Source of the DNA: Candidatus Poribacteria bacterium
Lineage (GTDB): Bacteria > Poribacteria > WGA-4E > WGA-3G
Assembly (NCBI GenBank): GCA_022821965.1
Contig: JAJECN010000056.1
Coordinates: 62,001 to 126,000 of the forward strand
Reading direction: 5' to 3'
DNA length: 64,000 nucleotides
In this document: one piece after another, positions 1-64,000 of the stretch
Layout: each line of letters opens with the position of its first letter
Position numbering within the stretch: position 1 is the stretch's first letter
The notes under the pieces: model-generated
What the model was told of the DNA's origin: nothing
What the model saw: the letters and a program-made list of their open reading frames with translations, nothing else
Databases searched by the model: none
Program-made: the position numbers and the translations under genes

Positions 1-2
1 GC

Positions 3-2201
3 ATTGAAATCGATGGGTCTACGAGAACCGACGCGTCCGGGAATTTTCAGTTTATCAGTATCGCACCTGGCACCTATACCCTCTCGATTATGCACGCAAC
101 GTCTAAGACACCGACGACCGCGAAAGTAGAGGTCACAGCCGGTAATACCACGCAGATAAAAATATATGTCGGAACAACCGTCCAGCTCGAAACAGTGGTT
201 GTGGAAGGACAACAGCTTCCACCAACAATCAGTCGTAAAGTGATGCGAGGTAGTGAAATGATACGGATCCCCAGTGCCGGTCGTGATGCACTCAGAGCTA
301 TCACCACACTACCAGGAATCGGTGTTCCCAACGATTTCCTTCGCGCCCTCCATATCCGCGGGAGCGCGCCTGGCGACACGCGTATTTATCTCGACAGAAC
401 CCCGCTCGGCTATCCGTTTCATTTTGGTGGACTCTTTTCAACGACGCATTCGGATAGTATTGAAGATATCCATGTGTATGCAGCCGGCTACGGTGCCGAA
501 TTCGGATTGGATTCACAATCGATTATTGACATCCACACACGTGAACGGTTGAATAAAAAATGGGCAGGTGTTTTAGACTTCAACTTTATATCACCGTACG
601 GATTCTTTGAAACCCAAATTGGAGAAAAAGGATACGCATCCATCGCTGGACGGTTCACCACATATAATCTCATACTCCAATTTTTCTTTGATTCTACATT
701 TCCCACTTGGTCAGATTATCAACTCAAATTTGCTTATCAGCTCACCGATAAACATCACTTAACCTTCAACGGCATCGGTGCTACAGATCATTTTGACTTC
801 TCCGACACTGAATCCTCCGCGTATTTCAAAAACGGGTTTCAGGCAGAAGGTATCCATCTCCGTTCGCATCTCACCAATACACTCACATCCCATCTATCGC
901 TTACACGTTCCTATAACTTTCTGAATAGCAATTTCGGTATCGCTCCAAGCCAAGACGATGTCTTGCCAAGCGAAAAATTTATCTACGCTGCTGTCCAAGT
1001 CAACGTCCCAACGTATACACTTCGCGAAGACCTATCTTATAAACTCACACCTACCTTTCAATTCGAGCTGGGATTTATCTTCGCCTTCAGTCCAGCCGAA
1101 AGCACCACACATACCTTTCTTCCGCAGAACATCAGTTCCGATGATGAGAAACTCATTTGGAAAGAGGAATTCGACACATTTCATTACGACTTCCAACAGG
1201 CAGAAGGATACTTACAAGCACGCTACGATCCGCTACCCTTTCTGTCGGTTGCCTTGGGTGTACGACTTGATTACCTCAATTTGACGGATGAACTCTCAAT
1301 TCAACCGCGCGGAAGCCTTAGTATCACGCTCCCAACAACTTCCACGCTCCGATTCGCCTACGGCAGATACGAACAAAGCCCCTTCGCGTATCAAGTCCTC
1401 AAAACGAGCGGAAATAGAGATCTGAAATCAGGCATCGCCGAGCATTATGTCATTGAACTTGAACATGAACTCTCACCGCAAACTGAACTTAAAGCTGCAC
1501 TCTATTACAAAGACCTGAAAAATTTAGTCACTCGATCTGTCAACACTGATACCCTTTTTAACGACTCGGATACGCCGCTCACAACGCCATATCGCAATCA
1601 AGGCACAGGTTTTGTGAACGGAGTAGAATTCTTTCTGCGACACCGTGTGAGCGAAAAGTTTTTCGGATGGCTCTCATACGCCTACACGCACGCTGAGCGA
1701 CAGGAGACACCCAGCACTCGGTACAAACCGTTTCTCTTTGACAATACACACATTATCAGCCTCGTTGCAAACTACAGCCCAACACTTAAAAACGATATCG
1801 GTGCAAAGTGGCAATATGTCAGTGGCACCTCCGCCGTTCCGCTCAGCACGCTCCTAATGATTCAAGACCCCGTGACGCTCAGTATGCATCCTCTCCTCTC
1901 CGATGTCGCTGGTGCGATTGCACCAGCTGCGTTTCAAGCATATCACCGCTTAGACCTCCGATTGAGTCGCAAGAGAACCCAATGGGGCATCCCTATAACA
2001 GAATTTATTGAAGTCTGGAATGTCTACAACAGCAAAAATAAAATTAATTTCAGTTTCCCAGATAAACTCGTTACAGAATTCAAAGAAGCGGACTCCGAGG
2101 AATTCCCCGAGGAATTCCCCATAGACTTAGAAACCTCGGAATATACGAGTCCTGTGCGATTCCCTTTTAACTTCACTTTCGGAGCCATATATGAATTTTA
2201 A
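3..2201 (+). CDS. TonB-dependent outer-membrane receptor (5' end outside window)
   Basis: The reading frame is open from the first bases of the window, so the gene starts upstream. The visible N-terminus (about 50 residues, with the stretch GNFQFISIAPGTYTL) is a carboxypeptidase-regulatory-like beta domain, as found before the plug in SusC/CirA-type receptors. A plug follows (LPGIGVPNDFLRALHIRG, then YLDRTPLGYPFHFGG), then a long stretch of alternating amphipathic strands ending in a terminal phenylalanine, FNFTFGAIYEF, typical of beta-barrel outer-membrane proteins. Role: energy-dependent import of a large or scarce substrate across the outer membrane. The substrate cannot be read from sequence; neighbouring glycan and sulfatase genes suggest a carbohydrate. 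At least 732 residues are visible. Confidence 0.88.
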   Translation: MEIDGSTRTDASGNFQFISIAPGTYTLSIMHATSKTPTTAKVEVTAGNTTQIKIYVGTTVQLETVVVEGQQLPPTISRKVMRGSEMIRIPSAGRDALRAITTLPGIGVPNDFLRALHIRGSAPGDTRIYLDRTPLGYPFHFGGLFSTTHSDSIEDIHVYAAGYGAEFGLDSQSIIDIHTRERLNKKWAGVLDFNFISPYGFFETQIGEKGYASIAGRFTTYNLILQFFFDSTFPTWSDYQLKFAYQLTDKHHLTFNGIGATDHFDFSDTESSAYFKNGFQAEGIHLRSHLTNTLTSHLSLTRSYNFLNSNFGIAPSQDDVLPSEKFIYAAVQVNVPTYTLREDLSYKLTPTFQFELGFIFAFSPAESTTHTFLPQNISSDDEKLIWKEEFDTFHYDFQQAEGYLQARYDPLPFLSVALGVRLDYLNLTDELSIQPRGSLSITLPTTSTLRFAYGRYEQSPFAYQVLKTSGNRDLKSGIAEHYVIELEHELSPQTELKAALYYKDLKNLVTRSVNTDTLFNDSDTPLTTPYRNQGTGFVNGVEFFLRHRVSEKFFGWLSYAYTHAERQETPSTRYKPFLFDNTHIISLVANYSPTLKNDIGAKWQYVSGTSAVPLSTLLMIQDPVTLSMHPLLSDVAGAIAPAAFQAYHRLDLRLSRKRTQWGIPITEFIEVWNVYNSKNKINFSFPDKLVTEFKEADSEEFPEEFPIDLETSEYTSPVRFPFNFTFGAIYEF

Positions 2202-2314
2202 CGCAAGTATTCCGCTTCAACGCATTTATTTTTCGTAATGTGATGCCTTTAGTCCCATAGAAAAGTGCCTTCCTACCAGGGTGCCTCGCGGTAATTGAAC
2301 CGTTCTGATTTCTC

Positions 2315-2342
2315 TTGACTTTTTCGTCAAATGTGCTACTAT
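2315..2342 (+). promoter_or_regulatory. sigma70-like promoter for the PhyH gene at 2403
   Basis: TTGACT at 2315-2320 and TACTAT at 2337-2342 are separated by 16 bp, followed by a leader of about 50 nt to the start codon. It lies in the short gap after the TonB receptor gene, so the PhyH gene probably has its own promoter. Confidence 0.55.
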
Positions 2343-2402
2343 CTTCACAGCGGTTCAAAGGGGTTTCACCCGCTCCCGCAAATTCAGAAATAGGAGATAG
2401 TG

Positions 2403-3251
2403 ATGAGCGCAGAATCAACACTACAGGAACGGCGTTTTGGCTTGAGCGCGGACGAGTTAGCGTATTGGAACGAGAACGGTTATCTGGTCCGCTTGGACGT
2501 ATTCACGCCTGAGGAGAACGACGCGTTCCGGCAAGTTGCGGAAGACATTGTTGACCGGAAACGTCCCTTCCCACCTGAACATATTGATCAGAACGCCCTC
2601 GTTAGAGATGGAAAGGTGGAGCAGCAAGGTATCTATGCGATGCACAAGATTCATTTTCCGAGCTGCTACGATCCAGAATTCCTTGCCCGTGTGCGTGATC
2701 CTCGTCTAACGGATCCACTCGTTGACATCCTCGGTCCAGACATCCTCGGTATCAACACGCTGTTTATTTGGAAGGCACCCAAGATTGGTCTCGGTTTCCC
2801 GTGGCATCAAGATAAATTCTATTTTCGCACTCGGTTTAGGACAGAGACGACTGTTGGAACGTGGACGGCTATTGACCCCGCAGATCGGGAGAATGGTTGC
2901 CTCTACGTTATCCCGGGTAGCCATAAGTGGGACATCTTTCAGCATGACGACCTTGAAGGTTCACAACAACGTGAGTTCAAATTGGCACGCGGTGTCCGCG
3001 ATGAAGACGGTGTTGCGATAGAGGTGCCACCGGGTGCAGTCATCTGGTTCCACAGCCATCTCCTGCACAAGAGTATGGACAATCATAGTCTGCGGTTTCG
3101 ACGTAGTTTTGTCGCTCATTATCTGAGTGCTCAAGCGGAATGGGCGAATGGTAGGAAAGGACAACCCGTCATGTGGGTTCGCGGCGAAACCTTCCCCGAC
3201 AAGGTTCACGAAGTCGCACGCGGTATTCTACCGGTTTCGGAATCCGATTAA
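2403..3251 (+). CDS. phytanoyl-CoA dioxygenase (PhyH) family protein
   Basis: Predicted Fe(II)/2-oxoglutarate-dependent oxygenase of 282 aa. The facial triad is visible: H135 and D137 in WHQDKFYF, and distal H222 in LLHKSMDNHS, with an arginine about 11 residues later (RFRRS) to bind 2-oxoglutarate. The N-terminal helix with NGYLVRLDVFTPEE is the usual PhyH start. ATG 2403 is preferred over the in-frame GTG at 2400 because AGGAG at 2392-2396 is 6 nt upstream of it. The real substrate is unknown; PhyH proteins hydroxylate diverse small molecules besides phytanoyl-CoA. It belongs to a set of seven PhyH-family genes in the window. Confidence 0.9.
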   Translation: MSAESTLQERRFGLSADELAYWNENGYLVRLDVFTPEENDAFRQVAEDIVDRKRPFPPEHIDQNALVRDGKVEQQGIYAMHKIHFPSCYDPEFLARVRDPRLTDPLVDILGPDILGINTLFIWKAPKIGLGFPWHQDKFYFRTRFRTETTVGTWTAIDPADRENGCLYVIPGSHKWDIFQHDDLEGSQQREFKLARGVRDEDGVAIEVPPGAVIWFHSHLLHKSMDNHSLRFRRSFVAHYLSAQAEWANGRKGQPVMWVRGETFPDKVHEVARGILPVSESD

Positions 3252-3305
3252 CACTGTTTTGAAAGGCGTGATTGATAAGGTTCAGAATCTAAGGAGAAAC
3301 GATCC

Positions 3306-4082
3306 ATGAAAACGAAATTGTCTCTCTCTGTTCTGCTTTTAGTCTGTTTTGTAATTTCTATCACGGTGATTCAGTCCGCAGCAGCCGAGGATCCAAGGGT
3401 AAAAATGGGGCTTACGGCACTTTGGACCCTTGACAAAGATACCGTTCAAGGGGAAGACGTTGAAGATGTTTTCGGGAAGAACACCGGAACCATTACCGGC
3501 AAACCTGACCACATTGATGGGTTTCGCAGTGAAGCCCTCGATTTTGACGGTGCTGTTGATTTGATACGAATGGGTGAGGACATCTTCTTCCCTTCTGTGA
3601 CGATGGAGGCGATTATTAAGCCGACCCTTGGCACACGAAATCCGATCTATGACAAATACAACTACGGCATCCAATTGCTTGATAACAATAATGTCGGCAT
3701 CTGGATTCGAGCGGACACGGCGAACGCGGCGAAGCATTGGCCCTCGGCTTATGTCCCGTTTCCTACTGATGGTGAGTGGCATCATGTGGTTGGGGTTGTT
3801 GAGAGCAAAAAGTCTGTCCGTATCTACTTGGACGGTGAACTAAAAAAGACGACCCCGGCACCTGATCCAATCAGTATCGCTTACGGTGCCGCGCAGAAGC
3901 CGACAATCGCCTATACACAGCACTTGGGCGGTATCTGGTACGCCGGTGCTATTGACGAAGTTGCCATTTTTGAAGGGGCGTTAAGTGATGCAGAGGTGAG
4001 ACGATTGCATACATTGGCGTTGGCGGTTGAACACACTGGAAAACTGGCGGTAACGTGGGGTGCACTCAAGGCTCAGAATTGA
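3306..4082 (+). CDS. secreted LamG/concanavalin A-like domain protein
   Basis: A 258-aa protein with an N-terminal signal peptide (about 1-27, ending QSAAAED), then one laminin-G-like jelly-roll domain: ALWTLDKDTV, the DGFRSEALDFDG strand, WHHVVGVVESKKSVRIYLDGEL, and the closing GAIDEVAIFEGALSDAEV. Such domains bind carbohydrate or sit on glycan-active enzymes outside the cell; no catalytic domain is attached. A good ribosome site (AAGGAG) precedes ATG 3306. It ends with KLAVTWGALKAQN, a tail shared with a decayed copy at 18968-19184. It follows the PhyH gene by 54 bp on the same strand. Confidence 0.85.
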   Translation: MKTKLSLSVLLLVCFVISITVIQSAAAEDPRVKMGLTALWTLDKDTVQGEDVEDVFGKNTGTITGKPDHIDGFRSEALDFDGAVDLIRMGEDIFFPSVTMEAIIKPTLGTRNPIYDKYNYGIQLLDNNNVGIWIRADTANAAKHWPSAYVPFPTDGEWHHVVGVVESKKSVRIYLDGELKKTTPAPDPISIAYGAAQKPTIAYTQHLGGIWYAGAIDEVAIFEGALSDAEVRRLHTLALAVEHTGKLAVTWGALKAQN

Positions 4083-4256
4083 TGTTGGCAGTGCACGAAA
4101 ATGATTGACACTTTGAGGTTAATCGTGAAAATGTCCGGTCCAGGGTTTTTAGGCGATTTTAGGCGATGCCTTAGGTTCGGATACCGGTTTTGGGAATTAA
4201 GTGAGGTTAGAGACCGAACGCGCAATCGCCTACGTCAGGGTTGCCCTGTCACGTCG

Positions 4257-4343
4257 TTGACATCCAGAAAAGTCATACTGTATCTATCTTTAATTGGACT
4301 TCTCACAGTGGCGGCACCGGTTTATTCCACCGAGGTAGATTGA
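4257..4343 (+). pseudogene. possible orphan signal-peptide remnant
   Basis: From a TTG at 4257 the frame encodes 28 residues with the form of a signal peptide: SRK, a hydrophobic run VILYLSLIGLL, and a small-residue cleavage region (TVAAPVYSTEVD), then a stop. No mature protein follows, and its end overlaps the 3' end of the opposite-strand gene at 4303. It may be the head of a secreted protein whose body was lost, or a chance frame. The surrounding 4083-4302 holds nothing else recognisable. Confidence 0.25.
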
Positions 4344-4728
4344 CCATTACAAGATCAACATCAGGTAAGTGTTCTGCCAATTTCGGTTTAAATACAATAT
4401 CCAGAAACTTTTCAGCACCTTTTTGTATCTCTTCTGCGCCAATCACAGATAGGGTAGAAGCCCATGTAACGTATAATCGCGTGGGTTTATAGGCTTGGAC
4501 TTCAGGGTCTCTGAGATGTGCTTCTAATTTATCCTTGATAATCCCGCTCCCGACTTTAAGGACCGTGCGGTTGTCAATCCCTGTCCAGAGGATGTAGACA
4601 CCACTGATGCTGACACTATGGTCACCGAGACGGGTCTCAAAACGACCATTGCTCAAGAGTTTTTCATTGAATTGACACCAAAGGGAGTTCTTGAGACATC
4701 TCTGCCACTGAACGGTTATCATAGTCAT
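4303..4728 (-). CDS. GIY-YIG-like domain protein
   Basis: A 141-aa protein. Residues 43-71 carry GVYILW, then VLKVGSGIIKDKLEAH, which fits the GIY and YIG strands and following helix of GIY-YIG endonuclease domains. E106 in GAEKFL is placed like the catalytic glutamate, and NLP (130-132) closes the domain. The usual arginine in the helix appears to be lysine (K67). No DNA-binding extension is attached, so it could be a minimal nuclease or a non-catalytic relative. The start is well set: AGGAG lies 8 nt before ATG 4728, and an extended TGG-TATAAA -10-like box is present upstream on the minus strand near 4780. Isolated gene, convergent with the LamG gene. Confidence 0.55.
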   Translation of the reverse strand: MTMITVQWQRCLKNSLWCQFNEKLLSNGRFETRLGDHSVSISGVYILWTGIDNRTVLKVGSGIIKDKLEAHLRDPEVQAYKPTRLYVTWASTLSVIGAEEIQKGAEKFLDIVFKPKLAEHLPDVDLVMVNLPRWNKPVPPL

Positions 4729-4998
4729 AATAGAATCTCCTCTTGTTCTCCTTTCAAGAAAAGATTATTCAGTTTTTATACCATTTCTGAAAAAAATAAA
4801 TATCGCATGATCAACTTTTCTGAAAGGAAATAGGATGGCACAAACTAAAAGTTTATGCTATAGGTTTCCCATTGAAACGTATTCAATTAAAAATGGTATC
4901 AGATAACGACCTTTTATAGGTTATTGTACAAAGGTCAGAAATTGCTAAAGCGTGCGCTTTAAGGTTGTAACGTCAGATTTACGGTTAAGGGTACAGTT

Positions 4999-5107
4999 TT
5001 ATTGGCGAGGTTAGGAAGAACCGCGTATGAGTTCTTCCAGAACCCTCGCCAGCGAAGAGTACATCCATCGTGAAAGGGGAAGTTAAGAACCCTCGTCAGT
5101 GGATGTA
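4999..5107. repeat. nested palindromic repeat element
   Basis: The gap 4729-5108 has no convincing gene. Its right part holds an imperfect hairpin pairing GGCGAGGTTAGGAAGAAC (5004-5021) with GTTCTTCC and CCCTCGCC (to 5050), then a perfect 8-bp inverted repeat TACATCCA (5060-5067) and TGGATGTA (5100-5107). The phrase GAACCCTCG occurs twice (about 5039 and 5087). GGCGAGG/CCTCGCC is also the stem of the hairpin at 30633-30653, so this looks like a dispersed repeat family, not a simple terminator. Confidence 0.6.
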
Positions 5108-5108
5108 A

Positions 5109-5861
5109 TTACCGCGTGGGTTGATCTGGGGGTTGCGGTTGGGAATCGAACCCGTAGATGCGGCGCATTGTAGGGGTGGCGCGCTCGACGACTTCCGGGT
5201 TGAGATGATGCACGAAGTCGAACATCGGTTTGATAAAAGAACGGCAACAGAAACAGATCAACGCAATACGCTGCCGATCAGTTTTGTTGGCACCCGCGGA
5301 ATGCCAGATCGCGCCGTTGAATAGGAATACGGAGCCTTTCGGTGCGGAGAGTCGTACCTCATCGGGATGGTGGGTGGTGCCGGGAGGTGGCTTGATTCGT
5401 TGGAGATGGATACCGGGGACGTGGCGTGTACCGCCGTTCTCCGGTGTGAAATCATCAAGGAGCCAGAGACTGTTGGCGACCAGTGGAAAACTGGGCAGCG
5501 GTTCCGGCATAGACCCTAACACGCTATCAACATGGTAGCCGCCATCCGGCGCGCCTGGATCAATGATATTAGAGGTAAGCGTGCTGAGTGTATAATCCGG
5601 GCCGAGAAGGTGTTCAAAGAAGGGCATCACCTTCGGTCTAGCGACGAGCTGTTCATACATCTCGCCTTTGTTCACCAACCAGCGGACGTGCTGTCCACGC
5701 CCGTCGGTATGTTGACGCGCCAACCCGTTCTGCTTCTCTTCCTCCGCCAACCTGAGTATATCGGCTCTATAGACCTCAATCTCCTCGTCAGAAAGCACAT
5801 CTGGGATGACGATGCATCCCTGTTCGTCCAATTGCTTTTTTTGTGCGTCGGTGATATCCAT
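5109..5861 (-). CDS. phytanoyl-CoA dioxygenase (PhyH) family protein
   Basis: A 250-aa predicted Fe(II)/2-oxoglutarate oxygenase. Iron ligands: H110 and D112 in YHVDSVLG, and H187 in AIWHSAGANKTD; R198 is the likely 2-oxoglutarate-binding arginine. The N-terminus (LDEQGCIVIPDVLSDEE) is standard for the family. AAGGAG lies upstream of ATG 5861. The sequence ENGGTRHVPGIHLQ matches the PhyH strand that usually reads NG.L..PGSH. It sits 212 bp downstream of the DUF362 gene on the same strand, separated by a direct repeat. Confidence 0.9.
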   Translation of the reverse strand: MDITDAQKKQLDEQGCIVIPDVLSDEEIEVYRADILRLAEEEKQNGLARQHTDGRGQHVRWLVNKGEMYEQLVARPKVMPFFEHLLGPDYTLSTLTSNIIDPGAPDGGYHVDSVLGSMPEPLPSFPLVANSLWLLDDFTPENGGTRHVPGIHLQRIKPPPGTTHHPDEVRLSAPKGSVFLFNGAIWHSAGANKTDRQRIALICFCCRSFIKPMFDFVHHLNPEVVERATPTMRRIYGFDSQPQPPDQPTR

Positions 5862-5891
5862 CTTGGATTCTCCTTGACCTCAAATGCGATG

Positions 5892-5974
5892 CAGATGCCG
5901 CCCCTACGGGACTTTCTCCTTTTATTCCAACTTTTTCTACACAGATGCCGTCCCTACGGGACTTTATCCTTTTA
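5892..5974. repeat. 33-bp direct repeat pair with 17-bp spacer
   Basis: Two copies of a 33-bp unit, 5892-5924 and 5942-5974, differ at about two positions. Each begins CAGATGCCG and contains the small palindrome-like CCCTACGGG. The spacer of 17 bp and only two copies argue against a CRISPR array. Similar units dispersed in large environmental bacterial genomes are familiar to me, but I cannot name the family. Confidence 0.7.
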
Positions 5975-6073
5975 CGATGCCCGTTCTTGTGGGTAAACCC
6001 AGTGTGGTTTAAAACCGCATTTACCTGCTTTCGGTTTAGGTGAGGCACGGAGACCTCGTCGAATAAATCTAAA

Positions 6074-7288
6074 CTATGCAGCAAAGGATTTCAGGCATTC
6101 CTCATAGACGTTGAAACGTTCACCTTCATGCTCCTCGGCATCAACGAGTTTAAGCCAGAGCGCGCTGTCCTTCTTTTCACCGCTCAGCTGCCGACGGCTG
6201 CCGAGATTCGACGGATCCGGTCCACTCCAGACGACCTCGCCGCCTTGCATATAAATGAAGTTATCACGATACCGATCAATGAGGTCTTTCTGGTTCTCTT
6301 GATAGACCAATCCCTGTTCACACGTCGTTTTTCGCCAATTGGCAACCGTTTCTGGCGTATCTGTCTCGACAGAATCAAACTCTGCTAAGGGTGCCGTGAC
6401 TTCGCTCTCCCAATCAATCTCATCCAAGTTGACGGTGCCGTATCCACGCTGTGCGGCGATCAAGATGTGGTTCCGATCGCGTTTGAAGGGCGGTGTGGGC
6501 CAATCCGACTGCGGATCGTGTCCCATCAGGTGCATGCCGACAGTATCTGTGGAGATCGGGTGATCACCTGCGATGAGTGCGTTACAGATTCTACCTTCGC
6601 CGCCCCATTCGCGTCCCCACTGTCCTGTCAATGCGTCGATGATATTGAGACACGGCTTCGTGATGAGTGCCAGATCAGGAAGCACGTAGGAGAGACGGAT
6701 GAGATGATGGTAATAACTACGCGTCCTGCCTTCCGGGAGCAACATTGGCGGTAACCCGAACAGGTTTTTGGTGCATAAGGTAATCCCCATGAAGGCGTGG
6801 TTCTTCATCTTCGCCACGGAGACGACTGCATCTGCATCGTCAAAACATGCACTTAGTGTATAGCGGTCGAACATTGAACCACCACCCGGGACATCGTAAT
6901 CCTTGAAAGGTGGTAAGTTGGAATCAACGAACTGCACATCAAATTCTTTCAGATGGTGCAAGTAATTGAAATCAGGCGGCATCCGATGTCCGTGTGTGTA
7001 GGGGTTTGTGTCGGTCGCGATGAGCTGCGCCGTGGTATGTTCCTTAATTAATCGTAGCACGGCACGGCAGGTGGCATCATCTACCAATTCTCGGCGGCGA
7101 CCTTCGTAATAGATAATCCGCTCAGGTGGCTTCATCATGTTGAATTTCATGACCACCTTCTTGGCGTTCTCAATCGGTTTCCAAGCGCGGGTGAGCGGGT
7201 CGGTGATACGACGGAGCGTTTGATAGATCTCCTCTTCGGTTGCGCGATAATCGCAATGTGCTGCTCTAACTTTGAACTGTTTTTCCAT
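6074..7288 (-). CDS. DUF362 domain protein
   Basis: A protein of 404 aa. Recognised as DUF362 from ADAVVSVAKMKNHAFMGITL, then TKNLFGLPP, then LNIIDALTGQWG, and NALIAGDHPISTDTVG, all in the order typical of that family. Other DUF362 proteins often carry ferredoxin-type Fe-S motifs; none is present here, so this is the stand-alone form. Function is not known; no substrate can be proposed with confidence. Two in-frame starts exist (7300 and 7288); 7288 is chosen because GGAG lies 6 nt before it, whereas 7300 has no such site. The gene precedes a PhyH gene on the same strand and may be co-transcribed with it. Confidence 0.8.
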   Translation of the reverse strand: MEKQFKVRAAHCDYRATEEEIYQTLRRITDPLTRAWKPIENAKKVVMKFNMMKPPERIIYYEGRRRELVDDATCRAVLRLIKEHTTAQLIATDTNPYTHGHRMPPDFNYLHHLKEFDVQFVDSNLPPFKDYDVPGGGSMFDRYTLSACFDDADAVVSVAKMKNHAFMGITLCTKNLFGLPPMLLPEGRTRSYYHHLIRLSYVLPDLALITKPCLNIIDALTGQWGREWGGEGRICNALIAGDHPISTDTVGMHLMGHDPQSDWPTPPFKRDRNHILIAAQRGYGTVNLDEIDWESEVTAPLAEFDSVETDTPETVANWRKTTCEQGLVYQENQKDLIDRYRDNFIYMQGGEVVWSGPDPSNLGSRRQLSGEKKDSALWLKLVDAEEHEGERFNVYEECLKSFAA

Positions 7289-7368
7289 AGTGGTCTCCAT
7301 TGTAAGGGCGTGGTTTTCTAAGATAGGACGAAATTTTGGACAATTTTTGGGACCTCGTGCACGAAGCG

Positions 7369-7554
7369 TTAGTCATCTGACAAGCGCGCTTTGAGACGGT
7401 CAAGTTCTTCGCGCAGGCGCGAGGCTTCCGCATTGATAATAGCCACCGCGTGCCTATCCGTCTCAGCCATAGGTTTTCCATCCGATTCAGGGTATAGATC
7501 AGCAGTTTCTGTGGGCGCGTAAGGGATGTGGCGTGCATTTGGATACGTTTCCAT
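7369..7554 (-). CDS. 61-aa mini-protein resembling the two ends of a Uma2-family protein
   Basis: ATG 7554 follows a strong site (AAGGAG, 9 nt away), which favours it over a longer frame starting at 7647. The N-terminal part, PTETADLYPESDGKPMAETD, resembles the segment before the nuclease core of Uma2-like (PD-(D/E)XK, DUF820) proteins. It passes directly into a charged helix (EASRLREELDRLKARL) like the coiled-coil tail many Uma2 proteins carry. The nuclease core itself is absent. It may be an internally deleted gene that is still translated, or an unrelated small coiled-coil protein. It lies 89 bp downstream of the acyl-CoA synthetase gene. Confidence 0.5.
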   Translation of the reverse strand: METYPNARHIPYAPTETADLYPESDGKPMAETDRHAVAIINAEASRLREELDRLKARLSDD

Positions 7555-7643
7555 GAGAACATCTCCTTTTCCACAAAGTGATTGAAAAAACAAGTGTATG
7601 TCACTTGGGTATTTGTTAAGTATACCTGAAAAAACATTTGGTG

Positions 7644-9701
7644 TCAATTTTTAGTAAAATTTCTGGCGCGCAAAAGGCGGCGCATGATTTTGTTAGAAGC
7701 AGTTCGCGGCAACGCGTCTGCGATGACGACATCGTGAATTCTGAACAACGGGTTAAGGTGGGCGGAAAGTTCGGTTTGTAACGTTGCGTGAAGTTCCTGT
7801 TTTGTGGGTTCGGAACCTGATGCTGCCAGCACGGTGTAGATGATGAGTTGACTGGGACCGCCATCTTTTGGTGAGACAGCAACTGCCGCTGTCTCTTGTA
7901 CCTCACTGACGACGTTAAGCACTTCTTCAATCTCTGCCGAACTCACCTTGATACCACTCAGATTCATCGTATCGTCTATGCGACCGTGGACACGATATTT
8001 AATTCCAGCAAGCCAAGACTCGCTCTCAAACCTGTTGTCTAATCGCTCAATTGCATCGCCGTGGCGGCGTAGATTGGGTTGCGGTGTCCCCTCAAAGTAG
8101 ACTTCATTGTGGTCGGCGTTGAGCAAGCTCGTGGAGAGACCGAGCGAAGGCGGAATGATAAAAACTTCGCCGTTCTCTGTTGGTTCCCCGTTCCCGTCAA
8201 AAAGCAGGAAATCCACACCGAGTGCGGGCGTTGTGAACATTGAAGGTGCAGCGGGTTGGACGCGTGTACCAGTGATATAACCACCTCCGATTTCAGTACC
8301 CCCACAGTACTCAATCACCGGTTTATAGCCAGCCAAAGACATAAGGAAAAGCATCTCCTCTGGATTAGAACATTCACCCGTTGAACTGAACGCTCGAATC
8401 GCACGCCAATCCAGCCCGTGCATACACTCTGTATTTTTCCATGCGCGCACGAGGGTAGGCACGACACCGAGCATGCTGACCTTGGCATTTTGAACAAAAA
8501 CACCGAAGTCACGCCCAGTCGGCACGCCATCATATAAGGCGATAGTGGCTTTATTGATGAGACTGGCGTAGATGAGCCACGGTCCCATCATCCAACCGAG
8601 GTTTGTGTACCATGCCAGCACGTCGCCGGGGTGAATGTCGTGGTGGAGATGGGCATCTGCGGCGGTTTTAATCGGTGTGGTATGTGTCCACGGAATTGCT
8701 TTCGGTTCGCCCGTAGTGCCGGAGGAGAAAAGGATATTGGTATGTGCGTCAGGGTGGCAGGGAACGGTGTTAAATATCTCTGTATCGCTCAAAAAGTCTT
8801 GCCATGTCATATCGGCTTCGCGTTGGGTTTGTGCAAGGTCCTCACCGCCTTCAGAAGAAAATACGATCGCTTTCGGTGCATTTGCAGCGATAACCTTTTC
8901 ATACAACGGCAGACGTTTATCTGCTCTGTTGATGTAATCCTGCGTGAAGATGGCTTTTGCCTTACCAATACGGAGACGGGTGGCTATCTCGTCCGGTGCA
9001 AAACTATCAGCAATACCAACCACAACACATCCCGCTTTGACAATCCCTAAATAGACGGCGACAGATTCAGCAGTCATCGGCATGTCAATTGCTATAGCGT
9101 CGCCTTGCTCCATACCGATTTCAACAAGTCCGTTTGCAACGCGGTTGGTAAGAGATTCCAGTTCGTGATAGGTAAACGTTATCAGGTTTTCGTCGTTTTC
9201 GCGTTGGGCTACAATCGCGATGGCATCGTTAGGTGCATTAAAGCAGCTTTCGACGATGTTGAGCTTCGCAAGTTTTGTTGCGATACCTGTCGCGTCTTTT
9301 TGGGCTTCGGTGTATACGTCTGTTGCTTTGATGCCCAATGTGTCAATCATCATCTGCCAAAACGTGTCGCGATTGGCAATTGACCATGCGTGGAATTCGG
9401 GATAAGTTTTGATGTGTAATTCTGCCATTAGACGAGTAATATTTGCTTCGGTGATGTCTTCATCTGTAGGAAACCATGCAGGCGGGGGGCCGTGTGTCGT
9501 ACGATCAAAGTCTGCGTATACCGTCTCATACAGCAATTGGTGGAGGACAAACGGGTGTTGTGGTGTGAGAACGTGGCGCAAAATTTCGTACCAACAGGCT
9601 GTTGGGGACTGTGTTGGCAATATCCGATTGACGGCTTCGGTTATCTGCAACGCCTCTACTTTTTCCAATCCACAGGTAACAAGTTGTTCAACAGTCAGCA
9701 T
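7644..9701 (-). CDS. AMP-forming acyl-CoA synthetase / AMP-dependent ligase
   Basis: A 685-aa member of the ANL superfamily, in the size range of acetyl-CoA and acetoacetyl-CoA synthetases. It has a long N-terminal region, the AMP-binding loop ILFSSGTTGEPKAIPWTH (about 323-340), the core motif EYCGGTEIGGGY, the hinge region RVHGRIDDTMNLSGIKVSSAEIE, and a C-terminal catalytic lysine in LPRTASNKIMRR. It should activate a carboxylic acid to the acyl-adenylate and then the CoA thioester in the cytoplasm. The overall pattern resembles the plant AAE17/18 group, whose substrate is poorly defined. Oriented with the cysteine desulfurase gene upstream, 71 bp away. Confidence 0.88.
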   Translation of the reverse strand: MLTVEQLVTCGLEKVEALQITEAVNRILPTQSPTACWYEILRHVLTPQHPFVLHQLLYETVYADFDRTTHGPPPAWFPTDEDITEANITRLMAELHIKTYPEFHAWSIANRDTFWQMMIDTLGIKATDVYTEAQKDATGIATKLAKLNIVESCFNAPNDAIAIVAQRENDENLITFTYHELESLTNRVANGLVEIGMEQGDAIAIDMPMTAESVAVYLGIVKAGCVVVGIADSFAPDEIATRLRIGKAKAIFTQDYINRADKRLPLYEKVIAANAPKAIVFSSEGGEDLAQTQREADMTWQDFLSDTEIFNTVPCHPDAHTNILFSSGTTGEPKAIPWTHTTPIKTAADAHLHHDIHPGDVLAWYTNLGWMMGPWLIYASLINKATIALYDGVPTGRDFGVFVQNAKVSMLGVVPTLVRAWKNTECMHGLDWRAIRAFSSTGECSNPEEMLFLMSLAGYKPVIEYCGGTEIGGGYITGTRVQPAAPSMFTTPALGVDFLLFDGNGEPTENGEVFIIPPSLGLSTSLLNADHNEVYFEGTPQPNLRRHGDAIERLDNRFESESWLAGIKYRVHGRIDDTMNLSGIKVSSAEIEEVLNVVSEVQETAAVAVSPKDGGPSQLIIYTVLAASGSEPTKQELHATLQTELSAHLNPLFRIHDVVIADALPRTASNKIMRRLLRARNFTKN

Positions 9702-9772
9702 GAAATAGGGTTCCCTTTTTTAGACAGTATGGGTGGTTTGAAGGGAATCATCGGAGCAAGGTTCCTAATGCC

Positions 9773-10927
9773 CTACCATTCGGGTGCCAATGCCCGTAGC
9801 CGATTAACGACCTTTACGACCTCATCTGCGACAATATCGACTTCTTCGGCGGTATTGTAGCGTCCCAAACCGAAGCGGACGGCAGTCAACGCGAGTTCAT
9901 TCGGAACCCCCATTGCAACCAAGACATGTGATGCCTTCACCGACTCCGAATCACATGCAGATCCAGTTGACACCGCGACACTCTTAAGCCCCATCAATAG
10001 CGCATGGCTCTGCACACCTGCAAAGCAGAGATTGAGATTCCCCGGCAGTCGTTGTTCAGGGTGTCCGTTAAGATGAATGTCATCCAAGCATGTGCCTAAT
10101 TTCTGATGGAGTGTGTCACGTAGGGTTACTACACGACTTTTTCCCATCTCCGTGTACTTTTTAGAAAGTTCACACGCTGCTCCTAAACCGACAATCCCTG
10201 GGACATTCAACGTGCCGGGGCGAACACCCTCCTCCTGACCACCTCCATAGAAAAGCGAATGCGGTTGCGAACAGTTTCGACGGATGTAAAGCGCGCCGAT
10301 CCCTTTCGGTCCGTAAATCTTGTGCGCCGTGAGGGATGCCAAATCCAAACCGAGCATTTCCATGTTCGAGGTCAGCTGTCCAATCCCCTGCACCGCATCC
10401 GAATGGAAAAGTACACCGTGTTTCGCAGCAACGGTGGCAATATCGACGATCGGATTTATCGTGCCGACTTCGTTATTCGCATACATGAAACTCATCAAGA
10501 CAGTCTTTGGCGTTATCGCCGCTTCAACATCGTCAGGACTTACCCTTCCATACGGGTCTACCGGAAGATACGTCGTTTTGAACCCCTCTGCCGCCAAAGC
10601 ATGGCAGGTATCAAGGATTGCGTGATGCTCTGCGGTGCTTGTGATGATGTGGTTACCCTTTTCTCTGCAGGCGTAGGCGATTCCTCTGATAGCGAGGTTG
10701 TCCGATTCGGTTGCACCACTGGTGAAGATAATCTCTTCTGCTGAACAACCGAGCAATTCAGCGACCTGATAGCGCGCCTTGTCTACTACGTCCTTCGCAG
10801 CAATACCGAATGGGTGCGTACTGGAGGCGTTACCGAAATGCGTGGTGAGGTAAGGCATCATCGCCGTTAACACTTCGGGAGCAATCGGCGTTGTGGCATG
10901 GTTGTCCATGTAAATGGTGTTATTCAC
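9773..10927 (-). CDS. cysteine desulfurase (NifS/IscS family)
   Basis: A 384-aa PLP enzyme that removes sulfur from cysteine to supply Fe-S cluster and thiocofactor synthesis. Visible: YMDNHATTPIAPEV at the N-terminus, TSGATESDNLAI, the His stacking region STAEHHAIL, the PLP lysine K203 in LTAHKIYGPKG, and the catalytic C325 in VSTGSACDSES, within the usual mobile loop. The start is taken as GTG 10927, which keeps the normal family N-terminus; no strong ribosome site is seen. No iscU or nifU partner is adjacent, so it may act as a stand-alone sulfur donor. Confidence 0.92.
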   Translation of the reverse strand: MNNTIYMDNHATTPIAPEVLTAMMPYLTTHFGNASSTHPFGIAAKDVVDKARYQVAELLGCSAEEIIFTSGATESDNLAIRGIAYACREKGNHIITSTAEHHAILDTCHALAAEGFKTTYLPVDPYGRVSPDDVEAAITPKTVLMSFMYANNEVGTINPIVDIATVAAKHGVLFHSDAVQGIGQLTSNMEMLGLDLASLTAHKIYGPKGIGALYIRRNCSQPHSLFYGGGQEEGVRPGTLNVPGIVGLGAACELSKKYTEMGKSRVVTLRDTLHQKLGTCLDDIHLNGHPEQRLPGNLNLCFAGVQSHALLMGLKSVAVSTGSACDSESVKASHVLVAMGVPNELALTAVRFGLGRYNTAEEVDIVADEVVKVVNRLRALAPEW

Positions 10928-11031
10928 GAGGTTGTTCCCAAAGTTTATTTATCTCTGTTATGTAGTATCCACGGATGTGGTGTGAGAAAGCGGACGAAAT
11001 TCCAAACCTCATCCGCGAGGAGAGAGCTCAG

Positions 11032-12069
11032 TTAGAGACGTTCTCTAAACATGTCAATCATGCCATCAGGCGGATCGAACGGCAATTCAACGACAGTGTT
11101 TTTCAAACCGCTATAGTAGATTCCCAATAACAGATTGAATTCAGCGAGGGATTGCTTGAGGTGCGTCGGATGGACTTTGCTCTCGTCATCAAGCCATTCA
11201 AAAACTGCATCGGTGAGTCCGCCTTGGGCGATGACATCTTGTGCGCCGTAGTTCAGATCGCCACCTTCATATCCACTTTCGGGTAGATTCCGTTCCCAAC
11301 TCTCAAACCGCCAGTGGACAAATCCTTGTTCACCGAACACACACACGCGTTTATGTCGGTTATTTCCAGTATCGGGCAGCACACGTGGTGCCATCTCGGG
11401 TCCGAATGCGACAGAGGTTTGTACGCCGTTTGCGTAAGTAACCAGGGCGGTGGCATTTGCAGGTGAGGGTTGTGCAGAATCGAGCTTTCCCGCACCGGAG
11501 ATTTGTCCTTGCACCTTCACGGGTCGCGAGTTGTCAATGTAGGACGACACGAGTTGTAGGACGTGTGGTGCTTGGTCAACGGGTGGATTGCGCGCACTCG
11601 CTTCAATAAATTTAATCGCACCGATTTTTCCTTCGGCAACGTCCTGCTTAAGGGCAAGGTTCTGCGGGTGAAAATTGAGTTGTGTGTTGACAACGAACTT
11701 CGTTTGGGTGCGTTCGGCAAGCTCGGAGATCTGCCGCCAATCTTCGCTTTCAACGGCGATAGGTTTTTCGACGATTGCTGCAGGTACACCGTGTTCGGAT
11801 GCTTGGTTCATCAGCGGATAGCGGATACGTTCATTGCTGCCGCGTAACACGGGTGCGGTAACGATGTGTAGCAGATCCGGCTTCTCTTTTGAGAGCATCT
11901 CATCGAGATCGGTGTAACGGGCATCAATGCCGAACTCATCACCGAAATCGTTGAGCAGGTCTTCTTTCATGTCGCAGATTGCGGCGAGTTTCCCACCTTT
12001 GACGTGTTGATATGCGCGGGCGTGTCCGCGTGCCCGTCCCCGACATCCCAAAATTGCGCTTTTATACAT
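11032..12069 (-). CDS. Gfo/Idh/MocA family oxidoreductase
   Basis: A 345-aa NAD(P)-dependent dehydrogenase of the glucose-fructose oxidoreductase family. The N-terminal Rossmann fold reads MYKSAILGCRGRARGHARAY, then KLAAICDMKEDLL, with the EKP motif in VPAAIVEKPIAVES; the C-terminal alpha/beta domain includes FIEASARNPP. It likely oxidises or epimerises a sugar or inositol derivative. ATG 12069 is chosen (GGAG 6 nt upstream) over longer in-frame possibilities, since residues before it do not fit the fold. Divergent from the lipoprotein gene at 12220. Confidence 0.88.
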   Translation of the reverse strand: MYKSAILGCRGRARGHARAYQHVKGGKLAAICDMKEDLLNDFGDEFGIDARYTDLDEMLSKEKPDLLHIVTAPVLRGSNERIRYPLMNQASEHGVPAAIVEKPIAVESEDWRQISELAERTQTKFVVNTQLNFHPQNLALKQDVAEGKIGAIKFIEASARNPPVDQAPHVLQLVSSYIDNSRPVKVQGQISGAGKLDSAQPSPANATALVTYANGVQTSVAFGPEMAPRVLPDTGNNRHKRVCVFGEQGFVHWRFESWERNLPESGYEGGDLNYGAQDVIAQGGLTDAVFEWLDDESKVHPTHLKQSLAEFNLLLGIYYSGLKNTVVELPFDPPDGMIDMFRERL

Positions 12070-12174
12070 TTTTTTCTCCTTTTGCTTAACAAATGCAGAT
12101 ACTGCATTATATGTCGTGTGCAGTTTTAAAGCAATGCTTTTCGCAAATTTCTGCTTTAAAGAAACCGAGAAATG

Positions 12175-12183
12175 TGGTATAAT
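12175..12183 (+). promoter_or_regulatory. extended -10 promoter for the lipoprotein/MBL-cupin pair
   Basis: TGG-TATAAT (12175-12183) is an extended -10 element. The -35 region is weak (TTTAAA at 12155-12160, 17 bp away). It would give a leader of about 30 nt before ATG 12220. Confidence 0.5.
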
Positions 12184-12219
12184 ATCTTGAAAAGTGAAAA
12201 CATCAAGCGGGAGGGAAAG

Positions 12220-12753
12220 ATGCAACGTTACCTTTCTATTTTCATAACGTTTTCTGCGGTTGTACTCCTTTCAGGGTGCCAATCCAAGGCATTGCAGATG
12301 CTGATCGAACCGCAGGAGCTCTACAACTACGCCGTTACGGAAGGGGTCACCTGCACTTCACCAGAAATGATAGACGGCGATGTGAAGACAAGAGGATACA
12401 CCAACGGACGGTGGATTCATCTAAACTTACCGACAGAAAAGGCGATTCATCGGATTACCATCAACGGGACTAATATTATAAACGCCATGATATACGAGAA
12501 ATTGGAAGGCGAAGGACGTTGGCGTGCAATTATGCAGATTCAGAACAATGAAAGTCCAATCATTAAAATGCGCGTCAGTGGTGTTGTGACAGATGCAATC
12601 CGCATCTACGTTAGCGGCACTACCGATGATGAAAAACAAGCCAGTCGGTATGATCCGAGGCGCGGGGCAATCGTCCCGCAAATAAAGTTAGGCAAAGCCT
12701 TTATACATGAACTTGAGGTCTACGGACTTGTCTCAAAGGGTAAACAACAATGA
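12220..12753 (+). CDS. discoidin-like (F5/8 type C-like) lipoprotein
   Basis: A 177-aa protein with a lipoprotein signal peptide ending in the lipobox LLSGC, so it should be attached to a membrane. The remainder, with GRWIHLNLPTEKAIHRITING, KLEGEGRWRAIMQIQNN, DAIRIYVSG and the closing IHELEVYG, has the strand order of a discoidin/F5-8-type C carbohydrate-binding jelly roll. ATG 12220 follows GGGAGGG; a longer frame beginning at 12172 lacks a site. Its stop overlaps the next start (ATGA), so the two genes are translationally coupled. Confidence 0.72.
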   Translation: MQRYLSIFITFSAVVLLSGCQSKALQMLIEPQELYNYAVTEGVTCTSPEMIDGDVKTRGYTNGRWIHLNLPTEKAIHRITINGTNIINAMIYEKLEGEGRWRAIMQIQNNESPIIKMRVSGVVTDAIRIYVSGTTDDEKQASRYDPRRGAIVPQIKLGKAFIHELEVYGLVSKGKQQ

Positions 12754-13811
12754 AACGCTTGATTTTTGAAGATATATACAGTTGGGGGGGCTTTAGTCCG
12801 GAGCGACAGATAGATTTTAACGGGCATTTGTGGATACGCCCCGACGGAAACGTCCTTATAGATCCGGTTCTAATGTCTGACAATGACCGAGAACATCTGA
12901 TGGCACTTGGCGGGGCGAAGTCAATTGTGCTGACCAATGCCGATCATGAACGCGAAGCGGCGACATTTCAAGAATGGACAGGCGCCGATGTGATTGTGCA
13001 TGAAGCCGATGCGGATGCGTTGAACATCACACCGACGAGAACGATTAGGGATCGAGAGGCGATTGTGCCGGGTTTGCATGCTGTCCATCTCAGTCATGGA
13101 AAAAGCCCTGGTGAAATCGCACTCTATTTTCCAGAGAAACAGACCGTCCTGTTCGGAGACCTCGTAGTGGGCGAACCGATGGGAGCACTGACGCTGCTTG
13201 CCGATGGTAAACTGAGCGATCCGCCTAAGGCAGCACTCGAATTGCGCAAAGTCTTGGCACTCCGCTTCAATACGATTCTCGTCGGTGACGGACATTCCAT
13301 CTTTAAAGATGCGCGACAGCACCTCGTTGATTGCCTGCAAGCGCGTCGAGACATCTACATTAATCGAATCCATGTCGATGAAATAGAGTGGCAGTATAAA
13401 AACGCCCCTCCTCCTTACGATTTTGAGGACAAAGACATTGATCCGCTCATCGGTGGCAAAAATTTAGGGTATCGTGTTATTCGGCTGCAACCGGGTAAGA
13501 TGAGTTTCCCGATGCATTTTCACAATTTCGGGGAAGAGATGTGCTATGTGATGGAAGGTGCCTGTACGCTCAAAACGCCTCGAGGTGATGTGGAAGTCCA
13601 ACAAGGGGATTTTCTCGCGTTCCCACCCGGCACAATCGGCGCGCACAAGTTTGTAAATAGCAGCGATGCCCCAGTCACGTTATTCATTCTTGGTACGACC
13701 ACACCACACGACGTGAGCGAATACCCTGACTCCAACAAAGTCCTGCCTTATGTCGTTGGGAAGATTTACCGTAAAGACCCAAGCCTGAGCTATTGGGATG
13801 GAGAGGTTTAA
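12750..13811 (+). CDS. metallo-beta-lactamase-like domain fused to a cupin
   Basis: A 353-aa two-domain protein. Residues 1-215 follow the order of the MBL fold: DGNVLIDPVL, LTNADHEREAATF, VHLSHGKSPGEIALYF, LFGDLVVG and ILVGDGHSIF. The metal motif HxHxDH is degenerate (LTNADH), keeping only the D and last H. Residues 235-330 are a cupin: MHFHNFGEEMCYVMEGAC with ligands H, H and E, then GDFLAFPPG and GAHKFVN. The fusion may be an intracellular sensor or an enzyme for a small sugar-like molecule. Coupled by a 4-nt overlap to the discoidin-like lipoprotein gene. Confidence 0.75.
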   Translation: MKRLIFEDIYSWGGFSPERQIDFNGHLWIRPDGNVLIDPVLMSDNDREHLMALGGAKSIVLTNADHEREAATFQEWTGADVIVHEADADALNITPTRTIRDREAIVPGLHAVHLSHGKSPGEIALYFPEKQTVLFGDLVVGEPMGALTLLADGKLSDPPKAALELRKVLALRFNTILVGDGHSIFKDARQHLVDCLQARRDIYINRIHVDEIEWQYKNAPPPYDFEDKDIDPLIGGKNLGYRVIRLQPGKMSFPMHFHNFGEEMCYVMEGACTLKTPRGDVEVQQGDFLAFPPGTIGAHKFVNSSDAPVTLFILGTTTPHDVSEYPDSNKVLPYVVGKIYRKDPSLSYWDGEV

Positions 13812-13862
13812 GTAGAAAATCTCTGTGTTCGCCGAGGTCCCGTGCCTCGGCGGATCCAATGG

Positions 13863-15230
13863 TTAAGTCTCTCTACCTTTCAATCTACGCACCCTTTGAT
13901 TTTCCTTTGCTCGCGCATCTGCTAACTCTGGCTCGACAATCGCGCGCAGTGCAACTTCCATTTCATTACGTATCGTTGCATATTCAGACTTTGGTGCCAG
14001 GTCATCGTTCTCCAACGGATCAACCCTTACATTGAACAATTGCGGCTCGCTTCCGACGTAATGACACAATTTGTAATCCCCGCGCTTGAGCATGAAACCG
14101 GCGTTAAGCATCCCCATGTGATGGTATTCTGAAAAGACGGTTCGTGTTGTCTCATCTGCTTGGTGTCTGGTGATCTCCAACAAACTGTTGCCTGGTAAAT
14201 CAGACGGCGTTTCCAAATCGGCGATTTCCAATAAGGTCGGTAAGACATCTACCAAAGAAACGTTTTGTGCCACGCGACCGGTCTCGCTGGAAGGTAGGCG
14301 CAGCATTAATGGTACTTGCACTGCTGGTTCGTAGAAGCATTGCTTCTGCCAGATCCCGTGGTGCCCTGCCATCTCACCGTGATCGCTGGTATAGATGACG
14401 ACCGTATCCTCGCGTAATGGCGACGTATCAATTGCTTCAAGTATCCTCCCAATTTGGGCATCAAGAGACGAAACAAGGGCGTAATAGGAGGCTAAGGCAC
14501 AGCGCACAACGGCTTCAGGTGGTGGAATCTCGTTCCGCCACGCCCAACGGTGGTGTTGGATGATGGGGTGTTGAGATTCAAGCGGTTCGTTCCACGTGGC
14601 AGGCAGTTCAAGCGCGTCCGGGTCGTACAGTGAATAGAATTCAGGTGGTGCAATCAGCGGAAAGTGTGGATGCATGAATCCGCAATAAAGCAGAAACGGT
14701 TTGTCATCTGGTGATGCCGCTTTCTCACGAAGGAAATCAACTGCCAAATCTGTGACCTTTCGATCATATCTCGTGTGTTCGTGGTCCCCGGGGCCGCATT
14801 CGGCAACATGCGAATTGGAACCGCGCCGCGCTTCCAGAGTGCGTCGTGGTGGACGACCAGTTGTGTGCCTCCACCGAGGCAGATCCTCCAACAAACGATG
14901 AGAAAAGCCGAGCAGGCGATCAGTCCCGTTGAAATGCGTCCGTCCGCATAACACAGTTTCATAATCCGCCTCTGTCAAATGGTCACCCCATGTTGGATAC
15001 TGCCGATCTGCAATCGCTCCCAAATCCCACGCTTCAATTTGGTGCGGATAGCGTCCGGTGAGCATGGATAGGCGTGAGGGTGTACAGATTGGATAATTGC
15101 AATAAGCGTTGTCGAATGTGTAACTCTGCTCGGCGAGGCGGTCAAGATGTGGGGTCTGAACAACGGGATGTCCGCTGTTCCCCATCACAGTCCCCGCGTG
15201 TTCATCTGAGAATAGAAAAACGATGTTCAT
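13863..15230 (-). CDS. sulfatase (arylsulfatase family, formylglycine type)
   Basis: A 455-aa hydrolase of sulfate esters. The catalytic cysteine that must be converted to formylglycine is in CTPSR (about residues 49-53) in the context YPICTPSRLSMLTGRYPHQ. Metal-site residues are in the N-terminal FLFSDEHAG and in YTSDHGEMAGHHG. The C-terminal region HLFNVRVDPLEND-like (QLFNVRVDPLENDDLA) is typical of sulfatases. ATG 15230 is preferred to the TTG one codon upstream. No signal peptide is evident, which suggests cytoplasmic action on imported sulfated molecules. Divergent from a second sulfatase at 15450. An FGE-type maturase is not in the window. Confidence 0.92.
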   Translation of the reverse strand: MNIVFLFSDEHAGTVMGNSGHPVVQTPHLDRLAEQSYTFDNAYCNYPICTPSRLSMLTGRYPHQIEAWDLGAIADRQYPTWGDHLTEADYETVLCGRTHFNGTDRLLGFSHRLLEDLPRWRHTTGRPPRRTLEARRGSNSHVAECGPGDHEHTRYDRKVTDLAVDFLREKAASPDDKPFLLYCGFMHPHFPLIAPPEFYSLYDPDALELPATWNEPLESQHPIIQHHRWAWRNEIPPPEAVVRCALASYYALVSSLDAQIGRILEAIDTSPLREDTVVIYTSDHGEMAGHHGIWQKQCFYEPAVQVPLMLRLPSSETGRVAQNVSLVDVLPTLLEIADLETPSDLPGNSLLEITRHQADETTRTVFSEYHHMGMLNAGFMLKRGDYKLCHYVGSEPQLFNVRVDPLENDDLAPKSEYATIRNEMEVALRAIVEPELADARAKENQRVRRLKGRET

Positions 15231-15264
15231 CAACCTTGAGCTGGTGCCCCTATCTCCTTTTCTG

Positions 15265-15293
15265 TTGGCTTAGATATGAAAATATAGTATAAT
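15265..15293 (+). promoter_or_regulatory. promoter of the second sulfatase gene
   Basis: TTGGCT at 15265-15270 and a perfect TATAAT at 15288-15293 are 17 bp apart. The leader is about 150 nt, long for this window, and includes a 22-codon frame (15363-15431) that ends 18 nt before the sulfatase start. Confidence 0.6.
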
Positions 15294-15449
15294 GCTACCA
15301 CATTGTTGGTAAAGAATACAACCCGTATACACAACTATTCCAAGAATAAACGCGTGGGCAATATGCTCGACACCCTTGCAGACTTGCACAATCACTTCTG
15401 TGAATTGAAGCGGCGGTATCACCGTATTTAAGGGGAAATTTAGCCAAAG

Positions 15450-16877
15450 ATGGGTAGCATGACGACATCTCGCCCCAATATTGTACTCATTATGTGTGAT
15501 CAGATGCGGTGGGACGCTGCCGGGTTCGCTGGCAGTCCGATTGTCCAAACGCCCCATCTGGGTCGGTTGGCAGCGAGTGGGGTGTGCTTTGAAAACGCTT
15601 ACTGTGCGTCGCCGGTCTGCTCACCCGCACGGGCAAGTTGGTTGACTGGACTCTATCCGCATGCCCACTTGCAACTGCGAAATTATGGACCCAAAAGGAT
15701 GGGTGAATTCGGTGGCTACCTGCCTCACGACAAAACCACTATCGGGGATCTGCTCAAACGTGCTGGCTATCGCTGTGGTATCGTTGGTCCGTGGCATTTG
15801 GGGGATGACCATCGCCCACAACATGGATTTTCCGATTTCTGGTGTACCTATCGTTATCTTGGAGACTATCCAGACCCGTTGTTTGATTATTTTGATACAG
15901 AGGGAGTTGAAAACCTCTATCGCTCAGGTGCACCCGAAATGACGCAGTACGGAAATATCCTGGCGTTTGGCACTACCACAGACCCTCGACAGCAACGCAC
16001 AACTTGGACAATTGACCGTTCGCTCGAATTTGTTCAGCAACAAGATGATGATACCCCGTTCTTTCTGTTTGCGAGTATCAAAGACCCACACCCGCTTGTT
16101 TTGGTGCCGCCGGATCTACCGGGACGCTATCGCGAAGAGGATATGCCGCTACCTGCCTCGTTGCGCGACCCCCTTGATGGGAAACCCGAATTTCAAAAGC
16201 GAGGGAAATTTCGCGTCCCTTCAACGGTGACTGACGCTGAATTTCGTCGAATGATGACTTACTATTATGCCTTAATCACGCATATTGACGACCAAGTTGG
16301 TCGCCTGTTAAACGCGCTTGAGGGAACGAATACGGTTGTCGCCTTTATGAGCGATCACGGTGAGTTGCTTGGCGACCACGGCTATACCGAGAAGTGTTTG
16401 ATGTATGAGGCTTCGGTGCGGGTGCCGTGTCTGCTCTCTTGGCAGAACCATTTACCGTCGGGTTTTCGCGTCACGACCTCTCTGGCGGGCGTGGATCTGA
16501 TGCCGACCTTGCTGGGTTTCGCGGGGCAGGCTCCAGAAACGCCGATTGATGGGCGATCCGTTTCGGAGGCGATTTTGAACGGGCAGGAACCGGAAGGTCA
16601 GTCGATCTTCGCTGAAATCGCCAGTCTTGATGCGATCTATCACAACGCCGACGAACCGGAAGAATTGGCAGCGTGTATGATGGTAAAAGATGGACACTGG
16701 AAATATATTCGGAACCGCTTCGATATTGATGAGTTGTATGACCTAAAGACCGATCCGGGCGAAATGCGGAACGTTGCTGATCGTCCGGAACATCAGAACC
16801 GTATTGCGCAGATGCGACAACAAATCAGCGAGATGGTTTGTCGAACAGGTCCCGGTCCTTATGCGTGGTGTTTGTAG
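15450..16877 (+). CDS. sulfatase (formylglycine type)
   Basis: A 475-aa sulfatase. The N-terminus RPNIVLIMCDQMRWDAAG holds the metal aspartate; the formylglycine site is C57 in CSPAR (SPVCSPARASWLTGLYPH). AFMSDHGELLGDHG gives the second metal-binding stretch, and ELYDLKTDPGEMRNVA the standard C-terminal signature. No signal peptide is seen. It differs clearly from the divergent sulfatase at 13863 (CTPSR), so the two probably act on different sulfate esters. Confidence 0.93.
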   Translation: MGSMTTSRPNIVLIMCDQMRWDAAGFAGSPIVQTPHLGRLAASGVCFENAYCASPVCSPARASWLTGLYPHAHLQLRNYGPKRMGEFGGYLPHDKTTIGDLLKRAGYRCGIVGPWHLGDDHRPQHGFSDFWCTYRYLGDYPDPLFDYFDTEGVENLYRSGAPEMTQYGNILAFGTTTDPRQQRTTWTIDRSLEFVQQQDDDTPFFLFASIKDPHPLVLVPPDLPGRYREEDMPLPASLRDPLDGKPEFQKRGKFRVPSTVTDAEFRRMMTYYYALITHIDDQVGRLLNALEGTNTVVAFMSDHGELLGDHGYTEKCLMYEASVRVPCLLSWQNHLPSGFRVTTSLAGVDLMPTLLGFAGQAPETPIDGRSVSEAILNGQEPEGQSIFAEIASLDAIYHNADEPEELAACMMVKDGHWKYIRNRFDIDELYDLKTDPGEMRNVADRPEHQNRIAQMRQQISEMVCRTGPGPYAWCL

Positions 16878-16933
16878 CCAGAACTCACCAAGGGTTGGCT
16901 GCATCCATCTCCCATTTGACGATATTTCTGACC

Positions 16934-18940
16934 TCAATCCAGCAAGATGCGATAGCCGGTTTGAACGCCGGTTATCATCCCAATGATTGACCAGAGTCCG
17001 GCGCATGTCATCTCACCAAGGATCAATCCAAGAAACAGAGGGCGTGCCTCTCTATACGCCCTGAGTCCTCCGTATTTCACAATGCCATATTTCAGGAGGT
17101 AGCCGAGTAGGATGGAAAACCATAACTTAAACGATGCCCAGGAACTTAGCATCGTATATCCGATCGGATGAATGGGCCACCATACAAAAACCTTTCTCAC
17201 CCACATCAATCCGATCGTAAATGCACTACCGAAAAGTGTAAAACCGGTATTCGTCCAGTTCGTTCCCTCTGAAGGACGAGTAAGGACAGCACTCAACCAA
17301 CGCACCCCGCCGCTACCTCCCGTATGCACGTGTAACGCGCCGTGTTGATAACTTATTTTCAGCACGGAATAATATGAGACAAGCAATCCCAGCACCATCG
17401 CCAATCCCATCACTATGAGAAGTTTGCGCCGATTGGCTTTAACGACATCCGCCGCCTTCAACCCGTTCATCACATTCGGCATCATAAACTCTCTCAGGTG
17501 CGACGTTAAAGCGGTGGGTTGCATGAACAGCCACGTTATCGTTGAGGGTTTTATATGTGCTGTCCCAAGTGTTGTGAGGAAAAAGCTTTGCGGTGAAAAT
17601 GAGGGATTGATAAAAGGGATACCTCCATTGATGATCTGCCATGTCAATGCGATAAACACGCCAACCGAAAAGATCACGAAGAGCACCGCAAATCCGAGTG
17701 ACATTCCCATCAGGTGATTCAAGTATATCAAGAGGCATACACCGCCGAGCAATCCAAGGACTGTCAATCCAGCAGGCATCGGTTCGTTCTGGGCATCGGA
17801 TTGCGCGGATCTGTCTCCGAAGCCGGTTAAAAATAGCTGCTTGATGTGTCCTCTCGCTTTAAAGAGGGCAAAGCCCGCTAAAGTCAGACACGCACCTGCT
17901 TCCTGTGCAGCACTGAACGAATACGCTGTCCATTTCACACCTGGGCCCTTCGTTATTAGAAAACCGAGCATACTACCAATAAGACATTGTAACTTGAAAA
18001 ATAGAAAGAAAAACCAGAGGCTGAAGGCGACCTCAAGTGTGAGGAGGTAGCTAAATCCGACCATTGACATCAACACGACAATCTGAAAGGGTCTCAAGGC
18101 GTTGAGCGGTCTGCCGACGAGAAATGGGTCGAGCCAAAATCGGATGGGGATACTTGGCAGGGTAGGGAAATACGCATGAAGTCCGTTCAGGGTGTGGATA
18201 AACGCCGGTATAGCGAAGCCGACCCACATTTTTCTATTTTTGAAGAATGAATTGACGATGCCTGACCGATGAACGGAGATCTCTACAGGGAGTTGAACGA
18301 GTGGAAACGTACATTTCTCATATTCGACCCACTGTTTTCGGAGGACCACAGCGAGGCAAATCATGACGAAATAAGCGGTTAAAACATACAACGCCCACAT
18401 TGAAAGCGGTTTCAGCCATGCGACCCAAGGGATTCGATCACCAACGGATAAGCCTTCATAAAAAGAAGTAATAGCTACTTCATCTCGCACGACACGCCAT
18501 TCGGGGATATATTGAAAGAAGAGTGCTTTCCACTCGTTCTCTGGTGTGGCAAAGTAGTTATAAGCCGCGAAGGCGGACAACGCATCCCGCATCATTCCAG
18601 ATGAGGGGATACCGGCAACGGCAATCATGATACACCAGATAACGATGAGTTCTTGGGCGGAGAGCGCGAGTTTCGGATGCAGGGACCTTAGAACGGAATT
18701 AACAACCAGTGCCAAGATAGTCAGGACAAAAAATGGGGCAAGCGGAAAATGACCACCCGCCAGAAAGGTGTTACGGATAACAAAATCGTTGTAAGGTGCT
18801 ATCAAACATTCTAAAATAGCTAAGGCGAGTCCGATAACCAATGCCCTTTTTGACCACCAGGTTGGGTATTGGGTGCGTGCGGAAAGCACACTACCTTCGT
18901 CACCGATTGGATGGTATTCCGTGCCGCTATTTTTGCCCAT
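16934..18940 (-). CDS. DUF6785-type multi-pass membrane protein
   Basis: A 668-aa integral membrane protein with about 14-16 hydrophobic segments. Recognisable family features are KLALSAQELIVIWCIM, ATPENEWKALFFQYIPEWRV, EKCTFPLVQLP, WSFF-rich helices and RKVFVWWPIHPIGY near the C-terminus. A close paralogue lies at 37493-39415 with the same motif order. The function of DUF6785/DUF6784 proteins is not established; the fold and length suggest a transporter. It is convergent with the sulfatase at 15450 and may import or export material handled by the sulfatases. Confidence 0.72.
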   Translation of the reverse strand: MGKNSGTEYHPIGDEGSVLSARTQYPTWWSKRALVIGLALAILECLIAPYNDFVIRNTFLAGGHFPLAPFFVLTILALVVNSVLRSLHPKLALSAQELIVIWCIMIAVAGIPSSGMMRDALSAFAAYNYFATPENEWKALFFQYIPEWRVVRDEVAITSFYEGLSVGDRIPWVAWLKPLSMWALYVLTAYFVMICLAVVLRKQWVEYEKCTFPLVQLPVEISVHRSGIVNSFFKNRKMWVGFAIPAFIHTLNGLHAYFPTLPSIPIRFWLDPFLVGRPLNALRPFQIVVLMSMVGFSYLLTLEVAFSLWFFFLFFKLQCLIGSMLGFLITKGPGVKWTAYSFSAAQEAGACLTLAGFALFKARGHIKQLFLTGFGDRSAQSDAQNEPMPAGLTVLGLLGGVCLLIYLNHLMGMSLGFAVLFVIFSVGVFIALTWQIINGGIPFINPSFSPQSFFLTTLGTAHIKPSTITWLFMQPTALTSHLREFMMPNVMNGLKAADVVKANRRKLLIVMGLAMVLGLLVSYYSVLKISYQHGALHVHTGGSGGVRWLSAVLTRPSEGTNWTNTGFTLFGSAFTIGLMWVRKVFVWWPIHPIGYTMLSSWASFKLWFSILLGYLLKYGIVKYGGLRAYREARPLFLGLILGEMTCAGLWSIIGMITGVQTGYRILLD

Positions 18941-18967
18941 TTTTTGTTTATTTACGGATTTTAAACC

Positions 18968-19184
18968 TTACCTTGGAACTTTTATCTCTCCCCACGTGAT
19001 AGTGAGTTTCTCTTGAGAGCTAACGACAGGTCCCTTTAACGTCTTTAACGGTGTCGCTGTCAACATCTGCGGTATCAAAAGTCCAGCAGCTAATCAGGTC
19101 ATCTCTAACGATCTGACTCTCAGTAGTATTCACCTATAGAACCAAAATCACCAGAGTCGGTGCCAAAATTATTTTTCTGTTCAT
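18968..19184 (-). pseudogene. LamG-protein relic: head and tail with the body deleted
   Basis: Reading from ATG 19184 (with an upstream GAGG) gives a signal-peptide-like MNRKIILAPTLVILVL, an in-frame TAG, then DDLISCWTFDTADVDSDTV and KDVKG, which parallels the start of the LamG domain of the protein at 3306. A second in-frame TAG follows. After a frame shift the sequence continues SSQEKLTITWGEIKVPR and stops at 18968, matching the C-terminal tail of that protein (KLAVTWGALKAQN). About 500 bp of the middle is missing. The rest of the gap 18941-19540 holds only the promoter of the next gene. Confidence 0.7.
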
Positions 19185-19431
19185 CTAACCCGTCCTCTCT
19201 TGCGTTGTAGAAGTTTCGTAGGATTATGTTGTGATACTGGGTTGCATTATAGGGTAAAGCACAGAAAAACGCAATACCGAAGTATCTTCACTACTGAAGG
19301 ATCGCGTGCGTCTTGGGAACACGCCCTTTTTGGTTTTCAAGAGGTTATATGTTCTTGACCTTTCCATGAAAACGCGCGCCACTATATCAGACCTGAGAGA
19401 TGTCTTCTGAGATTGAGGAGAAAATTGGTTA

Positions 19432-19460
19432 TTGACAAAGCAAGAAAGGCGTGTGATAAT
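19432..19460 (+). promoter_or_regulatory. promoter of the tandem PhyH gene
   Basis: TTGACA at 19432-19437 and GATAAT at 19455-19460, 17 bp apart, with TGTG before the -10. The same promoter with flanking bases recurs at 43584-43612 in front of a decayed copy of this gene's end. Confidence 0.7.
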
Positions 19461-19540
19461 ACTGCTACTGAATCAGGCGTATAAATGGTATTCCAAACTC
19501 CAAATCGGTATTGACCATCCACTGATAACAGGAGAAATAA

Positions 19541-21283
19541 ATGGATAACGAAGTCATGAGCAACGAAGAGAACTACGCTTTTGATGTGGCAGGCTATCTA
19601 CACATTCCGGGTGTTCTCAGCCAAGAAGAGGTGGCAGCACTCAACGCGGCATTAAATGCAATTGAAGATAGTGAGATGCTGTTAGGCGGATCCAGTCCGC
19701 ACCGCGAATTGTTCCGCGATCTATTGGTACATCCGAAATTGGTATGGTATTTGAACCAGATTGTGGGACACGGTTTCCGACTTGATCAAGCACCTCAATT
19801 GTTGGGGAATCGAGAGGGTGAAGTCGGCACAACACTTGTTGGTGGCGATGAACCGAGAAATCCGTCCTTGGCATACCGCCAACAAAACGGTCAGCGGCGT
19901 TGTCAGGGCGTGAAAGCGTTCTGGGCATTGGAAGACATCGCAGAAGGGGACGGTGGATTGATTGTCGTTCAGGCGAGCCACAAGAGCAATGTTGAAACAC
20001 CCCACGACTTGGCAACCGGCGTTGATGATATGGGGTTAGTGGTACAACCCGAACTGAAAGCAGGCGATCTATTCTTGGTCGCGGTACCTACGCTCCAAGG
20101 CTTTCGACCGTGGAAAGATGAGTCTAAAAGGTTGTTGGCGTATTGGTATGCCGCGCGTGCGGCGGTTCAATCCAATCCAGTTGGACCTTACTCGGAAACG
20201 GAATCTTTGCCGGGATGGGCAGACGAGGCGACACCTGCGCAAAAGGCAGTCATGTATGTCCCTGGGTATAAGGGTTCAAGTCCGCCACCGGTGATAAATA
20301 CAGATGGCGAAGAAACATGGGTGGAGGAAGACTCGTCTGTCATTCATCCATCAATTTATATCCGCGACCCGGATTCGGGGATTGATGAGAAAGAGTTTTA
20401 CTTTTGGGATCTGAATGGGTATGTGGTGGTGCGTGGTTTAATGGATGAGCAATGGCTTGCAGAAGCGAATGAGGCGGTGGATAAATTCCAGGATCGGATC
20501 GTCGTAGGCGAGGAATTAGCGCGCGGGTCGATAAGTCAGGCTGGCACAGGGCGACCGCTCCTGCCGGGTTTGTTAGACCTACCTGACCCCTATAACGCTC
20601 CATTTCGACGCATGATTGCACACCCCGCGGTGGTGCAGCGACTCAATTGGATGGGCGGTAGCGGCTATCGCATGGGTGGCGCGACCGTATTCTGCGCGGT
20701 TCAGGGAACGTCGGGGCACTCGCTGCACGATGGAAATGAACCGATGACACCCTCACGCGGTTATGCTTTTAAGAACGGACGCAGTTATGCTGAAACCGTC
20801 ACTATTACGTGGCAATTACGCGATGTCGAGCCCGGACTGGGCGGTTTTGCCTGTGTGCCTGGGTCTCATAAGACGCAGTACTCCATGCCCCGCGGGATTC
20901 GGACGTGTGATGATACCATGGGGTTGGTCGTACAACCCGTTATGAAGGCAGGGGATGTTCTCTTCTTTATGGATGGCGGTTGCACACACGGTGCCTTAGC
21001 GTGGAAGAATCCAATTCCCAGACGCGGGGTACTGATTAAGTATCAGTCGAAAAATGTCAATTGGGGTGGCGGTGTGATTGATCCGCAAGACCGGTGGGGC
21101 GATATGGTTGAAGATATGACCGAGGAACAATTCGCTGTCATGCGGGGACCTGAACGGGATGGTCGTCACCGAACTGTACCGCGATTGGTTGTAGAAGATG
21201 GACAGGTGTCCGTTTCCTACGATCCAGCAGGGGATAGTTATGCCTCAAAGCATCGACGAAAACCCGGTGAAAAACGCGAGTAA
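19541..21283 (+). CDS. tandem two-domain PhyH-like protein with degenerate first domain
   Basis: A 580-aa protein, twice the normal PhyH length, with two homologous halves (about 8-235 and 280-545). The halves align through LGG/MGG, DEPRN versus NEPMT, GLIVVQASHKS versus GFACVPGSHKT, and MGLVVQPELKAGDLF versus MGLVVQPVMKAGDVLF. The second half keeps candidate iron ligands (H393, H396 and D397 in HSLHDG, H483 in CTHGALAW). In the first half the corresponding positions read TTLVGG and TLQGF, so the histidines are gone. The N-terminal half is therefore probably a structural or binding pseudo-domain. AGGAG precedes ATG 19541. Monocistronic, ended by a strong hairpin. Confidence 0.82.
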   Translation: MDNEVMSNEENYAFDVAGYLHIPGVLSQEEVAALNAALNAIEDSEMLLGGSSPHRELFRDLLVHPKLVWYLNQIVGHGFRLDQAPQLLGNREGEVGTTLVGGDEPRNPSLAYRQQNGQRRCQGVKAFWALEDIAEGDGGLIVVQASHKSNVETPHDLATGVDDMGLVVQPELKAGDLFLVAVPTLQGFRPWKDESKRLLAYWYAARAAVQSNPVGPYSETESLPGWADEATPAQKAVMYVPGYKGSSPPPVINTDGEETWVEEDSSVIHPSIYIRDPDSGIDEKEFYFWDLNGYVVVRGLMDEQWLAEANEAVDKFQDRIVVGEELARGSISQAGTGRPLLPGLLDLPDPYNAPFRRMIAHPAVVQRLNWMGGSGYRMGGATVFCAVQGTSGHSLHDGNEPMTPSRGYAFKNGRSYAETVTITWQLRDVEPGLGGFACVPGSHKTQYSMPRGIRTCDDTMGLVVQPVMKAGDVLFFMDGGCTHGALAWKNPIPRRGVLIKYQSKNVNWGGGVIDPQDRWGDMVEDMTEEQFAVMRGPERDGRHRTVPRLVVEDGQVSVSYDPAGDSYASKHRRKPGEKRE

Positions 21284-21294
21284 TGATGGATACA

Positions 21295-21341
21295 TTATCA
21301 CTTACCGTTCCAGTGCCAAATCCGCGAACGGTAAGTGATAA
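21295..21341 (+). terminator. intrinsic terminator-like hairpin
   Basis: A perfect 16-bp inverted repeat, TTATCACTTACCGTTC (21295-21310) and its complement at 21326-21341, with a 15-nt loop. It lies 11 bp after the tandem PhyH stop and just before the end of the convergent gene at 21353, so it can serve both. Confidence 0.7.
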
Positions 21342-21352
21342 CGCAAAACAAC

Positions 21353-21637
21353 CTAAGGAAGTTCTTCAATATCGTTTCCGTTCTCAAGTCTCTTTTTGTA
21401 TTCGTTCTTGAAAATCCGCTGAATCCGCTGAAACTCTTTCCAATTTATAAGACCCAAGAGCACACCTTTCATATCAACGCCGTGTTTATCTTCCACAGTG
21501 TAATACTCAACCCGAATAGTAAACTGATCAAAATTCCTATGGTCGATAGAAATTCTCGATGCCTCCTTAATTTCATGTTGAGTGCCAGAGACTTCCGTTA
21601 TTGTTATATCAACAGGATTATGCCATATAAATAACAT
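21353..21637 (-). CDS. hypothetical small protein
   Basis: A 94-aa protein of unknown function. It contains beta-strand-rich text (HNPVDITITEV, FDQFTIRVEYYTVEDKHG) and a C-terminal amphipathic helix (NWKEFQRIQRIFKNEYKKRL). ATG 21637 is chosen because GAGG lies 6 nt upstream; another in-frame start exists at 21649. It follows the small HTH-like gene (21685-21783) on the same strand, so three short genes may form one unit: 22325 to 21353. Confidence 0.5.
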   Translation of the reverse strand: MLFIWHNPVDITITEVSGTQHEIKEASRISIDHRNFDQFTIRVEYYTVEDKHGVDMKGVLLGLINWKEFQRIQRIFKNEYKKRLENGNDIEELP

Positions 21638-21684
21638 TGTGAACCTCATTTATGAAACGGTGTAAAATTACCAAATACACATTT

Positions 21685-21783
21685 CTATTCGTCTGATTCC
21701 TTCCATTGGGCGTATTTCTGAAGCGTGCGGATATCTATATTCAACGATTCAGCTGCTTCATGTAAGGGAGGGTATTGTCTCAT
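21685..21783 (-). CDS. 32-aa helix-turn-helix-like small ORF
   Basis: Translation gives 32 residues: MRQYPPLHEAAESLNIDI then RTLQKYAQWKESDE. The pattern (L.EAA..L.I...TL.KYA) resembles the first helices of MerR/excisionase-type HTH domains. Its ATG overlaps the stop of the upstream gene (ATGA at 21780-21783), so it would be translationally coupled. It may be a real micro-protein or the truncated start of a regulator. Confidence 0.4.
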   Translation of the reverse strand: MRQYPPLHEAAESLNIDIRTLQKYAQWKESDE

Positions 21784-22325
21784 TTGAGGATAAACCACAT
21801 CAATAACAAGCCGATGCCAAAGAAACCTATCCCGAAACCAATGGCGGTCCATCGCCACTTGCGAAGTTGTTTAAACCGCTGATGTGCTACATTGTTCAAC
21901 GCCTTGATCTCTTCTTGTAAATTCAGTGCCAATGCGGATTGACGCATATCAGGATGCCAACGTGCTACTCGACTTTCAAAAGTCACTCGTGGGATCTCCA
22001 CGAACCAGTTATTTCGGCGGTTCTCGGCAAAAAACCAGCTATCTGGATCTGTGCCTGTCGCAAGGATACCGAATTGCGCGTCGGTCGCAGAGAGAAGCCC
22101 CTTCAGATATTCGCGAGTCTCTAACACAATGCGCTCGGTGACAGGCACCTCACAGACAACAATAGCAACGAAATGGTTGGCATCGCAAACCACATAATCT
22201 GCAACACTATCGACCCCGGGAACGCCGAATTGGATCGGTAGATCTCTCAAAATCTCTTTGTCTGAAAACGGTAGCGTCGCTAAGTAGGTAGTAACGGCTT
22301 GTTGTATACGGTTGCGTAGCATCAT
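21780..22325 (-). CDS. HsdR-N-like nuclease-fold protein with C-terminal membrane anchor
   Basis: A 181-aa protein. Residues 35-105 (DSVADYVVCDAN, FVAIVVCEVPV, LKGLLSATDAQFGILATGTD) follow the core of the type I restriction HsdR N-terminal/PD-(D/E)XK domain. D43 and E59 are present, but the expected E-x-K reads E-V-P, so the catalytic lysine is missing. A helical linker (about 125-155) leads to one transmembrane segment near the C-terminus (AIGFGIGFFGIGLLLMWFIL). It may be an inactive nuclease fold tethered to the membrane. The following 32-aa frame overlaps its stop. Confidence 0.55.
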   Translation of the reverse strand: MMLRNRIQQAVTTYLATLPFSDKEILRDLPIQFGVPGVDSVADYVVCDANHFVAIVVCEVPVTERIVLETREYLKGLLSATDAQFGILATGTDPDSWFFAENRRNNWFVEIPRVTFESRVARWHPDMRQSALALNLQEEIKALNNVAHQRFKQLRKWRWTAIGFGIGFFGIGLLLMWFILK

Positions 22326-22386
22326 AAATTCTTTTGGGTGTAGGTGCTATGATAATGAATACCTTTTCTATGTTTTTGTCCATAAA

Positions 22387-22499
22387 GCAGGTTGTTTCTG
22401 GAGACTTGCACAACCTGCAAAGCAAGCATGAACGTAAATTTTCCCGACGGACCGCTTGTAAACAGACGAATATGCCCTCTAAAGTAGAGGTTCCGTCTG
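22387..22499. repeat. two small hairpins
   Basis: GCAGGTTGT (22387-22395) pairs perfectly with ACAACCTGC (22410-22418). A second structure at 22463-22499 has an outer CAGACG/CGTCTG stem and an inner CCTCT-AAAGT-AGAGG stem. Both lie upstream of the minus-strand gene at 22325 in an otherwise gene-free stretch. Confidence 0.5.
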
Positions 22500-22765
22500 C
22501 CCGTTAATCAGCGTGCAGGGTTTACTGAATGCGTAATGACTGTTGTCCGTTTCTCTGTGATATGCCACTTATCTGCTTGGGGTGCCTCTAACTTCTTTAT
22601 CTCCGTGGTCCCTTTTATGAGTAGATTTGTAGATGGGAAGCCACATATATCTTCCCATCTACTATAGCAATTTTCGAGTTGACCGTCGGTGTTGAGTAGA
22701 CCATCTACCCCTAACCGCCACCGCCAATTGAACGGGAGAACTAATCGCGAGGCAGTTAAATGCAC

Positions 22766-23466
22766 TATTGAGTTATATTAAGTCAATTCCGATAATTATG
22801 AAAGTTAAATAATGATAAATCCTGTATCTAACTGGTAAATCATACGATATTTTCAGGCGAAAAGCAATTATGTCCATAAAATTGCTAATTTTCTTTGGAA
22901 AATGCCTGATACTTCAGAATTTTACCCAGACTTTTTTATACAAAAGTGGATATGCCTACTTTTTAACGAATTTAGGGTTCGCTTATGTTTTAAGCATTTT
23001 GCCTTAAAATATCTTGTAGATTTCAAGGACCCGATATAGATATGGGTTTGTTAGAGGCTTGACACAAAACTTGCTAAAGTTGCTTCCTTTAATGCTGATG
23101 GAAAAAGAAGAAAGTGCAAGTTCGGATCTGATTTGAAATATTTATTGGATAGGTCTTGAAAAAATAGAGGTAAATCACAAAACGTTTTATCAGGGTATTA
23201 CTCTATCTATTATTCTAAATCAAAAAATTTGTCTTAATATAACTGGAGATTAAACGCTGATTACCATTGACTTTATATCAATTTAAAATTTGACCAAAAA
23301 TGAGGTTTTTGATAATATACAATATTAACTTATGTAAAAATATGAAGTTTGTGAACACTTCATAACAGGTGTTTTTTTCCAGCGTGAGTTTGCCATAGAC
23401 ATGTTGGTTAAGCTGAAGCGAAATCTCAGTTCAAAAATAAAAAACTGTAGTTAGGGTAGTATACCA
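22766..23466 (+). other. 700-bp AT-rich non-coding leader with promoter and operator-like dyad
   Basis: No credible gene is seen. Close to the right end, TTGACC (23290-23295) and TAATAT (23313-23318) form a 17-bp-spaced promoter candidate. Just downstream, TATGAAGT (23341-23348) and ACTTCATA (23357-23364) form a perfect dyad with 8 bp between arms, in the position of an operator, about 100 bp before the 1127-aa gene. The remainder is AT-rich with homopolymer runs and no clear RNA structure that I can defend. Confidence 0.5.
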
Positions 23467-26400
23467 ATGATGATTAATACCTTAGAAGATCTGATTGTAC
23501 GCTGCCACCAACGGCACGAGCAGCCCCTTAAACAACGTAAGACGACTGTAACACGGCTGCCTTACAAACGGCTTCCCTATTACTTCACAGTCCATTGTGC
23601 GGACAGATACCCTGTGCTGCTTCAAGACTTGGAGGCATCAAGCATTTCCTTTATGCCGATAGGACGCGCACCTGGCGCTGACCGTCCGCCGCGTGATTTT
23701 GGAGGGAAACGTTTCTTGAAACCTCAACAGGCGGTAGACTGGGAAGCCATCCAATGGGCGAAGTCGTGGGGGATTCATGTGTATACTGGGGTTCCTTCGG
23801 CACGCGATGGCGCGCCCTGGCATGATATCGACTTTAAATATGAAGCTATTTGTGCCGCACCGGATGCCGTTCTTGCTTGTGTTCAAGCACTTGTTGATGC
23901 CGTTTCAAACCCGTTATTGACGCTGTTAGCGTCTGGTGGGTTGCGCTTTTCTTGCAGGATATCGGGGTACCTGCACCCGAACACCGAGCAGGCACGGTTG
24001 TATGTTTATAAAGAGACCACGACGGCAGAGAATCCACACCCACACGACGCGTATCTTGAAATCCTCGGCGAGAAAGGACACACTTGCTGGGATGCGCGCG
24101 CTGAAATCCTGCTTGGAGATTTGTTACATCCGCCTGTAATTTCCAAAGAGGTTTTCTTTGCACCGATTGATGCCCTTCGCGCTGTCCTGCGCGAACCTGT
24201 TTCGCAAAACATACAACACAAGGAGAATATCCCCGACGCGCCATACTCTCTCGGATCGGGCAAACTTGACCTCGCCAAAGAGGCGTTTTTTAAGCGTGGG
24301 TTTTCTTATGTCAGACAAGAGGATGGATATCACTATTGGCACCAACAGGGGCGTGAGAGTGGTAACACGGAGGTATCATTGTGGGAGAACGAAGAGGGCG
24401 TGTGGATATGCGCATCTACGCCTGATACTGGGCTGCCTATGGAGGCAACACTCATAACAGATGTTTGGAACGGCACTGGCATCTTGCCACCGATTCCTAA
24501 GACGGGACTGCCTATAGATGATAAGGTACTTGCCATTCGGGAAGGGGAACTGAGTCCATTGGCAATAAAACGTCTTCCTCCAGTGTTACATAAGTCGAGT
24601 ACCATTGAGAAGATTGATGAAACACGAGAAGAAATTAGCGTTCGGGTGCAGCGTGCTTTTGATAGAAACGCGCGTGTTGTTGGGTTTATTCCGGATATAG
24701 GTTCGGATAAAGCGGGTGAAATAGAATCCCTTCTGCAAAATAGTGAGGTAATCTACGGGCAGGATGCTGATTTTGCGGCAAAAGTGGATCAACGTTTTCA
24801 AAAGCGAAATGTGGGCTCCGTCCCACGCTGGCGGGATCGGATGTATCTCTGGGAGGAAGTGAAAGATATCCCGGTTGATGTGCGCATGGCAACACCCTTT
24901 CAACGTGGCAACGTCTGCGAGGATGCTCAGCGGTGCGAAGCCCTTGAGGAAAAAGGGGGGGATCCGAGTGAAATTATCTGTCCGGAGTGCCCCGTCTATA
25001 CAGCCTGTCAGGCGCGTGGCTATCTATCGCAATTCTCTACATTACAAACTGCTAAAGCACAAATACTGGTAGATTTTCGGATGTTTTTGGATCCACAATA
25101 CGCGAAAATAGTGGAACAATTTCTTGAAGGGCGCGATGGAACACATCCACTTTGTGTTATTAATATCACGAGAGAGAATCAACTGTTTCTTGAATGTGGA
25201 CTGTCAAAAACCACATTGGAGGCGTGGGTTGCCAATTGGCGAGGCAGTGCATTAGGCAACTTTGCCATACTCCTGCTAAATGCAGTAGGAATCAAAGATA
25301 AATCCCATGCCCACTCCATTAAACGCCTCCGGACAGTGATGCAGACGTTTGAATGGCTGGAAGAAGAAATTATCCAACAGATGTGCCACGTCAATGTCCA
25401 GGGCAGAGTGGTTGCACGAGGTGCGATTGATGCAGAGACCGGAGAAGAATTAGCACGCTATACCATCGAGTTTGAGCGAGGAATTTCTGCTTATATTCCT
25501 TTGGACGCTGCGGCTTTGGATAGATTGACAGCACAAGAGATGCCTGTTTTTGAACTCGACGCTTTTGTGCCGAATGAAGACATGAAAATCTTGATGTCGA
25601 TAGCCGATGCTATCAGTCTGGGTATCTTGGATACGGCGACTGTTGAAAACATTGAGGAGTTCCCAACGGTTTGTTCGGATCCAAACTGGACGTTCTGGCA
25701 TCAATTCAAACGTTTCTTTGTCCATTACACGCGGGACGCTGATGCCCCGATGCGATGGGATGGCGAAGTCCTACAGTTCTGGGTGCCGCCGGTTCTACAT
25801 CCAAGTGTCAGAAACCTTTTGGTCACCTCGCCGGCTCTCTACGGCGAGCATCTACGTCGGCCGTTCTCGAATGAGGAGACCGAGATTCTTCCCGCCCAAC
25901 CGATAGTGTGGGGTCCCGGAAACCGCGTTTTCCAGATTCGCACCGGTATCTATCCACGGAAGACAATTTTAGATCTCAGTAACACGTGGGACGTTCTTGG
26001 CGTGTCTGAAACAGGACAGCACATTTTTTGGAGAATCCAAGCTGAAATTGAAAGGGATCGAAATATTAAGCATGGGATTATAACCCATCTTTACGCAGTT
26101 GAACAGGTGAAGGATATCGCGAAGAATGAAAACGTCTGTTTCTTGACAGGTTTTCGAGTGGTGGAAGGATTAGAAACCGCTTTTCAAGAGGCGCAGGTCA
26201 TCTGGATAGTTGGCATGCCGGACATGGAACCCTGTATCGTTTTGGAGCGCACTCAGATCCTGTTTGGAAACGACGAGGAACCTCTTTCTTATCAAATGGA
26301 ATCTGAGTCCTACCTTTACAAAGACGAGCGCGTCCAGAGCCTTTATGAAAAAACAGTTGTCCATGTATTCGCAGAGATTATAGAACGGGCTCAGTTGAAC

Positions 26401-26850
26401 CGTTTGGCAAACAAGAAAGTTATGTTGCTTACAGGGTTGCGAATTCCTGGGATCACGGATAGGCCTGAAACGCTCCTCTTTGATTGGGAAGATTTCGATG
26501 TTGCTGGTGGGTTAGACAAACTCACTGAGGTGATAGCGACACGTCAACGATTTGAGACGGAACGCGACAATCTAACGCCTGAATCCAGCAGACGAGAGGT
26601 AGAAAGGGTTCTCGGGTGCTCCCCAAGGCAGGCCAACCGAATGTTGCAAAGGCTGAGGGGTGGGAAGGTACGTGTAACTTTCCGCGAGCAAATTCTCGCG
26701 CTTCTCGCCGATGGAGAGAAAACAACACCAGAATTCGTGGCGGCGATTCAAGGACACCCAAAAGCAATAAATACAGAACTCACGCGCCTTGTAAACATGG
26801 GTCAGATTGTAAAGGTCAAGCGGGGTTTATATAGACTTCCAAAGGTTTAG
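23467..26850 (+). CDS. 1127-aa protein of unknown function with Cys cluster and C-terminal HTH/winged-helix region
   Basis: I do not recognise a named family. The N-terminal part (about 1-300) includes LLASGGLRFSCRISGYLHP and a CWDARAEILLGDLLHPP stretch. A cysteine cluster follows: C484, C490, C505, C508, C514 (CPECPVYTACQARGY), fit for an Fe-S cluster or zinc. The region 930-1035 (FEIIERAQ-like: FAEIIERAQLNRLANKKVML) faintly recalls the last helicase motifs of superfamily 2, but no Walker A GxxxxGK[ST] or DEAD/DEAH box is visible. The C-terminus has two HTH-like segments, SRREVERVLGCSPRQANRML and a winged helix ending VKVKRGLYRLPKV. Nucleic-acid binding is therefore likely; a degenerate primase-helicase-like replication or mobile-element protein is one possibility. 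It stands alone behind an unusually long leader. Confidence 0.6.
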   Translation: MMINTLEDLIVRCHQRHEQPLKQRKTTVTRLPYKRLPYYFTVHCADRYPVLLQDLEASSISFMPIGRAPGADRPPRDFGGKRFLKPQQAVDWEAIQWAKSWGIHVYTGVPSARDGAPWHDIDFKYEAICAAPDAVLACVQALVDAVSNPLLTLLASGGLRFSCRISGYLHPNTEQARLYVYKETTTAENPHPHDAYLEILGEKGHTCWDARAEILLGDLLHPPVISKEVFFAPIDALRAVLREPVSQNIQHKENIPDAPYSLGSGKLDLAKEAFFKRGFSYVRQEDGYHYWHQQGRESGNTEVSLWENEEGVWICASTPDTGLPMEATLITDVWNGTGILPPIPKTGLPIDDKVLAIREGELSPLAIKRLPPVLHKSSTIEKIDETREEISVRVQRAFDRNARVVGFIPDIGSDKAGEIESLLQNSEVIYGQDADFAAKVDQRFQKRNVGSVPRWRDRMYLWEEVKDIPVDVRMATPFQRGNVCEDAQRCEALEEKGGDPSEIICPECPVYTACQARGYLSQFSTLQTAKAQILVDFRMFLDPQYAKIVEQFLEGRDGTHPLCVINITRENQLFLECGLSKTTLEAWVANWRGSALGNFAILLLNAVGIKDKSHAHSIKRLRTVMQTFEWLEEEIIQQMCHVNVQGRVVARGAIDAETGEELARYTIEFERGISAYIPLDAAALDRLTAQEMPVFELDAFVPNEDMKILMSIADAISLGILDTATVENIEEFPTVCSDPNWTFWHQFKRFFVHYTRDADAPMRWDGEVLQFWVPPVLHPSVRNLLVTSPALYGEHLRRPFSNEETEILPAQPIVWGPGNRVFQIRTGIYPRKTILDLSNTWDVLGVSETGQHIFWRIQAEIERDRNIKHGIITHLYAVEQVKDIAKNENVCFLTGFRVVEGLETAFQEAQVIWIVGMPDMEPCIVLERTQILFGNDEEPLSYQMESESYLYKDERVQSLYEKTVVHVFAEIIERAQLNRLANKKVMLLTGLRIPGITDRPETLLFDWEDFDVAGGLDKLTEVIATRQRFETERDNLTPESSRREVERVLGCSPRQANRMLQRLRGGKVRVTFREQILALLADGEKTTPEFVAAIQGHPKAINTELTRLVNMGQIVKVKRGLYRLPKV

Positions 26851-26984
26851 AAAGGAAGCATTCAGTATTATCATTCCATTCTCATTCACCGCGTCTACAT
26901 TCCTTATCCTGAACCAACACCACCTTCCGATTCTTGATGGTATCCAGACGCATAGGTCCCCAAGAAAGGGCGGATACTTTATCG

Positions 26985-27140
26985 TAGATTCTGTAATTAC
27001 TTATACACTCAGCATCGGTGCGGTTAGGAAGGCAGATCACAACCCCTCCTTTATCCCCCTTATCAAGGGGGCAGGTGAGTACACCGCAAAACCGCACCTA
27101 CCGAGGGGTAAAAGTGTGTATTTATTTTTGGAATTTACTA
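26985..27140. repeat. MITE-like palindromic element, copy 1
   Basis: Within the gene-free 26851-27179, nested inverted repeats are seen: outer GGTGCGGTT (27017-27025) with AACCGCACC (27090-27098), inner CCCCCTT-ATC-AAGGGGG (27055-27071). The left flank has TAATTACTTATACAC and the right flank TTTACTATAA. The same flank phrases border the element at 30594-30714, with a different hairpin core. No transposase is nearby. Confidence 0.6.
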
Positions 27141-27179
27141 TAACATATTCCGCCGCTAAAGCAGCGGGAGTCTGTCAAT

Positions 27180-28568
27180 ATGCAATTTAAACATCTCGGT
27201 CAATCAGAACTTGCCCGGAAGATAGCTATTTGGGCACTATCAATCGGATTTCTATTTTTCGGGTTTTTCTCTAACACATGGCGAGTTGCTGATCAGAATT
27301 GGTTTGCGACACATCAGAAAGACACCGAAGCGCATATCATGGGAAGGATGGTCAAATCTCGACAAGATGGTATCTTTTCAGCGGGTGGTCTGAATGGTTG
27401 GGGAACAGCGAAAAGTACTGATGCGGAATGGATACCTTCAACAGCACTGGGACCCCAATATACCGCTTATCTTTACAAACTCTCCTTTGAAAAATTTTCA
27501 ACCTACAATTCACAACCAGGCGGGCAAGGGATGATTTTTAGTCTACTTGATAGACTTATTCCGTTATCGCCACAAATCAAATTAACGTTATTCTATATAT
27601 TGACTGCTTTACTTTCTGCAGGCGCGTTGACATTCATCGTAAGTTGGTTCTATGAGGAATTTGGCGGGTGGGTCGCGATATTTGTTATCGGTTCGGCGGT
27701 GCTTTCCCAATGGTTGACAGTTTTTGGTAAGAATCTTTGGTGGAGTCTATGGGCATTCTACCTGCCAATGATTGTCGTCATGTACTTCCTTAAATTTAAA
27801 CGCCACAGCCTCGCGGAGAACCGTCAGTTCATCAGGTTTGGAATCCTAATCTTTATCGCTGTTTCTATTAAGTGTTTCATCAACGGCTATGAGTATATTA
27901 CAACCACTCTGGTAATGATGATGGTGCCGTTTGTCTATTATGTTATTCTCGACAAGTGGAGTCGTCATCAATGTGTGAAATGGACGCTTGCAGCCGGACT
28001 CGGATCAGGCGTGGCGATTTTTTTCAGTCTCGTGATGTTATGTTTCCAAATCGGTGCTGCCAAGGACGGGTTTATGGATGGGGTTGCGCATGTGATCTGG
28101 TCTTTTGGGAAGCGCACATACGGAGAGGCGGAGGACTTTCCACCGGTATATGCTGCCAGTCTGGAAGCAGGAACGATAGGGGTCGTTGTCACCTACATGA
28201 ACGGTATTTTCTTTGATCTCAACAACTATCTATCTCAAGAAAATTCGTTTGTCTCTAACTCCGTATTGAAAGTTCGCTATATTTACCTAATCGTTCTTTT
28301 TATGTTGATGTCTCCGCTGCTGTTTTTGCGTAGCAATGCAGAGCGACGCCAGCCAGACATTGCATTAATTTGGACGACATGGTTTTCAATCTTAGCACCT
28401 CTATCGTGGCATGTCATCTTCAAGGCGCACTCATATATCCATACACACATGAGTTTTCTGCTGTGGCAGATGCCCTTTACTTTCTTCGGCTTTGCCGTGT
28501 TCGGATCCGCTGTTATCGCCTCACTGAGGAGTGAAAGAAAGCGCAGTTATCCGTTCATACCTGTATGA
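27180..28568 (+). CDS. multi-pass membrane protein, possible GT-C-type glycosyltransferase
   Basis: A 462-aa integral membrane protein with about ten hydrophobic segments. After the first segment comes a periplasmic-type loop with KDTEAHIMGRMVKSRQDGIF and GLNGWG, which resembles the first acidic loop of GT-C glycosyltransferases and polymerases (acidic D-x-E near the first helix). Other loops carry QPGGQGMIF and HAHS-like KAHSYIHTHMSF. The function is inferred only. Its 3' end is followed by a partial duplicate of the last 70 bp, suggesting that the C-terminus was rearranged. The pectate-lyase-like gene follows on the same strand. Confidence 0.55.
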   Translation: MQFKHLGQSELARKIAIWALSIGFLFFGFFSNTWRVADQNWFATHQKDTEAHIMGRMVKSRQDGIFSAGGLNGWGTAKSTDAEWIPSTALGPQYTAYLYKLSFEKFSTYNSQPGGQGMIFSLLDRLIPLSPQIKLTLFYILTALLSAGALTFIVSWFYEEFGGWVAIFVIGSAVLSQWLTVFGKNLWWSLWAFYLPMIVVMYFLKFKRHSLAENRQFIRFGILIFIAVSIKCFINGYEYITTTLVMMMVPFVYYVILDKWSRHQCVKWTLAAGLGSGVAIFFSLVMLCFQIGAAKDGFMDGVAHVIWSFGKRTYGEAEDFPPVYAASLEAGTIGVVVTYMNGIFFDLNNYLSQENSFVSNSVLKVRYIYLIVLFMLMSPLLFLRSNAERRQPDIALIWTTWFSILAPLSWHVIFKAHSYIHTHMSFLLWQMPFTFFGFAVFGSAVIASLRSERKRSYPFIPV

Positions 28569-28657
28569 GTTCTCTGATATGGCAGATGCCCTTTACTTTA
28601 TTTGGCTTTGCCGTGTTCGGATCCGCCATTATCCCATGGACGAAAGGAAGAAAATAA
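28565..28657 (+). pseudogene. duplicated 3' fragment of the preceding membrane-protein gene
   Basis: A 30-codon frame, MSSLIWQMPFTLFGFAVFG, then SAIIPWTKGRK and stop, nearly repeats the end of the upstream gene (MSFLLWQMPFTFFGFAVFG). It starts on ATGA overlapping the upstream stop. At the DNA level about 70 bp from 28450 recurs from 28565 with few changes. It is most simply a tandem partial duplication that left the old C-terminus orphaned. Confidence 0.7.
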
Positions 28658-28676
28658 AAAATAGTATGGAGGGATT

Positions 28677-30518
28677 ATGAGCATTAATCGATTGGATCAA
28701 TGGGTTGGCAGGAATCGGTTGAGCCCTAATGAAATAGATGGGAACCGCTTCTTAAAAGCTGCCAGTCTCTTCGCAGGGACAGCGATACAATACGGGAGAG
28801 ACAGATACAGCGGCAGGGATATGCCGCTCTTTGCTGACTGCCTCCATACCGACCACTTGAAGGCACCCAGGTCTATGACCTCTCACCGCACAGGCACCGA
28901 GCCGAAACCAGCGGTCTGGAGTTTTTTCCAAAATCAGCAGAACCTGATGCGGTTGCTCGCCTCTTTAAGCCAGTTTACAGGGGATGACACGTACATCCGC
29001 GCCGCGGGAGAAGCCGCCGAATACATGTTCAACAACTATTGGTATCCAGAGAGTGGTGTTCTGCATTGGGGCGGGCACGGCTATGTGGACTTGGTTACCG
29101 GTAACAGATACGGCATGAAAGGCGTTGTCCACGAAATAGAGGACGTATACCCTTACTGGGAACTGCTGAGAGCTGTGAATCCGGATCGCGGTGAGATGCT
29201 GATGAAAGGTATTTGGGAAGCGAATATCAAGGATTGGGATGCCTTACACTACAATCGACACGGCGATTTCAGGAAGCAGGTCGATCATGCCAGTACGTGG
29301 AGTAGACCTTGGAACGGATACAAAGCACCCGAAATCAGTGGAGATCTCTCGTTTATCAGTGTGGCGCTGGATCTGGCTTACGCCGCTTATAGTTTGGGCT
29401 ACCAAAAGCAGGAGGAGGCACCTCGGATGTGGGCGGAACGCCTGCTAAATCTGATTATACAACAGCGAGATCCAAAGACCGGCATCTTGCCCAATCTGGT
29501 ACATCCGCAAAGTGATAAACGCGGGCTTAACGTCTTCGGCAGGAAATATCCGCAGGCAACCGAGCCAAGGGTCTATGTCGGCAATCAGTTGAACCACACC
29601 ATTACCCAGATGATGGGTATGCTAACAATCGTAGAAAATGCCCAAAAGTATGGGCGCATCGGTGAAATGGCGCACATCAAAGCGGCGGTTGAGCAACATA
29701 TCATCGGTTTCCTCAACGCCTCTTACGATCCGAAAAACAATACGCTGAAAAGCATCGTTATTGATGGGACGGATCTCACAGGTTTTCGGATAAAGGGTCC
29801 TTTCAGGACAGAGAAACTCTACTTCGGTGCGAAAGAAGACGGCGCGTTCTTGCCACAAAACATTACGCCGCTCTTTACGTCCGTGTGTGCGCGTGGGTAT
29901 CGGGTTTCTGGTGGCAAAAGTGCGTTTAGGGACTATCTACGCACTATGTTTAAAGCTTTCGGAATCGGTGACATCGGTGCTGATAAAAACTGCGAACCTA
30001 TGTTGAATTTTGACACAACTGCCTTGGAACCTGCTTATATCTTCGCACTGGTAGACCTGTACCGGGTAGAACCGAAGGCTGAATTTCTGGCGATGGCGGA
30101 ACGAGTCGGGGACAACCTGCTGCAAGGTAGACAACATATCGATAGCGGTCTTTTCACGCTTGAAGACGGTTTTATACTCCAGAGCAAGGTCATGGATAAA
30201 CCTGAGTTGCAGGAAGGACATGAAGGGAAAAGTGTGAGCGAACTTTTGCAGGATACCCATAGAACGGCAAATCTCGATGCGATGGAGCCGTTGGCACTGC
30301 TCAGTATCTACGCCGCACAAACAGGACAATATAACATCATGCCTGGTTGGACAGCGGGTGGTCTTTATCTTAAGGTGAGCAGTGTTGGTCATATAGTAAG
30401 CAAAGAGATGCAGCTCTGGTTTGATAAGCCAGCCCTCAAGCAATTTTACAAGGACAGTAACATCAACTGCACCTGGTCTATTGACGAACGTGCCTTCCCC
30501 AACCTCTTCAAAAGATAG
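28677..30518 (+). CDS. pectate-lyase-like / (alpha/alpha)-barrel polysaccharide-active protein
   Basis: A 613-aa protein with repeated helix pairs. Motifs include NLMRLLASLSQFTGDDTY, AAEYMFNNYWYPESGVLHWGG, GIWEANIKDWDALHYNRHG, and GNQLNHTITQMMGML. The IW.A.I.DW..L..NRHG sequence is one I associate with predicted pectate lyases of Planctomycetes and related bacteria. No signal peptide is visible, which fits cytoplasmic turnover of uronate-rich oligosaccharides. The exact lyase family was not established. GGAGGG precedes ATG 28677. Confidence 0.6.
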   Translation: MSINRLDQWVGRNRLSPNEIDGNRFLKAASLFAGTAIQYGRDRYSGRDMPLFADCLHTDHLKAPRSMTSHRTGTEPKPAVWSFFQNQQNLMRLLASLSQFTGDDTYIRAAGEAAEYMFNNYWYPESGVLHWGGHGYVDLVTGNRYGMKGVVHEIEDVYPYWELLRAVNPDRGEMLMKGIWEANIKDWDALHYNRHGDFRKQVDHASTWSRPWNGYKAPEISGDLSFISVALDLAYAAYSLGYQKQEEAPRMWAERLLNLIIQQRDPKTGILPNLVHPQSDKRGLNVFGRKYPQATEPRVYVGNQLNHTITQMMGMLTIVENAQKYGRIGEMAHIKAAVEQHIIGFLNASYDPKNNTLKSIVIDGTDLTGFRIKGPFRTEKLYFGAKEDGAFLPQNITPLFTSVCARGYRVSGGKSAFRDYLRTMFKAFGIGDIGADKNCEPMLNFDTTALEPAYIFALVDLYRVEPKAEFLAMAERVGDNLLQGRQHIDSGLFTLEDGFILQSKVMDKPELQEGHEGKSVSELLQDTHRTANLDAMEPLALLSIYAAQTGQYNIMPGWTAGGLYLKVSSVGHIVSKEMQLWFDKPALKQFYKDSNINCTWSIDERAFPNLFKR

Positions 30519-30593
30519 TGAAGTTTAATTTTCCCACCTCGGTCAACATTATAAATACGGTTATTGACAATCCAATAGGCATACGTCTTTGGA

Positions 30594-30714
30594 TTATAGT
30601 AAAACCCATAATTACCTATACACCAGTACAATGGCGAGGATACAATCCTCGCCAGCGGTGGTGGGATGCTTGTACCCTGGCGAACTGTAAACATATTTTC
30701 GGATTTTACTATAA
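30594..30714. repeat. MITE-like palindromic element, copy 2
   Basis: Terminal inverted repeats TATAGTAAAA (30595-30604) and TTTTACTATA (30704-30713) are perfect over 10 bp. Inside is a perfect 9-bp hairpin GGCGAGGAT-ACA-ATCCTCGCC (30633-30653). Left of it stands TAATTACCTATACAC, shared with the copy at 26985. It occupies part of the 590-bp gap 30519-31108. Confidence 0.7.
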
Positions 30715-30777
30715 GATAGACGCACGGGACACTACCCATCCGTTTAACGCCCCTTTCTCCGCACCACTCCATCATTG

Positions 30778-30890
30778 TCAGTAAGCGAGTTGAATTACTT
30801 TAGCAGACGGTTTTGCCACGACTGTATCGTCAAAGCGGAGGTGTTTGTCTGGGTCAAATTCTATGTCGTATTTTATGGAAATAATTTGTT
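30778..30890 (-). pseudogene. C-terminal fragment of an unidentified gene
   Basis: The minus frame ending at TGA 30778 reads well as protein for about 35 residues (KYDIEFDPDKHLRFDDTV, then VAKPSAKVIQLAY) and fades upstream into AT-rich sequence without any ATG. It may be the tail of a lost gene. The rest of the gap up to 31108 is AT-rich leader of the LRR gene. Confidence 0.3.
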
Positions 30891-31108
30891 TTTTTCGTGA
30901 AAGTATTGTATATTTATAGTTGTATATAGAATTTATTATTTTTATTTTTAAAATAATAAAATAAGTCTTATTATAACTTAATCCAAGTTGTTACTAAAAT
31001 TATGAGAGGAGGTGCTTGTAAGTCTGAAATACACAACGTCTTTGATGGACAACCTTTACGTGAGTCTATCAGAGATTGTAATCTGAAACCAATCAAAAGG
31101 AGTTTACG

Positions 31109-33751
31109 ATGAGAACTTTAGTCGTGAATCGAAATCTAATTGTATCAATTTTCGCAGTATTGATGTTGACATATAGCATACAAGGCATTAGTTATGCTCA
31201 GGATCCGCCTGACACCATTGTAGAATTTTCTGATTTAAATTTAGCCAAAGCAGTACGCAGCGCATTGGAACTTGGGACTACTGGTGGGCGTATTCCACTT
31301 CTGAAAATTCCCAAAGCAGAACTCGCAAGACTAACATACTTAGAATATAATAATTATAAGTACTGGGAAACGCCTATAGAACAGAAAATAAGTAATCTAA
31401 GAGGACTCGAACATGCCACGCATCTCAGAGAGTTAAGTCTCTATGGGAATAACCTTTCTGATCTCTCGCCTCTTGCGGGTTTGACGGAGTTGGTGAAGTT
31501 AGACATAAGTCAGAATAAAATCCGCGACCTTACGCCGTTGTCGGGTTTGACACAGTTGGCAAAGTTAGACCTCCGGGGTACACACAGAGTAGACTCCATA
31601 GGCAATGAAATCCGCGACCTTACGCCGTTGTCGGGTTTGACACAGTTGGCGGAGTTAGGACTTGGAAGGAATAAAATCATTGATCTCTCACCTCTTGCGG
31701 GTTTGACGGGGTTGGTGAAGTTGAGCCTCTCGCATAATTATATCACTGATCTCTCACCTCTTGCGGGTTTGACGGGGTTGGTGGAGTTATACCTTACAGA
31801 TAATGAAATCCGCGACCTTACGCCGTTGTCGGGTTTGACACAGTTGGCGGAGTTAGGACTTGAAAGCAATGAAATTATTGATCTCTCACCTCTTACGGGT
31901 CTGACGGAGTTGGTGACGTTATACCTTGTAGGTAACGAAATCCGCGACCTTACTCCGCTGTTGGGTTTGACGGAGTTGGCGGAGTTAAGCCTTGTAGGTA
32001 ATGAAATCCGCGACCTTACGCCGTTGTCGGGTTTGACGGAGTTGGTGACGTTATACCTTGGAAGTAATAAAATCCGCGACCTTACCCCGTTGTCGGGTTT
32101 GACACAGTTGATTTATTTAAGCCTCTCGAATAACCCAATCGAAAATTTCACGCCCCTTGCTGAATTCAAAAATTTAGAAGTCCTATTGTTATCAGGTTAT
32201 GACATCAGCGATTTGTCCTCGCTTCCAGTCCTGCCGGATCAGGCAAGAATACGTATATCGGGGTATGATGATCCATTAACACCCCGTGATATAGCACTTA
32301 TGTCGACTTCGGTGGGGTACACGCCTATAATACTGAATAATAATACCCGTTCGCTTGCGGGCACTCCAGCGAAACACAGTTTTCAATGGGATAGTACTGG
32401 CATAGCGGCTTATATGCTGCTTGCGGAAATGATGGGATGCGGTTTTGCTGATGCTGAAGTGGAATCCAAACATCAAGTTTATGTTAAGACGGAATCGTTG
32501 GGACGTTTGGAAGGTTTTGAGTCGACAACGGTTTGTGGAAGGAAGAGCCGCAGCGATACTTATGGCACTTATGACGCACGTCGTATCACACATCTGCGTT
32601 TTTATGATAAAAGTAGTTCTCCGAATATCCAAGAAATCATCTACAATAGTTACACGCATCAATATGAGTTAGCTGCTCCTAAGTTGATCCCTCCTATTCA
32701 GGATAATACACCTGAGTTGCCGACCGAGACATCTTCAAACATAATTGTTGCGCTTCAACCTGCATCGATTGTATCTCCCGTTATTGGCAAACAATTAACA
32801 TTTACCCTTCACATCACCGGTGGCAAATCGGTCGCGGGCTACCAAACAACTGTGCAGTTTGACACAACCGCCTTGCGTTATGTCTCAGGAGCGAACGGTG
32901 ATTATCTTCCTGCCGGTGCGTTCTTTGTAGATCCGAAAGTAGAAGGGAATCTCATAAAACTCAACGCTGCATCTCTCGCAGGGGAAAGCAATGGAGATGG
33001 CACCCTTGCAACACTTACCTTTGAAGTTATCGCAGCGAAGGCATCCACTTTGACATTATCTGATGTGCTGCTTACCGATAGTGCAGGGGAGACGTTTGTA
33101 CCTCGGATTGAAAACACTCAGATAACTGAATCAACGGGACTCAAAGGTGATGTAAACGGTGATGGGAGCGTTAACATCACCGATCTCGTCTTAGTTGCTG
33201 GCGCATTGGGTAAGACAGGGCAGAATGCTATGGATGTCAACGGTGATAATGTCGTCAACATTGCCGATCTTGTCTTGGTCGCTGGCGCATTGGGTACAAG
33301 TGCTGCCGCTCCTTCTCTATATCCGCAAGCCTTAGAAATGCTCACTGCTATAGATGTCAAACAGTGGCTATCCGCTGCACAGCAATTCGACCTCATGGAC
33401 GCAACGTCACAGCGCGGTATCCTATTCTTACAACAACTCCTCGCAACCTTGACACCGAAAGAGACAGCACTGCTTGCGAACTATCCAAATCCGTTCAACC
33501 CGGAGACATGGATACCGTATCACTTGGCGAAGGATGCGGATGTCACACTGCATATCTATGCCGTGAACGGTACGTTGGTGCGGACATTGGAACTCGGACA
33601 TCAAGCTGCGGGACTGTATCAGAACCGTTCGCGTGCGGCGTATTGGGATGGTAAAAACGCGTTCGGTGAATCTGTGTCGAGCGGTGTGTATTTCTATACG
33701 TTCACGGCAGATGATTTTTCTGCTACGCGGAAGATGTTGATACGCAAGTAA
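31109..33751 (+). CDS. secreted LRR-cohesin-dockerin protein with C-terminal FlgD-like sorting domain
   Basis: An 880-aa exported protein. Signal peptide about 1-31 (ending SYAQD). Residues about 97-364 are some twelve leucine-rich repeats of 22 residues of internalin type (IRDLTPLSGLTQLAELGL). A unique region (about 380-535) follows. Residues about 542-670 match a cohesin-like domain (VGKQL-type start, VAGYQTTVQFDTTALRYVSG, GTLATLTFEVIA). Residues about 680-729 are a type I dockerin with two calcium loops (DVNGDGSVNITDLVLVAGALG-type). The end has LLANYPNPFNPETWIPYHLA and SSGVYFYTFTADDF, a FlgD-like/secretion-linked Ig domain. Carrying both cohesin and dockerin, it could self-assemble or scaffold other dockerin proteins at the cell surface. 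Confidence 0.85.
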   Translation: MRTLVVNRNLIVSIFAVLMLTYSIQGISYAQDPPDTIVEFSDLNLAKAVRSALELGTTGGRIPLLKIPKAELARLTYLEYNNYKYWETPIEQKISNLRGLEHATHLRELSLYGNNLSDLSPLAGLTELVKLDISQNKIRDLTPLSGLTQLAKLDLRGTHRVDSIGNEIRDLTPLSGLTQLAELGLGRNKIIDLSPLAGLTGLVKLSLSHNYITDLSPLAGLTGLVELYLTDNEIRDLTPLSGLTQLAELGLESNEIIDLSPLTGLTELVTLYLVGNEIRDLTPLLGLTELAELSLVGNEIRDLTPLSGLTELVTLYLGSNKIRDLTPLSGLTQLIYLSLSNNPIENFTPLAEFKNLEVLLLSGYDISDLSSLPVLPDQARIRISGYDDPLTPRDIALMSTSVGYTPIILNNNTRSLAGTPAKHSFQWDSTGIAAYMLLAEMMGCGFADAEVESKHQVYVKTESLGRLEGFESTTVCGRKSRSDTYGTYDARRITHLRFYDKSSSPNIQEIIYNSYTHQYELAAPKLIPPIQDNTPELPTETSSNIIVALQPASIVSPVIGKQLTFTLHITGGKSVAGYQTTVQFDTTALRYVSGANGDYLPAGAFFVDPKVEGNLIKLNAASLAGESNGDGTLATLTFEVIAAKASTLTLSDVLLTDSAGETFVPRIENTQITESTGLKGDVNGDGSVNITDLVLVAGALGKTGQNAMDVNGDNVVNIADLVLVAGALGTSAAAPSLYPQALEMLTAIDVKQWLSAAQQFDLMDATSQRGILFLQQLLATLTPKETALLANYPNPFNPETWIPYHLAKDADVTLHIYAVNGTLVRTLELGHQAAGLYQNRSRAAYWDGKNAFGESVSSGVYFYTFTADDFSATRKMLIRK
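31505..32125 (+). repeat. near-identical 66-bp tandem repeats encoding LRRs
   Basis: Units such as AAATCCGCGACCTTACGCCG and GTCGGGTTTGACACAGTTGG recur with very few silent changes across the LRR region. Such identity at DNA level points to recent amplification or gene conversion and predicts copy-number variation between strains. Confidence 0.8.
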
Positions 33752-33802
33752 CACTTATCTGCTAAACACGGAAGGGTATAAGATAATAACATCAACGCGG
33801 AA

Positions 33803-33845
33803 AAAACTTGTAGGGCAAGCACCACGCCTTAACCCTACAAGTTTT
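33803..33845 (+). terminator. bidirectional terminator-like hairpin
   Basis: AAAACTTGTAGGG (33803-33815) and CCCTACAAGTTTT (33833-33845) form a perfect 13-bp stem with a T-rich right flank. It lies 51 bp after the LRR gene and before the end of the opposite-strand VOC fragment. Confidence 0.7.
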
Positions 33846-33881
33846 ATTTTATCAGGTATTGCGTCCTGAACGGAATTTATT

Positions 33882-34034
33882 TTACTGTGAATAATCATTC
33901 CGTTTTGCTGGATCATCCGTGAAGTATTCGACGAACTCCCATTCAAAACCGTCCGCATCAATGAAATAGATGCGTTTTCGGTGGGGATGCGGTCCAACTT
34001 TATAACCTTCTTTATATTCGGCACATTTTTTCAT
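33882..34034 (-). pseudogene. VOC/glyoxalase C-terminal remnant
   Basis: ATG 34034 opens a 50-aa frame, with GYKVGPHPHRKRIYFIDADG and then FEWEFVEYFTDDP, ending at 33882. The IYF.D.DG.EWEFVEY pattern is the last beta-alpha strand pair of vicinal-oxygen-chelate proteins, including the metal-ligand glutamate. The N-terminal part of the fold is missing and the frame upstream runs out within a few codons before the divergent PhyH gene. It is likely a truncated gene. Confidence 0.65.
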
Positions 34035-34110
34035 TGACAACTTCATCGAAATTAACATATCATAGCGATAAGTGTTGACTCATTGCTACCGTCCGAAAGG
34101 AGTACCGAAA

Positions 34111-34914
34111 GTGGCGAAAGCTCTCTCGCTTGTTGCATACGACGACTTAGAAAGCCAAGTTGGGGCATTGGAAAGGGACGGTTATGTCTATTTCCCCGGT
34201 GTGCTTGATGCCGATGAAATCGCTGAATTGCGTGCAACTATGGATCGGTTACCGGCAATTCCAGCGTCTCATGATCGGGATGAGACACTTGAAAATGGCG
34301 ATGCATTCCTTCACAAACTCATCAGTAACTCGTTTAATCGCGACCCCTTGTATCTCCAATTCCTTGACAAATCACCGGTTATTGAAGTTGTCGAGGCAGC
34401 GCACGGTGAGGATTGCCACTGCATCGGTATGCATTCGTGGCTGACAGGACCGAATCGTCCGGATCAGGGGTTACATACCGATTGGCTGCCAATCTCTTTA
34501 CCGGCAGATGTTCGTTCCGATCCACGCGTCAAAATCCCAATCTTTATCACGACTGCCCATTACTATCTCAATGATATGTACGAGGAATTGGGCCCGACGA
34601 AGTTTGTTCCGGGGAGCCATTTCTCCGGAGGCTCTCCAAACGGAGCAACCGAGTGGAACAATCGAGGCGAAGAGAGTATCCTATGCAATGCGGGAGACGT
34701 AGTGCTTTTTCGTAGTGAAATCTGGCATCGTGGCTCTGCCAATACGAGTGACGAAGTCCGTTACCTCTTGCAGGTACACTATGCGCAGCGGATGATTACC
34801 CAGAAATACCCACCCTATCTGAATAAATTTCAGTTTGATGCATCAATCCTTGCGCAAACGACCCCTCGACAGAGACGGCTCCTCGGCGATCATCGACCGA
34901 GTAATTACGATTGA
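34111..34914 (+). CDS. phytanoyl-CoA dioxygenase family protein, duplicate copy A
   Basis: A 267-aa PhyH protein. Ligands: H122 and D124 in GLHTDWLP, H206 in EIWHRGSANTSD, and R217. PTKFVPGSHFSG is the family strand before the distal ligand. GTG 34111 is chosen as start: AAGGAG lies 8 nt before it, and it aligns exactly with the ATG of the near-identical paralogue at 35630. The two copies are the same length without gaps. It is transcribed with sodC and the second copy. Confidence 0.9.
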   Translation: MAKALSLVAYDDLESQVGALERDGYVYFPGVLDADEIAELRATMDRLPAIPASHDRDETLENGDAFLHKLISNSFNRDPLYLQFLDKSPVIEVVEAAHGEDCHCIGMHSWLTGPNRPDQGLHTDWLPISLPADVRSDPRVKIPIFITTAHYYLNDMYEELGPTKFVPGSHFSGGSPNGATEWNNRGEESILCNAGDVVLFRSEIWHRGSANTSDEVRYLLQVHYAQRMITQKYPPYLNKFQFDASILAQTTPRQRRLLGDHRPSNYD

Positions 34915-34997
34915 AGGGAACGCATAATTTGAGGTGTGTCCTTATTTTTCTTATCAAATTCACGTTAGATTAACAAATTTTAACAAAGGAGCTAACA

Positions 34998-35573
34998 ATG
35001 AAAACGCGTTTAATGTCCATCGGTGCAATGCCCATATTTCTTTTATTGATTAGTATCTCTATCCTATTGGTAGGGTGTGACCGAGCGGACCAACAGGCAG
35101 GGATTCTTCCAATCGCGCCCGCAAACCAAGCGAACGCCATGATTGGTTCATCGAACGACAGTGGTGTAACTGGAATGGCAGTCTTCACACAAAACGGCGA
35201 CCAAATCACATTCACGGTTGAGATTCAGGGTGCATCTCCCGGTCTTCATGCCGTTCATATCCATGAATACGGTGATTGCAGTGCACCCGACGGTACATCC
35301 GCTGGCGGTCACTGGAACCCTACGGATGTTGCGCACGGAAAATGGGGAGAAGGTGAGTTCCATCTTGGAGACATCGGCAATATCACTGTAGGAGAAGATG
35401 GAACGGGTCGTTTTACATTGACGACAGATCTCTGGGAAATCGGCACCGGTTCCGACGTAGATGTTGTCGGTCAAAGTATCATTGTACATGCTGACGCGGA
35501 CGATTTCATCTCACAACCTTCGGGGGCTGCAGGCGCGCGTATCGGGTGCGGTGTCATTGTACTATCGGAATAA
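34998..35573 (+). CDS. sodC: Cu/Zn superoxide dismutase, lipoprotein form
   Basis: A 191-aa protein that dismutates superoxide outside the cytoplasm. The signal peptide ends in a lipobox (LLVGC). The catalytic domain shows copper ligands in HAVHIHEYGDC, the bridging histidine in AGGHWNP, zinc ligands in EFHLGD, and the last copper histidine in IIVHADADDF. ARIGCGVI gives the second disulfide cysteine. AAAGGAG precedes ATG 34998. It is inserted between two duplicate PhyH genes, an unusual placement; oxygenases can leak reactive oxygen, but a functional link is only inference. Confidence 0.94.
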   Translation: MKTRLMSIGAMPIFLLLISISILLVGCDRADQQAGILPIAPANQANAMIGSSNDSGVTGMAVFTQNGDQITFTVEIQGASPGLHAVHIHEYGDCSAPDGTSAGGHWNPTDVAHGKWGEGEFHLGDIGNITVGEDGTGRFTLTTDLWEIGTGSDVDVVGQSIIVHADADDFISQPSGAAGARIGCGVIVLSE

Positions 35574-35629
35574 CTGTAGCAATCCTACTTTCGCTGGCAA
35601 GGAATGTAATACAAGAAGGAGGCATAAAA

Positions 35630-36433
35630 ATGTCGAAAGCCCTCTCACTTGTTGCTTATAACGATTTAGAAAGTCAAGTTGAGGCACTCGAAAGGGATGG
35701 TTATGTCTATTTCCCCAACGTGCTTAATGCTGAAGAGGTTGCCGAATTGCGAGCCACTATGGAGCGGTTGGAGGCGATTCCAGAGTGTTTGGATCGGCAC
35801 CAAATGCCTCAAAATGGCGACGGATTCCTCAACAAAATCATCAATAATTCGTTTAATCGCGATCCCCTGTATCTCCAATTCCTTGACAAATCACCGATTA
35901 TTGAAGTCGCCGAGGCAACGCACGGTGAGGATTGTCATTGCATCGGTATGCAATCTTGGCTGACAGGACCGGGGCGTCCGGATCAGGGGTTACACACGGA
36001 TTGGCTGCCAATTAGTCTACCCGCAGATGTGCGTTCCGATCCACGCGTTGAAGTCCCTATCTTCATCACGACTGCCCATTATTATCTCAACGATATGTAC
36101 GAGGAATTGGGGCCGACGAAGTTTGTGCCGGGCAGCCATTTCTCTGGATGCTCCCCAAACGGAGCAACCGAATGGAACAATCGAGACGAAGAGAGTATCC
36201 TGTGCAATGCGGGTGATGTGGTACTCTTCCGCAGTGAAGTCTGGCATCGGGGTTCTGCAAATACAAGTGACGAAACCCGTTATCTTTTACAGGTACATTA
36301 TGCGCAGCGGATGATTACACAGAAATACCCGCCCTATCTGAATAAATTTCAGTTTGATGAATCGATCCTCGCGCAAGCGAACCCTCAACAGAGAAGGCTC
36401 CTCGGCGATCATCGACCGAGCAATTATGATTGA
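35630..36433 (+). CDS. phytanoyl-CoA dioxygenase family protein, duplicate copy B
   Basis: A 267-aa paralogue of the gene at 34111, highly similar along its whole length at both DNA and protein level. Ligands H122, D124, H206 and R217 are all conserved. The start is ATG 35630 with AAGGAGG upstream; a longer frame from 35546 overlaps sodC and is not needed. Differences gather around residues 50-65 and at isolated positions, so both copies appear under selection. It follows sodC by 56 bp and precedes another, unrelated-in-detail PhyH gene by 30 bp. Confidence 0.9.
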   Translation: MSKALSLVAYNDLESQVEALERDGYVYFPNVLNAEEVAELRATMERLEAIPECLDRHQMPQNGDGFLNKIINNSFNRDPLYLQFLDKSPIIEVAEATHGEDCHCIGMQSWLTGPGRPDQGLHTDWLPISLPADVRSDPRVEVPIFITTAHYYLNDMYEELGPTKFVPGSHFSGCSPNGATEWNNRDEESILCNAGDVVLFRSEVWHRGSANTSDETRYLLQVHYAQRMITQKYPPYLNKFQFDESILAQANPQQRRLLGDHRPSNYD

Positions 36434-36463
36434 AGACCCATATTTTCCATCACCGAAGATGCC

Positions 36464-37282
36464 ATGAATACACAACTTACGAGCGATCAGATTGAATTTT
36501 ATCGTGAAAATGGATTTCTGATTATTGACGATTTCCTGCAAGGTGCCGAGTTGTCATTATGGCAGGATACTGTTGACGAGGCTGTCGCAGAACATGTGAG
36601 CCGTGATGATGCTTTTCACAATCAAAAGGGAGAAGACAATTACTACAAGAATGTCTTCGTTCAGTGCGTTAATTTGTGGAAGATGAGCGATCGGATTAAA
36701 CAGTTGATTCTCAACCCAGAGTTGGGTAGGTTAGCGGCAGACCTCGCTGGCACTTCGGGCGTGCGATTGTATCACGACCACGCGATGGTTAAGCAACCGT
36801 GGGCGAATCCGACGAACTTCCATGTCGATAATCCTTATGATCCGTTTTATTCACATCAAGCAATCATGTTCTGGATAGCGCTTGACGATACAACGGTTCA
36901 GAACGGTTGTCTGTATTTTCTGCCCGGCACACATAAGACGAGCGGCTTTGAGGTCGGTGGAAGTCTCGGACAGGCGGGTGTCGGCGAACTGTTCCGCGAA
37001 TATCCAGAGTGGGCGGAGATTGAACCCTACGCCGCTGAGATGAAAGCGGGAGCTGGTGTGTTTATCAGTGGGATGGTCGCACATGCGGCGGGACCGAATA
37101 TGACGACCCACCCTCGCCGTGCATTTGCGATGCTCTTTATGCCGGAGGATGCCACATTCAATGGAAAAAAGAGTGCCCTGCCCGATGAAGTGTTTGAGAA
37201 AGTTAAGATCGGCGACGTGTTAGCAGACGATGAGCATTTGCCATTAGTTTTCTCATATCAAAATGGTGGTTTGCTGTCATAA
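36464..37282 (+). CDS. phytanoyl-CoA dioxygenase family protein
   Basis: A 272-aa PhyH protein of a different subgroup from its two neighbours. Ligands H120 and D122 in NFHVDNPYDP, H207 in MVAHAAGPN, and R218 or R219. CLYFLPGTHKTSG gives the family strand. The long N-terminal helix with DQIEFYRENGFLIIDDFL is typical. It ends a run of four same-strand genes (PhyH, sodC, PhyH, PhyH) that look like one operon. Confidence 0.9.
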   Translation: MNTQLTSDQIEFYRENGFLIIDDFLQGAELSLWQDTVDEAVAEHVSRDDAFHNQKGEDNYYKNVFVQCVNLWKMSDRIKQLILNPELGRLAADLAGTSGVRLYHDHAMVKQPWANPTNFHVDNPYDPFYSHQAIMFWIALDDTTVQNGCLYFLPGTHKTSGFEVGGSLGQAGVGELFREYPEWAEIEPYAAEMKAGAGVFISGMVAHAAGPNMTTHPRRAFAMLFMPEDATFNGKKSALPDEVFEKVKIGDVLADDEHLPLVFSYQNGGLLS

Positions 37283-37298
37283 ATATGTGCTTAGGTTC

Positions 37299-37357
37299 GT
37301 AGTAGGGCGATTCATCGTCCGTAAAACCTACAAACGCGCAATGAATTGCGCTACTAC
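37299..37357. repeat. imperfect 17-bp palindrome
   Basis: GTAGTAGGGCGATTCAT (37299-37315) pairs with ATGAATTGCGCTACTAC (37341-37357) at 15 of 17 positions. It follows a PhyH gene by 16 bp. It could end transcription, but the arms also look like a dispersed intergenic repeat. Confidence 0.55.
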
Positions 37358-37492
37358 AAACCCAAAATTACGTCCCACCCTCAGTCAATTAAGCAATTAA
37401 GGACCGAAACTTGAATTTGACCGCTGTTAATCAGCCTTTTTCAACCGAGGCTTTTTTTATTTCTGGGTCAGGATTTCCAAAACGGATCCGAA

Positions 37493-39415
37493 ATGCCGCA
37501 CACGAAACCTACCATATCCTCATCCAAATCATCCTCATCAATCGGCTGGCGGTCTATAGCCATTGGACTTCTTCTCATCCCCATCAATTGTTATTGGATT
37601 ACCTATATTGAACTCGTCCAATACTCCGCGCAGCCCACGATCGTCTCGCTTATTTTCACGGTTGTTTTCAACGTCCTGGTGTTGATAGGACTCAACCAAA
37701 TATTCAAGCGGTTTCTGCCTCGGTTCGCACTATCTCAAGGTGAACTCCTTGTCATCTATGTCATGTTATCCGTTGCATCCGCCACGGCGGGACACAGCAT
37801 GATGGAGATTTTGATTTCCACGTTGGGACACGCTTTCTGGTTCGCAACGCCAGAAAACGATTGGAAAGACCTGTTTTGGCGGTATATTCCGAGATGGCTT
37901 GCCGTAGCGGACAAAGACGTTCTTTCGGGCTACTACGAGGGGGATTCTACACTGCACACAAGGCAGCACCTGTTGGGCTGGCTAACACCTGTGATGAATT
38001 GGTTCGGCTTTCTTTTTGCGCTGCTTTTTGTGATGGTTTGCATCACGCTTATTGTGCGGAAACCGTGGACGGAAGACGAGAAACTGGCATATCCGATTAT
38101 CCAACTTCCAGCGCGAATGACAAGCGAGGGGTTCTTCACGAATCGGCTAATGTGGATCGCTTTCGGGCTTGTGGCGATTTTCGACATTATTAACGGCTTG
38201 CACCACATTTTTCCTGCGATACCCTCCGTATTCGAGAAGGAATACCGTTTCAGGTTCACAGAGAAACCCTTTTCCGCAATGGGGTGGCTGAGGTTGGGGA
38301 TTTACCCTTTTGTTTTAGGTATCGGGTTTCTGATTCCGTTGGATTTGCTGTTTTCGAGCTGGTTTTTCTTTTGGGTGTGGAAGGGGCAACAGCTCATCGG
38401 AAGCGTCGCGGGTTTAGAAGGGACGGGCTATCCTTATATCAACTATCAGGGATTTGGTGCCTATATGGGCATCTTTCTAATTGCGGTTTGGAGGGGCAGA
38501 AAATACCTGAAAAATTTATTCGGAACAAAAGTCGATGCTACGTCCACGCGAGATGAACCTATGTCGCACCGGCCCCTTATTCTCGCGTTTATTGCTGGTA
38601 TCGCGTTTCTGATCTTTTTTTGTTTGAGGGCGGGGATGTCCCTCTGGGCGATTCTTGTTTTCTTTGGACTCTATTTTGCCTTCTCCACGGCGGTTTCCCG
38701 GATGCGTGCTGAACTTGGATCGCCAATGCACGACTTACACTATACGGGACCGGAACGGATCATGGTTGCCGCTGTAGGTACCCGTCGGTTGGGACCGAAT
38801 AATCTTTCGATGTTCTCTTTTTTCTGGTTTTTTACGCGCACCTTCGATTCCCATCCGATGCCCCACCAACTTGAAGGATTCAAACTTGCCTCAACTTCAA
38901 GCATCCGCAGCCGTTTTATGCTGTTTGCGATCCTTGCTGCGTTGTTCGTTGGCATTCTCGCGCAATTTTGGGCACTTATATCCATCCCTTACCGACTCGG
39001 TGCTTTGCACGAGATGTCTCGCGTGCCAATCATATATGGGTCTGAACCGTGGCGGAATTTGCAGAATTGGTTAACACATCCGCTTTCCCCCGACTATTGG
39101 GCGTTAGGATTCACCGGAATTGGCTTACTTTTCTCGCTTTTTCTTATGCTGATGCGGATGAAATTTTTCTGGTTCCCTTTTCATCCGGCAGCGTATGCCG
39201 CCGTGTGTGGAAGTTGGGCGGTCAATTACATCTGGTTTACGCTGTTGGTGGCGTGGGGACTGAAATTGATTCTGTTGAAATACGGCGGGAGAAATGCACA
39301 TCGAAAGGCGATGCCGTTTTTTCTGGGGTTGATATTGGGGCAATTTACCGTTGGGAGTCTGTGGACAATATTGGGCATGATGTTTAATATACCGACTTAT
39401 GGGATTTGGCCGTAG
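37493..39415 (+). CDS. DUF6785-type multi-pass membrane protein, second paralogue
   Basis: A 640-aa integral membrane protein with many hydrophobic segments. It shares ordered motifs with the protein at 16934: RFALSQGELLVIYVML, ATPENDWKDLFWRYIPRWL, EKLAYPIIQLPAR, PYRLGALH, and FFWFPFHPAAYAAV near the end, then KYGGRNAHRKAMPFFLGLILG. A transport role is plausible but unproven. ATG 37493 has no strong ribosome site. It lies directly downstream of the PhyH-sodC run, as its paralogue lies next to a sulfatase and close to a tandem PhyH gene. Confidence 0.72.
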   Translation: MPHTKPTISSSKSSSSIGWRSIAIGLLLIPINCYWITYIELVQYSAQPTIVSLIFTVVFNVLVLIGLNQIFKRFLPRFALSQGELLVIYVMLSVASATAGHSMMEILISTLGHAFWFATPENDWKDLFWRYIPRWLAVADKDVLSGYYEGDSTLHTRQHLLGWLTPVMNWFGFLFALLFVMVCITLIVRKPWTEDEKLAYPIIQLPARMTSEGFFTNRLMWIAFGLVAIFDIINGLHHIFPAIPSVFEKEYRFRFTEKPFSAMGWLRLGIYPFVLGIGFLIPLDLLFSSWFFFWVWKGQQLIGSVAGLEGTGYPYINYQGFGAYMGIFLIAVWRGRKYLKNLFGTKVDATSTRDEPMSHRPLILAFIAGIAFLIFFCLRAGMSLWAILVFFGLYFAFSTAVSRMRAELGSPMHDLHYTGPERIMVAAVGTRRLGPNNLSMFSFFWFFTRTFDSHPMPHQLEGFKLASTSSIRSRFMLFAILAALFVGILAQFWALISIPYRLGALHEMSRVPIIYGSEPWRNLQNWLTHPLSPDYWALGFTGIGLLFSLFLMLMRMKFFWFPFHPAAYAAVCGSWAVNYIWFTLLVAWGLKLILLKYGGRNAHRKAMPFFLGLILGQFTVGSLWTILGMMFNIPTYGIWP

Positions 39416-39451
39416 TACCGTGTCGTCGTATTTTGTTGTTTTGTAGAACTA

Positions 39452-39595
39452 ACTATGGTAGATTTTAGAATTATTTGGACACGACGGATGATCGTCCAAC
39501 CCCCCTAACCCCCCTTATCAGGGGGGAATTCCGAGGCACTACTAACGGTGGCGCTGCTCATAAATGTTTGCTTATTTACATAATTCACCATAATC
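39452..39595. repeat. MITE-like palindromic element, possible copy 3
   Basis: CTATGGTAGATT on the left and AATTCACCATAAT on the right make imperfect inverted ends. The core has CCCCCC-TTATCA-GGGGGG (39509-39526), like the inner hairpin at 27055-27071. It fills most of the gap before the enolase-superfamily gene. Confidence 0.5.
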
Positions 39596-39615
39596 CGAAC
39601 GGAGGTAAAAGTAGA

Positions 39616-40743
39616 ATGAAAATACAAAAAATCCAAGCGTTTCCACTTGCCTATCCGGAACCACACTACAAAGGTATCGAACGTTACATCACGCTCGCTC
39701 GCGTGGAGAGCGACGACGGTCTTGTGGGTTGGGGAGAGTGTATCTCACAATTTCGAGAAGCAACACTCGCAACAAAGATAATCATTGAGCAGGGATTTGC
39801 ACCGATGCTTACCGGTGAAGATGCATTGGATGTGGAACGACACTGGCAAAAAATGCTCGACCACATCTGGTGGTATGGTCCCGAAGGCATCGCGGCATTC
39901 GCTGTCAGTGCCGTAGATATGGCGTTGTGGGACTTAAAGGGACATGCACTTGGTTTACCTGTTTGCAAACTCCTTGGGGGTCAACTACACGACAAGATTG
40001 TCGCGATGGCATCAATCATCTTTGATATGGAAGACCTGGACTGGACGCTCAACGAATTCCGGTGGTTGCGAGAGCAGAACTACCGCGTTGTCAAAGGCGG
40101 TTGGGGGATGCGCCCAGAGGCGGTATTCGGTCTCGACCGCCAGCGTGACATTGAGATGGTGCGTCGCGTGCGTGAGGTCATCGGAGACGAACTTGAGTTG
40201 GTCGTTGATACACCTGGGCACCGTCGCGTTTGGGATGTCCCGACAGCCATTCAACGCTTCCGAGATCTCGAACCCTATCGGCTCAAATGGATTGAGCAAC
40301 CGCTACCGCCCGATAACTTTGAAGCGTACGCCCAGCTGCGATCAGCGGTTATGACACCCATCGGGACAGGTGAAGATGAATGGGATGTTGAGAGTTACAA
40401 ACGGCTCATCCAGTCTGGCGGTGTCGATATCGTACAAATTGATCCGGGACGTTGCCACGGACTCACGGGTAGCCGACATGTCATCAAACTCATTGAGGCA
40501 GAGAGTCTACAGTTCAGTGCGCATACATGGAGCAGTGCTCTAAACACCGCTGCGAGTTTGCACATGTTAGCGATTTCAGCGCATGCCGATTGTGCGGATT
40601 TCAAGCCCCACGAATCCCCAATGCAGCATGAATTGGTCAGCGATCCATGGGTACAAGAAGACGGCTATATCGCCATCCGCGACACACCGGGATTGGGGGT
40701 CACGGTGCGAGAAGATGTTGTGGAAAAATATCTGTTCGGATAG
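39616..40743 (+). CDS. mandelate racemase / muconate lactonizing enzyme family protein
   Basis: A 375-aa enolase-superfamily enzyme. The N-terminal capping domain is followed by the barrel with a lysine in RVVKGGWGM, metal ligands D in LVVDTPGHRRVW, E in KWIEQPLPP, E in TGEDEWD, and the catalytic histidine in SAHTWSS. It probably dehydrates or racemises a sugar acid. ATG 39616 has GGAGG upstream; the frame extends further but runs through the repeat element. Specificity cannot be assigned. Confidence 0.88.
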   Translation: MKIQKIQAFPLAYPEPHYKGIERYITLARVESDDGLVGWGECISQFREATLATKIIIEQGFAPMLTGEDALDVERHWQKMLDHIWWYGPEGIAAFAVSAVDMALWDLKGHALGLPVCKLLGGQLHDKIVAMASIIFDMEDLDWTLNEFRWLREQNYRVVKGGWGMRPEAVFGLDRQRDIEMVRRVREVIGDELELVVDTPGHRRVWDVPTAIQRFRDLEPYRLKWIEQPLPPDNFEAYAQLRSAVMTPIGTGEDEWDVESYKRLIQSGGVDIVQIDPGRCHGLTGSRHVIKLIEAESLQFSAHTWSSALNTAASLHMLAISAHADCADFKPHESPMQHELVSDPWVQEDGYIAIRDTPGLGVTVREDVVEKYLFG

Positions 40744-40757
40744 CAGTCCACTGCTGT

Positions 40758-40806
40758 GGAAGCACGGATGACGAACCATTTTGGGGTTAAGTGATTTCGT
40801 GCTTCC
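40758..40806. terminator. bidirectional terminator-like hairpin
   Basis: GGAAGCACG (40758-40766) and CGTGCTTCC (40798-40806) form a perfect 9-bp stem between two convergent genes, with T-runs on the right. Confidence 0.55.
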
Positions 40807-40815
40807 CTTTGTTAA

Positions 40816-41289
40816 CTAAGGTTTCAATACACGCGCGTCATTAAATCTATCCATTAAGTAAGCCACACCGTCCCCCTCAGATATACCTAAGACAATCCTT
40901 GCTTTTCCATCAGGCGCGAAAAGTGAGAGTACCCCGCCGCCCTCATTAACCATGAGAGAAGCACCGGTTTTCTCCTTCGACCCCTGCGTTGTCACAACGC
41001 CATTTCCTTCCGCAACCAAAAGAGAAGCGGCACCCATCCCTTTTGGACCATAAGTTACCACACGTCCACCCTCTCTGTCCCAAGAGATATGAACTCGCGG
41101 ATGCATGCCATTACCCATTACCGTTATATCCTTACGCACGATTAGCTCTCGGACGGTCAGTTTATCAAACGTTTCAGACCCAAATTGTGCTTCAGTATTG
41201 CTGTTCATGTTTCCGATCATAAAACCAGCGAGGGTCAGCAATCCCCCTAAAAACATATATTTCAACTTTTCACGCAATCTAAACTTCAT
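40816..41289 (-). CDS. membrane-anchored hypothetical protein with Gly-rich beta repeats
   Basis: A 157-aa protein. A single N-terminal hydrophobic segment (MFLGGLLTLAGFMIGNMNSN) suggests a signal anchor. The rest is built of repeated short strands separated by glycine pairs (SLLVAEGNGVVTTQG, SLMVNEGGGVLSLF, RIVLGISEGDGVAYLMD), as in a small beta-solenoid. No enzyme motif is visible. It lies between two convergent genes and shares strand with the alcohol dehydrogenase upstream. Confidence 0.6.
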   Translation of the reverse strand: MKFRLREKLKYMFLGGLLTLAGFMIGNMNSNTEAQFGSETFDKLTVRELIVRKDITVMGNGMHPRVHISWDREGGRVVTYGPKGMGAASLLVAEGNGVVTTQGSKEKTGASLMVNEGGGVLSLFAPDGKARIVLGISEGDGVAYLMDRFNDARVLKP

Positions 41290-41317
41290 TGAATTCTCCT
41301 TTTCAACTGTGGCTCCA

Positions 41318-42247
41318 TCACATCGCTTTCACGACCCCTTTGATGTAGCTGCTGTCTTCACCCGTTGCTTCCTTGAGAATTCTCGGATAATCCTCAAGCG
41401 AGACGATGTGCGTTATGAGGGGTTTTAGGTCAATGATACCGCGCTCAAGGAATCGTATGGCTGGCGGGAACGGATCCCGAATCTTTGCACCGGGCGACGA
41501 ACTCACCAAATTAAACGCGCCGCCGTGCCATGCGGCACCGTTGAACGTTACTTCCTCGCGAATACAACCGAAAAGATTGATGTGTCCACCTTGGCGCACA
41601 ATTTTGGTCGCGAGATTTAACCCTGCAGCCTTGCCAGAGCAGTCAAACACCACGTCAATTGGGCGTGACCTTAGTTCGGATATCAGCTCAGAGGTATCAA
41701 TTTCCTTCGGATTATATGTGAGTTGAGCACCCTGCGATTTTGCCAGTTTCAGACGTTTCTCAACGAGATCAATGGCGATAAGGTCATTGGTGTAGAATCG
41801 GCTCAATGCCTGAACGAACATAAGCCCCATAAAACCACATCCGATAATTGCAACGTTGTCGGCAGGTCGTAAGGGCGCGTTGTCGAGACCTGTTACAACG
41901 CATGAAACCGGCTCAACAAGCCAGTATTCGTCCGCAATATCCGATTCTGGGAGGACATATAGGTCTTCAGTTGAGCAGTTCTTGATACCATCGAATCCCA
42001 ATTCTACGCTCGCAACACGCATCCCTTCCTCAATATCTTGGACGCCGCTCCCAACTTTTGTGACATAACCAACACCTTCATGACCGGGAGGGGCATAACC
42101 ACCGTCCCGAAAGGTCGCTAAATCCCATGCACAGATGCCACACGCGGCATGCTGAACTTGTACTTCACCGGTCTGCGGAGCGGACACATCAATATCAATA
42201 ATCTCGACTCCACCGTTTTCTCCATACCTAACCGTTTGCGTTTTCAT
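41318..42247 (-). CDS. zinc-type alcohol/polyol dehydrogenase family protein
   Basis: A 309-aa medium-chain dehydrogenase. It keeps the catalytic-zinc segment (ACGICAWDLATF with GHEGVGYV) and the Rossmann motif VAIIGCGFMGLMFVQALSRF. The lobe with four structural-zinc cysteines is missing, which explains its short length. It likely oxidises a sugar alcohol or sugar acid with NAD(P). ATG 42247 is used; the codon before it is TTG. An extended -10 promoter lies at 42292-42300. Confidence 0.85.
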   Translation of the reverse strand: MKTQTVRYGENGGVEIIDIDVSAPQTGEVQVQHAACGICAWDLATFRDGGYAPPGHEGVGYVTKVGSGVQDIEEGMRVASVELGFDGIKNCSTEDLYVLPESDIADEYWLVEPVSCVVTGLDNAPLRPADNVAIIGCGFMGLMFVQALSRFYTNDLIAIDLVEKRLKLAKSQGAQLTYNPKEIDTSELISELRSRPIDVVFDCSGKAAGLNLATKIVRQGGHINLFGCIREEVTFNGAAWHGGAFNLVSSSPGAKIRDPFPPAIRFLERGIIDLKPLITHIVSLEDYPRILKEATGEDSSYIKGVVKAM

Positions 42248-42291
42248 CAATGTACGCCCTCCCTTACATTAGCGAACGATGCTTTCTCCAG

Positions 42292-42300
42292 ATTATAGCA
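42292..42300 (-). promoter_or_regulatory. extended -10 promoter of the dehydrogenase gene
   Basis: On the minus strand TGC-TATAAT is an extended -10 element, about 45 nt before ATG 42247. No good -35 was seen. The rest of 42251-42510 has no gene. Confidence 0.45.
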
Positions 42301-42510
42301 TGCATTGGAGAGATATGGACGATTTTTTGTGTTACTCGTATGTACTGCTATTTGCTTTGTCCTCACTATTAGGAGATTCGGAGAAATAAGGAAATGGACT
42401 AACTTGCATACGGATATTTGTTGTTTTTAGGTTTCTGCTTTGTGGTGTAGTGATTTAACAGAGTTGCCCCCGATTATAGAATGCTATCAATTAATATATG
42501 ATTCTACCCA

Positions 42511-43434
42511 CTATCGCGCAGGAAGAATTTGATTGTTTGAATTCGCGTCGCTGTCGCAGGTGGCGGATTCAGTAAAGTATGGCATCTGCCAGTCGGTTTT
42601 CAAAATGTAGTGCCGCCAGAAGTATATCCAACATGGGATCGTAATTACAACTCCTATCAATCCTGCTTGCCAAAGTTCTGAAATTTCTACATCTGTTGTG
42701 GGTGAAGCGGATTCGCCAAACTTCGTTCCGAGCCAATCAAGCATCCAGGCAATGCCGTTGTTTGTGATGTGAATACTCATTGGTACAAAGAGTGACTTTG
42801 TTCGGATATAGAAAATAGCCATCACACAAGCGAAACAGAACATACCAATGATGTTGTTGTGCAGGAGTGCAAAAATTCCTGATGACACAATAAAAGCCCG
42901 GACAACGCCCCACTTGACAGACCATCGGGTCAACAGAATACCACGAAAAAAGAACTCTTCAACGATTGGAGCGACTAACACAACCGTAAGGAAATTCAGC
43001 AGATTTGCAAGCGCGTATTTATCACCAGCCCCATGGAGTGTAATTGTGGGTCCGTCGGTAAGATGCTCTTTGATAGGTTCAGGCATAACTGTGGATAGTG
43101 GGAATTGGAGAAGAAGAATGGATGACACTGAGAAAATGGCCACCGGTATTGCCCAGAAAGTATACCGTCCAAGTGTACGCCACGCTGGAAAGGTTCCAAA
43201 CAGTCGATTATAAGATAGACCTGCGCGAGATAGCATGCTGAGGGCAAACAGAGAAAAGAAAAGATATAGTAGTGGAGGTCTTAAAGCATCTTTAAGTGCG
43301 GACGACTCTTTGAGTCCAGGCAGGATGTTCTTAAGGATACCGACACAAAATAGGGTCGCAATAATCGCAAGAATGGCGTATCCGAGTAATGCTCTGGCGC
43401 GGATTCTGTCAAAAGAGGTCGAATCAAACTGCAT
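42511..43434 (-). CDS. CPBP-family (CAAX-like) intramembrane protease
   Basis: A 307-aa multi-pass membrane protein. The ABI/CPBP signature is APIVEEFFFRGILLTRW (paired glutamates and arginine), with later catalytic-site histidines in LLHNNIIGMF and MSIHITNNG. About eight hydrophobic segments. These are glutamate-type metal-independent or metal-assisted intramembrane proteases; targets are unknown. It stands alone on the minus strand. Confidence 0.85.
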   Translation of the reverse strand: MQFDSTSFDRIRARALLGYAILAIIATLFCVGILKNILPGLKESSALKDALRPPLLYLFFSLFALSMLSRAGLSYNRLFGTFPAWRTLGRYTFWAIPVAIFSVSSILLLQFPLSTVMPEPIKEHLTDGPTITLHGAGDKYALANLLNFLTVVLVAPIVEEFFFRGILLTRWSVKWGVVRAFIVSSGIFALLHNNIIGMFCFACVMAIFYIRTKSLFVPMSIHITNNGIAWMLDWLGTKFGESASPTTDVEISELWQAGLIGVVITIPCWIYFWRHYILKTDWQMPYFTESATCDSDANSNNQILPAR

Positions 43435-43583
43435 ATTGGATTTAAGGCTCTGGGTTTCTGATCGCTTGTGCGGTGGATTAACGAATTTCTAAGAATTATG
43501 GTTGTTTAAACTGAGATCAGGGATCTTGGATAGTTTACCACAAAACGTTTACGGGGTCTATCAGAAAGGATGGAAATTGGTTA

Positions 43584-43612
43584 TTGACACAGCGCGGGAG
43601 GTGTGTGATAAT
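43584..43612 (+). promoter_or_regulatory. duplicate of the tandem-PhyH promoter
   Basis: TTGACA at 43584-43589 and GATAAT at 43607-43612, 17 bp apart, with surrounding bases matching those at 19432-19460 (TTGGTTATTGAC and GTGTGTGATAAT). It now stands in front of a gene fragment and, further on, the creatininase-family gene, for which it may serve as promoter. Confidence 0.6.
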
Positions 43613-43629
43613 AATGCTACTATTGACAT

Positions 43630-43827
43630 CAGGATCGATGGGACGATATGGTTGAAGATATGACTGAGGAGCAATTCGCTGTGATGCAGGGACCTGAAGG
43701 GGATGGTCGTCATCGAACTGTACCACGACTGGTTGTGGAAGATGGGTAGGTGTCCGTTTCCTACGATCCATCAGGCGATAGTTATGCATCAAAGTTTCGA
43801 CGAAAACCGGGTGAAAAACGCGAGTAA
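43630..43827 (+). pseudogene. relic of the tandem PhyH gene (C-terminal 60 codons)
   Basis: The frame reads DRWDDMVEDMTEEQFAVMQG, GRHRTVPRLVVEDG, a TAG, VSVSYDPSGDSYASK and RRKPGEKRE, then stops at 43827. This is almost identical to the last 60 residues of the protein at 19541; the TAG replaces the CAG of a glutamine. It joins, within about 20 bp, to a copy of that gene's promoter, so about 1.6 kb has been lost between promoter and tail. The gap 43435-43583 holds nothing else. Confidence 0.88.
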
Positions 43828-43876
43828 TCGGAATCCTTGATTATAGCGTTTGACCATGATCGAAAAAGGATATCGT

Positions 43877-44770
43877 ATGACACACAATGAGGTGCGATGG
43901 GAACGGATGTTTCCCGATGAATTAGAAGCGGCACTTGAGGCGTGTCCGATGGTGTATCTACCCTATGGGTTGTGTGAACCGCACGGTTGGCACAATGCGG
44001 TTGGGATGGATGCGATTCGGGCACATGAATGCTCGTGTCAGGCAGCGCAAGCACACGGTGGGATTGTAGCACCACCGTTTTACTGGCACTGCCATGAGAT
44101 TGGCGGCTACGGTTCGTGGGGGCACAACCAAGTTAATCAAGAGCGACCGTGGCTCACAGCGATACCGCCTTGGATGTTTTTGAAGAATATCTGCTATCAC
44201 ATTCGAGCCGTGGATGCCTTGGGTTTTCACGGTGCGATTCTGTTTTCTGGGCATTCAGGTCCGCATCGGTTAGACGTGCCGGTGGTGATTGAGATTATGC
44301 AGGCATACGTCGGGGTTCGGATGTATTCGACGATGAGCATCGGTGCGGATATCGAGCGTTTCGAGGATGGTAAAGGGTTGGGCGGACACGCCGGACGCGG
44401 CGAAACATCGGTACTCTGGGCGGTCGCCCCGGACTGTGTGGATATGTCGCGGATGCCGACGGATGGTACACGCGCTCCTCATTTTGCAATGGGGGATTTC
44501 AACGAGTCCTCCAGCCGTCAAGTTGGGGAACAGATGGTGGCGGATATTGTGGCGCATTTCGGTGAGAAGACGACGGAGCTGCTAACGGCATATAAAGTAG
44601 AAGTGTCGAATCACACGCCACTGACGTTTGATGATATAGAGGGGATTTGGGAAAACGATATCCGACCGAAGTTGGCTGAGTTCGCTTCCATGCAGCCTCC
44701 TGAATCAGCACCGCCTGCTGATTCTCGTTGGTATCCCAATTCACAGGTGCCTACAGGGCGGATCCTGTAG
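43877..44770 (+). CDS. creatininase family protein
   Basis: A 297-aa metal-dependent amidohydrolase of the creatininase fold. Metal-binding sequence LPYGLCEPHGWHNAVGMD has the E, H and D arrangement of the family; FSGHSGPH and GHAGRGETSVL are the later conserved loops. Relatives open cyclic amides such as creatinine or formamidopyrimidines; specificity here is unknown. ATG 43877 is chosen for AAGGA 6-7 nt upstream; 43856 (ATG) is an alternative. It is 49 bp after the PhyH relic. Confidence 0.85.
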   Translation: MTHNEVRWERMFPDELEAALEACPMVYLPYGLCEPHGWHNAVGMDAIRAHECSCQAAQAHGGIVAPPFYWHCHEIGGYGSWGHNQVNQERPWLTAIPPWMFLKNICYHIRAVDALGFHGAILFSGHSGPHRLDVPVVIEIMQAYVGVRMYSTMSIGADIERFEDGKGLGGHAGRGETSVLWAVAPDCVDMSRMPTDGTRAPHFAMGDFNESSSRQVGEQMVADIVAHFGEKTTELLTAYKVEVSNHTPLTFDDIEGIWENDIRPKLAEFASMQPPESAPPADSRWYPNSQVPTGRIL

Positions 44771-44809
44771 CGAATCGACAGGAAACAATTGGATTTAAGC
44801 TACAGAACG

Positions 44810-45973
44810 TTACCAGTTCGTATGTGATCCGTCTCGTCGGCGCAGATGTGGCGGTTCCGCGAATTTGAATGTCTGTGACGTGACCAGTTCCTCATTAACT
44901 TCGATGCCCAAGCCCGGACCCTCCGGCACCGGTATAGAGGCACCTTCGAGCGTGAGTTGCACAGGGAATAGGTCCTCATCATAGTGTCCGGAACTTTCTG
45001 TCGGCGAGGTGCGGATTTCCAACCAAGCGAAATTGGTAACGGCAGCTGCCAGATGAACCGTCGCAGCAGTACAAATGGGCCCCAGCGGGTTGTGTGGCAT
45101 CAGGTCGATATAGTGTGCCTCGGCTAAGCCAGCAACCTTCATTGATTCCGTCAAACCACCAACATTGCATACGTCAAGTCGGGCGAAGTTCGTGATCCCA
45201 CGCTCCAGATATGGGAGAAACTGCCACTTGCTGGAAAATTCCTCTCCAATAGCAAATGGCACATCCACCATCGTCCGCAGTGATTCATACGCCTCTGGGG
45301 TCTCATCTCGGATGGGTTCCTCCAAAAAGTCAAGCGTACCGGAGGGCATACGTTGACAGAAAGATGCTGCTTCCGCAACGCTGAGTCGGTGATGGTAATC
45401 AATACCAAGGACGGGTTCAGATCCGATGGCTTCCCGAAGTGCTGTCAACCACTCCGCAGTGAGACTGATGGACTCACGTGGTTCAAAGATGTTTTCCGCA
45501 TCACCCGGTTTGGCACGATGCAACACATTTGTTCGGATGACGTTCCAGCCGTTATCAAGCAGTAATTGGGCGTTTTCGATTAATTGCTCAACCGTCGCCG
45601 CACCTGTCGTTGCGAAGCACGGGACCGCATCCCGTAGTTTTCCGCCGAGTAATTGGTAAACCGGTACGTTCAACGCCTTTCCTACAATATCGTGGAGTGC
45701 GATGTCGATTGCCGAGATCGCTCCTGTCAATGCCCGACCGCCTTCAAAATATTGGCTCCGGTACATCTCCTGCCACAATCCGCTAATCTGCATCGGATCG
45801 CGCCCAATCAGGAATTCTCGATAGTGCTTAACCGCACCTGCCACAGCCAATTCTCGACTTGAAAGTCCGGATTCACCCCACCCATAAATACCTTCGTCGG
45901 TTTCCACTTTGACGATGTGTTGATTTCTGTGTCCTACCCAAACGGGATACGGTTTGATGTCGGTGATTTTCAT
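44810..45973 (-). CDS. mandelate racemase / galactonate dehydratase-like enzyme
   Basis: A 387-aa enolase-superfamily protein. YGWGESG lies in the capping domain. Barrel ligands and bases: D and H in LGIDYHHR, E in FLEEPIRD, E in AIGEEFSS, and H in MPHNPLGP. The KxK motif of true mandelate racemases is absent (WNVIRTNV), which fits acid-sugar dehydratases such as the D-galactonate dehydratase group. AGGAAA lies upstream of ATG 45973. Convergent with the creatininase gene. Confidence 0.88.
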   Translation of the reverse strand: MKITDIKPYPVWVGHRNQHIVKVETDEGIYGWGESGLSSRELAVAGAVKHYREFLIGRDPMQISGLWQEMYRSQYFEGGRALTGAISAIDIALHDIVGKALNVPVYQLLGGKLRDAVPCFATTGAATVEQLIENAQLLLDNGWNVIRTNVLHRAKPGDAENIFEPRESISLTAEWLTALREAIGSEPVLGIDYHHRLSVAEAASFCQRMPSGTLDFLEEPIRDETPEAYESLRTMVDVPFAIGEEFSSKWQFLPYLERGITNFARLDVCNVGGLTESMKVAGLAEAHYIDLMPHNPLGPICTAATVHLAAAVTNFAWLEIRTSPTESSGHYDEDLFPVQLTLEGASIPVPEGPGLGIEVNEELVTSQTFKFAEPPHLRRRDGSHTNW

Positions 45974-46055
45974 AATAGGTTTCCTAAACTCATTGGAGGA
46001 TGTGATGCTGAGAGTGGTAAATTAAAACAAGGTTGCTGAGGTTGCTACAGATGAC

Positions 46056-46460
46056 TTAATCGGTAAAGATGTTCCAGAGCCAGAACGTTGCCGCCAGCGA
46101 TACGCCCCAACCTATTGCTGACATCTCCATCCGTCGGTTTTTGACGGAACGTTTGTATTCATTGGTATAGGCGTTAACGTATTTGGGGGACTTGCCTAAC
46201 AGTCGATCACTTGGAACTGTCGGGTTATTTACGCTTGCATGGACGACAGCGAACATCCAGCACCCCGCGCCGTAAGCGATCCAACTCAAGTTCAAGCCCG
46301 CGTCGCGTCTGGCATCTCCCTGCGCGAGTTCGACGATCGGGTCAACACGTGGCCCTTCCATTTGTGGTCATGTCATTGCTTTTACTGGAAGTATTAGGAC
46401 ATAGATACTGATCAGCATGAGGATTATCATTATCGTGGTATATCTGAAAATTGGGTTCAT
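46056..46460 (-). pseudogene. secreted/membrane protein gene interrupted by in-frame TGA after the signal peptide
   Basis: ATG 46460 follows an excellent site (AAAGGAG) and encodes a 30-residue signal peptide (MNPIFRYTTIMIILMLISIY, then VLILPVKAMT). The next codon, 46368-46370, is TGA. In the same frame the protein continues for 101 more codons from ATG 46361, with two hydrophobic segments and the stretch GKSPKYVNAYTNEYKRSVKN. The downstream part alone lacks a ribosome site and a signal peptide. The single TGA could be a recent nonsense mutation, a sequencing error, or a recoded codon; other genes in the window show no internal TGA. Confidence 0.7.
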
Positions 46461-46645
46461 AGGCTCTCCTTTGTACCTAAGAAAATCTGAGTGCCTTATC
46501 TACAAGCGATTTGGGCTAATATAGTAGAGGGTCTATTACGGGAATTATACCGGATTCTACTGTGTATGTCCATTTAAAAAAAAGACGTTTAATTTTGATC
46601 AAAGAATACTATTCTATCGCGATTTTAGAGAGATTTTACCGTCCC

Positions 46646-46674
46646 TTGAATCAAATGGTCGGATATGCTACAAT
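46646..46674 (+). promoter_or_regulatory. promoter of the nitrilase gene
   Basis: TTGAAT (46646-46651) and TACAAT (46669-46674), 17 bp apart, 26 bp before ATG 46701. Confidence 0.6.
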
Positions 46675-46700
46675 GCCAAAAACGCAAAGGGGATATTCAG

Positions 46701-47543
46701 ATGGCAAATAACCAGATTAAAGTCGCGGCATGTCAATTGCTTACAAGTGAAGACGTTTCTGCCAGCACCACAAAAGTGCTTCAACAGATTGAAACCTGTG
46801 CGGAGATGGGCATCCAGATTGCAGTATTCCCTGAAGGATGTCTATTCGGCTACTGCTGTCGGACCGATTATTGGGAACGGACTTCTCCACAGGTTTTCAA
46901 AGAAGCCGAGGCGAAAATTGCCGAAGCTGCGCGTCGGCATGGGATGGCGGTTGTCGTTGGCTCCGCGCATCACGATGGGGAGAACTGGCACAACGACTTA
47001 GCGATTTTCGACCAACAAGGAAGCCTCAAATACCGCTACGGCAAGACTTTTCTCGCTGGAGAGCAGTGGTGTATCAACAACCGCGGCAAACTACCGATTG
47101 TGCAGTTGGCAGGTGTTGACTGTTGTTTCATCATCTGCCACGATGTACGCTATCCAGAGTTAGTCAAGCTTCCAGCGGCGATGGGAGCGCAACTCTGCAT
47201 TTTCTGCTCGTGTGAAGCGGGATTATTGTCCGAATATAAGCTTTCAGCTTATCGTGCGATGCCGATCTCGCGTGCAACGGAAAACGGTATTTATCTCGTG
47301 ATGGCGAATACGCCCGCGAACCCTGATGACATCCGCTCACCAGGTTCATCACATGGAAACTCGAAGATTGTGCATCCGGATGGGAATGTCGTCACAGAGG
47401 CTGGATTTTTTGGGGATGACATCATTTCGGCAACAATAGACCTCTCGCGAGCGTCAGGTTCGCAGGCGAAGCGGACTTCCAATGAAGACACAATCCTTCG
47501 GGAATGGTTCCAACAAGGGTGCGAATTCGTTGTGAAGGTCTGA
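46701..47543 (+). CDS. carbon-nitrogen hydrolase (nitrilase superfamily)
   Basis: A 280-aa protein of the nitrilase/amidase fold that cleaves C-N bonds of nitriles or amides. The catalytic triad is visible: E in AVFPEGCLFGY, K in KYRYGKTFLAG, and C in CCFIICHDVRYPEL. Length is normal for single-domain members. ATG 46701 has AAGGGG upstream; a longer frame from 46665 has none. It is followed 31 bp later by an amidohydrolase and then a NUDIX gene, an apparent three-gene operon. Confidence 0.9.
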   Translation: MANNQIKVAACQLLTSEDVSASTTKVLQQIETCAEMGIQIAVFPEGCLFGYCCRTDYWERTSPQVFKEAEAKIAEAARRHGMAVVVGSAHHDGENWHNDLAIFDQQGSLKYRYGKTFLAGEQWCINNRGKLPIVQLAGVDCCFIICHDVRYPELVKLPAAMGAQLCIFCSCEAGLLSEYKLSAYRAMPISRATENGIYLVMANTPANPDDIRSPGSSHGNSKIVHPDGNVVTEAGFFGDDIISATIDLSRASGSQAKRTSNEDTILREWFQQGCEFVVKV

Positions 47544-47574
47544 AATCAGTAGAGTATCTAAAGGAGTGGGATTC

Positions 47575-48828
47575 ATGTCAAATAAAACCGTTCAGATCCG
47601 CTCAGCTCGACTTATAGACGGGATAGACACATCCATTAAAGTCAACCAAGCGATTCTTGTGACCGATGGACGGATTGACGCTGTTGGACCTCAAGAAGAG
47701 ATTGTGAAACGAACACCACCTGACGCGCAGCTTATTGATCTCGGTGCCGCGTATCTTGCGCCAGGTCTCATTGATGGGCATACGCATCTGAGCCTTGCAG
47801 GCGATGGACGGAATTACATTCAGATGTTCTCTGAAACTGATGAAATGATGGTCCTGACGGGTGCGATGAATCTGCAACGCCATCTTGCCGCGGGAATCAC
47901 GACTATCCGTGAGCACGGCGCGAGGAATAAGGTCGGATTTACGCTCAAGGAGGGACTTAAACGCGGTTATATTCCCGGTCCCCGCACCTTGGTGAGCGGA
48001 CGACCGATCACCTGTACAGGTGGACACTTCCACATGTGTAACGAGACAGCGGATGGCGAAGCTGAGATGCGACGCTCGGTACGTCGATTGGTTCACGAAG
48101 GGGCAGATTATATCAAGATCATGGCATCAGGTGGTGGGACTGCCGGGACGATTCCGGGACGTGCAAGTTACTCTGTCGCTGAGTTGCACGCCGCTGTCCA
48201 CGAGGCGCACCACTTCCATCGGCTCACGGTAGCACATTGCCGCGCAAAAGAATCGATGGTGCGCGCCGTTGAGGCAGGCATTGATTTGATGGAGCATGCC
48301 GAGTTTCTTGATCCAGATGGCGAACTCCGTTTTGATCCCAAAATTGCAGAGATGATGGCGGAATCTGGCATCTGGATTAGTCCAACCCTCCAAGCATGGA
48401 CAGGCTATCCGCGCATCGTTGAACTCCGTGCAAAACGCGGTAGTGATACGATTTCTGCTGATGAAATAACCGAATTGCAACGACTTGAGGCACGCGCAGA
48501 AGTACGCTTAAATGTGATGCGCCGCATGCTTGACTATGGACTCCACGAAAGGATTGTTCCCGGCACCGATTCAGGCGTTGGCAACCTTGCATTCGGTCAT
48601 CTTGACTACGATTTGCAATTGCTGGTCCAAGTAGGATTTACGCCTGCTGAGGCACTTATCTCCGCGACCCGTATCTCCGCTGAAGCAGTCGGCATGGCAA
48701 ATGACATCGGGACCATTGCACCCAGTAAGATCGCCGATCTCGTTGCTTTCGAGACTGATCCAACGCGCGATGTAGATGCCTTTAGCCGAGTGATCGCGGT
48801 ATTTCAAGCCGGGCAACGCGTGAGATAA
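47575..48828 (+). CDS. amidohydrolase family protein (imidazolonepropionase-like)
   Basis: A 417-aa metal-dependent hydrolase. Metal ligands: HxH in GLIDGHTHLSL, lysine in YIKIMASGGG, histidines in LTVAHCRAKE and LMEHAEFLD, and D in VPGTDSGVGN. The C-terminal IAPSKIADLVAFETDP is the usual beta-sandwich return. It should hydrolyse a cyclic amide, dipeptide or lactone; the exact substrate is not evident. AAGGAG lies before ATG 47575. Confidence 0.9.
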   Translation: MSNKTVQIRSARLIDGIDTSIKVNQAILVTDGRIDAVGPQEEIVKRTPPDAQLIDLGAAYLAPGLIDGHTHLSLAGDGRNYIQMFSETDEMMVLTGAMNLQRHLAAGITTIREHGARNKVGFTLKEGLKRGYIPGPRTLVSGRPITCTGGHFHMCNETADGEAEMRRSVRRLVHEGADYIKIMASGGGTAGTIPGRASYSVAELHAAVHEAHHFHRLTVAHCRAKESMVRAVEAGIDLMEHAEFLDPDGELRFDPKIAEMMAESGIWISPTLQAWTGYPRIVELRAKRGSDTISADEITELQRLEARAEVRLNVMRRMLDYGLHERIVPGTDSGVGNLAFGHLDYDLQLLVQVGFTPAEALISATRISAEAVGMANDIGTIAPSKIADLVAFETDPTRDVDAFSRVIAVFQAGQRVR

Positions 48829-48836
48829 ACTACAAT

Positions 48837-49301
48837 ATGCAGTCAAACATTGACCACACTCTCATTCAGCAGTTGTTGACTGATGCGCGAAAAGATGGCG
48901 TGCAAAAATTAGTTGTGGGTGCGGTCATCTGTAAAAACAACAAATTCTTGCTCATAGAGCGAGTTCTATCTGACTTCATGGGTGGATTTGTTGAAATTCC
49001 CAGTGGTACCGTGGAGGCGGGGGAAGATCTACTCACAGCACTCGCACGGGAAGTGAAAGAAGAGACGGGACTTCTCGTAACAGCAGTTCTTGAATATCTT
49101 AGATCCTTTGATTATAGGTCCAGTTCTGGCAAAAAAACAAGACATTTTAACTTTCTTGTTGAGGTCGCGGGCAGTGAGATTAAACTCAGTCCTACCGAAC
49201 ACCAAGCATACTATTGGGTTGCGTTGTCTGATGTGGCTTTTACGACGCTTAACATCTCGGAGGCTACCAAAGAGATTCTCAAGACCGCAGCGCAGCAGTA
49301 A
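48837..49301 (+). CDS. NUDIX hydrolase
   Basis: A 154-aa protein with a complete NUDIX box, G-TVEAG-E-DLLTALA-RE-V-KEETG at about residues 58-80, in the usual position. It hydrolyses a nucleoside diphosphate linked to another moiety; substrate unknown. It begins 8 bp after the amidohydrolase stop and ends just before the convergent PhyH gene. Confidence 0.92.
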   Translation: MQSNIDHTLIQQLLTDARKDGVQKLVVGAVICKNNKFLLIERVLSDFMGGFVEIPSGTVEAGEDLLTALAREVKEETGLLVTAVLEYLRSFDYRSSSGKKTRHFNFLVEVAGSEIKLSPTEHQAYYWVALSDVAFTTLNISEATKEILKTAAQQ

Positions 49302-49307
49302 CGCAAG

Positions 49308-50060
49308 TCAAAACTCATAGATGTCCGCACGCTGTTTCGCAACCTTATGTCGGACGAGTGCTTGTAAGTCCTCTGGCATTCGTGCGAAGGTCTCTGGGAA
49401 AACAGGTTGGTGTCCACCCTCACGCATCAGATTCCACCAAGCGGGATAGTAAGCGATATTCAACGCCATACGATGTTGGTCGTCGGTTGTGTTCGTACCT
49501 TGCCCGTGCCATGTACCGCCGTGCCATAATAACACAGAACCCCGCCGTCCGCAGACAGGCACCGGATGACTTTCGGCAATGTCGGCTTGCGAAGGTCTAC
49601 GCCGTGCGCGGTGACTAAACGGTACAACGAGCGTCGCGCCGTTCTCAACGGTAAAGTCCGTTATCATCCAGATTGAATTAATCATCCACGGCGTTTCGGG
49701 TAAGCGCGCTGGTAAATCATGCGTTGAATCAGAATGGATACCGCCCTGCGGTGCACGCGGTTTGACCCATTTCGTACACGCCTCACCCAACCGTGTGCTG
49801 TCGCCGAGAAAATGGCGGACGACTTGTAGCACTTGTGGATGGGCAATACATTCCCAACACATCTCATCGAGGTTGACCACACCGAAAAGGGTTTGATACA
49901 GTTCAGCATCTGGATCCTGAAAAGTCTGTCGATTCACTGGGTCTTGATGAAGTTGGAAGTATTTCTCCGCCATTGCGTCTGCTTGTGCTGCGGGGATCGC
50001 ATCTTCAATTAAGCAGTAACCGAATGTTTCGAGATGCTCTATTGCGTCTTGTTGTACCAT
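49308..50060 (-). CDS. phytanoyl-CoA dioxygenase (PhyH) family protein
   Basis: A 250-aa PhyH protein. H109 and D111 in GGIHSDSTHD, distal H185 in TWHGQGTNTTDD, and R197 in HRMAL. The N-terminus FGYCLIEDAIPAAQAD is typical. The strand normally reading PGSH is PFSH here. Convergent with the NUDIX gene. The gap 50061-50315 upstream contains two copies of a GGATCCTT phrase followed by CTAACTGAA, but no gene. Confidence 0.88.
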   Translation of the reverse strand: MVQQDAIEHLETFGYCLIEDAIPAAQADAMAEKYFQLHQDPVNRQTFQDPDAELYQTLFGVVNLDEMCWECIAHPQVLQVVRHFLGDSTRLGEACTKWVKPRAPQGGIHSDSTHDLPARLPETPWMINSIWMITDFTVENGATLVVPFSHRARRRPSQADIAESHPVPVCGRRGSVLLWHGGTWHGQGTNTTDDQHRMALNIAYYPAWWNLMREGGHQPVFPETFARMPEDLQALVRHKVAKQRADIYEF

Positions 50061-50315
50061 TTATAGAACTCCTACCCTTTTCGGAGGATCCTTCGGTATC
50101 AGTGCGTCCTTATCCACTCTAACTGAAGTAACCAATCAATGCGAAAGTTGTTCTGAAAAGCATATTAACTATTTTACCACGCTTTATCGTGTGCGAACAA
50201 GCGGAAAAATTACGAATTTTCAAAACTATATCGGATTTAAGGCGTTGAGCAAGTTTCTGAGGATCCTTACCCTAACTGAAATTAGTCACTGGCACTGACG
50301 ACGGAGGTAAAATCA

Positions 50316-51119
50316 ATGCGGGAAAAAAATGAAGTCGAAATTGGCGAATGGAATAGACTTGTGAAAGATGCTTATAACTCACTGGAGTTTTTAGTCACAA
50401 TGCATTACCTTCGGGAACACCTTCCTGAGACGGGTAAGATTTTGGATGCAGGTGGCGGACCAGGGCGTTATACGCTCGAACTTTGTCGAGCAGGATATGA
50501 TGTCGTTCTCTTGGATATTGATCCAACGTACACGGCTTTTGCTGAAGAAAAAATCAAGTTAGAACCGAAATCCGTTTCGAGCCGATTGATTGCGTCGGTT
50601 GTTGGAGATGTCCGAGACCTCTCACGTTTTAACACGAACGACTTTGACGCGGTGCTATGTCTCGGTGGTCCGTTAACATATATCAGTGATGAAACCGAGC
50701 GAATCCAAGCAACCGCTGAATTAGTTCGAAGTGCTAAACCTGGAGCGATTGTCTGTATGAGTGTCATGGGATACTTGGCGATGCTGCGTACCGTTCTCAG
50801 TCGTGTAAGTGAAGAACTGATAATACCCCAATACTGGGAGCTAATAACGGAAGGTAAAGGGAACAACCTCGTTCAAGATAGGCTATGGCATTTTTTTCGG
50901 GCTTCTGAACTTCAACAACTCGCTGAATCGTGTGGATTGACGACGCTGGAAATGGTAGGCTGTGAGGGACTTTCAACCGGATTGTTTGAAGCCACCAACA
51001 CGGTGGCAGAAGATCCAATAAAGTGGGAACGTTGGGTTGAGTTAGTCTTGGAAACAGCGACGGAACCCGCTATAGTGGACATGGCATCGCACATCTTGTA
51101 CATCGGTCAGGTCGGCTAA
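50316..51119 (+). CDS. class I SAM-dependent methyltransferase
   Basis: A 267-aa cytoplasmic methyltransferase. Motif I is ILDAGGGPGRYTLEL, followed by an acidic end of beta-2 (VVLLDIDPTY), and motif IV-like DAVLCLGGPLTYIS. The acceptor is unknown. GGAGG precedes ATG 50316. It is convergent with a second, different methyltransferase at 51134, only 14 bp away. Confidence 0.88.
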   Translation: MREKNEVEIGEWNRLVKDAYNSLEFLVTMHYLREHLPETGKILDAGGGPGRYTLELCRAGYDVVLLDIDPTYTAFAEEKIKLEPKSVSSRLIASVVGDVRDLSRFNTNDFDAVLCLGGPLTYISDETERIQATAELVRSAKPGAIVCMSVMGYLAMLRTVLSRVSEELIIPQYWELITEGKGNNLVQDRLWHFFRASELQQLAESCGLTTLEMVGCEGLSTGLFEATNTVAEDPIKWERWVELVLETATEPAIVDMASHILYIGQVG

Positions 51120-51133
51120 AATTTATCCAACCC

Positions 51134-51814
51134 TCATCCCTTTTTATTACAGAATACCAACATAAATCTATTTTCTTCTATCTGCTTGACTTGTTCTAAA
51201 GGAAGATGTTTCTCAACAATGTACTTAGCAAAGGCAACTGTCCAAAAGTACCATGGAGACGCGTACGTGCCTTTGTCTGGAATTGTACGACTTCCTCCTA
51301 TCAAACCAGTCTGTACATCGTATCGCTCTGGAAGAACTTCCTCTCCTGCACTTTTGACTAATTGATCTTGCATAGTTAAAACGAAAATACCGTTATCCGA
51401 TAGTATCCGTTTGAGCTGGACTGACAGGCTCTCCAGCGTCTGGTAAGGTAAGTACCCAATATTGTGTGGGAGCAACGCAAAATCGAAAGAATTCTCTTTG
51501 TAAGGTAGCGCAGCCATATCCCCGATATTGAATTGACAGCGACTTTTTCTTCTGTGTGCCACCTTTTTGGCGTGGCGGAGTGGAATCTCAGCGAAGTCTA
51601 CGCCCGTGGCTATCGCGCCCATCTCTTCCATGGCAAAGGTAAATCGTCCTGCATTGCAGCCTAAGTCTAATGCGCGCATGCCGGGTCTTATGAGTTTGCG
51701 CAAGTGGTCTTCATATCTGTCAACAGCAAATTGCGATCTTGGATTATCAGGATCGGTTGTCGGGTGGACACCCGCTGCATTGTAATGTTTCCGAGTCGCG
51801 TCAAATATGCTCAT
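51134..51814 (-). CDS. class I SAM-dependent methyltransferase
   Basis: A 226-aa methyltransferase. Motif I is ALDLGCNAGRFTFAM; the next strand has ATGVDFAEIPL; post-I region FDFALLPHNIGYLPYQ. The start at 51814 follows AAGGAAAG, and is preferred to 51844, whose extra ten residues look non-native. The acceptor substrate is unknown. Confidence 0.85.
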   Translation of the reverse strand: MSIFDATRKHYNAAGVHPTTDPDNPRSQFAVDRYEDHLRKLIRPGMRALDLGCNAGRFTFAMEEMGAIATGVDFAEIPLRHAKKVAHRRKSRCQFNIGDMAALPYKENSFDFALLPHNIGYLPYQTLESLSVQLKRILSDNGIFVLTMQDQLVKSAGEEVLPERYDVQTGLIGGSRTIPDKGTYASPWYFWTVAFAKYIVEKHLPLEQVKQIEENRFMLVFCNKKG

Positions 51815-51947
51815 ACATTTCTTTCCTTCAAATATGACTTGCATTGTCCGGGGCTATCGTGTAAATTAGCAGATAGGATATATCAGACATTTTGCCATAA
51901 TTCATCATGTCAGACAAGGAAAAATGACTATATAGGGGGTCCTACCA

Positions 51948-53012
51948 ATGTTATCAACTGAAAATATGGGCGGTGTTGTTGTTACCCCAACCCAATTGAG
52001 CGAGATGCAAGCGGATGACTACATCCTACACGCCCGCAATGGTGTGTTGAACAAGGTTTCAGTGGAGAAAATCCGCATGCCTTTGGACCCGCAAGCGCAT
52101 TACCAAGGATTGAATTTCGCTTTGGCTCCCGATGGTACTATCTATGCAGTCCAGCACACCATCATCTCCAAGTCCACAGATGGTGGTAAAAGTTGGGAAC
52201 ACCTCAATAGAGATCCATCAGCATTTGGTTTCAATGGATGGTTGTTGCAAGCCAATCGGCACGGGCAGCTGATTAACGTAAGTCAACAGGGTGAAGAACA
52301 ACCAACTACCGTCTGGGTGTCTGACGATGAGGGTGAAACGTGGGAGCAGACAAGCGAAATAGATGTTAAACCTTTTCAAAAGACCGTCGCTGGGGCAAGT
52401 CTGACCCGTCTCAGCGATGGCACACTTCTCCTTCCTATTAAAAAACGTGATGATCCGTTTGACGAAGGCACAAACCCGACGTATGTCTTCGTTTCCGATG
52501 ATGACGGATACACCTTCTCAAACCGCTTTTTCTTATCAGATTACGGCAATGAGGTCAACATTGCAGAACTTCTCCCCGGGCAGTTGCTCGGGGTCATTCG
52601 TTACCAACCGGGACCACCGGATCAACCCCACACGAACAAAACCGTTTTCCTCGCAGATTCAACGGACAGTGGGGCAACATGGAGGTGTCTGCGTCAATTG
52701 ACGAGCGTGCATGGACAATGCCACGGTGCTGGCGTTGGGCTTTCTAACGACCGCGCTGTTGTGGCGTATGACCACCGTTATCCAAGAGAACTCGGCAGTG
52801 GTCGCGCGATGGTAAGCGACGACAACGGCAAAAATTGGCATGATGAAGTCTACTATCTCTGTCACGGACACGTCGCTGGCTTTCCGAGACACATCAGTTT
52901 AGATGGTGAAGAGATATTGACCTTTATCGGTTCCTGCTACGGCGATGTGAGTAAATGGGAAAACGCTACTGGGAATTCACACTTTTGTATCATTCGGTGG
53001 CGACCGGTTTAG
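51948..53012 (+). CDS. sialidase-like BNR/Asp-box beta-propeller protein
   Basis: A 354-aa protein with at least five Asp-box (S-x-D-x-G-x-x-W) repeats: SKSTDGGKSW, VSDDEGETW, VSDDDGYTF, DSTDSGATW and VSDDNGKNW. This is the six-bladed propeller fold of sialidases and related glycosidases. No signal peptide is seen. The Arg triad of true sialidases is not obvious, so it could be another exo-glycosidase or a binding protein. It precedes an enolase-superfamily gene by 10 bp, likely co-transcribed. Confidence 0.8.
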   Translation: MLSTENMGGVVVTPTQLSEMQADDYILHARNGVLNKVSVEKIRMPLDPQAHYQGLNFALAPDGTIYAVQHTIISKSTDGGKSWEHLNRDPSAFGFNGWLLQANRHGQLINVSQQGEEQPTTVWVSDDEGETWEQTSEIDVKPFQKTVAGASLTRLSDGTLLLPIKKRDDPFDEGTNPTYVFVSDDDGYTFSNRFFLSDYGNEVNIAELLPGQLLGVIRYQPGPPDQPHTNKTVFLADSTDSGATWRCLRQLTSVHGQCHGAGVGLSNDRAVVAYDHRYPRELGSGRAMVSDDNGKNWHDEVYYLCHGHVAGFPRHISLDGEEILTFIGSCYGDVSKWENATGNSHFCIIRWRPV

Positions 53013-53022
53013 GACAGCAACT

Positions 53023-54147
53023 ATGAAGATTACTGGCTTTGAGACAATACCGATTCAAGGACGCGCGATGGTCCTGAAAATGTTTACCGACGAAGGGATC
53101 ATCGGTTACGGCGAACCGATGAACTACGAACATTGGCGCGTCGTTGCGCAAGCCGTGGACGACATGGCGGAATACCTTGTTGGTAAAGATCCACTACAGA
53201 TAGAGGACCACTGGCAAGCGATGTACCGGTCAAGTTATAGTCGGAGCATGCCTATTCTGGTCGGTGCGCTGAGTGGTATTGAGATGGCGATGTGGGATGT
53301 CTTTGGCAAAGTCGTTGGGATGCCAGTATGGAAACTCTTAGGAGGTTCGGTCCGAAAGCGGATCCGTGTCTATACGGGTATCGGCGGCACAACACCTGAG
53401 GCGTGTGCAGAGAGTGCGAAAAAAGCGGTTGCAACCGGATTCCGTGCTGTGAAAATGGGTGCTTCGTCACAGCCTGTACGATTTGTGGATACGCCGAGGG
53501 CAATTGACATAATGGTGGCGAGAGTCGCTGCAGTGCGCGAAGCCGTGGGGAATGAGGTAGATATTGCGGTTGACCTGCATCGACGGTTAAGCCCAACAAT
53601 GGCAATAATTCTTGTGAAGGAATTAGAACCCTTTCGGCTCCTGTTCGCTGAAGAACCCTGCCATCCAGAAAATAATGAACCGCTGTTAGCACTATCCAGA
53701 TCAACGACAGTGCCGATCGCAACTGGCGAGCGGCATTTGACAAGATGGGGTTTCCGAGAGGTAATCGAACGTGAGATGTGTGCGATTTTGCAACCGGACA
53801 TCCGGCACTGCGGCGGGATACTGGAACTGAAAAAGATCTCAGCGATGGCAGAAGTTCACAATATGGCAGTCGCACCGCATAACGCCGCCGGTCCCATCGG
53901 AGTCGCAGCATCGGTCCACGTAATGGCAACGGTACCGAATTTGCTGATATGTGAGGGTGGACATCGACGTGGAGAAGGGTTATTTTCGACCCCTTTGGTA
54001 TTCAAAGATGGATTTATTGAATTACCAACAGTTCCGGGACTCGGTGTGGATATGGACGACGCGGCTATTGAAGCGGTTCGAGATGAGACGTTTCGGTTAC
54101 GTGGGATGTTCTGGCACTCAGACGATGAGGCTTTCGCAGATTTCTAA
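53023..54147 (+). CDS. mandelate racemase / galactonate dehydratase-like enzyme
   Basis: A 374-aa enolase-superfamily enzyme. Capping domain with IGYGEPMNYEHW; barrel residues K in FRAVKMGAS, D and H in AVDLHRRLSP, E in FAEEPCHPEN, E in ATGERHLTRW, and H in VAPHNAAGP. The D-x-H arrangement on the third strand is that of acid-sugar dehydratases. Its pairing with a sialidase-like gene suggests that the two act on steps of one sugar-acid route. Confidence 0.88.
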   Translation: MKITGFETIPIQGRAMVLKMFTDEGIIGYGEPMNYEHWRVVAQAVDDMAEYLVGKDPLQIEDHWQAMYRSSYSRSMPILVGALSGIEMAMWDVFGKVVGMPVWKLLGGSVRKRIRVYTGIGGTTPEACAESAKKAVATGFRAVKMGASSQPVRFVDTPRAIDIMVARVAAVREAVGNEVDIAVDLHRRLSPTMAIILVKELEPFRLLFAEEPCHPENNEPLLALSRSTTVPIATGERHLTRWGFREVIEREMCAILQPDIRHCGGILELKKISAMAEVHNMAVAPHNAAGPIGVAASVHVMATVPNLLICEGGHRRGEGLFSTPLVFKDGFIELPTVPGLGVDMDDAAIEAVRDETFRLRGMFWHSDDEAFADF

Positions 54148-54157
54148 CAGGAATTCT

Positions 54158-54448
54158 TCACATCATCTTATCTTGATCAGTCGGGCGTGTAGAGAGGTTC
54201 GTTTTCGGTGGAATATCCCATGAGATGTAGCCACAGCGCGGGCAACGCAATTCAAGTTCGACAAGATTTCTGATTGTACCTGTTTTTTCGGGTTTCCGTC
54301 GGGTTTGACATTGTGGACACCGAACAGCGCGGAACTCATCGGCATCGCTTCTACCGAAGTGGGAGCCAATCTTAAACAGGATAAGCAGTAACACAACAAT
54401 GAAAACACATACAAAACTAAAAATGAGAAAAGGCGCGAAAGTTGGCAT
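54158..54448 (-). CDS. membrane-anchored zinc-ribbon protein
   Basis: A 96-aa protein. One N-terminal transmembrane segment (FLIFSFVCVFIVVLLLILF) is followed by two CxxC pairs (CPQCQTRRKP and CPRCGYISW), a zinc ribbon. GAGGAAAG precedes ATG 54448. The function is unknown. It is the last gene of a minus-strand series starting at 58649. Confidence 0.7.
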   Translation of the reverse strand: MPTFAPFLIFSFVCVFIVVLLLILFKIGSHFGRSDADEFRAVRCPQCQTRRKPEKTGTIRNLVELELRCPRCGYISWDIPPKTNLSTRPTDQDKMM

Positions 54449-54485
54449 GTTGCTTTCCTCAAAATAGATAGGCTGGTGATCTATG

Positions 54486-55055
54486 TTAATCTTTCAGTAG
54501 TATTAGCGGCTTAACTGATTTCTGATGATAAGTAATCTCTGAAATAGTATCGGCAAAGAAAGGAGCAAAAAATGCGTCGGCAGTGTCCAAAAATGCTGGC
54601 AAATTGAGTCCCATGTAATTTCCTTCTACATTGTTACATTCGACGACAACTTGCCGTAATTTATCGCGCCCCGCGGTAGAAAGTGTACGTAGCGGACGTA
54701 GCATCCGCATGTGGTACTTAATCAAGGATGCAGACACCTGAATTAACCCTTGAAGGAACAAGCGGTACGTATCTTCTGCTTGGTGCCACAATCCTTCCCA
54801 CGCCTCGTGTGCCTCCCACCAATAGGCAAAGTTGTATAAGTCTACACCGTAGAGATAATCTTCGTTCTGCTGCCAGAATTCCGGTGGTAGGGGTTCAGCA
54901 TCGTGCACTTCTTCTATTCCATAGCTGTGTCCGCTTGGATCGCGAATCGGATGCGGTGTAACACCCGGTATATGGCGATACAGTGGAAAAGGTTTTTGTG
55001 GACAGTATCGCTGCCAATTTGGATCAAAAGGTTTGGCTTGTTTAGGAGTGTCCAT
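54486..55055 (-). CDS. DUF309 domain protein
   Basis: A 189-aa protein. The DUF309 helical signature is YNFAYWWEAHEAWEGLWH, then RLFLQGLIQVSASLIKYHM. The family fold is a small helical bundle of unknown function, possibly metal-binding through the conserved E and H residues. An N-terminal stretch of about 50 residues precedes it. It lies 15 bp downstream of ugd. Confidence 0.85.
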   Translation of the reverse strand: MDTPKQAKPFDPNWQRYCPQKPFPLYRHIPGVTPHPIRDPSGHSYGIEEVHDAEPLPPEFWQQNEDYLYGVDLYNFAYWWEAHEAWEGLWHQAEDTYRLFLQGLIQVSASLIKYHMRMLRPLRTLSTAGRDKLRQVVVECNNVEGNYMGLNLPAFLDTADAFFAPFFADTISEITYHQKSVKPLILLKD

Positions 55056-55070
55056 ACGGCACCAGAATCC

Positions 55071-56447
55071 CTACACTCTGCCGATCCCGATGTAATGAAA
55101 ACCTGCGACTCTCGCTTCCTCTGGCGAATAAACGTTGCGTCCATCAATAAGAATCGGGGTTTTCATCTGTTTAGCGAGTTTACGCAGTTCCAACTTATGA
55201 TAGAAGTCCCATTCGGTAACAAGTACCAGCGCGTCTGCATCGTAGGAAAGTTCGTACACATCTTCTGTGAATTGCAATTCAGGAGTAGTGGTGTTTTCTC
55301 TGTGCAAAGCAGCTTGTGCATTCGGAATAGCGATCGGATCGTGTGCCCGAACAGTCGCGCCTGTTGCAATTAGTTCTCGAATAATGTCCAGTGCGGGGGC
55401 TTCGCGAACGTCATCCGTGTTTGGCTTGAAGGCAAGTCCCAAAACACCGATGGTTTTACCTTTGAGCGTGCCCAATGTGCCATGTAACTTTTCAACGATG
55501 CGCTCACGTTGACGAAAGTTAACAGTGCGCGCCGCCTCGGTAATCGGCATTTCATATCCTGATTGCGCCGCGACCCGCAACAGTGCCGCCGTATCCTTGG
55601 GATAGCAACTCCCACCCCATCCGAGACCGGCTCGTAGAAACTGACTTCCGATACGCGCGTCAAGTCCGATACCGCGTGCGACCTCTGTTACGTCTGCATC
55701 AACTTCTTCACAGAGTCCAGCGATTTCATTGATAAAACTAATTTTAAGTGCGAGAAATGTGTTCGCGGCGTATTTAATCATCTCGGCACTGCTTGGATCC
55801 GTTGTCATCATCGGTGGGAGGTGGTAAGCGGCTGGACGTGGAAATTCACTCGGTGGATCAAACGTTTGTTCAAGGATGGGTTGATAAAGATGTCGTAAGG
55901 TATCAATCGCCTCATCGCTGTTCGCCCCGACGACAATCCGATCTGGATAAAACGCACCTTGCAACGCCAACCCCTCCTGCAAAAACTCAGGGTTTGAAGC
56001 GACAGATATGTTCCCTCGAACGCCACGTGCTGAAAAGACATCCTCCACGACTTCAACAACACGTCGATTTGTGCCTATCGGAACTGTAGATTTGACAACA
56101 AGCGTATAATGTCTATCGGGCAGACAGACCTCAGCAACTTCCCTCGCCGCTTGTTCAACATGTCGTGTATCTGCCTCACCGTTCTTCTTTGGCGGTGTGC
56201 CGACAGCAATTAGGATCAGTTCCGCTTCCGGGACAACTTCAGCGACACTCGGTGTGAAACGGATCGTGTGCTGCACCTCCTCAAGAAGGCTCTGGATGCC
56301 GGGTTCATGGATCGGACTTTTCCCTTCCTGCAAAAGGTTTAGTTTGCTTTCATCTTTGTCCACCGCGGCGACATCATGATTGAGATAGGCGAGTACCACA
56401 GCCGTGGTCAAGCCGACATATCCTGTTCCTATAATTGCAACTTTCAT
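55071..56447 (-). CDS. ugd: UDP-glucose 6-dehydrogenase
   Basis: A 458-aa enzyme oxidising UDP-glucose (or a related nucleotide sugar) to the uronate in two NAD-dependent steps. NAD-binding MKVAIIGTGYVGLTTAVVLA, the region NPEFLQEGLA, and the catalytic cysteine in GWGGSCYPKDTAALL are all clear; GLAFKPNTDDVREAPA marks the C-terminal UDP-binding domain. ATG 56447 gives the standard N-terminus. It supplies UDP-glucuronate for polysaccharide synthesis, in keeping with the sugar kinase gene upstream. Confidence 0.95.
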   Translation of the reverse strand: MKVAIIGTGYVGLTTAVVLAYLNHDVAAVDKDESKLNLLQEGKSPIHEPGIQSLLEEVQHTIRFTPSVAEVVPEAELILIAVGTPPKKNGEADTRHVEQAAREVAEVCLPDRHYTLVVKSTVPIGTNRRVVEVVEDVFSARGVRGNISVASNPEFLQEGLALQGAFYPDRIVVGANSDEAIDTLRHLYQPILEQTFDPPSEFPRPAAYHLPPMMTTDPSSAEMIKYAANTFLALKISFINEIAGLCEEVDADVTEVARGIGLDARIGSQFLRAGLGWGGSCYPKDTAALLRVAAQSGYEMPITEAARTVNFRQRERIVEKLHGTLGTLKGKTIGVLGLAFKPNTDDVREAPALDIIRELIATGATVRAHDPIAIPNAQAALHRENTTTPELQFTEDVYELSYDADALVLVTEWDFYHKLELRKLAKQMKTPILIDGRNVYSPEEARVAGFHYIGIGRV

Positions 56448-56559
56448 TTTATAATATTCTGGTCTCCTCGCCAATCAAGCGTCTGAGATTCGGATAGTTA
56501 TAAATACGGAGTAGCGTTGAAAAGTATCAGCAGCACAGATGTTCTTGGGATGACTTTGT

Positions 56560-57579
56560 TTATTGTACCGTTGGTGGTTCAACTTTTTCTAACAGCCCAT
56601 TGATAATATCCAAACTCGTGATACCGTCCGCTTCCGCATTGAAATTGGTTAAAATTCGGTGGCGCAGGACAGGTACGGCAACTGCTTTGATATCCTCATA
56701 AGCGACATGATAGCGTCCTTGAAGAATAGCGCGCGCCTTTGCACCCAATACGAGATACTGTGATGCCCGTGGTCCTGCTCCCCATTGCACCCAATCCTGA
56801 ACAAATTCAGGAGCATCTGGAGCAGGACGTGTTTGCCGATTCAATTCCACAGCATAGTCCACAATCGCCTCGGCAATGGGGACTTTTCGGACGACTTGCT
56901 GTATTTGCAGCACCTCTTCTCCGGTGATAACAGGGTTTATCTCCGGTTCATAAGCCGCTGTGGTCGTCATCACAATGTCTTTTTCAGCATCTTTATCGGG
57001 ATAGTCAATTGTGATATGGAACATGAACCGGTCGAGTTGTGCTTCTGGTAAGGGGTAAGTACCTTCCTGTTCAATCGGGTTCTGAGTTGCTAAAACGAAA
57101 AACGGACGTTCCAATGGATACGTTCTGCCGCCTGCGGTGACTTGGTATTCCTGCATTGCTTGTAGAAGCGCGGCTTGTGTTTTAGGGGGCGTTCGGTTAA
57201 TTTCATCAGCAAGGACAACATTAGCAAAGACGGGACCTTTGATAAAGCGGAAGGCGCGTTTTCCGGCTTCACCTTCCTCAATAATATCGGTGCCGATAAT
57301 GTCCGATGGCATCAAGTCTGGCGTAAATTGGATTCGGTTGAAGGGGAGTTTGAGAATCTGCGCGAATGTACTGATTAATAGGGTCTTCGCTAACCCCGGC
57401 ACCCCTACAAGTAGGCAGTGCCCCTGTGAGAAGAGTGCGATAAGAAGTTGTTCAATGACTTCGTTTTGCCCGATGATTCGTTTTTTGAGTTCGTTTAAAA
57501 TATTTTCTTTTGCCGTTTTCAAAGATTCGGCGGTTTCCATATCCGTTGTGGCTTGTGTTGTTGAGATGTCATTTTTCAT
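56560..57579 (-). CDS. MoxR-family AAA+ ATPase
   Basis: A protein of about 339 aa. Walker A is LLVGVPGLAKTLL, Walker B VLADEINRTPPKTQ, sensor 1 in VLATQNPIEQEGTYPLPEAQ, and arginine finger region LDRFMF. MoxR ATPases act as chaperones, often with a VWA-domain partner; none is in the window. The start is uncertain: ATG 57579 is chosen because it avoids overlap with the upstream gene; 57540 and 57612 are alternatives and none has a clear ribosome site. Confidence 0.9.
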   Translation of the reverse strand: MKNDISTTQATTDMETAESLKTAKENILNELKKRIIGQNEVIEQLLIALFSQGHCLLVGVPGLAKTLLISTFAQILKLPFNRIQFTPDLMPSDIIGTDIIEEGEAGKRAFRFIKGPVFANVVLADEINRTPPKTQAALLQAMQEYQVTAGGRTYPLERPFFVLATQNPIEQEGTYPLPEAQLDRFMFHITIDYPDKDAEKDIVMTTTAAYEPEINPVITGEEVLQIQQVVRKVPIAEAIVDYAVELNRQTRPAPDAPEFVQDWVQWGAGPRASQYLVLGAKARAILQGRYHVAYEDIKAVAVPVLRHRILTNFNAEADGITSLDIINGLLEKVEPPTVQ

Positions 57580-57590
57580 ATTTTTTCGGT

Positions 57591-58649
57591 CTAATCGTTT
57601 GAGACTTTCCATACTTGAAGTCCGTCAACATCGAAGTTAACATCAATAACGTGCGCACCGGCTTCTTCAAGTTTCTGACGGACCCGATGTTCGCGCGTGG
57701 GTTCACAGTAAAAAAGTAGACACCCACCGCCACCAGCACCACAGGCTTTCCCGCCGATAGCACCGTGCGTTATCGCAATTTTAAAGAGGGATTCGATCTG
57801 TTCATTTGTGACAGAGGGGTGTAACTTTTTTTGATTGTACCAATTTTGGGTGAGGAGTTCGCCGAATTCAGTTAAGCGACCACGCATAAGTGCTTTTTTC
57901 GTCGCTTCGGCGGTGGATTTAAGAGCGTTCAATGCATCTCGGACACTGGATTGCCCGCTCTTATAAGCATCGGTCACATTCTGATGTATATTACCAGAGA
58001 AGCGGGACTTTCCAGTATAACAGAGTACAAGATTCTTTTCGAGTTCGCAACGGATGTGCGGTGGAAATCGCAACGGCGAGGTTTTCACCTCTTCTCCCTG
58101 AAATTCCATGAAGTGGATTCCGCCGATCGCGCTTGCGTAATGATCCTGTTTTCCACCTAAGATACCGAGTTCATGACGTTCGATATTGCTCGCCATATCC
58201 GCATATTCATAAGGGAGATAGGTAGCGTCCTTAAGTGCGCCGAGTACACCGACGAGCGCGACACCCATTGCTGCGGAAGTACCTAAACCACTGCCCGGCG
58301 GCGCAGTGGACTGCGTAATCAGATCAAAACCGCCAATCTGTATGGACATCCGCCGTACAGCTGCCTTGACTAAATCAATATTTCCATCATATTCGAGTTG
58401 ACGTATATCATCGGCTTCAACGGATGTATCAAAATCTGCAGAATAGATACGAATGCTCTTATCTAAAACACGCTGCAGTTCAACGGAATCATCGTGTCCC
58501 ACCTGGCGTTCACAACGAAGAGTTGCATAAGCGTATCGATTAATCGCCCCGTTGACGACAAGCCCTTTTGAATCCTCAGTAAAGAGGGCTACATCGCTCC
58601 ATCCACCAGCAAAGTCAATTCGGACTGGAGCTCTCGTTCGGATTAACAT
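57591..58649 (-). CDS. GHMP-family sugar kinase (heptose 7-phosphate kinase-like)
   Basis: A 352-aa kinase. Motif 1 is RIDFAGGWSDV, the ATP-binding motif 2 PPGSGLGTSAAMGVAL, and motif 3 GGKACGAGGGGCLLFY. This arrangement is close to HddA, the D-glycero-alpha-D-manno-heptose 7-phosphate kinase, and to fucokinase/L-arabinokinase relatives. ATG 58649 has AGGGGA upstream. No other heptose pathway genes (gmhA, gmhB, hddC) are present, so the substrate remains a guess. Confidence 0.88.
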   Translation of the reverse strand: MLIRTRAPVRIDFAGGWSDVALFTEDSKGLVVNGAINRYAYATLRCERQVGHDDSVELQRVLDKSIRIYSADFDTSVEADDIRQLEYDGNIDLVKAAVRRMSIQIGGFDLITQSTAPPGSGLGTSAAMGVALVGVLGALKDATYLPYEYADMASNIERHELGILGGKQDHYASAIGGIHFMEFQGEEVKTSPLRFPPHIRCELEKNLVLCYTGKSRFSGNIHQNVTDAYKSGQSSVRDALNALKSTAEATKKALMRGRLTEFGELLTQNWYNQKKLHPSVTNEQIESLFKIAITHGAIGGKACGAGGGGCLLFYCEPTREHRVRQKLEEAGAHVIDVNFDVDGLQVWKVSND

Positions 58650-58813
58650 GACGAGTCCCCTGACATCAGTTTTTAGCGAACGCACCTCAAAGGTGTGCCT
58701 CGGAATGATGCGAACAAAAGATCACAAAAGGCTCCTACAAATGATTGCAGATAATGGTATAGTATTGAAATATAGTGCTAAAAACAGTCTTGATAGAGCC
58801 TTTTATATAACAT

Positions 58814-58870
58814 GGAAAAGCCGCAGCCGCCCCTCTATTAAACAACGAGGCGCAGCCCAGCGGCTTTTCC
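58814..58870 (-). terminator. terminator hairpin of the HU gene
   Basis: GGAAAAGCCGC (58814-58824) and GCGGCTTTTCC (58860-58870) form a perfect 11-bp stem. On the minus strand it lies 29 bp after the HU stop. Confidence 0.75.
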
Positions 58871-58898
58871 AGAAACTGAGCGAAAGAACCGCTGGTTT

Positions 58899-59180
58899 TT
58901 AGGCGGCAGCGTCGCGAAGTTTCTTGCCAGCTTTGAAGACAGGGACTGTCTTCGCCGGAATATCAAGCGGATCACCAGTCTGCGGGTTGCGACCTGTGCG
59001 GGCTGGTCGATCTTTGGTTTCAAACGTTCCAAAGCCGATCAACCCAACGGAGTCACCGTTACTCAAAGCTTCGCAAATAGTCGCGGTAAGAGCGTCAACA
59101 GCGGCGTTCGCATCTTTCTTGCTAAGGCCGGTCTGGTCAACGATATTGCTAACGACATCACTCTTCATTAATTTTGCCAT
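58899..59180 (-). CDS. HU family DNA-binding protein
   Basis: A 93-aa histone-like protein. Typical HU features: SDVVSNIVDQTGLSKKDANA, GFGTFETKDRPARTGRNPQTG with the beta-arm proline, and C-terminal VFKAGKKLRD. It bends and compacts DNA as a dimer. GAGGAAC precedes ATG 59180. Two strong promoters on the same strand lie upstream. Confidence 0.96.
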   Translation of the reverse strand: MAKLMKSDVVSNIVDQTGLSKKDANAAVDALTATICEALSNGDSVGLIGFGTFETKDRPARTGRNPQTGDPLDIPAKTVPVFKAGKKLRDAAA

Positions 59181-59303
59181 GTCAAATGTTCCTCTAATTT
59201 TTGTCCGAACAAGAAAACGCTGCTATTTCCGAAGAATCCGGAAGTAGCGGTTCTTACGCCTCGGACCTAAATTTGGATTTAACAAAAAACTAATAGTAAT
59301 TAT

Positions 59304-59332
59304 ATTATACTATACAAATATAGATATGTCAA
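59304..59332 (-). promoter_or_regulatory. consensus sigma70 promoter of the HU gene
   Basis: On the minus strand TTGACA (59332-59327) and TATAAT (59309-59304) with exactly 17 bp between: a full consensus promoter, giving a leader of about 115 nt. Confidence 0.85.
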
Positions 59333-59464
59333 GATAAAATTTCGGTTAGTGTCAAAATTAACCGGAAATTATAGGTAGAACTTGGGCTTAACCCTAAATC
59401 TCTCTATTAGAGTGAAGGGAAATCTAATAAAGTCAACTTGACATAATACATAGTTCTCTTAAAA

Positions 59465-59493
59465 TTAATACCATAGATTGCGCTATTTGTCAA
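59465..59493 (-). promoter_or_regulatory. second upstream promoter-like site for the HU gene
   Basis: TTGACA (59493-59488) and TATTAA (59470-59465) on the minus strand, 17 bp apart. Together with the proximal promoter it fits strong, possibly dual control. The gap 59181-59630 has no other gene. Confidence 0.5.
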
Positions 59494-59551
59494 GTTTTTT
59501 TACTTTAAAGTGGCGAATTACCTAACGAATACGCAATTTTCACCGAAATAT

Positions 59552-59580
59552 TTGCTTAAGGTGCCTGTTTGTGGTAAAAT
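59552..59580 (+). promoter_or_regulatory. promoter of asd
   Basis: TTGCTT (59552-59557) and TAAAAT (59575-59580), 17 bp apart, about 50 bp before ATG 59631. Confidence 0.5.
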
Positions 59581-59630
59581 TATATTACAAAAATTCTGCC
59601 TGAATCACACAATAGAGGAAAATATCAGAA

Positions 59631-60635
59631 ATGCGTGAGAGTTATCGTGTCGCCGTTGTAGGTGCAACGGGTGCTGTCGGCAATACCATGCTGCAGCTTC
59701 TCGAAGAGCGATCGTTCCCTATCGCTTCCCTCAAACTTCTGGCATCGCACCGCTCTGCTGGTGAAATCCTGTCCTTTAAAGATACCCCTATTATAATTGA
59801 AGAATTGACGCACGATTCGTTTGAGGACGTGGATGTAGTGTTCTCATCAGCGGGCGCGTCCGTCAGTCGCGAGTTCATTCCGACCGCTGTAGAAAAAGGC
59901 GCACTTGTTATTGACAATACCAGTGCCTTCCGTATGGACGCAGCCACACCGCTGGTTGTTCCAGAAGTCAATATGGATGCTGCGCGTACACACAATGGAC
60001 TCATAGCCAATCCAAACTGCTCCACTATACAAATGATGGTGGCACTCAAACCGATTTATGATATTGCTGGTATCAAACGGATTGTTGTTTCCACCTACCA
60101 GAGCGTTTCTGGTAAAAGTGGGCGTGCTGTCATGGAACTCGTCCAACAAACGACTGAAGCACTCGAAGGCAAGCCGGTTACTTTAGATAAATTCCCCCAC
60201 CAGATGGCGTTCAACGTCTCATTTGATTGGCCCTTCTTAGAAAGCGGCGACAACGAAGAAGAGGTCAAAATGATCAACGAGACTCGGAAGATACTTGAGG
60301 ACGATACGATCGGTGTCTCTGCGACAACCGTCCGAGTTCCAGTTTTCTTCGCACACTCCGAATCAATAAACATTGAGACGCATGAAAAACTCACGGCAGC
60401 CCAAGCGAGGGAATGCCTCGCCGCTGCTCCCGGTGTGAAACTTGTGGACGATCCGAGCAACCAACAATATCCGCTCGCCGTAGATGTCGCAGGTGAAGAT
60501 GAGGTCTATGTAGGTAGGATCCGTGATGATGTCTCCATAGACAACGGTTTGAATCTTTGGGTCGTTGCGGACAACCTCCGCAAAGGTGCTGCCTTAAATG
60601 CTATTCAGATAGCTGAGAACCTGCTGTCCGTTTAA
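59631..60635 (+). CDS. asd: aspartate-semialdehyde dehydrogenase
   Basis: A 334-aa enzyme reducing aspartyl phosphate to aspartate semialdehyde for lysine, threonine and methionine synthesis. NADP-binding VAVVGATGAVGNTMLQLLEE, catalytic C130 in ANPNCSTIQMM, the substrate-binding STYQSVSGKSGRAVMEL region, and VPVFFAHSESINIETHE with the catalytic histidine. Length is normal. The start is the first ATG after a weak site. mtnK follows 9 bp later, so both belong to one operon of methionine-related metabolism. Confidence 0.96.
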   Translation: MRESYRVAVVGATGAVGNTMLQLLEERSFPIASLKLLASHRSAGEILSFKDTPIIIEELTHDSFEDVDVVFSSAGASVSREFIPTAVEKGALVIDNTSAFRMDAATPLVVPEVNMDAARTHNGLIANPNCSTIQMMVALKPIYDIAGIKRIVVSTYQSVSGKSGRAVMELVQQTTEALEGKPVTLDKFPHQMAFNVSFDWPFLESGDNEEEVKMINETRKILEDDTIGVSATTVRVPVFFAHSESINIETHEKLTAAQARECLAAAPGVKLVDDPSNQQYPLAVDVAGEDEVYVGRIRDDVSIDNGLNLWVVADNLRKGAALNAIQIAENLLSV

Positions 60636-60644
60636 TAGAAAAAC

Positions 60645-61781
60645 ATGGAACTCAACCTTGCCACGCTACCGGACTACCTGCGTCAACGACATGCTGAAAT
60701 TCGTATATTTGAATCGGAGACGGAACTCCATATAGAAGAGATCGGCGATGGAAACCTTAATACAGTTTATCGTGTCTCGGATGCAGAGCGTCCAGAGCGT
60801 TCGCTTGTCTTGAAACACGCGCCGCCCTACATTAAGATATTGGGTCCCGACTATCCGCTGTCCACGGAACGCTTGACGTATGAATCTCGCGCACTTGACG
60901 TTTACAATCAATTGGCGAGTGGTAGTGTCCCCGCACAATACAATTTTGATGCAGAAATGGCAGTCATAGCGATGGAGGACCTTCGAGATGCCAGCGTGCT
61001 ACGTGATGACTTAATCGCCGGCAGCATAGATATCGCTATCGCTGAGCAAATTGGGCGATTCATGGGCAGCGTCCATAGCCATACATACATCGAGAATCTT
61101 GACAGCGGAGTCGTTCAGCAGTATAAGCAGCAATTTGCGAACACAACCATGCAGGCGATAACTGCTGATTACGTGTTCACCTTCCCGTACACCGAACATG
61201 AAACGAATTTCTGGACACCCGGATTAGAGCCTGATATCCAACGACTGAAAGCAGATACGGATTTTTTGGCGCGAGCGGCGCACCTCAAACAGATTTTCCT
61301 GACAATGCAGCAAGCCGTAACCCACGGCGATCTGCACACAGGGAGCGTTCTCGTCCAAAACGATACAGCAAAAGTTATCGATGCCGAATTTGCCTTTTAC
61401 GGTCCGCCGGGATTCGACATCGGGTTATATTGGGCAAATTACTTCTTATCCTATTTTTCGCACCAAAACACCTTAGATGTGCAGTCGGCACTTAAAACAG
61501 CGGTTGTGCAAACTTGGCGCACCTACACGACTGAATTCGGAGTGGTTGATGCTACTCTGAAAGCGCAGACGCTACAAAACATTTTCCATGACGCAGTGGG
61601 ATTTGCAGGACTGGAGATGCTGCGCCGTCTTATCGGTGCGGCGCATGTTAAAGATATAGAGGGTATTACTGACATACCACGAAAACTAAGCGTGGAAAGG
61701 GCAGCACTTCAATTCGGATTAACACTTGTTAAACAGCACCAATCCTTACGAGATGTCACAGCGATTCTGGCGATGCTTTAA
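60645..61781 (+). CDS. mtnK: S-methyl-5-thioribose kinase
   Basis: A 378-aa kinase of the choline/aminoglycoside kinase fold, phosphorylating methylthioribose in methionine salvage. [14 protein letters not shown] is the nucleotide loop, [20 protein letters not shown] the signature after the catalytic lysine, [11 protein letters not shown] the Brenner motif, and [15 protein letters not shown] the metal-binding DxE. No other mtn genes are adjacent. The stop shares bases with an ATG of the next frame (TAATG). Confidence 0.94.
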
Positions 61782-61813
61782 TGCGCAGCTGCAGTACAAC
61801 TTTAGAGAATATT

Positions 61814-62683
61814 ATGAGAGACTACTACGAAATCCTCGGTGTGAAGCGAGGTGCCACTCCAGAAGAAATCAAAAAAGCCTATCGTAAACTCGCGGTTCAG
61901 TATCATCCGGATAAGAATCCCGGAGACAAAACGGCAGAGGAGAAGTTCAAAGAGGCATCGAACGCGTATTCCGTACTCTCCGATCCCGAAAAGCGACGCA
62001 TGTACGATATCCGCGGGCACGCAGGTGTTGAAGGTATGGGGTTTGAGGGGTACCGGACGATGGACGATATTTTCAGGAACCTGAACCTCGACGATATTTT
62101 TGGACGCGGTGGATTTGGTGGTTTCGGTGGATTTGGTGATGCGTTCGGTGATGCGTTCGGACAACGACGTACGACTGCTCCGCCTCGCGGACGTGATATC
62201 CGTATGAACGTCAGTATCCCTTTCGCAGACGCGGTGTTAGGTAGCAAGAAAGAGATGAATGTCCAAGGGAAACGTCTGACACTTACAATTCCACCGGGTA
62301 TTCAGGACGGAAAGACCTTACGTATTCGGGGTCATGGGGAATCCCTCGGTAATGGTATGTCTGGCGATCTGTTGGTGACGGTTTCTGTCCAATCGCATCC
62401 GACACTAACACGTGAAGGTGCTGATCTGCTAACGGACGTAAAAGTCTCTATGATAATGGCAGCGTTAGGTGGTTCCGTTCGGGTGCAAACGCTAACTGGA
62501 GATGTGTACCTAAAAATCCCGTCGGGTGCTCAACCCGGACAGCAGTTCCGATTGCGTGGGCGCGGTGGCGTAGATGCCTCCGGTAGAAAAGGTGATTTGC
62601 GAGTCCGGTTGGTTGTGGAGGTCCCGAAGTCTTTGTCTCGCAAGCAGCGGAATCTCCTGAAAGAGCTCGATAAGACGCTCTGA
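61814..62683 (+). CDS. DnaJ-family co-chaperone (CbpA-like)
   Basis: A 289-aa J-domain protein. Residues 1-70 form the J domain with HPD at 31-33 ([10 protein letters not shown]). A glycine/phenylalanine-rich linker ([14 protein letters not shown]) follows, then the two C-terminal substrate-binding domains ([36 protein letters not shown]). The zinc-finger cysteines of full DnaJ are absent, so it is type II, like CbpA. ATG 61814 begins the J domain exactly; a start at 61781 overlapping the mtnK stop would add 11 unlikely residues. Confidence 0.93.
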
Positions 62684-62764
62684 CACAAGCCGACTAGTCC
62701 CAAGGCAGTTTTAAGTTTCCTTGTCTTCAATACCGCATAATCGTGACTCAGGCGATAAAAAATG

Positions 62765-62794
62765 TTGACATTCATCAATAAGTCAGTGTAGGAT
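62765..62794 (+). promoter_or_regulatory. promoter of the Rpn-type nuclease gene
   Basis: TTGACA (62765-62770) and TAGGAT (62789-62794), 18 bp apart, followed by ATG 62801 almost at once, so the transcript would be leaderless or nearly so. Confidence 0.5.
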
Positions 62795-62800
62795 CTTTGT

Positions 62801-63736
62801 ATGCAAAAGAGTTTGCACGAATTCTTTGAAAACTTACCGCACAACCGATTCGATATTGTGAGTAAGGACATCTTTGGGACGTTCACCGAAGATTTATTGA
62901 GGAAACTGACCAATATCCCCGGACTAAAGTTCATAGAACAACTTGAGACAGAACTGCCGACCGTTGAGATACGGCGCATGGATACTTTGTCAAAGGCAGA
63001 GGTGGACGGTAGAGAAGTTTTGGTGCATATTGAGTTCCAAGTGAGTCGTGAAAGTGCACAAGACATACTGAAGCGTAAGGTCGGCTATTTCGGAAGGTGC
63101 TTTGAAAAATATGGCTTGCCGATTTTGTCTTTTACTATCTATCTCTGTTCAGATGCTGGTGGAAATGACCCGGGCGAATATAGCCAAGATTTTCCGGGAC
63201 ACAATGTGCTAATAGAGTATCAGGTGATCCGGCTGAGCGAGTTTGATGGACAATCCATCTTTGACACTGATCAGACCAGTCTGATGGCGTTTACACCGCT
63301 GATGCAACCACCGGAAGGCGTATCTGGCGTTGAATGGGTTGAGCGATGTAATAAGATAACGCTTGCCCTCCCGCTCGCGCCGGATCTGCAGAATAATTTA
63401 TTGATATGGCAATGGATTTTGAGCGGTTTGATCGTCGATCCTGCCGAAATCCGCCATCTATTGGAGGGACCTATGTTAGAATCATCGACTTACCGATATA
63501 TCCTGCAGCAAGGGATTGAGCAAGGGATTGAGCAAGGGGAAAGAAAAAATGCTGTTAAAAGCATTCTTAATGTTCTTGATGCTCGGTTCCGCGTGGGAGC
63601 AGAGCAAACGTTAAGGCTATCCCTTGAAGGTATTGAAGATTTACAACGTCTTGAACAATTACTCCGGACAGCGGCACAGGTAGAGAACTTGGAAGCGTTC
63701 ATGCGGACTTTGATAACAAACGGCAATTCCGCTTGA
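62801..63736 (+). CDS. Rpn/PD-(D/E)XK-type transposase-like nuclease
   Basis: A 311-aa protein of the Rpn/YhgA-like group. FDIVSKDIFGTFTEDLLRKL at the start, then RRMDTLSKAEVDGREVLVHIEFQ holds the D and E-x-Q version of the nuclease motif, followed by RKVGYFGRCFEKYGLPILSF. The linker has the GIEQGIEQGERK repeats common in these proteins, and a C-terminal helical tail with LEGIEDLQRLEQLLRTA. Such proteins nick DNA and promote RecA-independent recombination, and are often strain-variable. A decayed DUF433 gene follows 27 bp later. Confidence 0.8.
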   Translation: MQKSLHEFFENLPHNRFDIVSKDIFGTFTEDLLRKLTNIPGLKFIEQLETELPTVEIRRMDTLSKAEVDGREVLVHIEFQVSRESAQDILKRKVGYFGRCFEKYGLPILSFTIYLCSDAGGNDPGEYSQDFPGHNVLIEYQVIRLSEFDGQSIFDTDQTSLMAFTPLMQPPEGVSGVEWVERCNKITLALPLAPDLQNNLLIWQWILSGLIVDPAEIRHLLEGPMLESSTYRYILQQGIEQGIEQGERKNAVKSILNVLDARFRVGAEQTLRLSLEGIEDLQRLEQLLRTAAQVENLEAFMRTLITNGNSA

Positions 63737-63763
63737 TATTGTGAAACCTAAAGGTATTCAGCG

Positions 63764-64000
63764 ATGGAATTAGAAAATTACTTTGACTTCGTTGAAGAAG
63801 ATGTCATCCGGATCAAAGGAATCGCATTGACATTGAGATTGTGTTGGAAGACTATCTGGAAGGTGCGAGTCCCGAAGAAATTCTGCTACGTTATCCGACC
63901 TTAAATCTCGAAAAAATACACGCAACTATCCTCTATTACTTGGCGAAAAAAGAGGAGGTGGAGGCGTATCTTGGACGGGTGAGGCAACTTGATGAGGAAG
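63764..64000 (+). pseudogene. DUF433 protein gene with a one-base frameshift (3' end outside window)
   Basis: From ATG 63764 the frame gives MELENYFDFVEEDVIRIKG, the normal DUF433 start. At about 63820-63822 one base appears to be missing. In the next frame the protein resumes as RIDIEIVLEDYLEGASPEEI, then YPTLNLEKIHATILYYLAKK, which is classic DUF433 sequence, and runs to the window edge. In the original frame it stops after about 50 codons. DUF433 proteins resemble VapB-type antitoxins with an HTH; a paired toxin gene may lie beyond 64000. A sequencing error is possible. Confidence 0.8.

Follow-up and report, generated by a model that had tools for sequence, protein, structure and literature searches.

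A multicopy protein of Candidatus Poribacteria that combines a primase-like fold with an XPD-like helicase fold devoid of ATPase motifs

What kind of protein is P0001, a product of 1127 aa (counted from the ATG) in which an earlier note, written from the DNA letters, could see signs of nucleic-acid binding and no family? Its frame occupies 23467-26850 on the plus strand of the window, the whole 64,000-nucleotide stretch analysed here, which is part of contig C43 in a 5.7-Mb genome of Candidatus Poribacteria, and it indeed stands alone as a gene. The curated libraries recognise in P0001 solely the C-terminal winged helix-turn-helix (wHTH): NCBIfam gave zero matches, and PHROGs and PADLOC offered no useful one (the PADLOC family being the wHTH only), and the AEP models of Pfam, NCBIfam and PHROGs, including those of the TOTE type, gave no match up to E 10. 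No match was obtained in a sequence search of the PDB, in tblastn searches of phages and plasmids with P0001 and its relative P0003, in a tblastn search of plasmids with a further protein, P0002, in viral contigs searched with all three proteins and the family alignment, or in an Rfam scan of 21600-27300, and no full-length match of P0001 to any characterised protein was found.

Structure models were more informative. The AlphaFold2 model of P0001, for which the input was a 51-sequence family alignment, reached a mean pLDDT of 82.3 and a pTM of 0.72. In a Foldseek search against the PDB, this model retrieved XPD first (3crv, E 2.7e-10, probability 1.00), then TFIIH XPD and CasDinG (8v44, 7xf1); against viral models, it retrieved DinG-like helicases and bifunctional primase-polymerases, the matches to the primase fold (e.g., A0A6J5S9L8, D6PIK8, R9ZWI1) being remote. 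The model of P0003 is poorer (67.6), yet XPD was found with it too (9p55, E 5e-12). The TM-scores to XPD, about 0.4-0.5 on the target, correspond to a remote match and, being modest, support fold assignments and are no proof of membership. The model contains a PrimPol fold at the N-terminus, an XPD/DinG-type SF2 fold and nucleic-acid-binding domains; the likeness to SF2 helicases noted previously at residues 930-1035 is real and wider than described, as 531-1035 tracks the XPD/DinG fold.

23467..26850, plus strand: P0001 gene (primase-like domain, ATPase-dead XPD-like domain, HTH, winged HTH)
23467..24201, plus strand: AEP/PrimPol-like domain, aa 1-245 (Foldseek to viral primase-polymerases; 34% identity to P0003)
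25957..26571, plus strand: RecA2-like lobe, aa 831-1035 (model, Foldseek, alignment)

The labels 'orphan' and 'no recognisable family' have to be abandoned: P0001 is one of many paralogues in a multicopy family of its own and the sister genus, and its main domains match PrimPol and XPD/DinG folds. Relatives are encoded at 38 loci in named Candidatus Poribacteria records, and matches are present in 31 of 60 relative genomes, nearly all of them from the window's own genus; the search with P0002 (1284 aa, contig C23), a second, different and intact primase-helicase in the window's genome, also found family members in the sister genus of the same family. The number of matched segments, which are segments and not genes, ranges from 0 to 25 per genome, from which we estimate up to about a dozen family genes per genome; the window's genome has one P0001-type gene. 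The family comprises three size classes, of about 1130, 990 and 790 aa.

The nature of P0001 emerges from its alignment to P0003 (L109:5488-8571, 1028 aa), in which every helicase motif is intact: Walker A (AETGAGKN), Walker B (IVDEVD), SAT (MSATL) and QAVGR (QAVGRARLNR), along with the cysteine cluster. The aligned residues of P0001 are DIGSDKA at 410-416, which departs from the Walker A pattern GxGK[ST/N]; VINITR (VINITREN) in place of the DEAH/DEVD of Walker B; TSP (VTSPAL) in place of the SAT of motif III; and EIIER (EIIERAQLNR) in place of the QxxGR of motif VI; the cysteines are kept. The claim that no Walker A or B is visible is thus borne out by relatives that carry both. In the RecA2-like lobe (831-1035), P0001 and the intact relative share 38% identity.

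24685..24726, plus strand: degenerate Walker A, aa 407-420, FIPDIGSDKAGEIE (P0003: FRAETGAGKNYQTE); alignment, relaxed dN/dS
25150..25179, plus strand: degenerate Walker B, aa 562-571, LCVINITREN (P0003: LCIVDEVDIF); alignment
25816..25842, plus strand: degenerate motif III, aa 784-792, LLVTSPALY (P0003: IGFMSATLN); alignment
26362..26406, plus strand: degenerate motif VI, aa 966-980, HVFAEIIERAQLNRL (P0003: AELIQAVGRARLNRL); alignment

Intermediate forms exist. Four relatives (L017:9552, L019, L040 and L022:9866), about 55-57% identical to P0001, retain Walker A and IIDE and carry an altered primase motif, which implies that changes in the primase motif and the zinc finger preceded the loss of the ATPase. 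In a quick tree on the shared regions, some forks of which are weak, the members with Walker A are basal, and a block of 46-48 members that includes P0001 is entirely Walker A-minus. The dN/dS values (Nei-Gojobori, P0001 versus 12 close relatives) are 0.22-0.32 for the whole gene and 0.15-0.30 for the cysteine region, the most relaxed region being that around the dead Walker A (aa 400-475; 0.31-0.67); judging from these ratios, purifying selection acts on the P0001 gene. Alignment columns are on average 78% identical in the cysteine region, 71% in the HTH, 66% in the wHTH, 65% in the primase fold and 43% around the dead Walker A; for a motor under selection, the opposite conservation pattern would be expected.

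P0001 has kept the cysteine cluster and an Arch-type region.

24916..25008, plus strand: five-cysteine (Fe-S-type) cluster, C484, C490, C505, C508, C514 (alignment; dN/dS as above)
25174..25671, plus strand: Arch-type region, aa 570-735 (model; name taken from the order in the XPD fold)

All five cysteines named in the earlier note are present in P0001; they are invariant in 56 of the 56 family copies that retain the region, with the spacing C-X5-C-X14-C-X2-C-X5-C fixed in 57 aligned rows. C484, C505, C508 and C514, but not C490, are common to the intact relatives P0003 and L083, and four cysteines lie between motifs I and II, as in XPD and DinG. From the order of the parts, residues 476-530 would correspond to the XPD Fe-S domain and residues ~570-735 to the Arch domain; the cysteines could bind zinc instead of Fe-S. 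The beta part of the Arch region (641-735) is absent from 24 of 68 family members, and 18 of the 68 (18 of the 26 reduced copies) lack both this part and the cysteine region. Joint loss of the two modules was considered and rejected: the sign test gave a median p of 0.06, and the borders of the deletions seem to be shared, which suggests recombination between paralogues besides deletion.

Taken together, these observations make it probable that P0001 is a pseudoenzyme derived from a plasmid-type primase-helicase and a putative ATP-independent DNA-binding factor. The ancestor would have joined an AEP/PrimPol to an XPD/DinG-like SF2 helicase of the Fe-S type, with an HTH/winged HTH at the C-terminus. 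The alignments show all helicase ATPase motifs being lost step by step, and the cysteine cluster, the core of the primase fold and the DNA-binding C-terminal part being retained under purifying selection. Such a protein would be incapable of ATP-driven DNA unwinding and would still bind DNA. Its site, one that the paralogues have in common, would be read by the HTH domains, and DNA in melted or single-stranded form would be held there by the primase fold together with the Fe-S-type surface. P0001 might then be a regulator, an origin-type binder or a replication roadblock, possibly at AT-rich leaders including its own; with respect to the downstream effect, we consider a regulator and a replication blocker about equally likely.

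The C-terminus and the region upstream of the gene bear on this choice.

26590..26655, plus strand: first HTH, aa 1042-1063 (HTH_23-like match, model; mean column identity across paralogues as above)
26668..26847, plus strand: C-terminal winged HTH, AbiEi_4-like, aa 1068-1127 (Pfam match, model, conservation)
22765..23466, plus strand: AT-rich leader, 702 bp before the ATG (GC; pieces occur alone elsewhere in the genome and genus)
23240..23356, plus strand: shared promoter/leader element captured by model R1 (it precedes LRR, Fn3, cadherin, FGE and porin genes as well)
23290..23318, plus strand: sigma-70-like promoter TTGACC-N17-TAATAT (a TG precedes the second hexamer; the ATG follows ~150 bp downstream)

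The two C-terminal HTH-type domains reported previously are supported by Pfam-level matches, that of the HTH_23-like segment at 1047-1066 being weak (E 0.23, under the Pfam cut-off) and that of the AbiEi_4-type winged HTH at 1099-1125 barely above the cut-off (E 1.2e-5), and both are modelled as helices with a wing. In paralogue columns, the recognition helices are 66-68% conserved, the level of the remaining domain, so a common target among the paralogues is probable. No AbiE system was recognised at P0001: no AbiEii partner was seen, and Pfam matches were lacking for the neighbouring proteins scanned, at 21780-22325 and 27180-28568. The unusually long leader is confirmed as well, with the upstream ORF 1141 bp away and a GC content of 29.8% at 22765-23466 versus 49.1% in the gene; parts of it are found elsewhere without a P0001-type gene. 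The promoter is conserved across copies (at least 10 points in 33 of 52 leaders versus 10 of 52 shuffled ones), and its spacer contains the near-palindrome CAAAAA..TTTTTG. With the R1 sequence model, 32 of 38 genomes were found to carry the element, both upstream of family genes and at solo sites, which are co-oriented with the gene behind them in 15 of 16 testable cases; these genes encode proteins of the LRR, fibronectin III, cadherin, FGE-sulfatase and porin-like types, and the majority of the products have a signal-peptide-like N-terminus. Expansions of R1 are strongest in G023 and G008, and five R1 porin sites resemble one orthologous locus.

This distribution, the conserved recognition helices and the near-palindrome favour a role of P0001 in regulating transcription from its own promoter and that of the surface-protein genes with the same leader element, a reading that we nevertheless regard as rather unlikely, given that the window's genome has a single solo R1 with no co-oriented gene behind it and that duplication can spread a shared promoter without co-regulation. 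R1 may mark a regulon or may be a promoter that spreads. The broader proposal, that the family consists of ATP-free regulators, derived from a plasmid primase-helicase, of themselves and of eukaryote-like surface-protein genes (LRR, fibronectin III and cadherin) of sponge symbiosis, acting via the AT-rich leader, is quite doubtful.

The genomic surroundings bear both on the proposed plasmid ancestry of the pseudoenzyme and on a possible role in conflict between replicons.

21285..26907, no strand: variable 5.6-kb stretch with P0001 (missing where the two flanking core genes adjoin)

The flanking core genes, which end at 21283 and start at 27180, are separated by ~115 bp in G032 and by nearly as little in G005, which makes this stretch a variable island; a family copy is found at the same site in G013, G006 and G008, and downstream homology ends ~55 bp past the P0001 stop codon. 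A transposon-like unit with defined ends was rejected because terminal repeats were not found; the locus is a variable island with no clean insertion. Elsewhere in the family, Rep_3 initiators adjoin L026, L027 and L113, ParA adjoins L035 and L006 as well as the related L036 locus, and a ParB-like protein (a weak case) adjoins L114; neither Rep_3 nor ParA is encoded next to P0001 itself. These Rep_3/ParA neighbours are limited to a few loci. In the window's genome, P0002 lies at one end of contig C23 and a Rep_3 gene at the other; the idea that C23 is a circular plasmid was rejected, as its ends do not overlap and chromosomal-type genes are present. Family copy number and Rep_3 count show no correlation (rho -0.17, p 0.32). 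The surroundings support a plasmid origin of the family, without proof for P0001. The earlier suggestion of a replication or mobile-element protein without its ATPase is well supported by the intact, intermediate and dead copies and by the several loci near plasmid replication/partition genes; the 'defence' part of that suggestion has no direct support at P0001, as SIR2/NACHT or TIR genes adjoin distant relatives only.

Those distant neighbours are nonetheless among the arguments for a host-protective, dominant-negative replication inhibitor, a dead copy of a plasmid or phage primase-helicase that would sit on the DNA or the partners of that enzyme and block related incoming elements, as are the patchy, multicopy family with gains and losses at variable loci, its descent from mobile-element-type replication proteins and the published view that exapted mobile-element genes end up mainly in conflict and defence systems (PMC8987985). 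We consider this reading unlikely on balance: no recognised defence genes adjoin P0001, no PADLOC family except the wHTH is matched, there is no anticorrelation with Rep_3 elements, and the recognition helices are conserved, not diversified.

The dead-enzyme interpretation also depends on the state of the primase site.

23818..23841, plus strand: AEP motif I region, W118-H119-D120-I121-D122-F123-K124-Y125 (alignment)
23935..23958, plus strand: AEP motif II region, G157-G158-L-R160-F-S-C-R164, with Arg replacing His (alignment; motif definitions from PMC5862659)

W118, H119, D120, R160, R164 and D209 are invariant or almost so in the family. For motif I (hhhDhD/E), P0001 has D120-I-D122, position 122 being acidic in 53 of 75 relatives (43 D, 10 E). 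The AEP-like motif of P0003, TDLDFEY, is aligned with IDFKY, and the Glu of all four intact relatives, at the position of K124, is K, T or S in all 75. The CHNC zinc-finger pair present in P0003 is lost throughout the P0001 class. The sxH of motif II is replaced, with R160 instead of His, in P0001 and likewise in the intact relatives; Arg at this motif is also known in DR0530-like AEPs (PMC5862659). Motif III (hD/E) is represented by E198, found in 70 of 75 and assigned by alignment only. Given that both motif I aspartates and E198 are kept in P0001, the primase site is not provably dead, and only the drift of D122 in relatives and the loss of the neighbouring Glu suggest that it is. A still active primase/polymerase, priming at an origin without ATP hydrolysis as the ColE2-type Rep does, would account for the retention of D120-x-D122, R160, E198 and R211, and ColE2 Rep, which has no NTPase domain yet unwinds DNA (PMC5862659), provides the precedent; we find this distinctly unlikely considering the 22 of 75 relatives in which position 122 is non-acidic, the uniformly replaced Glu, the class-wide loss of the zinc finger and the many diverged chromosomal copies per genome, unlike one initiator per replicon. 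Finally, that P0001 is functionless, decaying debris of a multiplied mobile element is very unlikely: stop codons or truncations in some copies, widely variable copy number and scattered leader pieces point that way, but most copies are complete frames with the low, domain-specific dN/dS given above, the cysteines remained invariant after ATPase loss, the promoter is conserved, and no terminal inverted repeats, integrase or transposase were seen for the unit.

As a probable pseudoenzyme, P0001 resembles several known systems in part. With the XPD/DinG Fe-S SF2 helicases, including CasDinG, it shares the fold and the order RecA1, four-Cys insert, Arch-type insert, RecA2; unlike them, it has lost Walker A, Walker B and motifs III and VI and carries primase-like and HTH domains, and from several family copies the Cys insert and a portion of Arch are missing. 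The AEP/PrimPol proteins of mobile elements (the PrimPol-PV1 supergroup and relatives; PMC5862659) likewise have an N-terminal primase fold, a middle helicase, a C-terminal winged HTH and an association with plasmid genes, the last seen at a few loci of the P0001 family, whereas the P0001 class has Arg rather than His in motif II, an unconserved second acid in motif I, no Pfam AEP match and an XPD-type helicase partner, of which the text of PMC5862659 makes no mention. CyRepA/CyRepX, the cyanobacterial plasmid Rep of SF2-helicase type (PMC10899382), is similar in being large, Rep-like and based on a DEXD/H helicase, and P0002 may be of this kind, but P0001 is without working ATPase motifs, chromosomal and multicopy in relatives. 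The ColE2-type Rep, a replication protein, is alike in having primase and HTH parts while lacking a working NTPase, whereas P0001 keeps a complete dead helicase fold and has no PriCT match. The resemblance to the AbiEi antitoxin is confined to ~27 C-terminal residues of its winged HTH, a generic wHTH match, in the absence of an AbiEii partner or any other AbiEi domain. The parts, namely AEP, XPD fold and HTH, are each already known in kind; no paper describing the P0001 family, and no account of a primase-XPD-like fusion, its stepwise inactivation, amplification and shared leader, was found in the searched literature, most subscription journals being outside its scope.

The family offers a natural graded series, from intact through ATPase-dead to cut-down forms, which shows XPD-type parts surviving the loss of the motor. 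Fe-S-type cysteines outlast the ATPase in this series, which would allow a DNA-binding or structural role of the cluster to be studied apart from unwinding. To our knowledge, gene regulation in Poribacteria, an uncultured symbiont group, is essentially unknown. The loss of the motor with retention of the metal- and DNA-binding parts, combined with a promoter element common to genes for sponge-symbiont-like surface proteins, suggests reuse of a replication enzyme for ATP-free DNA binding, and the shared leader ties this repurposed replication protein to the surface-protein genes of these uncultured symbionts.

A promoter/leader element of about 120 bp (window 23240-23356), located upstream of the start codon of the gene for P0001, the probable ATPase-dead primase-helicase descendant, is common to the P0001 family and to genes for surface-type proteins. 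The non-family genes that carry it encode leucine-rich repeat (LRR), fibronectin-III, cadherin, FGE-sulfatase and porin-like proteins; it is multiplied most in two of the related genomes, G023 (14 matches) and G008 (12 matches).

L171, L174-L191, L193: other sites of the shared element
window 31109-33751: gene whose large, secreted product carries leucine-rich repeats as well as dockerin-like motifs
window 21780-22325 (-): gene for a 181-aa protein, inside the variable island together with P0001

The large secreted protein resembles products of genes located downstream of the shared leader at other loci, and the element itself is absent at its gene. The 181-aa protein, for which no Pfam match was found, is present in approximately 6 of 38 genomes. 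The window also carries, at 30590-30720, a repeat some 120 bp long that is dispersed, with 44 matches in its own genome and copies in relatives.

Family genes form tandem arrays of up to four genes of unequal length at four loci (L016, L017, L071 and L072), one of which is split by a TnpB-like gene (L072:9210-10316). The neighborhoods of distant relatives, and the second primase-helicase of the genome, are as follows.

L109:1-2116: SIR2-like and NACHT genes, ~3.3 kb upstream of P0003, the intact 1028-aa relative
L107:10743-12509 and 12793-13992: neighbors of a 1020-aa family member, namely a TIR-domain effector-like gene, another gene similar to it and an HNH gene
L070:1620-5474: P0002, primase-helicase, 1284 aa (own genome, contig C23)

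The SIR2-like and NACHT genes are likely a defense pair, and the position of the 1020-aa member is conserved across three genomes. P0002 is apparently an intact primase-helicase of a different SF2 type (motifs GAAMSTGKS and AIDEVD). The opposite end of its contig carries a Rep_3 initiator gene.

Follow-up and report, generated by a model that had tools for sequence, protein, structure and literature searches.

Two loci have been analysed in a window of 64,000 nucleotides of a poribacterial genome (G000, the genome under study), site A at about 19.4-27.2 kb and site B at 43.57-44.77 kb, with the window ORFs labelled by w and their start position (e.g., w23467 and w27180). Site A is marked by w13863, w15450 and DUF6785 on one side and by w27180 and w28677 on the other, and site B by a CAAX-protease-like (CAAX) gene and a mandelate racemase/enolase-like (MLE) gene. 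The features of both sites are as follows.

19422-19469, plus strand: predicted PhyH promoter of site A, recognised by sequence match (TTGACA at 19432, GATAAT at 19455, with the same spacing of 17 as at site B)
19541-21283, plus strand: intact PhyH gene of site A (PhyH-A), 580 aa, Pfam PhyH match of 1e-20 at residues 289-496, with a second PhyH-like half seen by eye
21780-22325, minus strand: w21780, an ORF between PhyH and the lost creatininase, with no family match
23467-26850, plus strand: w23467, an ORF of 1127 aa that precedes creatininase in the genomes G013, G001 and G008, and its relic here
26907-26978, plus strand: creatininase relic of site A, the last 24 codons with two in-frame stops, 83% identical to the creatininase of G001/G008
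27180-28568, plus strand: w27180, the conserved right neighbour of site A
42511-43434, minus strand: CAAX gene, the left neighbour of site B
43574-43621, plus strand: copy of the predicted operon promoter at site B (TTGACA at 43584-43589, a 17-nt spacer, GATAAT at 43607-43612), 85% identical to 19422-19469
43622-43629, plus strand: putative deletion junction, placed by reading the sequences
43630-43827, plus strand: relic of the PhyH gene of site B (PhyH-B), the last 65 codons and the stop, with Gln changed to TAG at 43747-43749, 89% identical to 21086-21284
43877-44770, plus strand: intact creatininase-family gene of site B (creatininase-B), Pfam Creatininase match of 4.6e-22
44810-45973, minus strand: MLE gene, the right neighbour of site B

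The fragment that precedes creatininase-B has been described in the first-pass annotation as the promoter and the last 60 codons of the gene at 19541, joined with about 1.6 kb missing. This composition was recovered by blastn of 43401-44000 against 19301-21500, which gave two collinear matches, the promoter piece (43574-43621 against 19422-19469, 41/48 identical, E 3e-11) and the PhyH tail (43630-43828 against 21086-21284, 178/199 identical, gapless, E 3e-74), with 1616 bp of the 19541 copy (19470-21085) absent between them; the tail, however, was found to be kept over 65 codons and the stop rather than over 60. The glutamine-to-stop change also held in translation, as CAG at 21203-21205 corresponds to TAG at 43747-43749, the sole in-frame stop ahead of the terminal TAA (43825-43827), and so did the distance of 49 bp that separates this TAA from ATG 43877, the likely start of creatininase, which is preceded by AAAAGGA. 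The PhyH piece is thus a pseudogene by its partial-length homology to an intact gene, the absence of codons 1 to about 515 and the TAG at 43747. A mobile, dispersed or stand-alone repeat was ruled out by genome and genus searches for copies of the promoter and the tail, in agreement with the earlier view of the fragment as a relic: the tail is present in 37 of 38 same-genus genomes (G016 has none), with one strong copy, the intact gene, in 36 genomes and two copies in G000 only, and the promoter pattern, with three mismatches allowed, is matched twice in the whole 5.69-Mb genome and never in the reversed control. An extra 30-base match to the tail (90%, E 8e-4), away from the gene at G034:C223:11655-11684, may be a tiny relic or a chance match. 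The search for structured RNA in 43400-43900 gave no Rfam match up to E 0.5.

The derivation of the fragment from the gene at 19541, which was also part of the first-pass annotation, is not what the sequence comparison points to. The PhyH relic differs from PhyH-A at 23 of 197 columns, including a few doubtful ones at the junction, with 5, 4 and 14 differences at the first, second and third codon positions, respectively, and it is altered at 5 of the 106 columns invariant across 31 intact genes. Such a third-position bias would be expected if PhyH-B had been functional for most of its separate history; most of the divergence has the appearance of change in a working gene that was disabled late. 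In the tail tree, the relic is placed outside the PhyH clade of G000, G001 and G008, as its sister, although weakly (support 89/74), and PhyH-A groups with G001/G008 at a support of 100/99. The relic is more likely to come from a separate, earlier-diverged intact copy than from the 19541 gene.

The neighbourhood of the two genes was counted in a genus sample of 36 genomes (G000-G035), 28 of which contain a full creatininase ortholog (90% or more). In 25 of the latter, PhyH precedes creatininase at a distance of up to 5.6 kb and on the same strand, the three exceptions being G000, where the two genes are 22.6 kb apart, and G001 and G008, where they are found on different contigs. The pair is also linked, with 106 bp between the genes, in a more distant poribacterial MAG (L163; creatininase 74% and PhyH 83% identical), and, given the linkage in the genus and in L163, PhyH followed by creatininase is most likely the ancestral order. 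The clues to promoter sharing pull both ways: the close spacing of 17-245 bp in eight relatives suggests an operon with a shared promoter, whereas the gap exceeds 1 kb in 17 of the 25 linked pairs, in which creatininase probably has its own promoter.

The partner missing from site A in G000 has left a trace there. The order at this site in G013 is PhyH, w23467, creatininase and w27180, and G001 and G008 carry w23467 (G008 only its end), creatininase and w27180 on one contig. In G000 the order is PhyH, w21780, w23467, 329 bp and w27180, and these 329 bp contain creatininase residues 275-297 with two stops, the match at 26907-26978 being obtained with E 3.6e-16 when the 28 creatininase orthologs were used as queries against the whole window. 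Over its length of just 72 bp, this relic is identical to the creatininase of G001 and G008 at 60/72 positions and to the own site-B gene at 53/72 (rank 25 of 28), as would be expected if the site-A pair was inherited vertically and the site-B pair was an older-diverged second copy. Both sites, therefore, hold a trace of the missing partner, the PhyH tail from 43630 and the creatininase tail from 26907. A comparable creatininase tail relic (residues 242-297) lies directly behind the intact PhyH gene in G005 (L071 8672-8842), which has no other full creatininase ortholog, and, therefore, a plain loss is indicated in that genome. All three relics seen, PhyH-B, creatininase-A and the creatininase of G005, are 3' tails with the start region gone, a number too small for a rule. 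No convincing PhyH relics were found upstream of creatininase in G001, G008 and G013, and the candidate creatininase relics by w27180 in G034 (E 0.18) and G006 (27 bp, E 0.004) were too weak for use. Between the creatininase relic and w27180, a palindrome-like stretch (CCCCCTTATCAAGGGGG) was seen by eye at 27040-27090, which may be a small insertion; the C-terminal end of the w23467 product has only a weak AbiEi-like match, and copies of this ORF are found at varied places in relatives.

Among the relatives, the pair or PhyH is located beside the site-A markers in most genomes whose neighbourhood was read, with the exceptions of G028 (site B), of G027, G004, G006 and L163 (beside w35546), and of L073, L162 and L173 (behind w12750). 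A CAAX match was obtained in 26 genomes. Site B is empty in 19 of them, with 31-168 bp between the CAAX gene and the MLE gene, and a further five have no MLE gene within the available 1.5-kb flank. The site is occupied in two, G028, which carries an intact PhyH and creatininase, and G000, with the promoter, the PhyH relic and creatininase, in the same place and orientation. Site A of G028 is closed, with 29 bp from w15450 to w27180, and relics were looked for there and none was found. In G010 (L228 5943-6942), the CAAX gene is devoid of residues 1-177 and ends up 31 bp from MLE, possibly by a deletion that also took out a site-B insert. A third PhyH location, site C, lies between w35546 and w34072 in G027 (L082 8556-10537) and L163 (2161-4891), in the latter together with creatininase. 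In the window itself, tandem paralogous genes with 85% DNA identity are located at 34108-34930 and 35627-36446, and degenerate internal repeats were revealed by self-comparison at 31446-32133 within the ORF 31109-33751.

The explanation that we consider the best, with a probability of about 0.8, is that a PhyH-creatininase operon was once present in a further copy, of whose PhyH gene the fragment is the remainder, with the opposite genes lost at the two sites and the promoter kept. The ancestral unit would have consisted of the promoter, PhyH and creatininase, and G000 apparently once had it in two places, each of which then lost the gene that the other retained. The gene kept at site A would be PhyH, with a deletion that spared only the last 24 codons of creatininase. 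At site B, whose flanking genes are CAAX and MLE, the gene kept would be creatininase; the deletion of PhyH would have begun immediately after the promoter and reached codon ~515, possibly with short ATTGA repeats as its endpoints, and the Gln-to-stop change is seen in addition. As the outcome, a distance of about 22.6 kb would now separate the two genes, each controlled by its own copy of the original promoter. The motif ATTGA occurs at the junction, on the tail side of the intact PhyH-A and, in G028, after the promoter, so that a short-repeat deletion with a microhomology of 5-6 nt is possible. The site-B copy may have come from a duplication or from an import, the gene trees, the AU tests and the mixed-origin CAAX allele giving no clear preference for a duplication within the lineage.

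The import is a variant of the best explanation and not exclusive of it: a recombination tract with a foreign CAAX allele and the operon would have replaced the local MLE-CAAX junction, and the resulting redundancy would have been followed by reciprocal loss, which we regard tentatively as having somewhat less than an even chance. The CAAX gene of G000 has 92% DNA identity to that of G027 as against 67-68% to the near relatives G001/G008/G017, the other genes around it on both sides show the usual pattern of 84-94% to G001, and the CAAX tree joins G000 with G027, G010 and G028 (support 99); the gene at 42511-43434 looks like an imported allele. Moreover, G028, which also has the operon at site B, has the flank left of the promoter in common with G000 (alignment score 31, with shuffles at 15.5 +/- 2.2 and a maximum of 24.5), the same alignment at six empty sites giving scores of 8.5-14.5. 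However, in neither G027 nor G010, whose CAAX alleles are the nearest, does site B contain the operon. Creatininase-B is not close to that of G028 (87.8% identity), and its identity of 89-90% to G001/G008/G017 equals the general background. In the tree, creatininase-B falls outside G001+G008, but a topology constrained to unite them was not rejected (p 0.0623). The constraint that unites it with G028 was marginally rejected (AU p 0.0425), so that the site-B occupations in G000 and G028 may be separate events; for a single insertion common to both, the shared left flank speaks in favour and the creatininase trees, which do not join them, against. The CAAX alleles are shuffled among the species generally, since G001 and G008 form a sister pair in the trees of PhyH, creatininase and MLE but have different CAAX types.

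An extension of the best explanation, speculative and rather unlikely, is that the PhyH-creatininase unit has a small number of preferred slots within one neighbourhood and keeps changing between them through short two-copy stages, with G000 just past one of them. The slots would be site A by w15450/w27180, site B between CAAX and MLE, site C between w35546 and w34072 (G027, L163) and a fourth one between w12750 and w13863 (L162, L173), and the loss would be biased to the 5' part of the redundant gene, leaving the 3' tail, as in three of the three relics.

As for the promoter that was kept according to the best explanation, the site at 43584 reaches a score of 11 out of 12, has a TG in front of its -10 element and is the best in 43435-43876, the best sigma70-like match upstream of creatininase thus falling inside the relic. 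Upstream of PhyH, the score of 11 for TTGACA-17-TATAAT is reached in 11 of 31 genomes versus 0.1% of 1860 mononucleotide shuffles, which served as the control, and the full-score motif is missing in many relatives, 20 of the 31 genomes scoring below 11. No terminator-like site was found in 43400-44000. In the simplest account, the 43584 promoter probably served creatininase already when this gene was second in the operon, and the PhyH deletion would have left it in place and moved it nearer to creatininase; its present use would imply a 5' leader of about 260 nt. A transcription of creatininase from another start, for example inside the relic, with the PhyH tail as a mere leader, appears doubtful. 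A second site near the junction (TTGACA at 43623, 18 nt, TATGGT), a 10-of-12 match with a score of 9.5, would be suitable for it, and the scan, with two sites versus 1.2 expected by shuffling, by itself proves neither of them; however, the 43584 site is the stronger match and recurs upstream of PhyH in related species.

The first-pass annotation had suggested a possible promoter capture, which would mean that part of the 19541 gene was copied together with its promoter to a place in front of a creatininase gene with no prior connection to it, which the promoter may now drive. Both pieces do match the 19541 gene region, and a promoter that once stood before another gene now stands before creatininase. 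However, creatininase is the usual downstream neighbour of PhyH in the genus (on one strand in 25/28 genomes, as also in L163), a creatininase relic is located downstream of the 19541 gene, and the relic has the divergence pattern of a formerly functional separate copy, all of which makes the capture very improbable. Since the promoter resembles that of PhyH in relatives, it is described better as retained than as captured: it was probably already the promoter of a creatininase-containing transcript, with nothing new captured. Chance or an assembly artefact, conceivable in a draft genome of 62 contigs with a contamination estimate of 3.88%, can be practically dismissed in view of the high identities and low E-values, the mid-contig position on a 183-kb contig and the independent second relic where relatives carry the gene.

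The reciprocal, or complementary, loss after duplication is known from the duplication-degeneration-complementation model and from the duplication/random-loss model of gene order, and the separation of genes linked in relatives is known as operon splitting in the sense of the 'life-cycle of operons'. As in the reciprocal-loss models, there are two copies of a multi-part unit, a different part lost from each and pseudogene scraps that mark the losses; unlike in them, the unit here would be a bacterial two-gene operon whose second copy may have arisen by import rather than by duplication. As in operon splitting, genes linked in relatives are now separate units in G000, but the split seemingly went through two full copies with opposite losses, with both fossils and a promoter at each site. 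In the Poribacteria, inhabitants of marine sponges, the PhyH family is described as unusually abundant (PMC3909097), and the parent gene of the relic is a member of this expanded family; the passages of that work devoted to it are without a description of a PhyH-creatininase operon, and the string 'creatinin' is absent from its main text. According to PMC12709175, a poribacterial PhyH-family enzyme belongs to those with 2'-O-methyl nucleoside demethylase activity, which for the gene at 19541 would be conjectural. At the level of titles and abstract openings, the literature searches gave nothing on a PhyH-creatininase operon or on a reciprocal loss of bacterial operon copies with both relics.

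The event is of a known kind and the mechanism is ordinary; the record is unusually complete. Operon splitting is mostly inferred from end states, whereas here both discarded pieces are readable in one genome, and with the empty, full and half-emptied sites in sister species the course itself may be read: a second copy, a loss on each side and a promoter kept. A promoter that remains after the gene upstream has been deleted can mimic a capture even though it is the promoter of the surviving gene's own operon.
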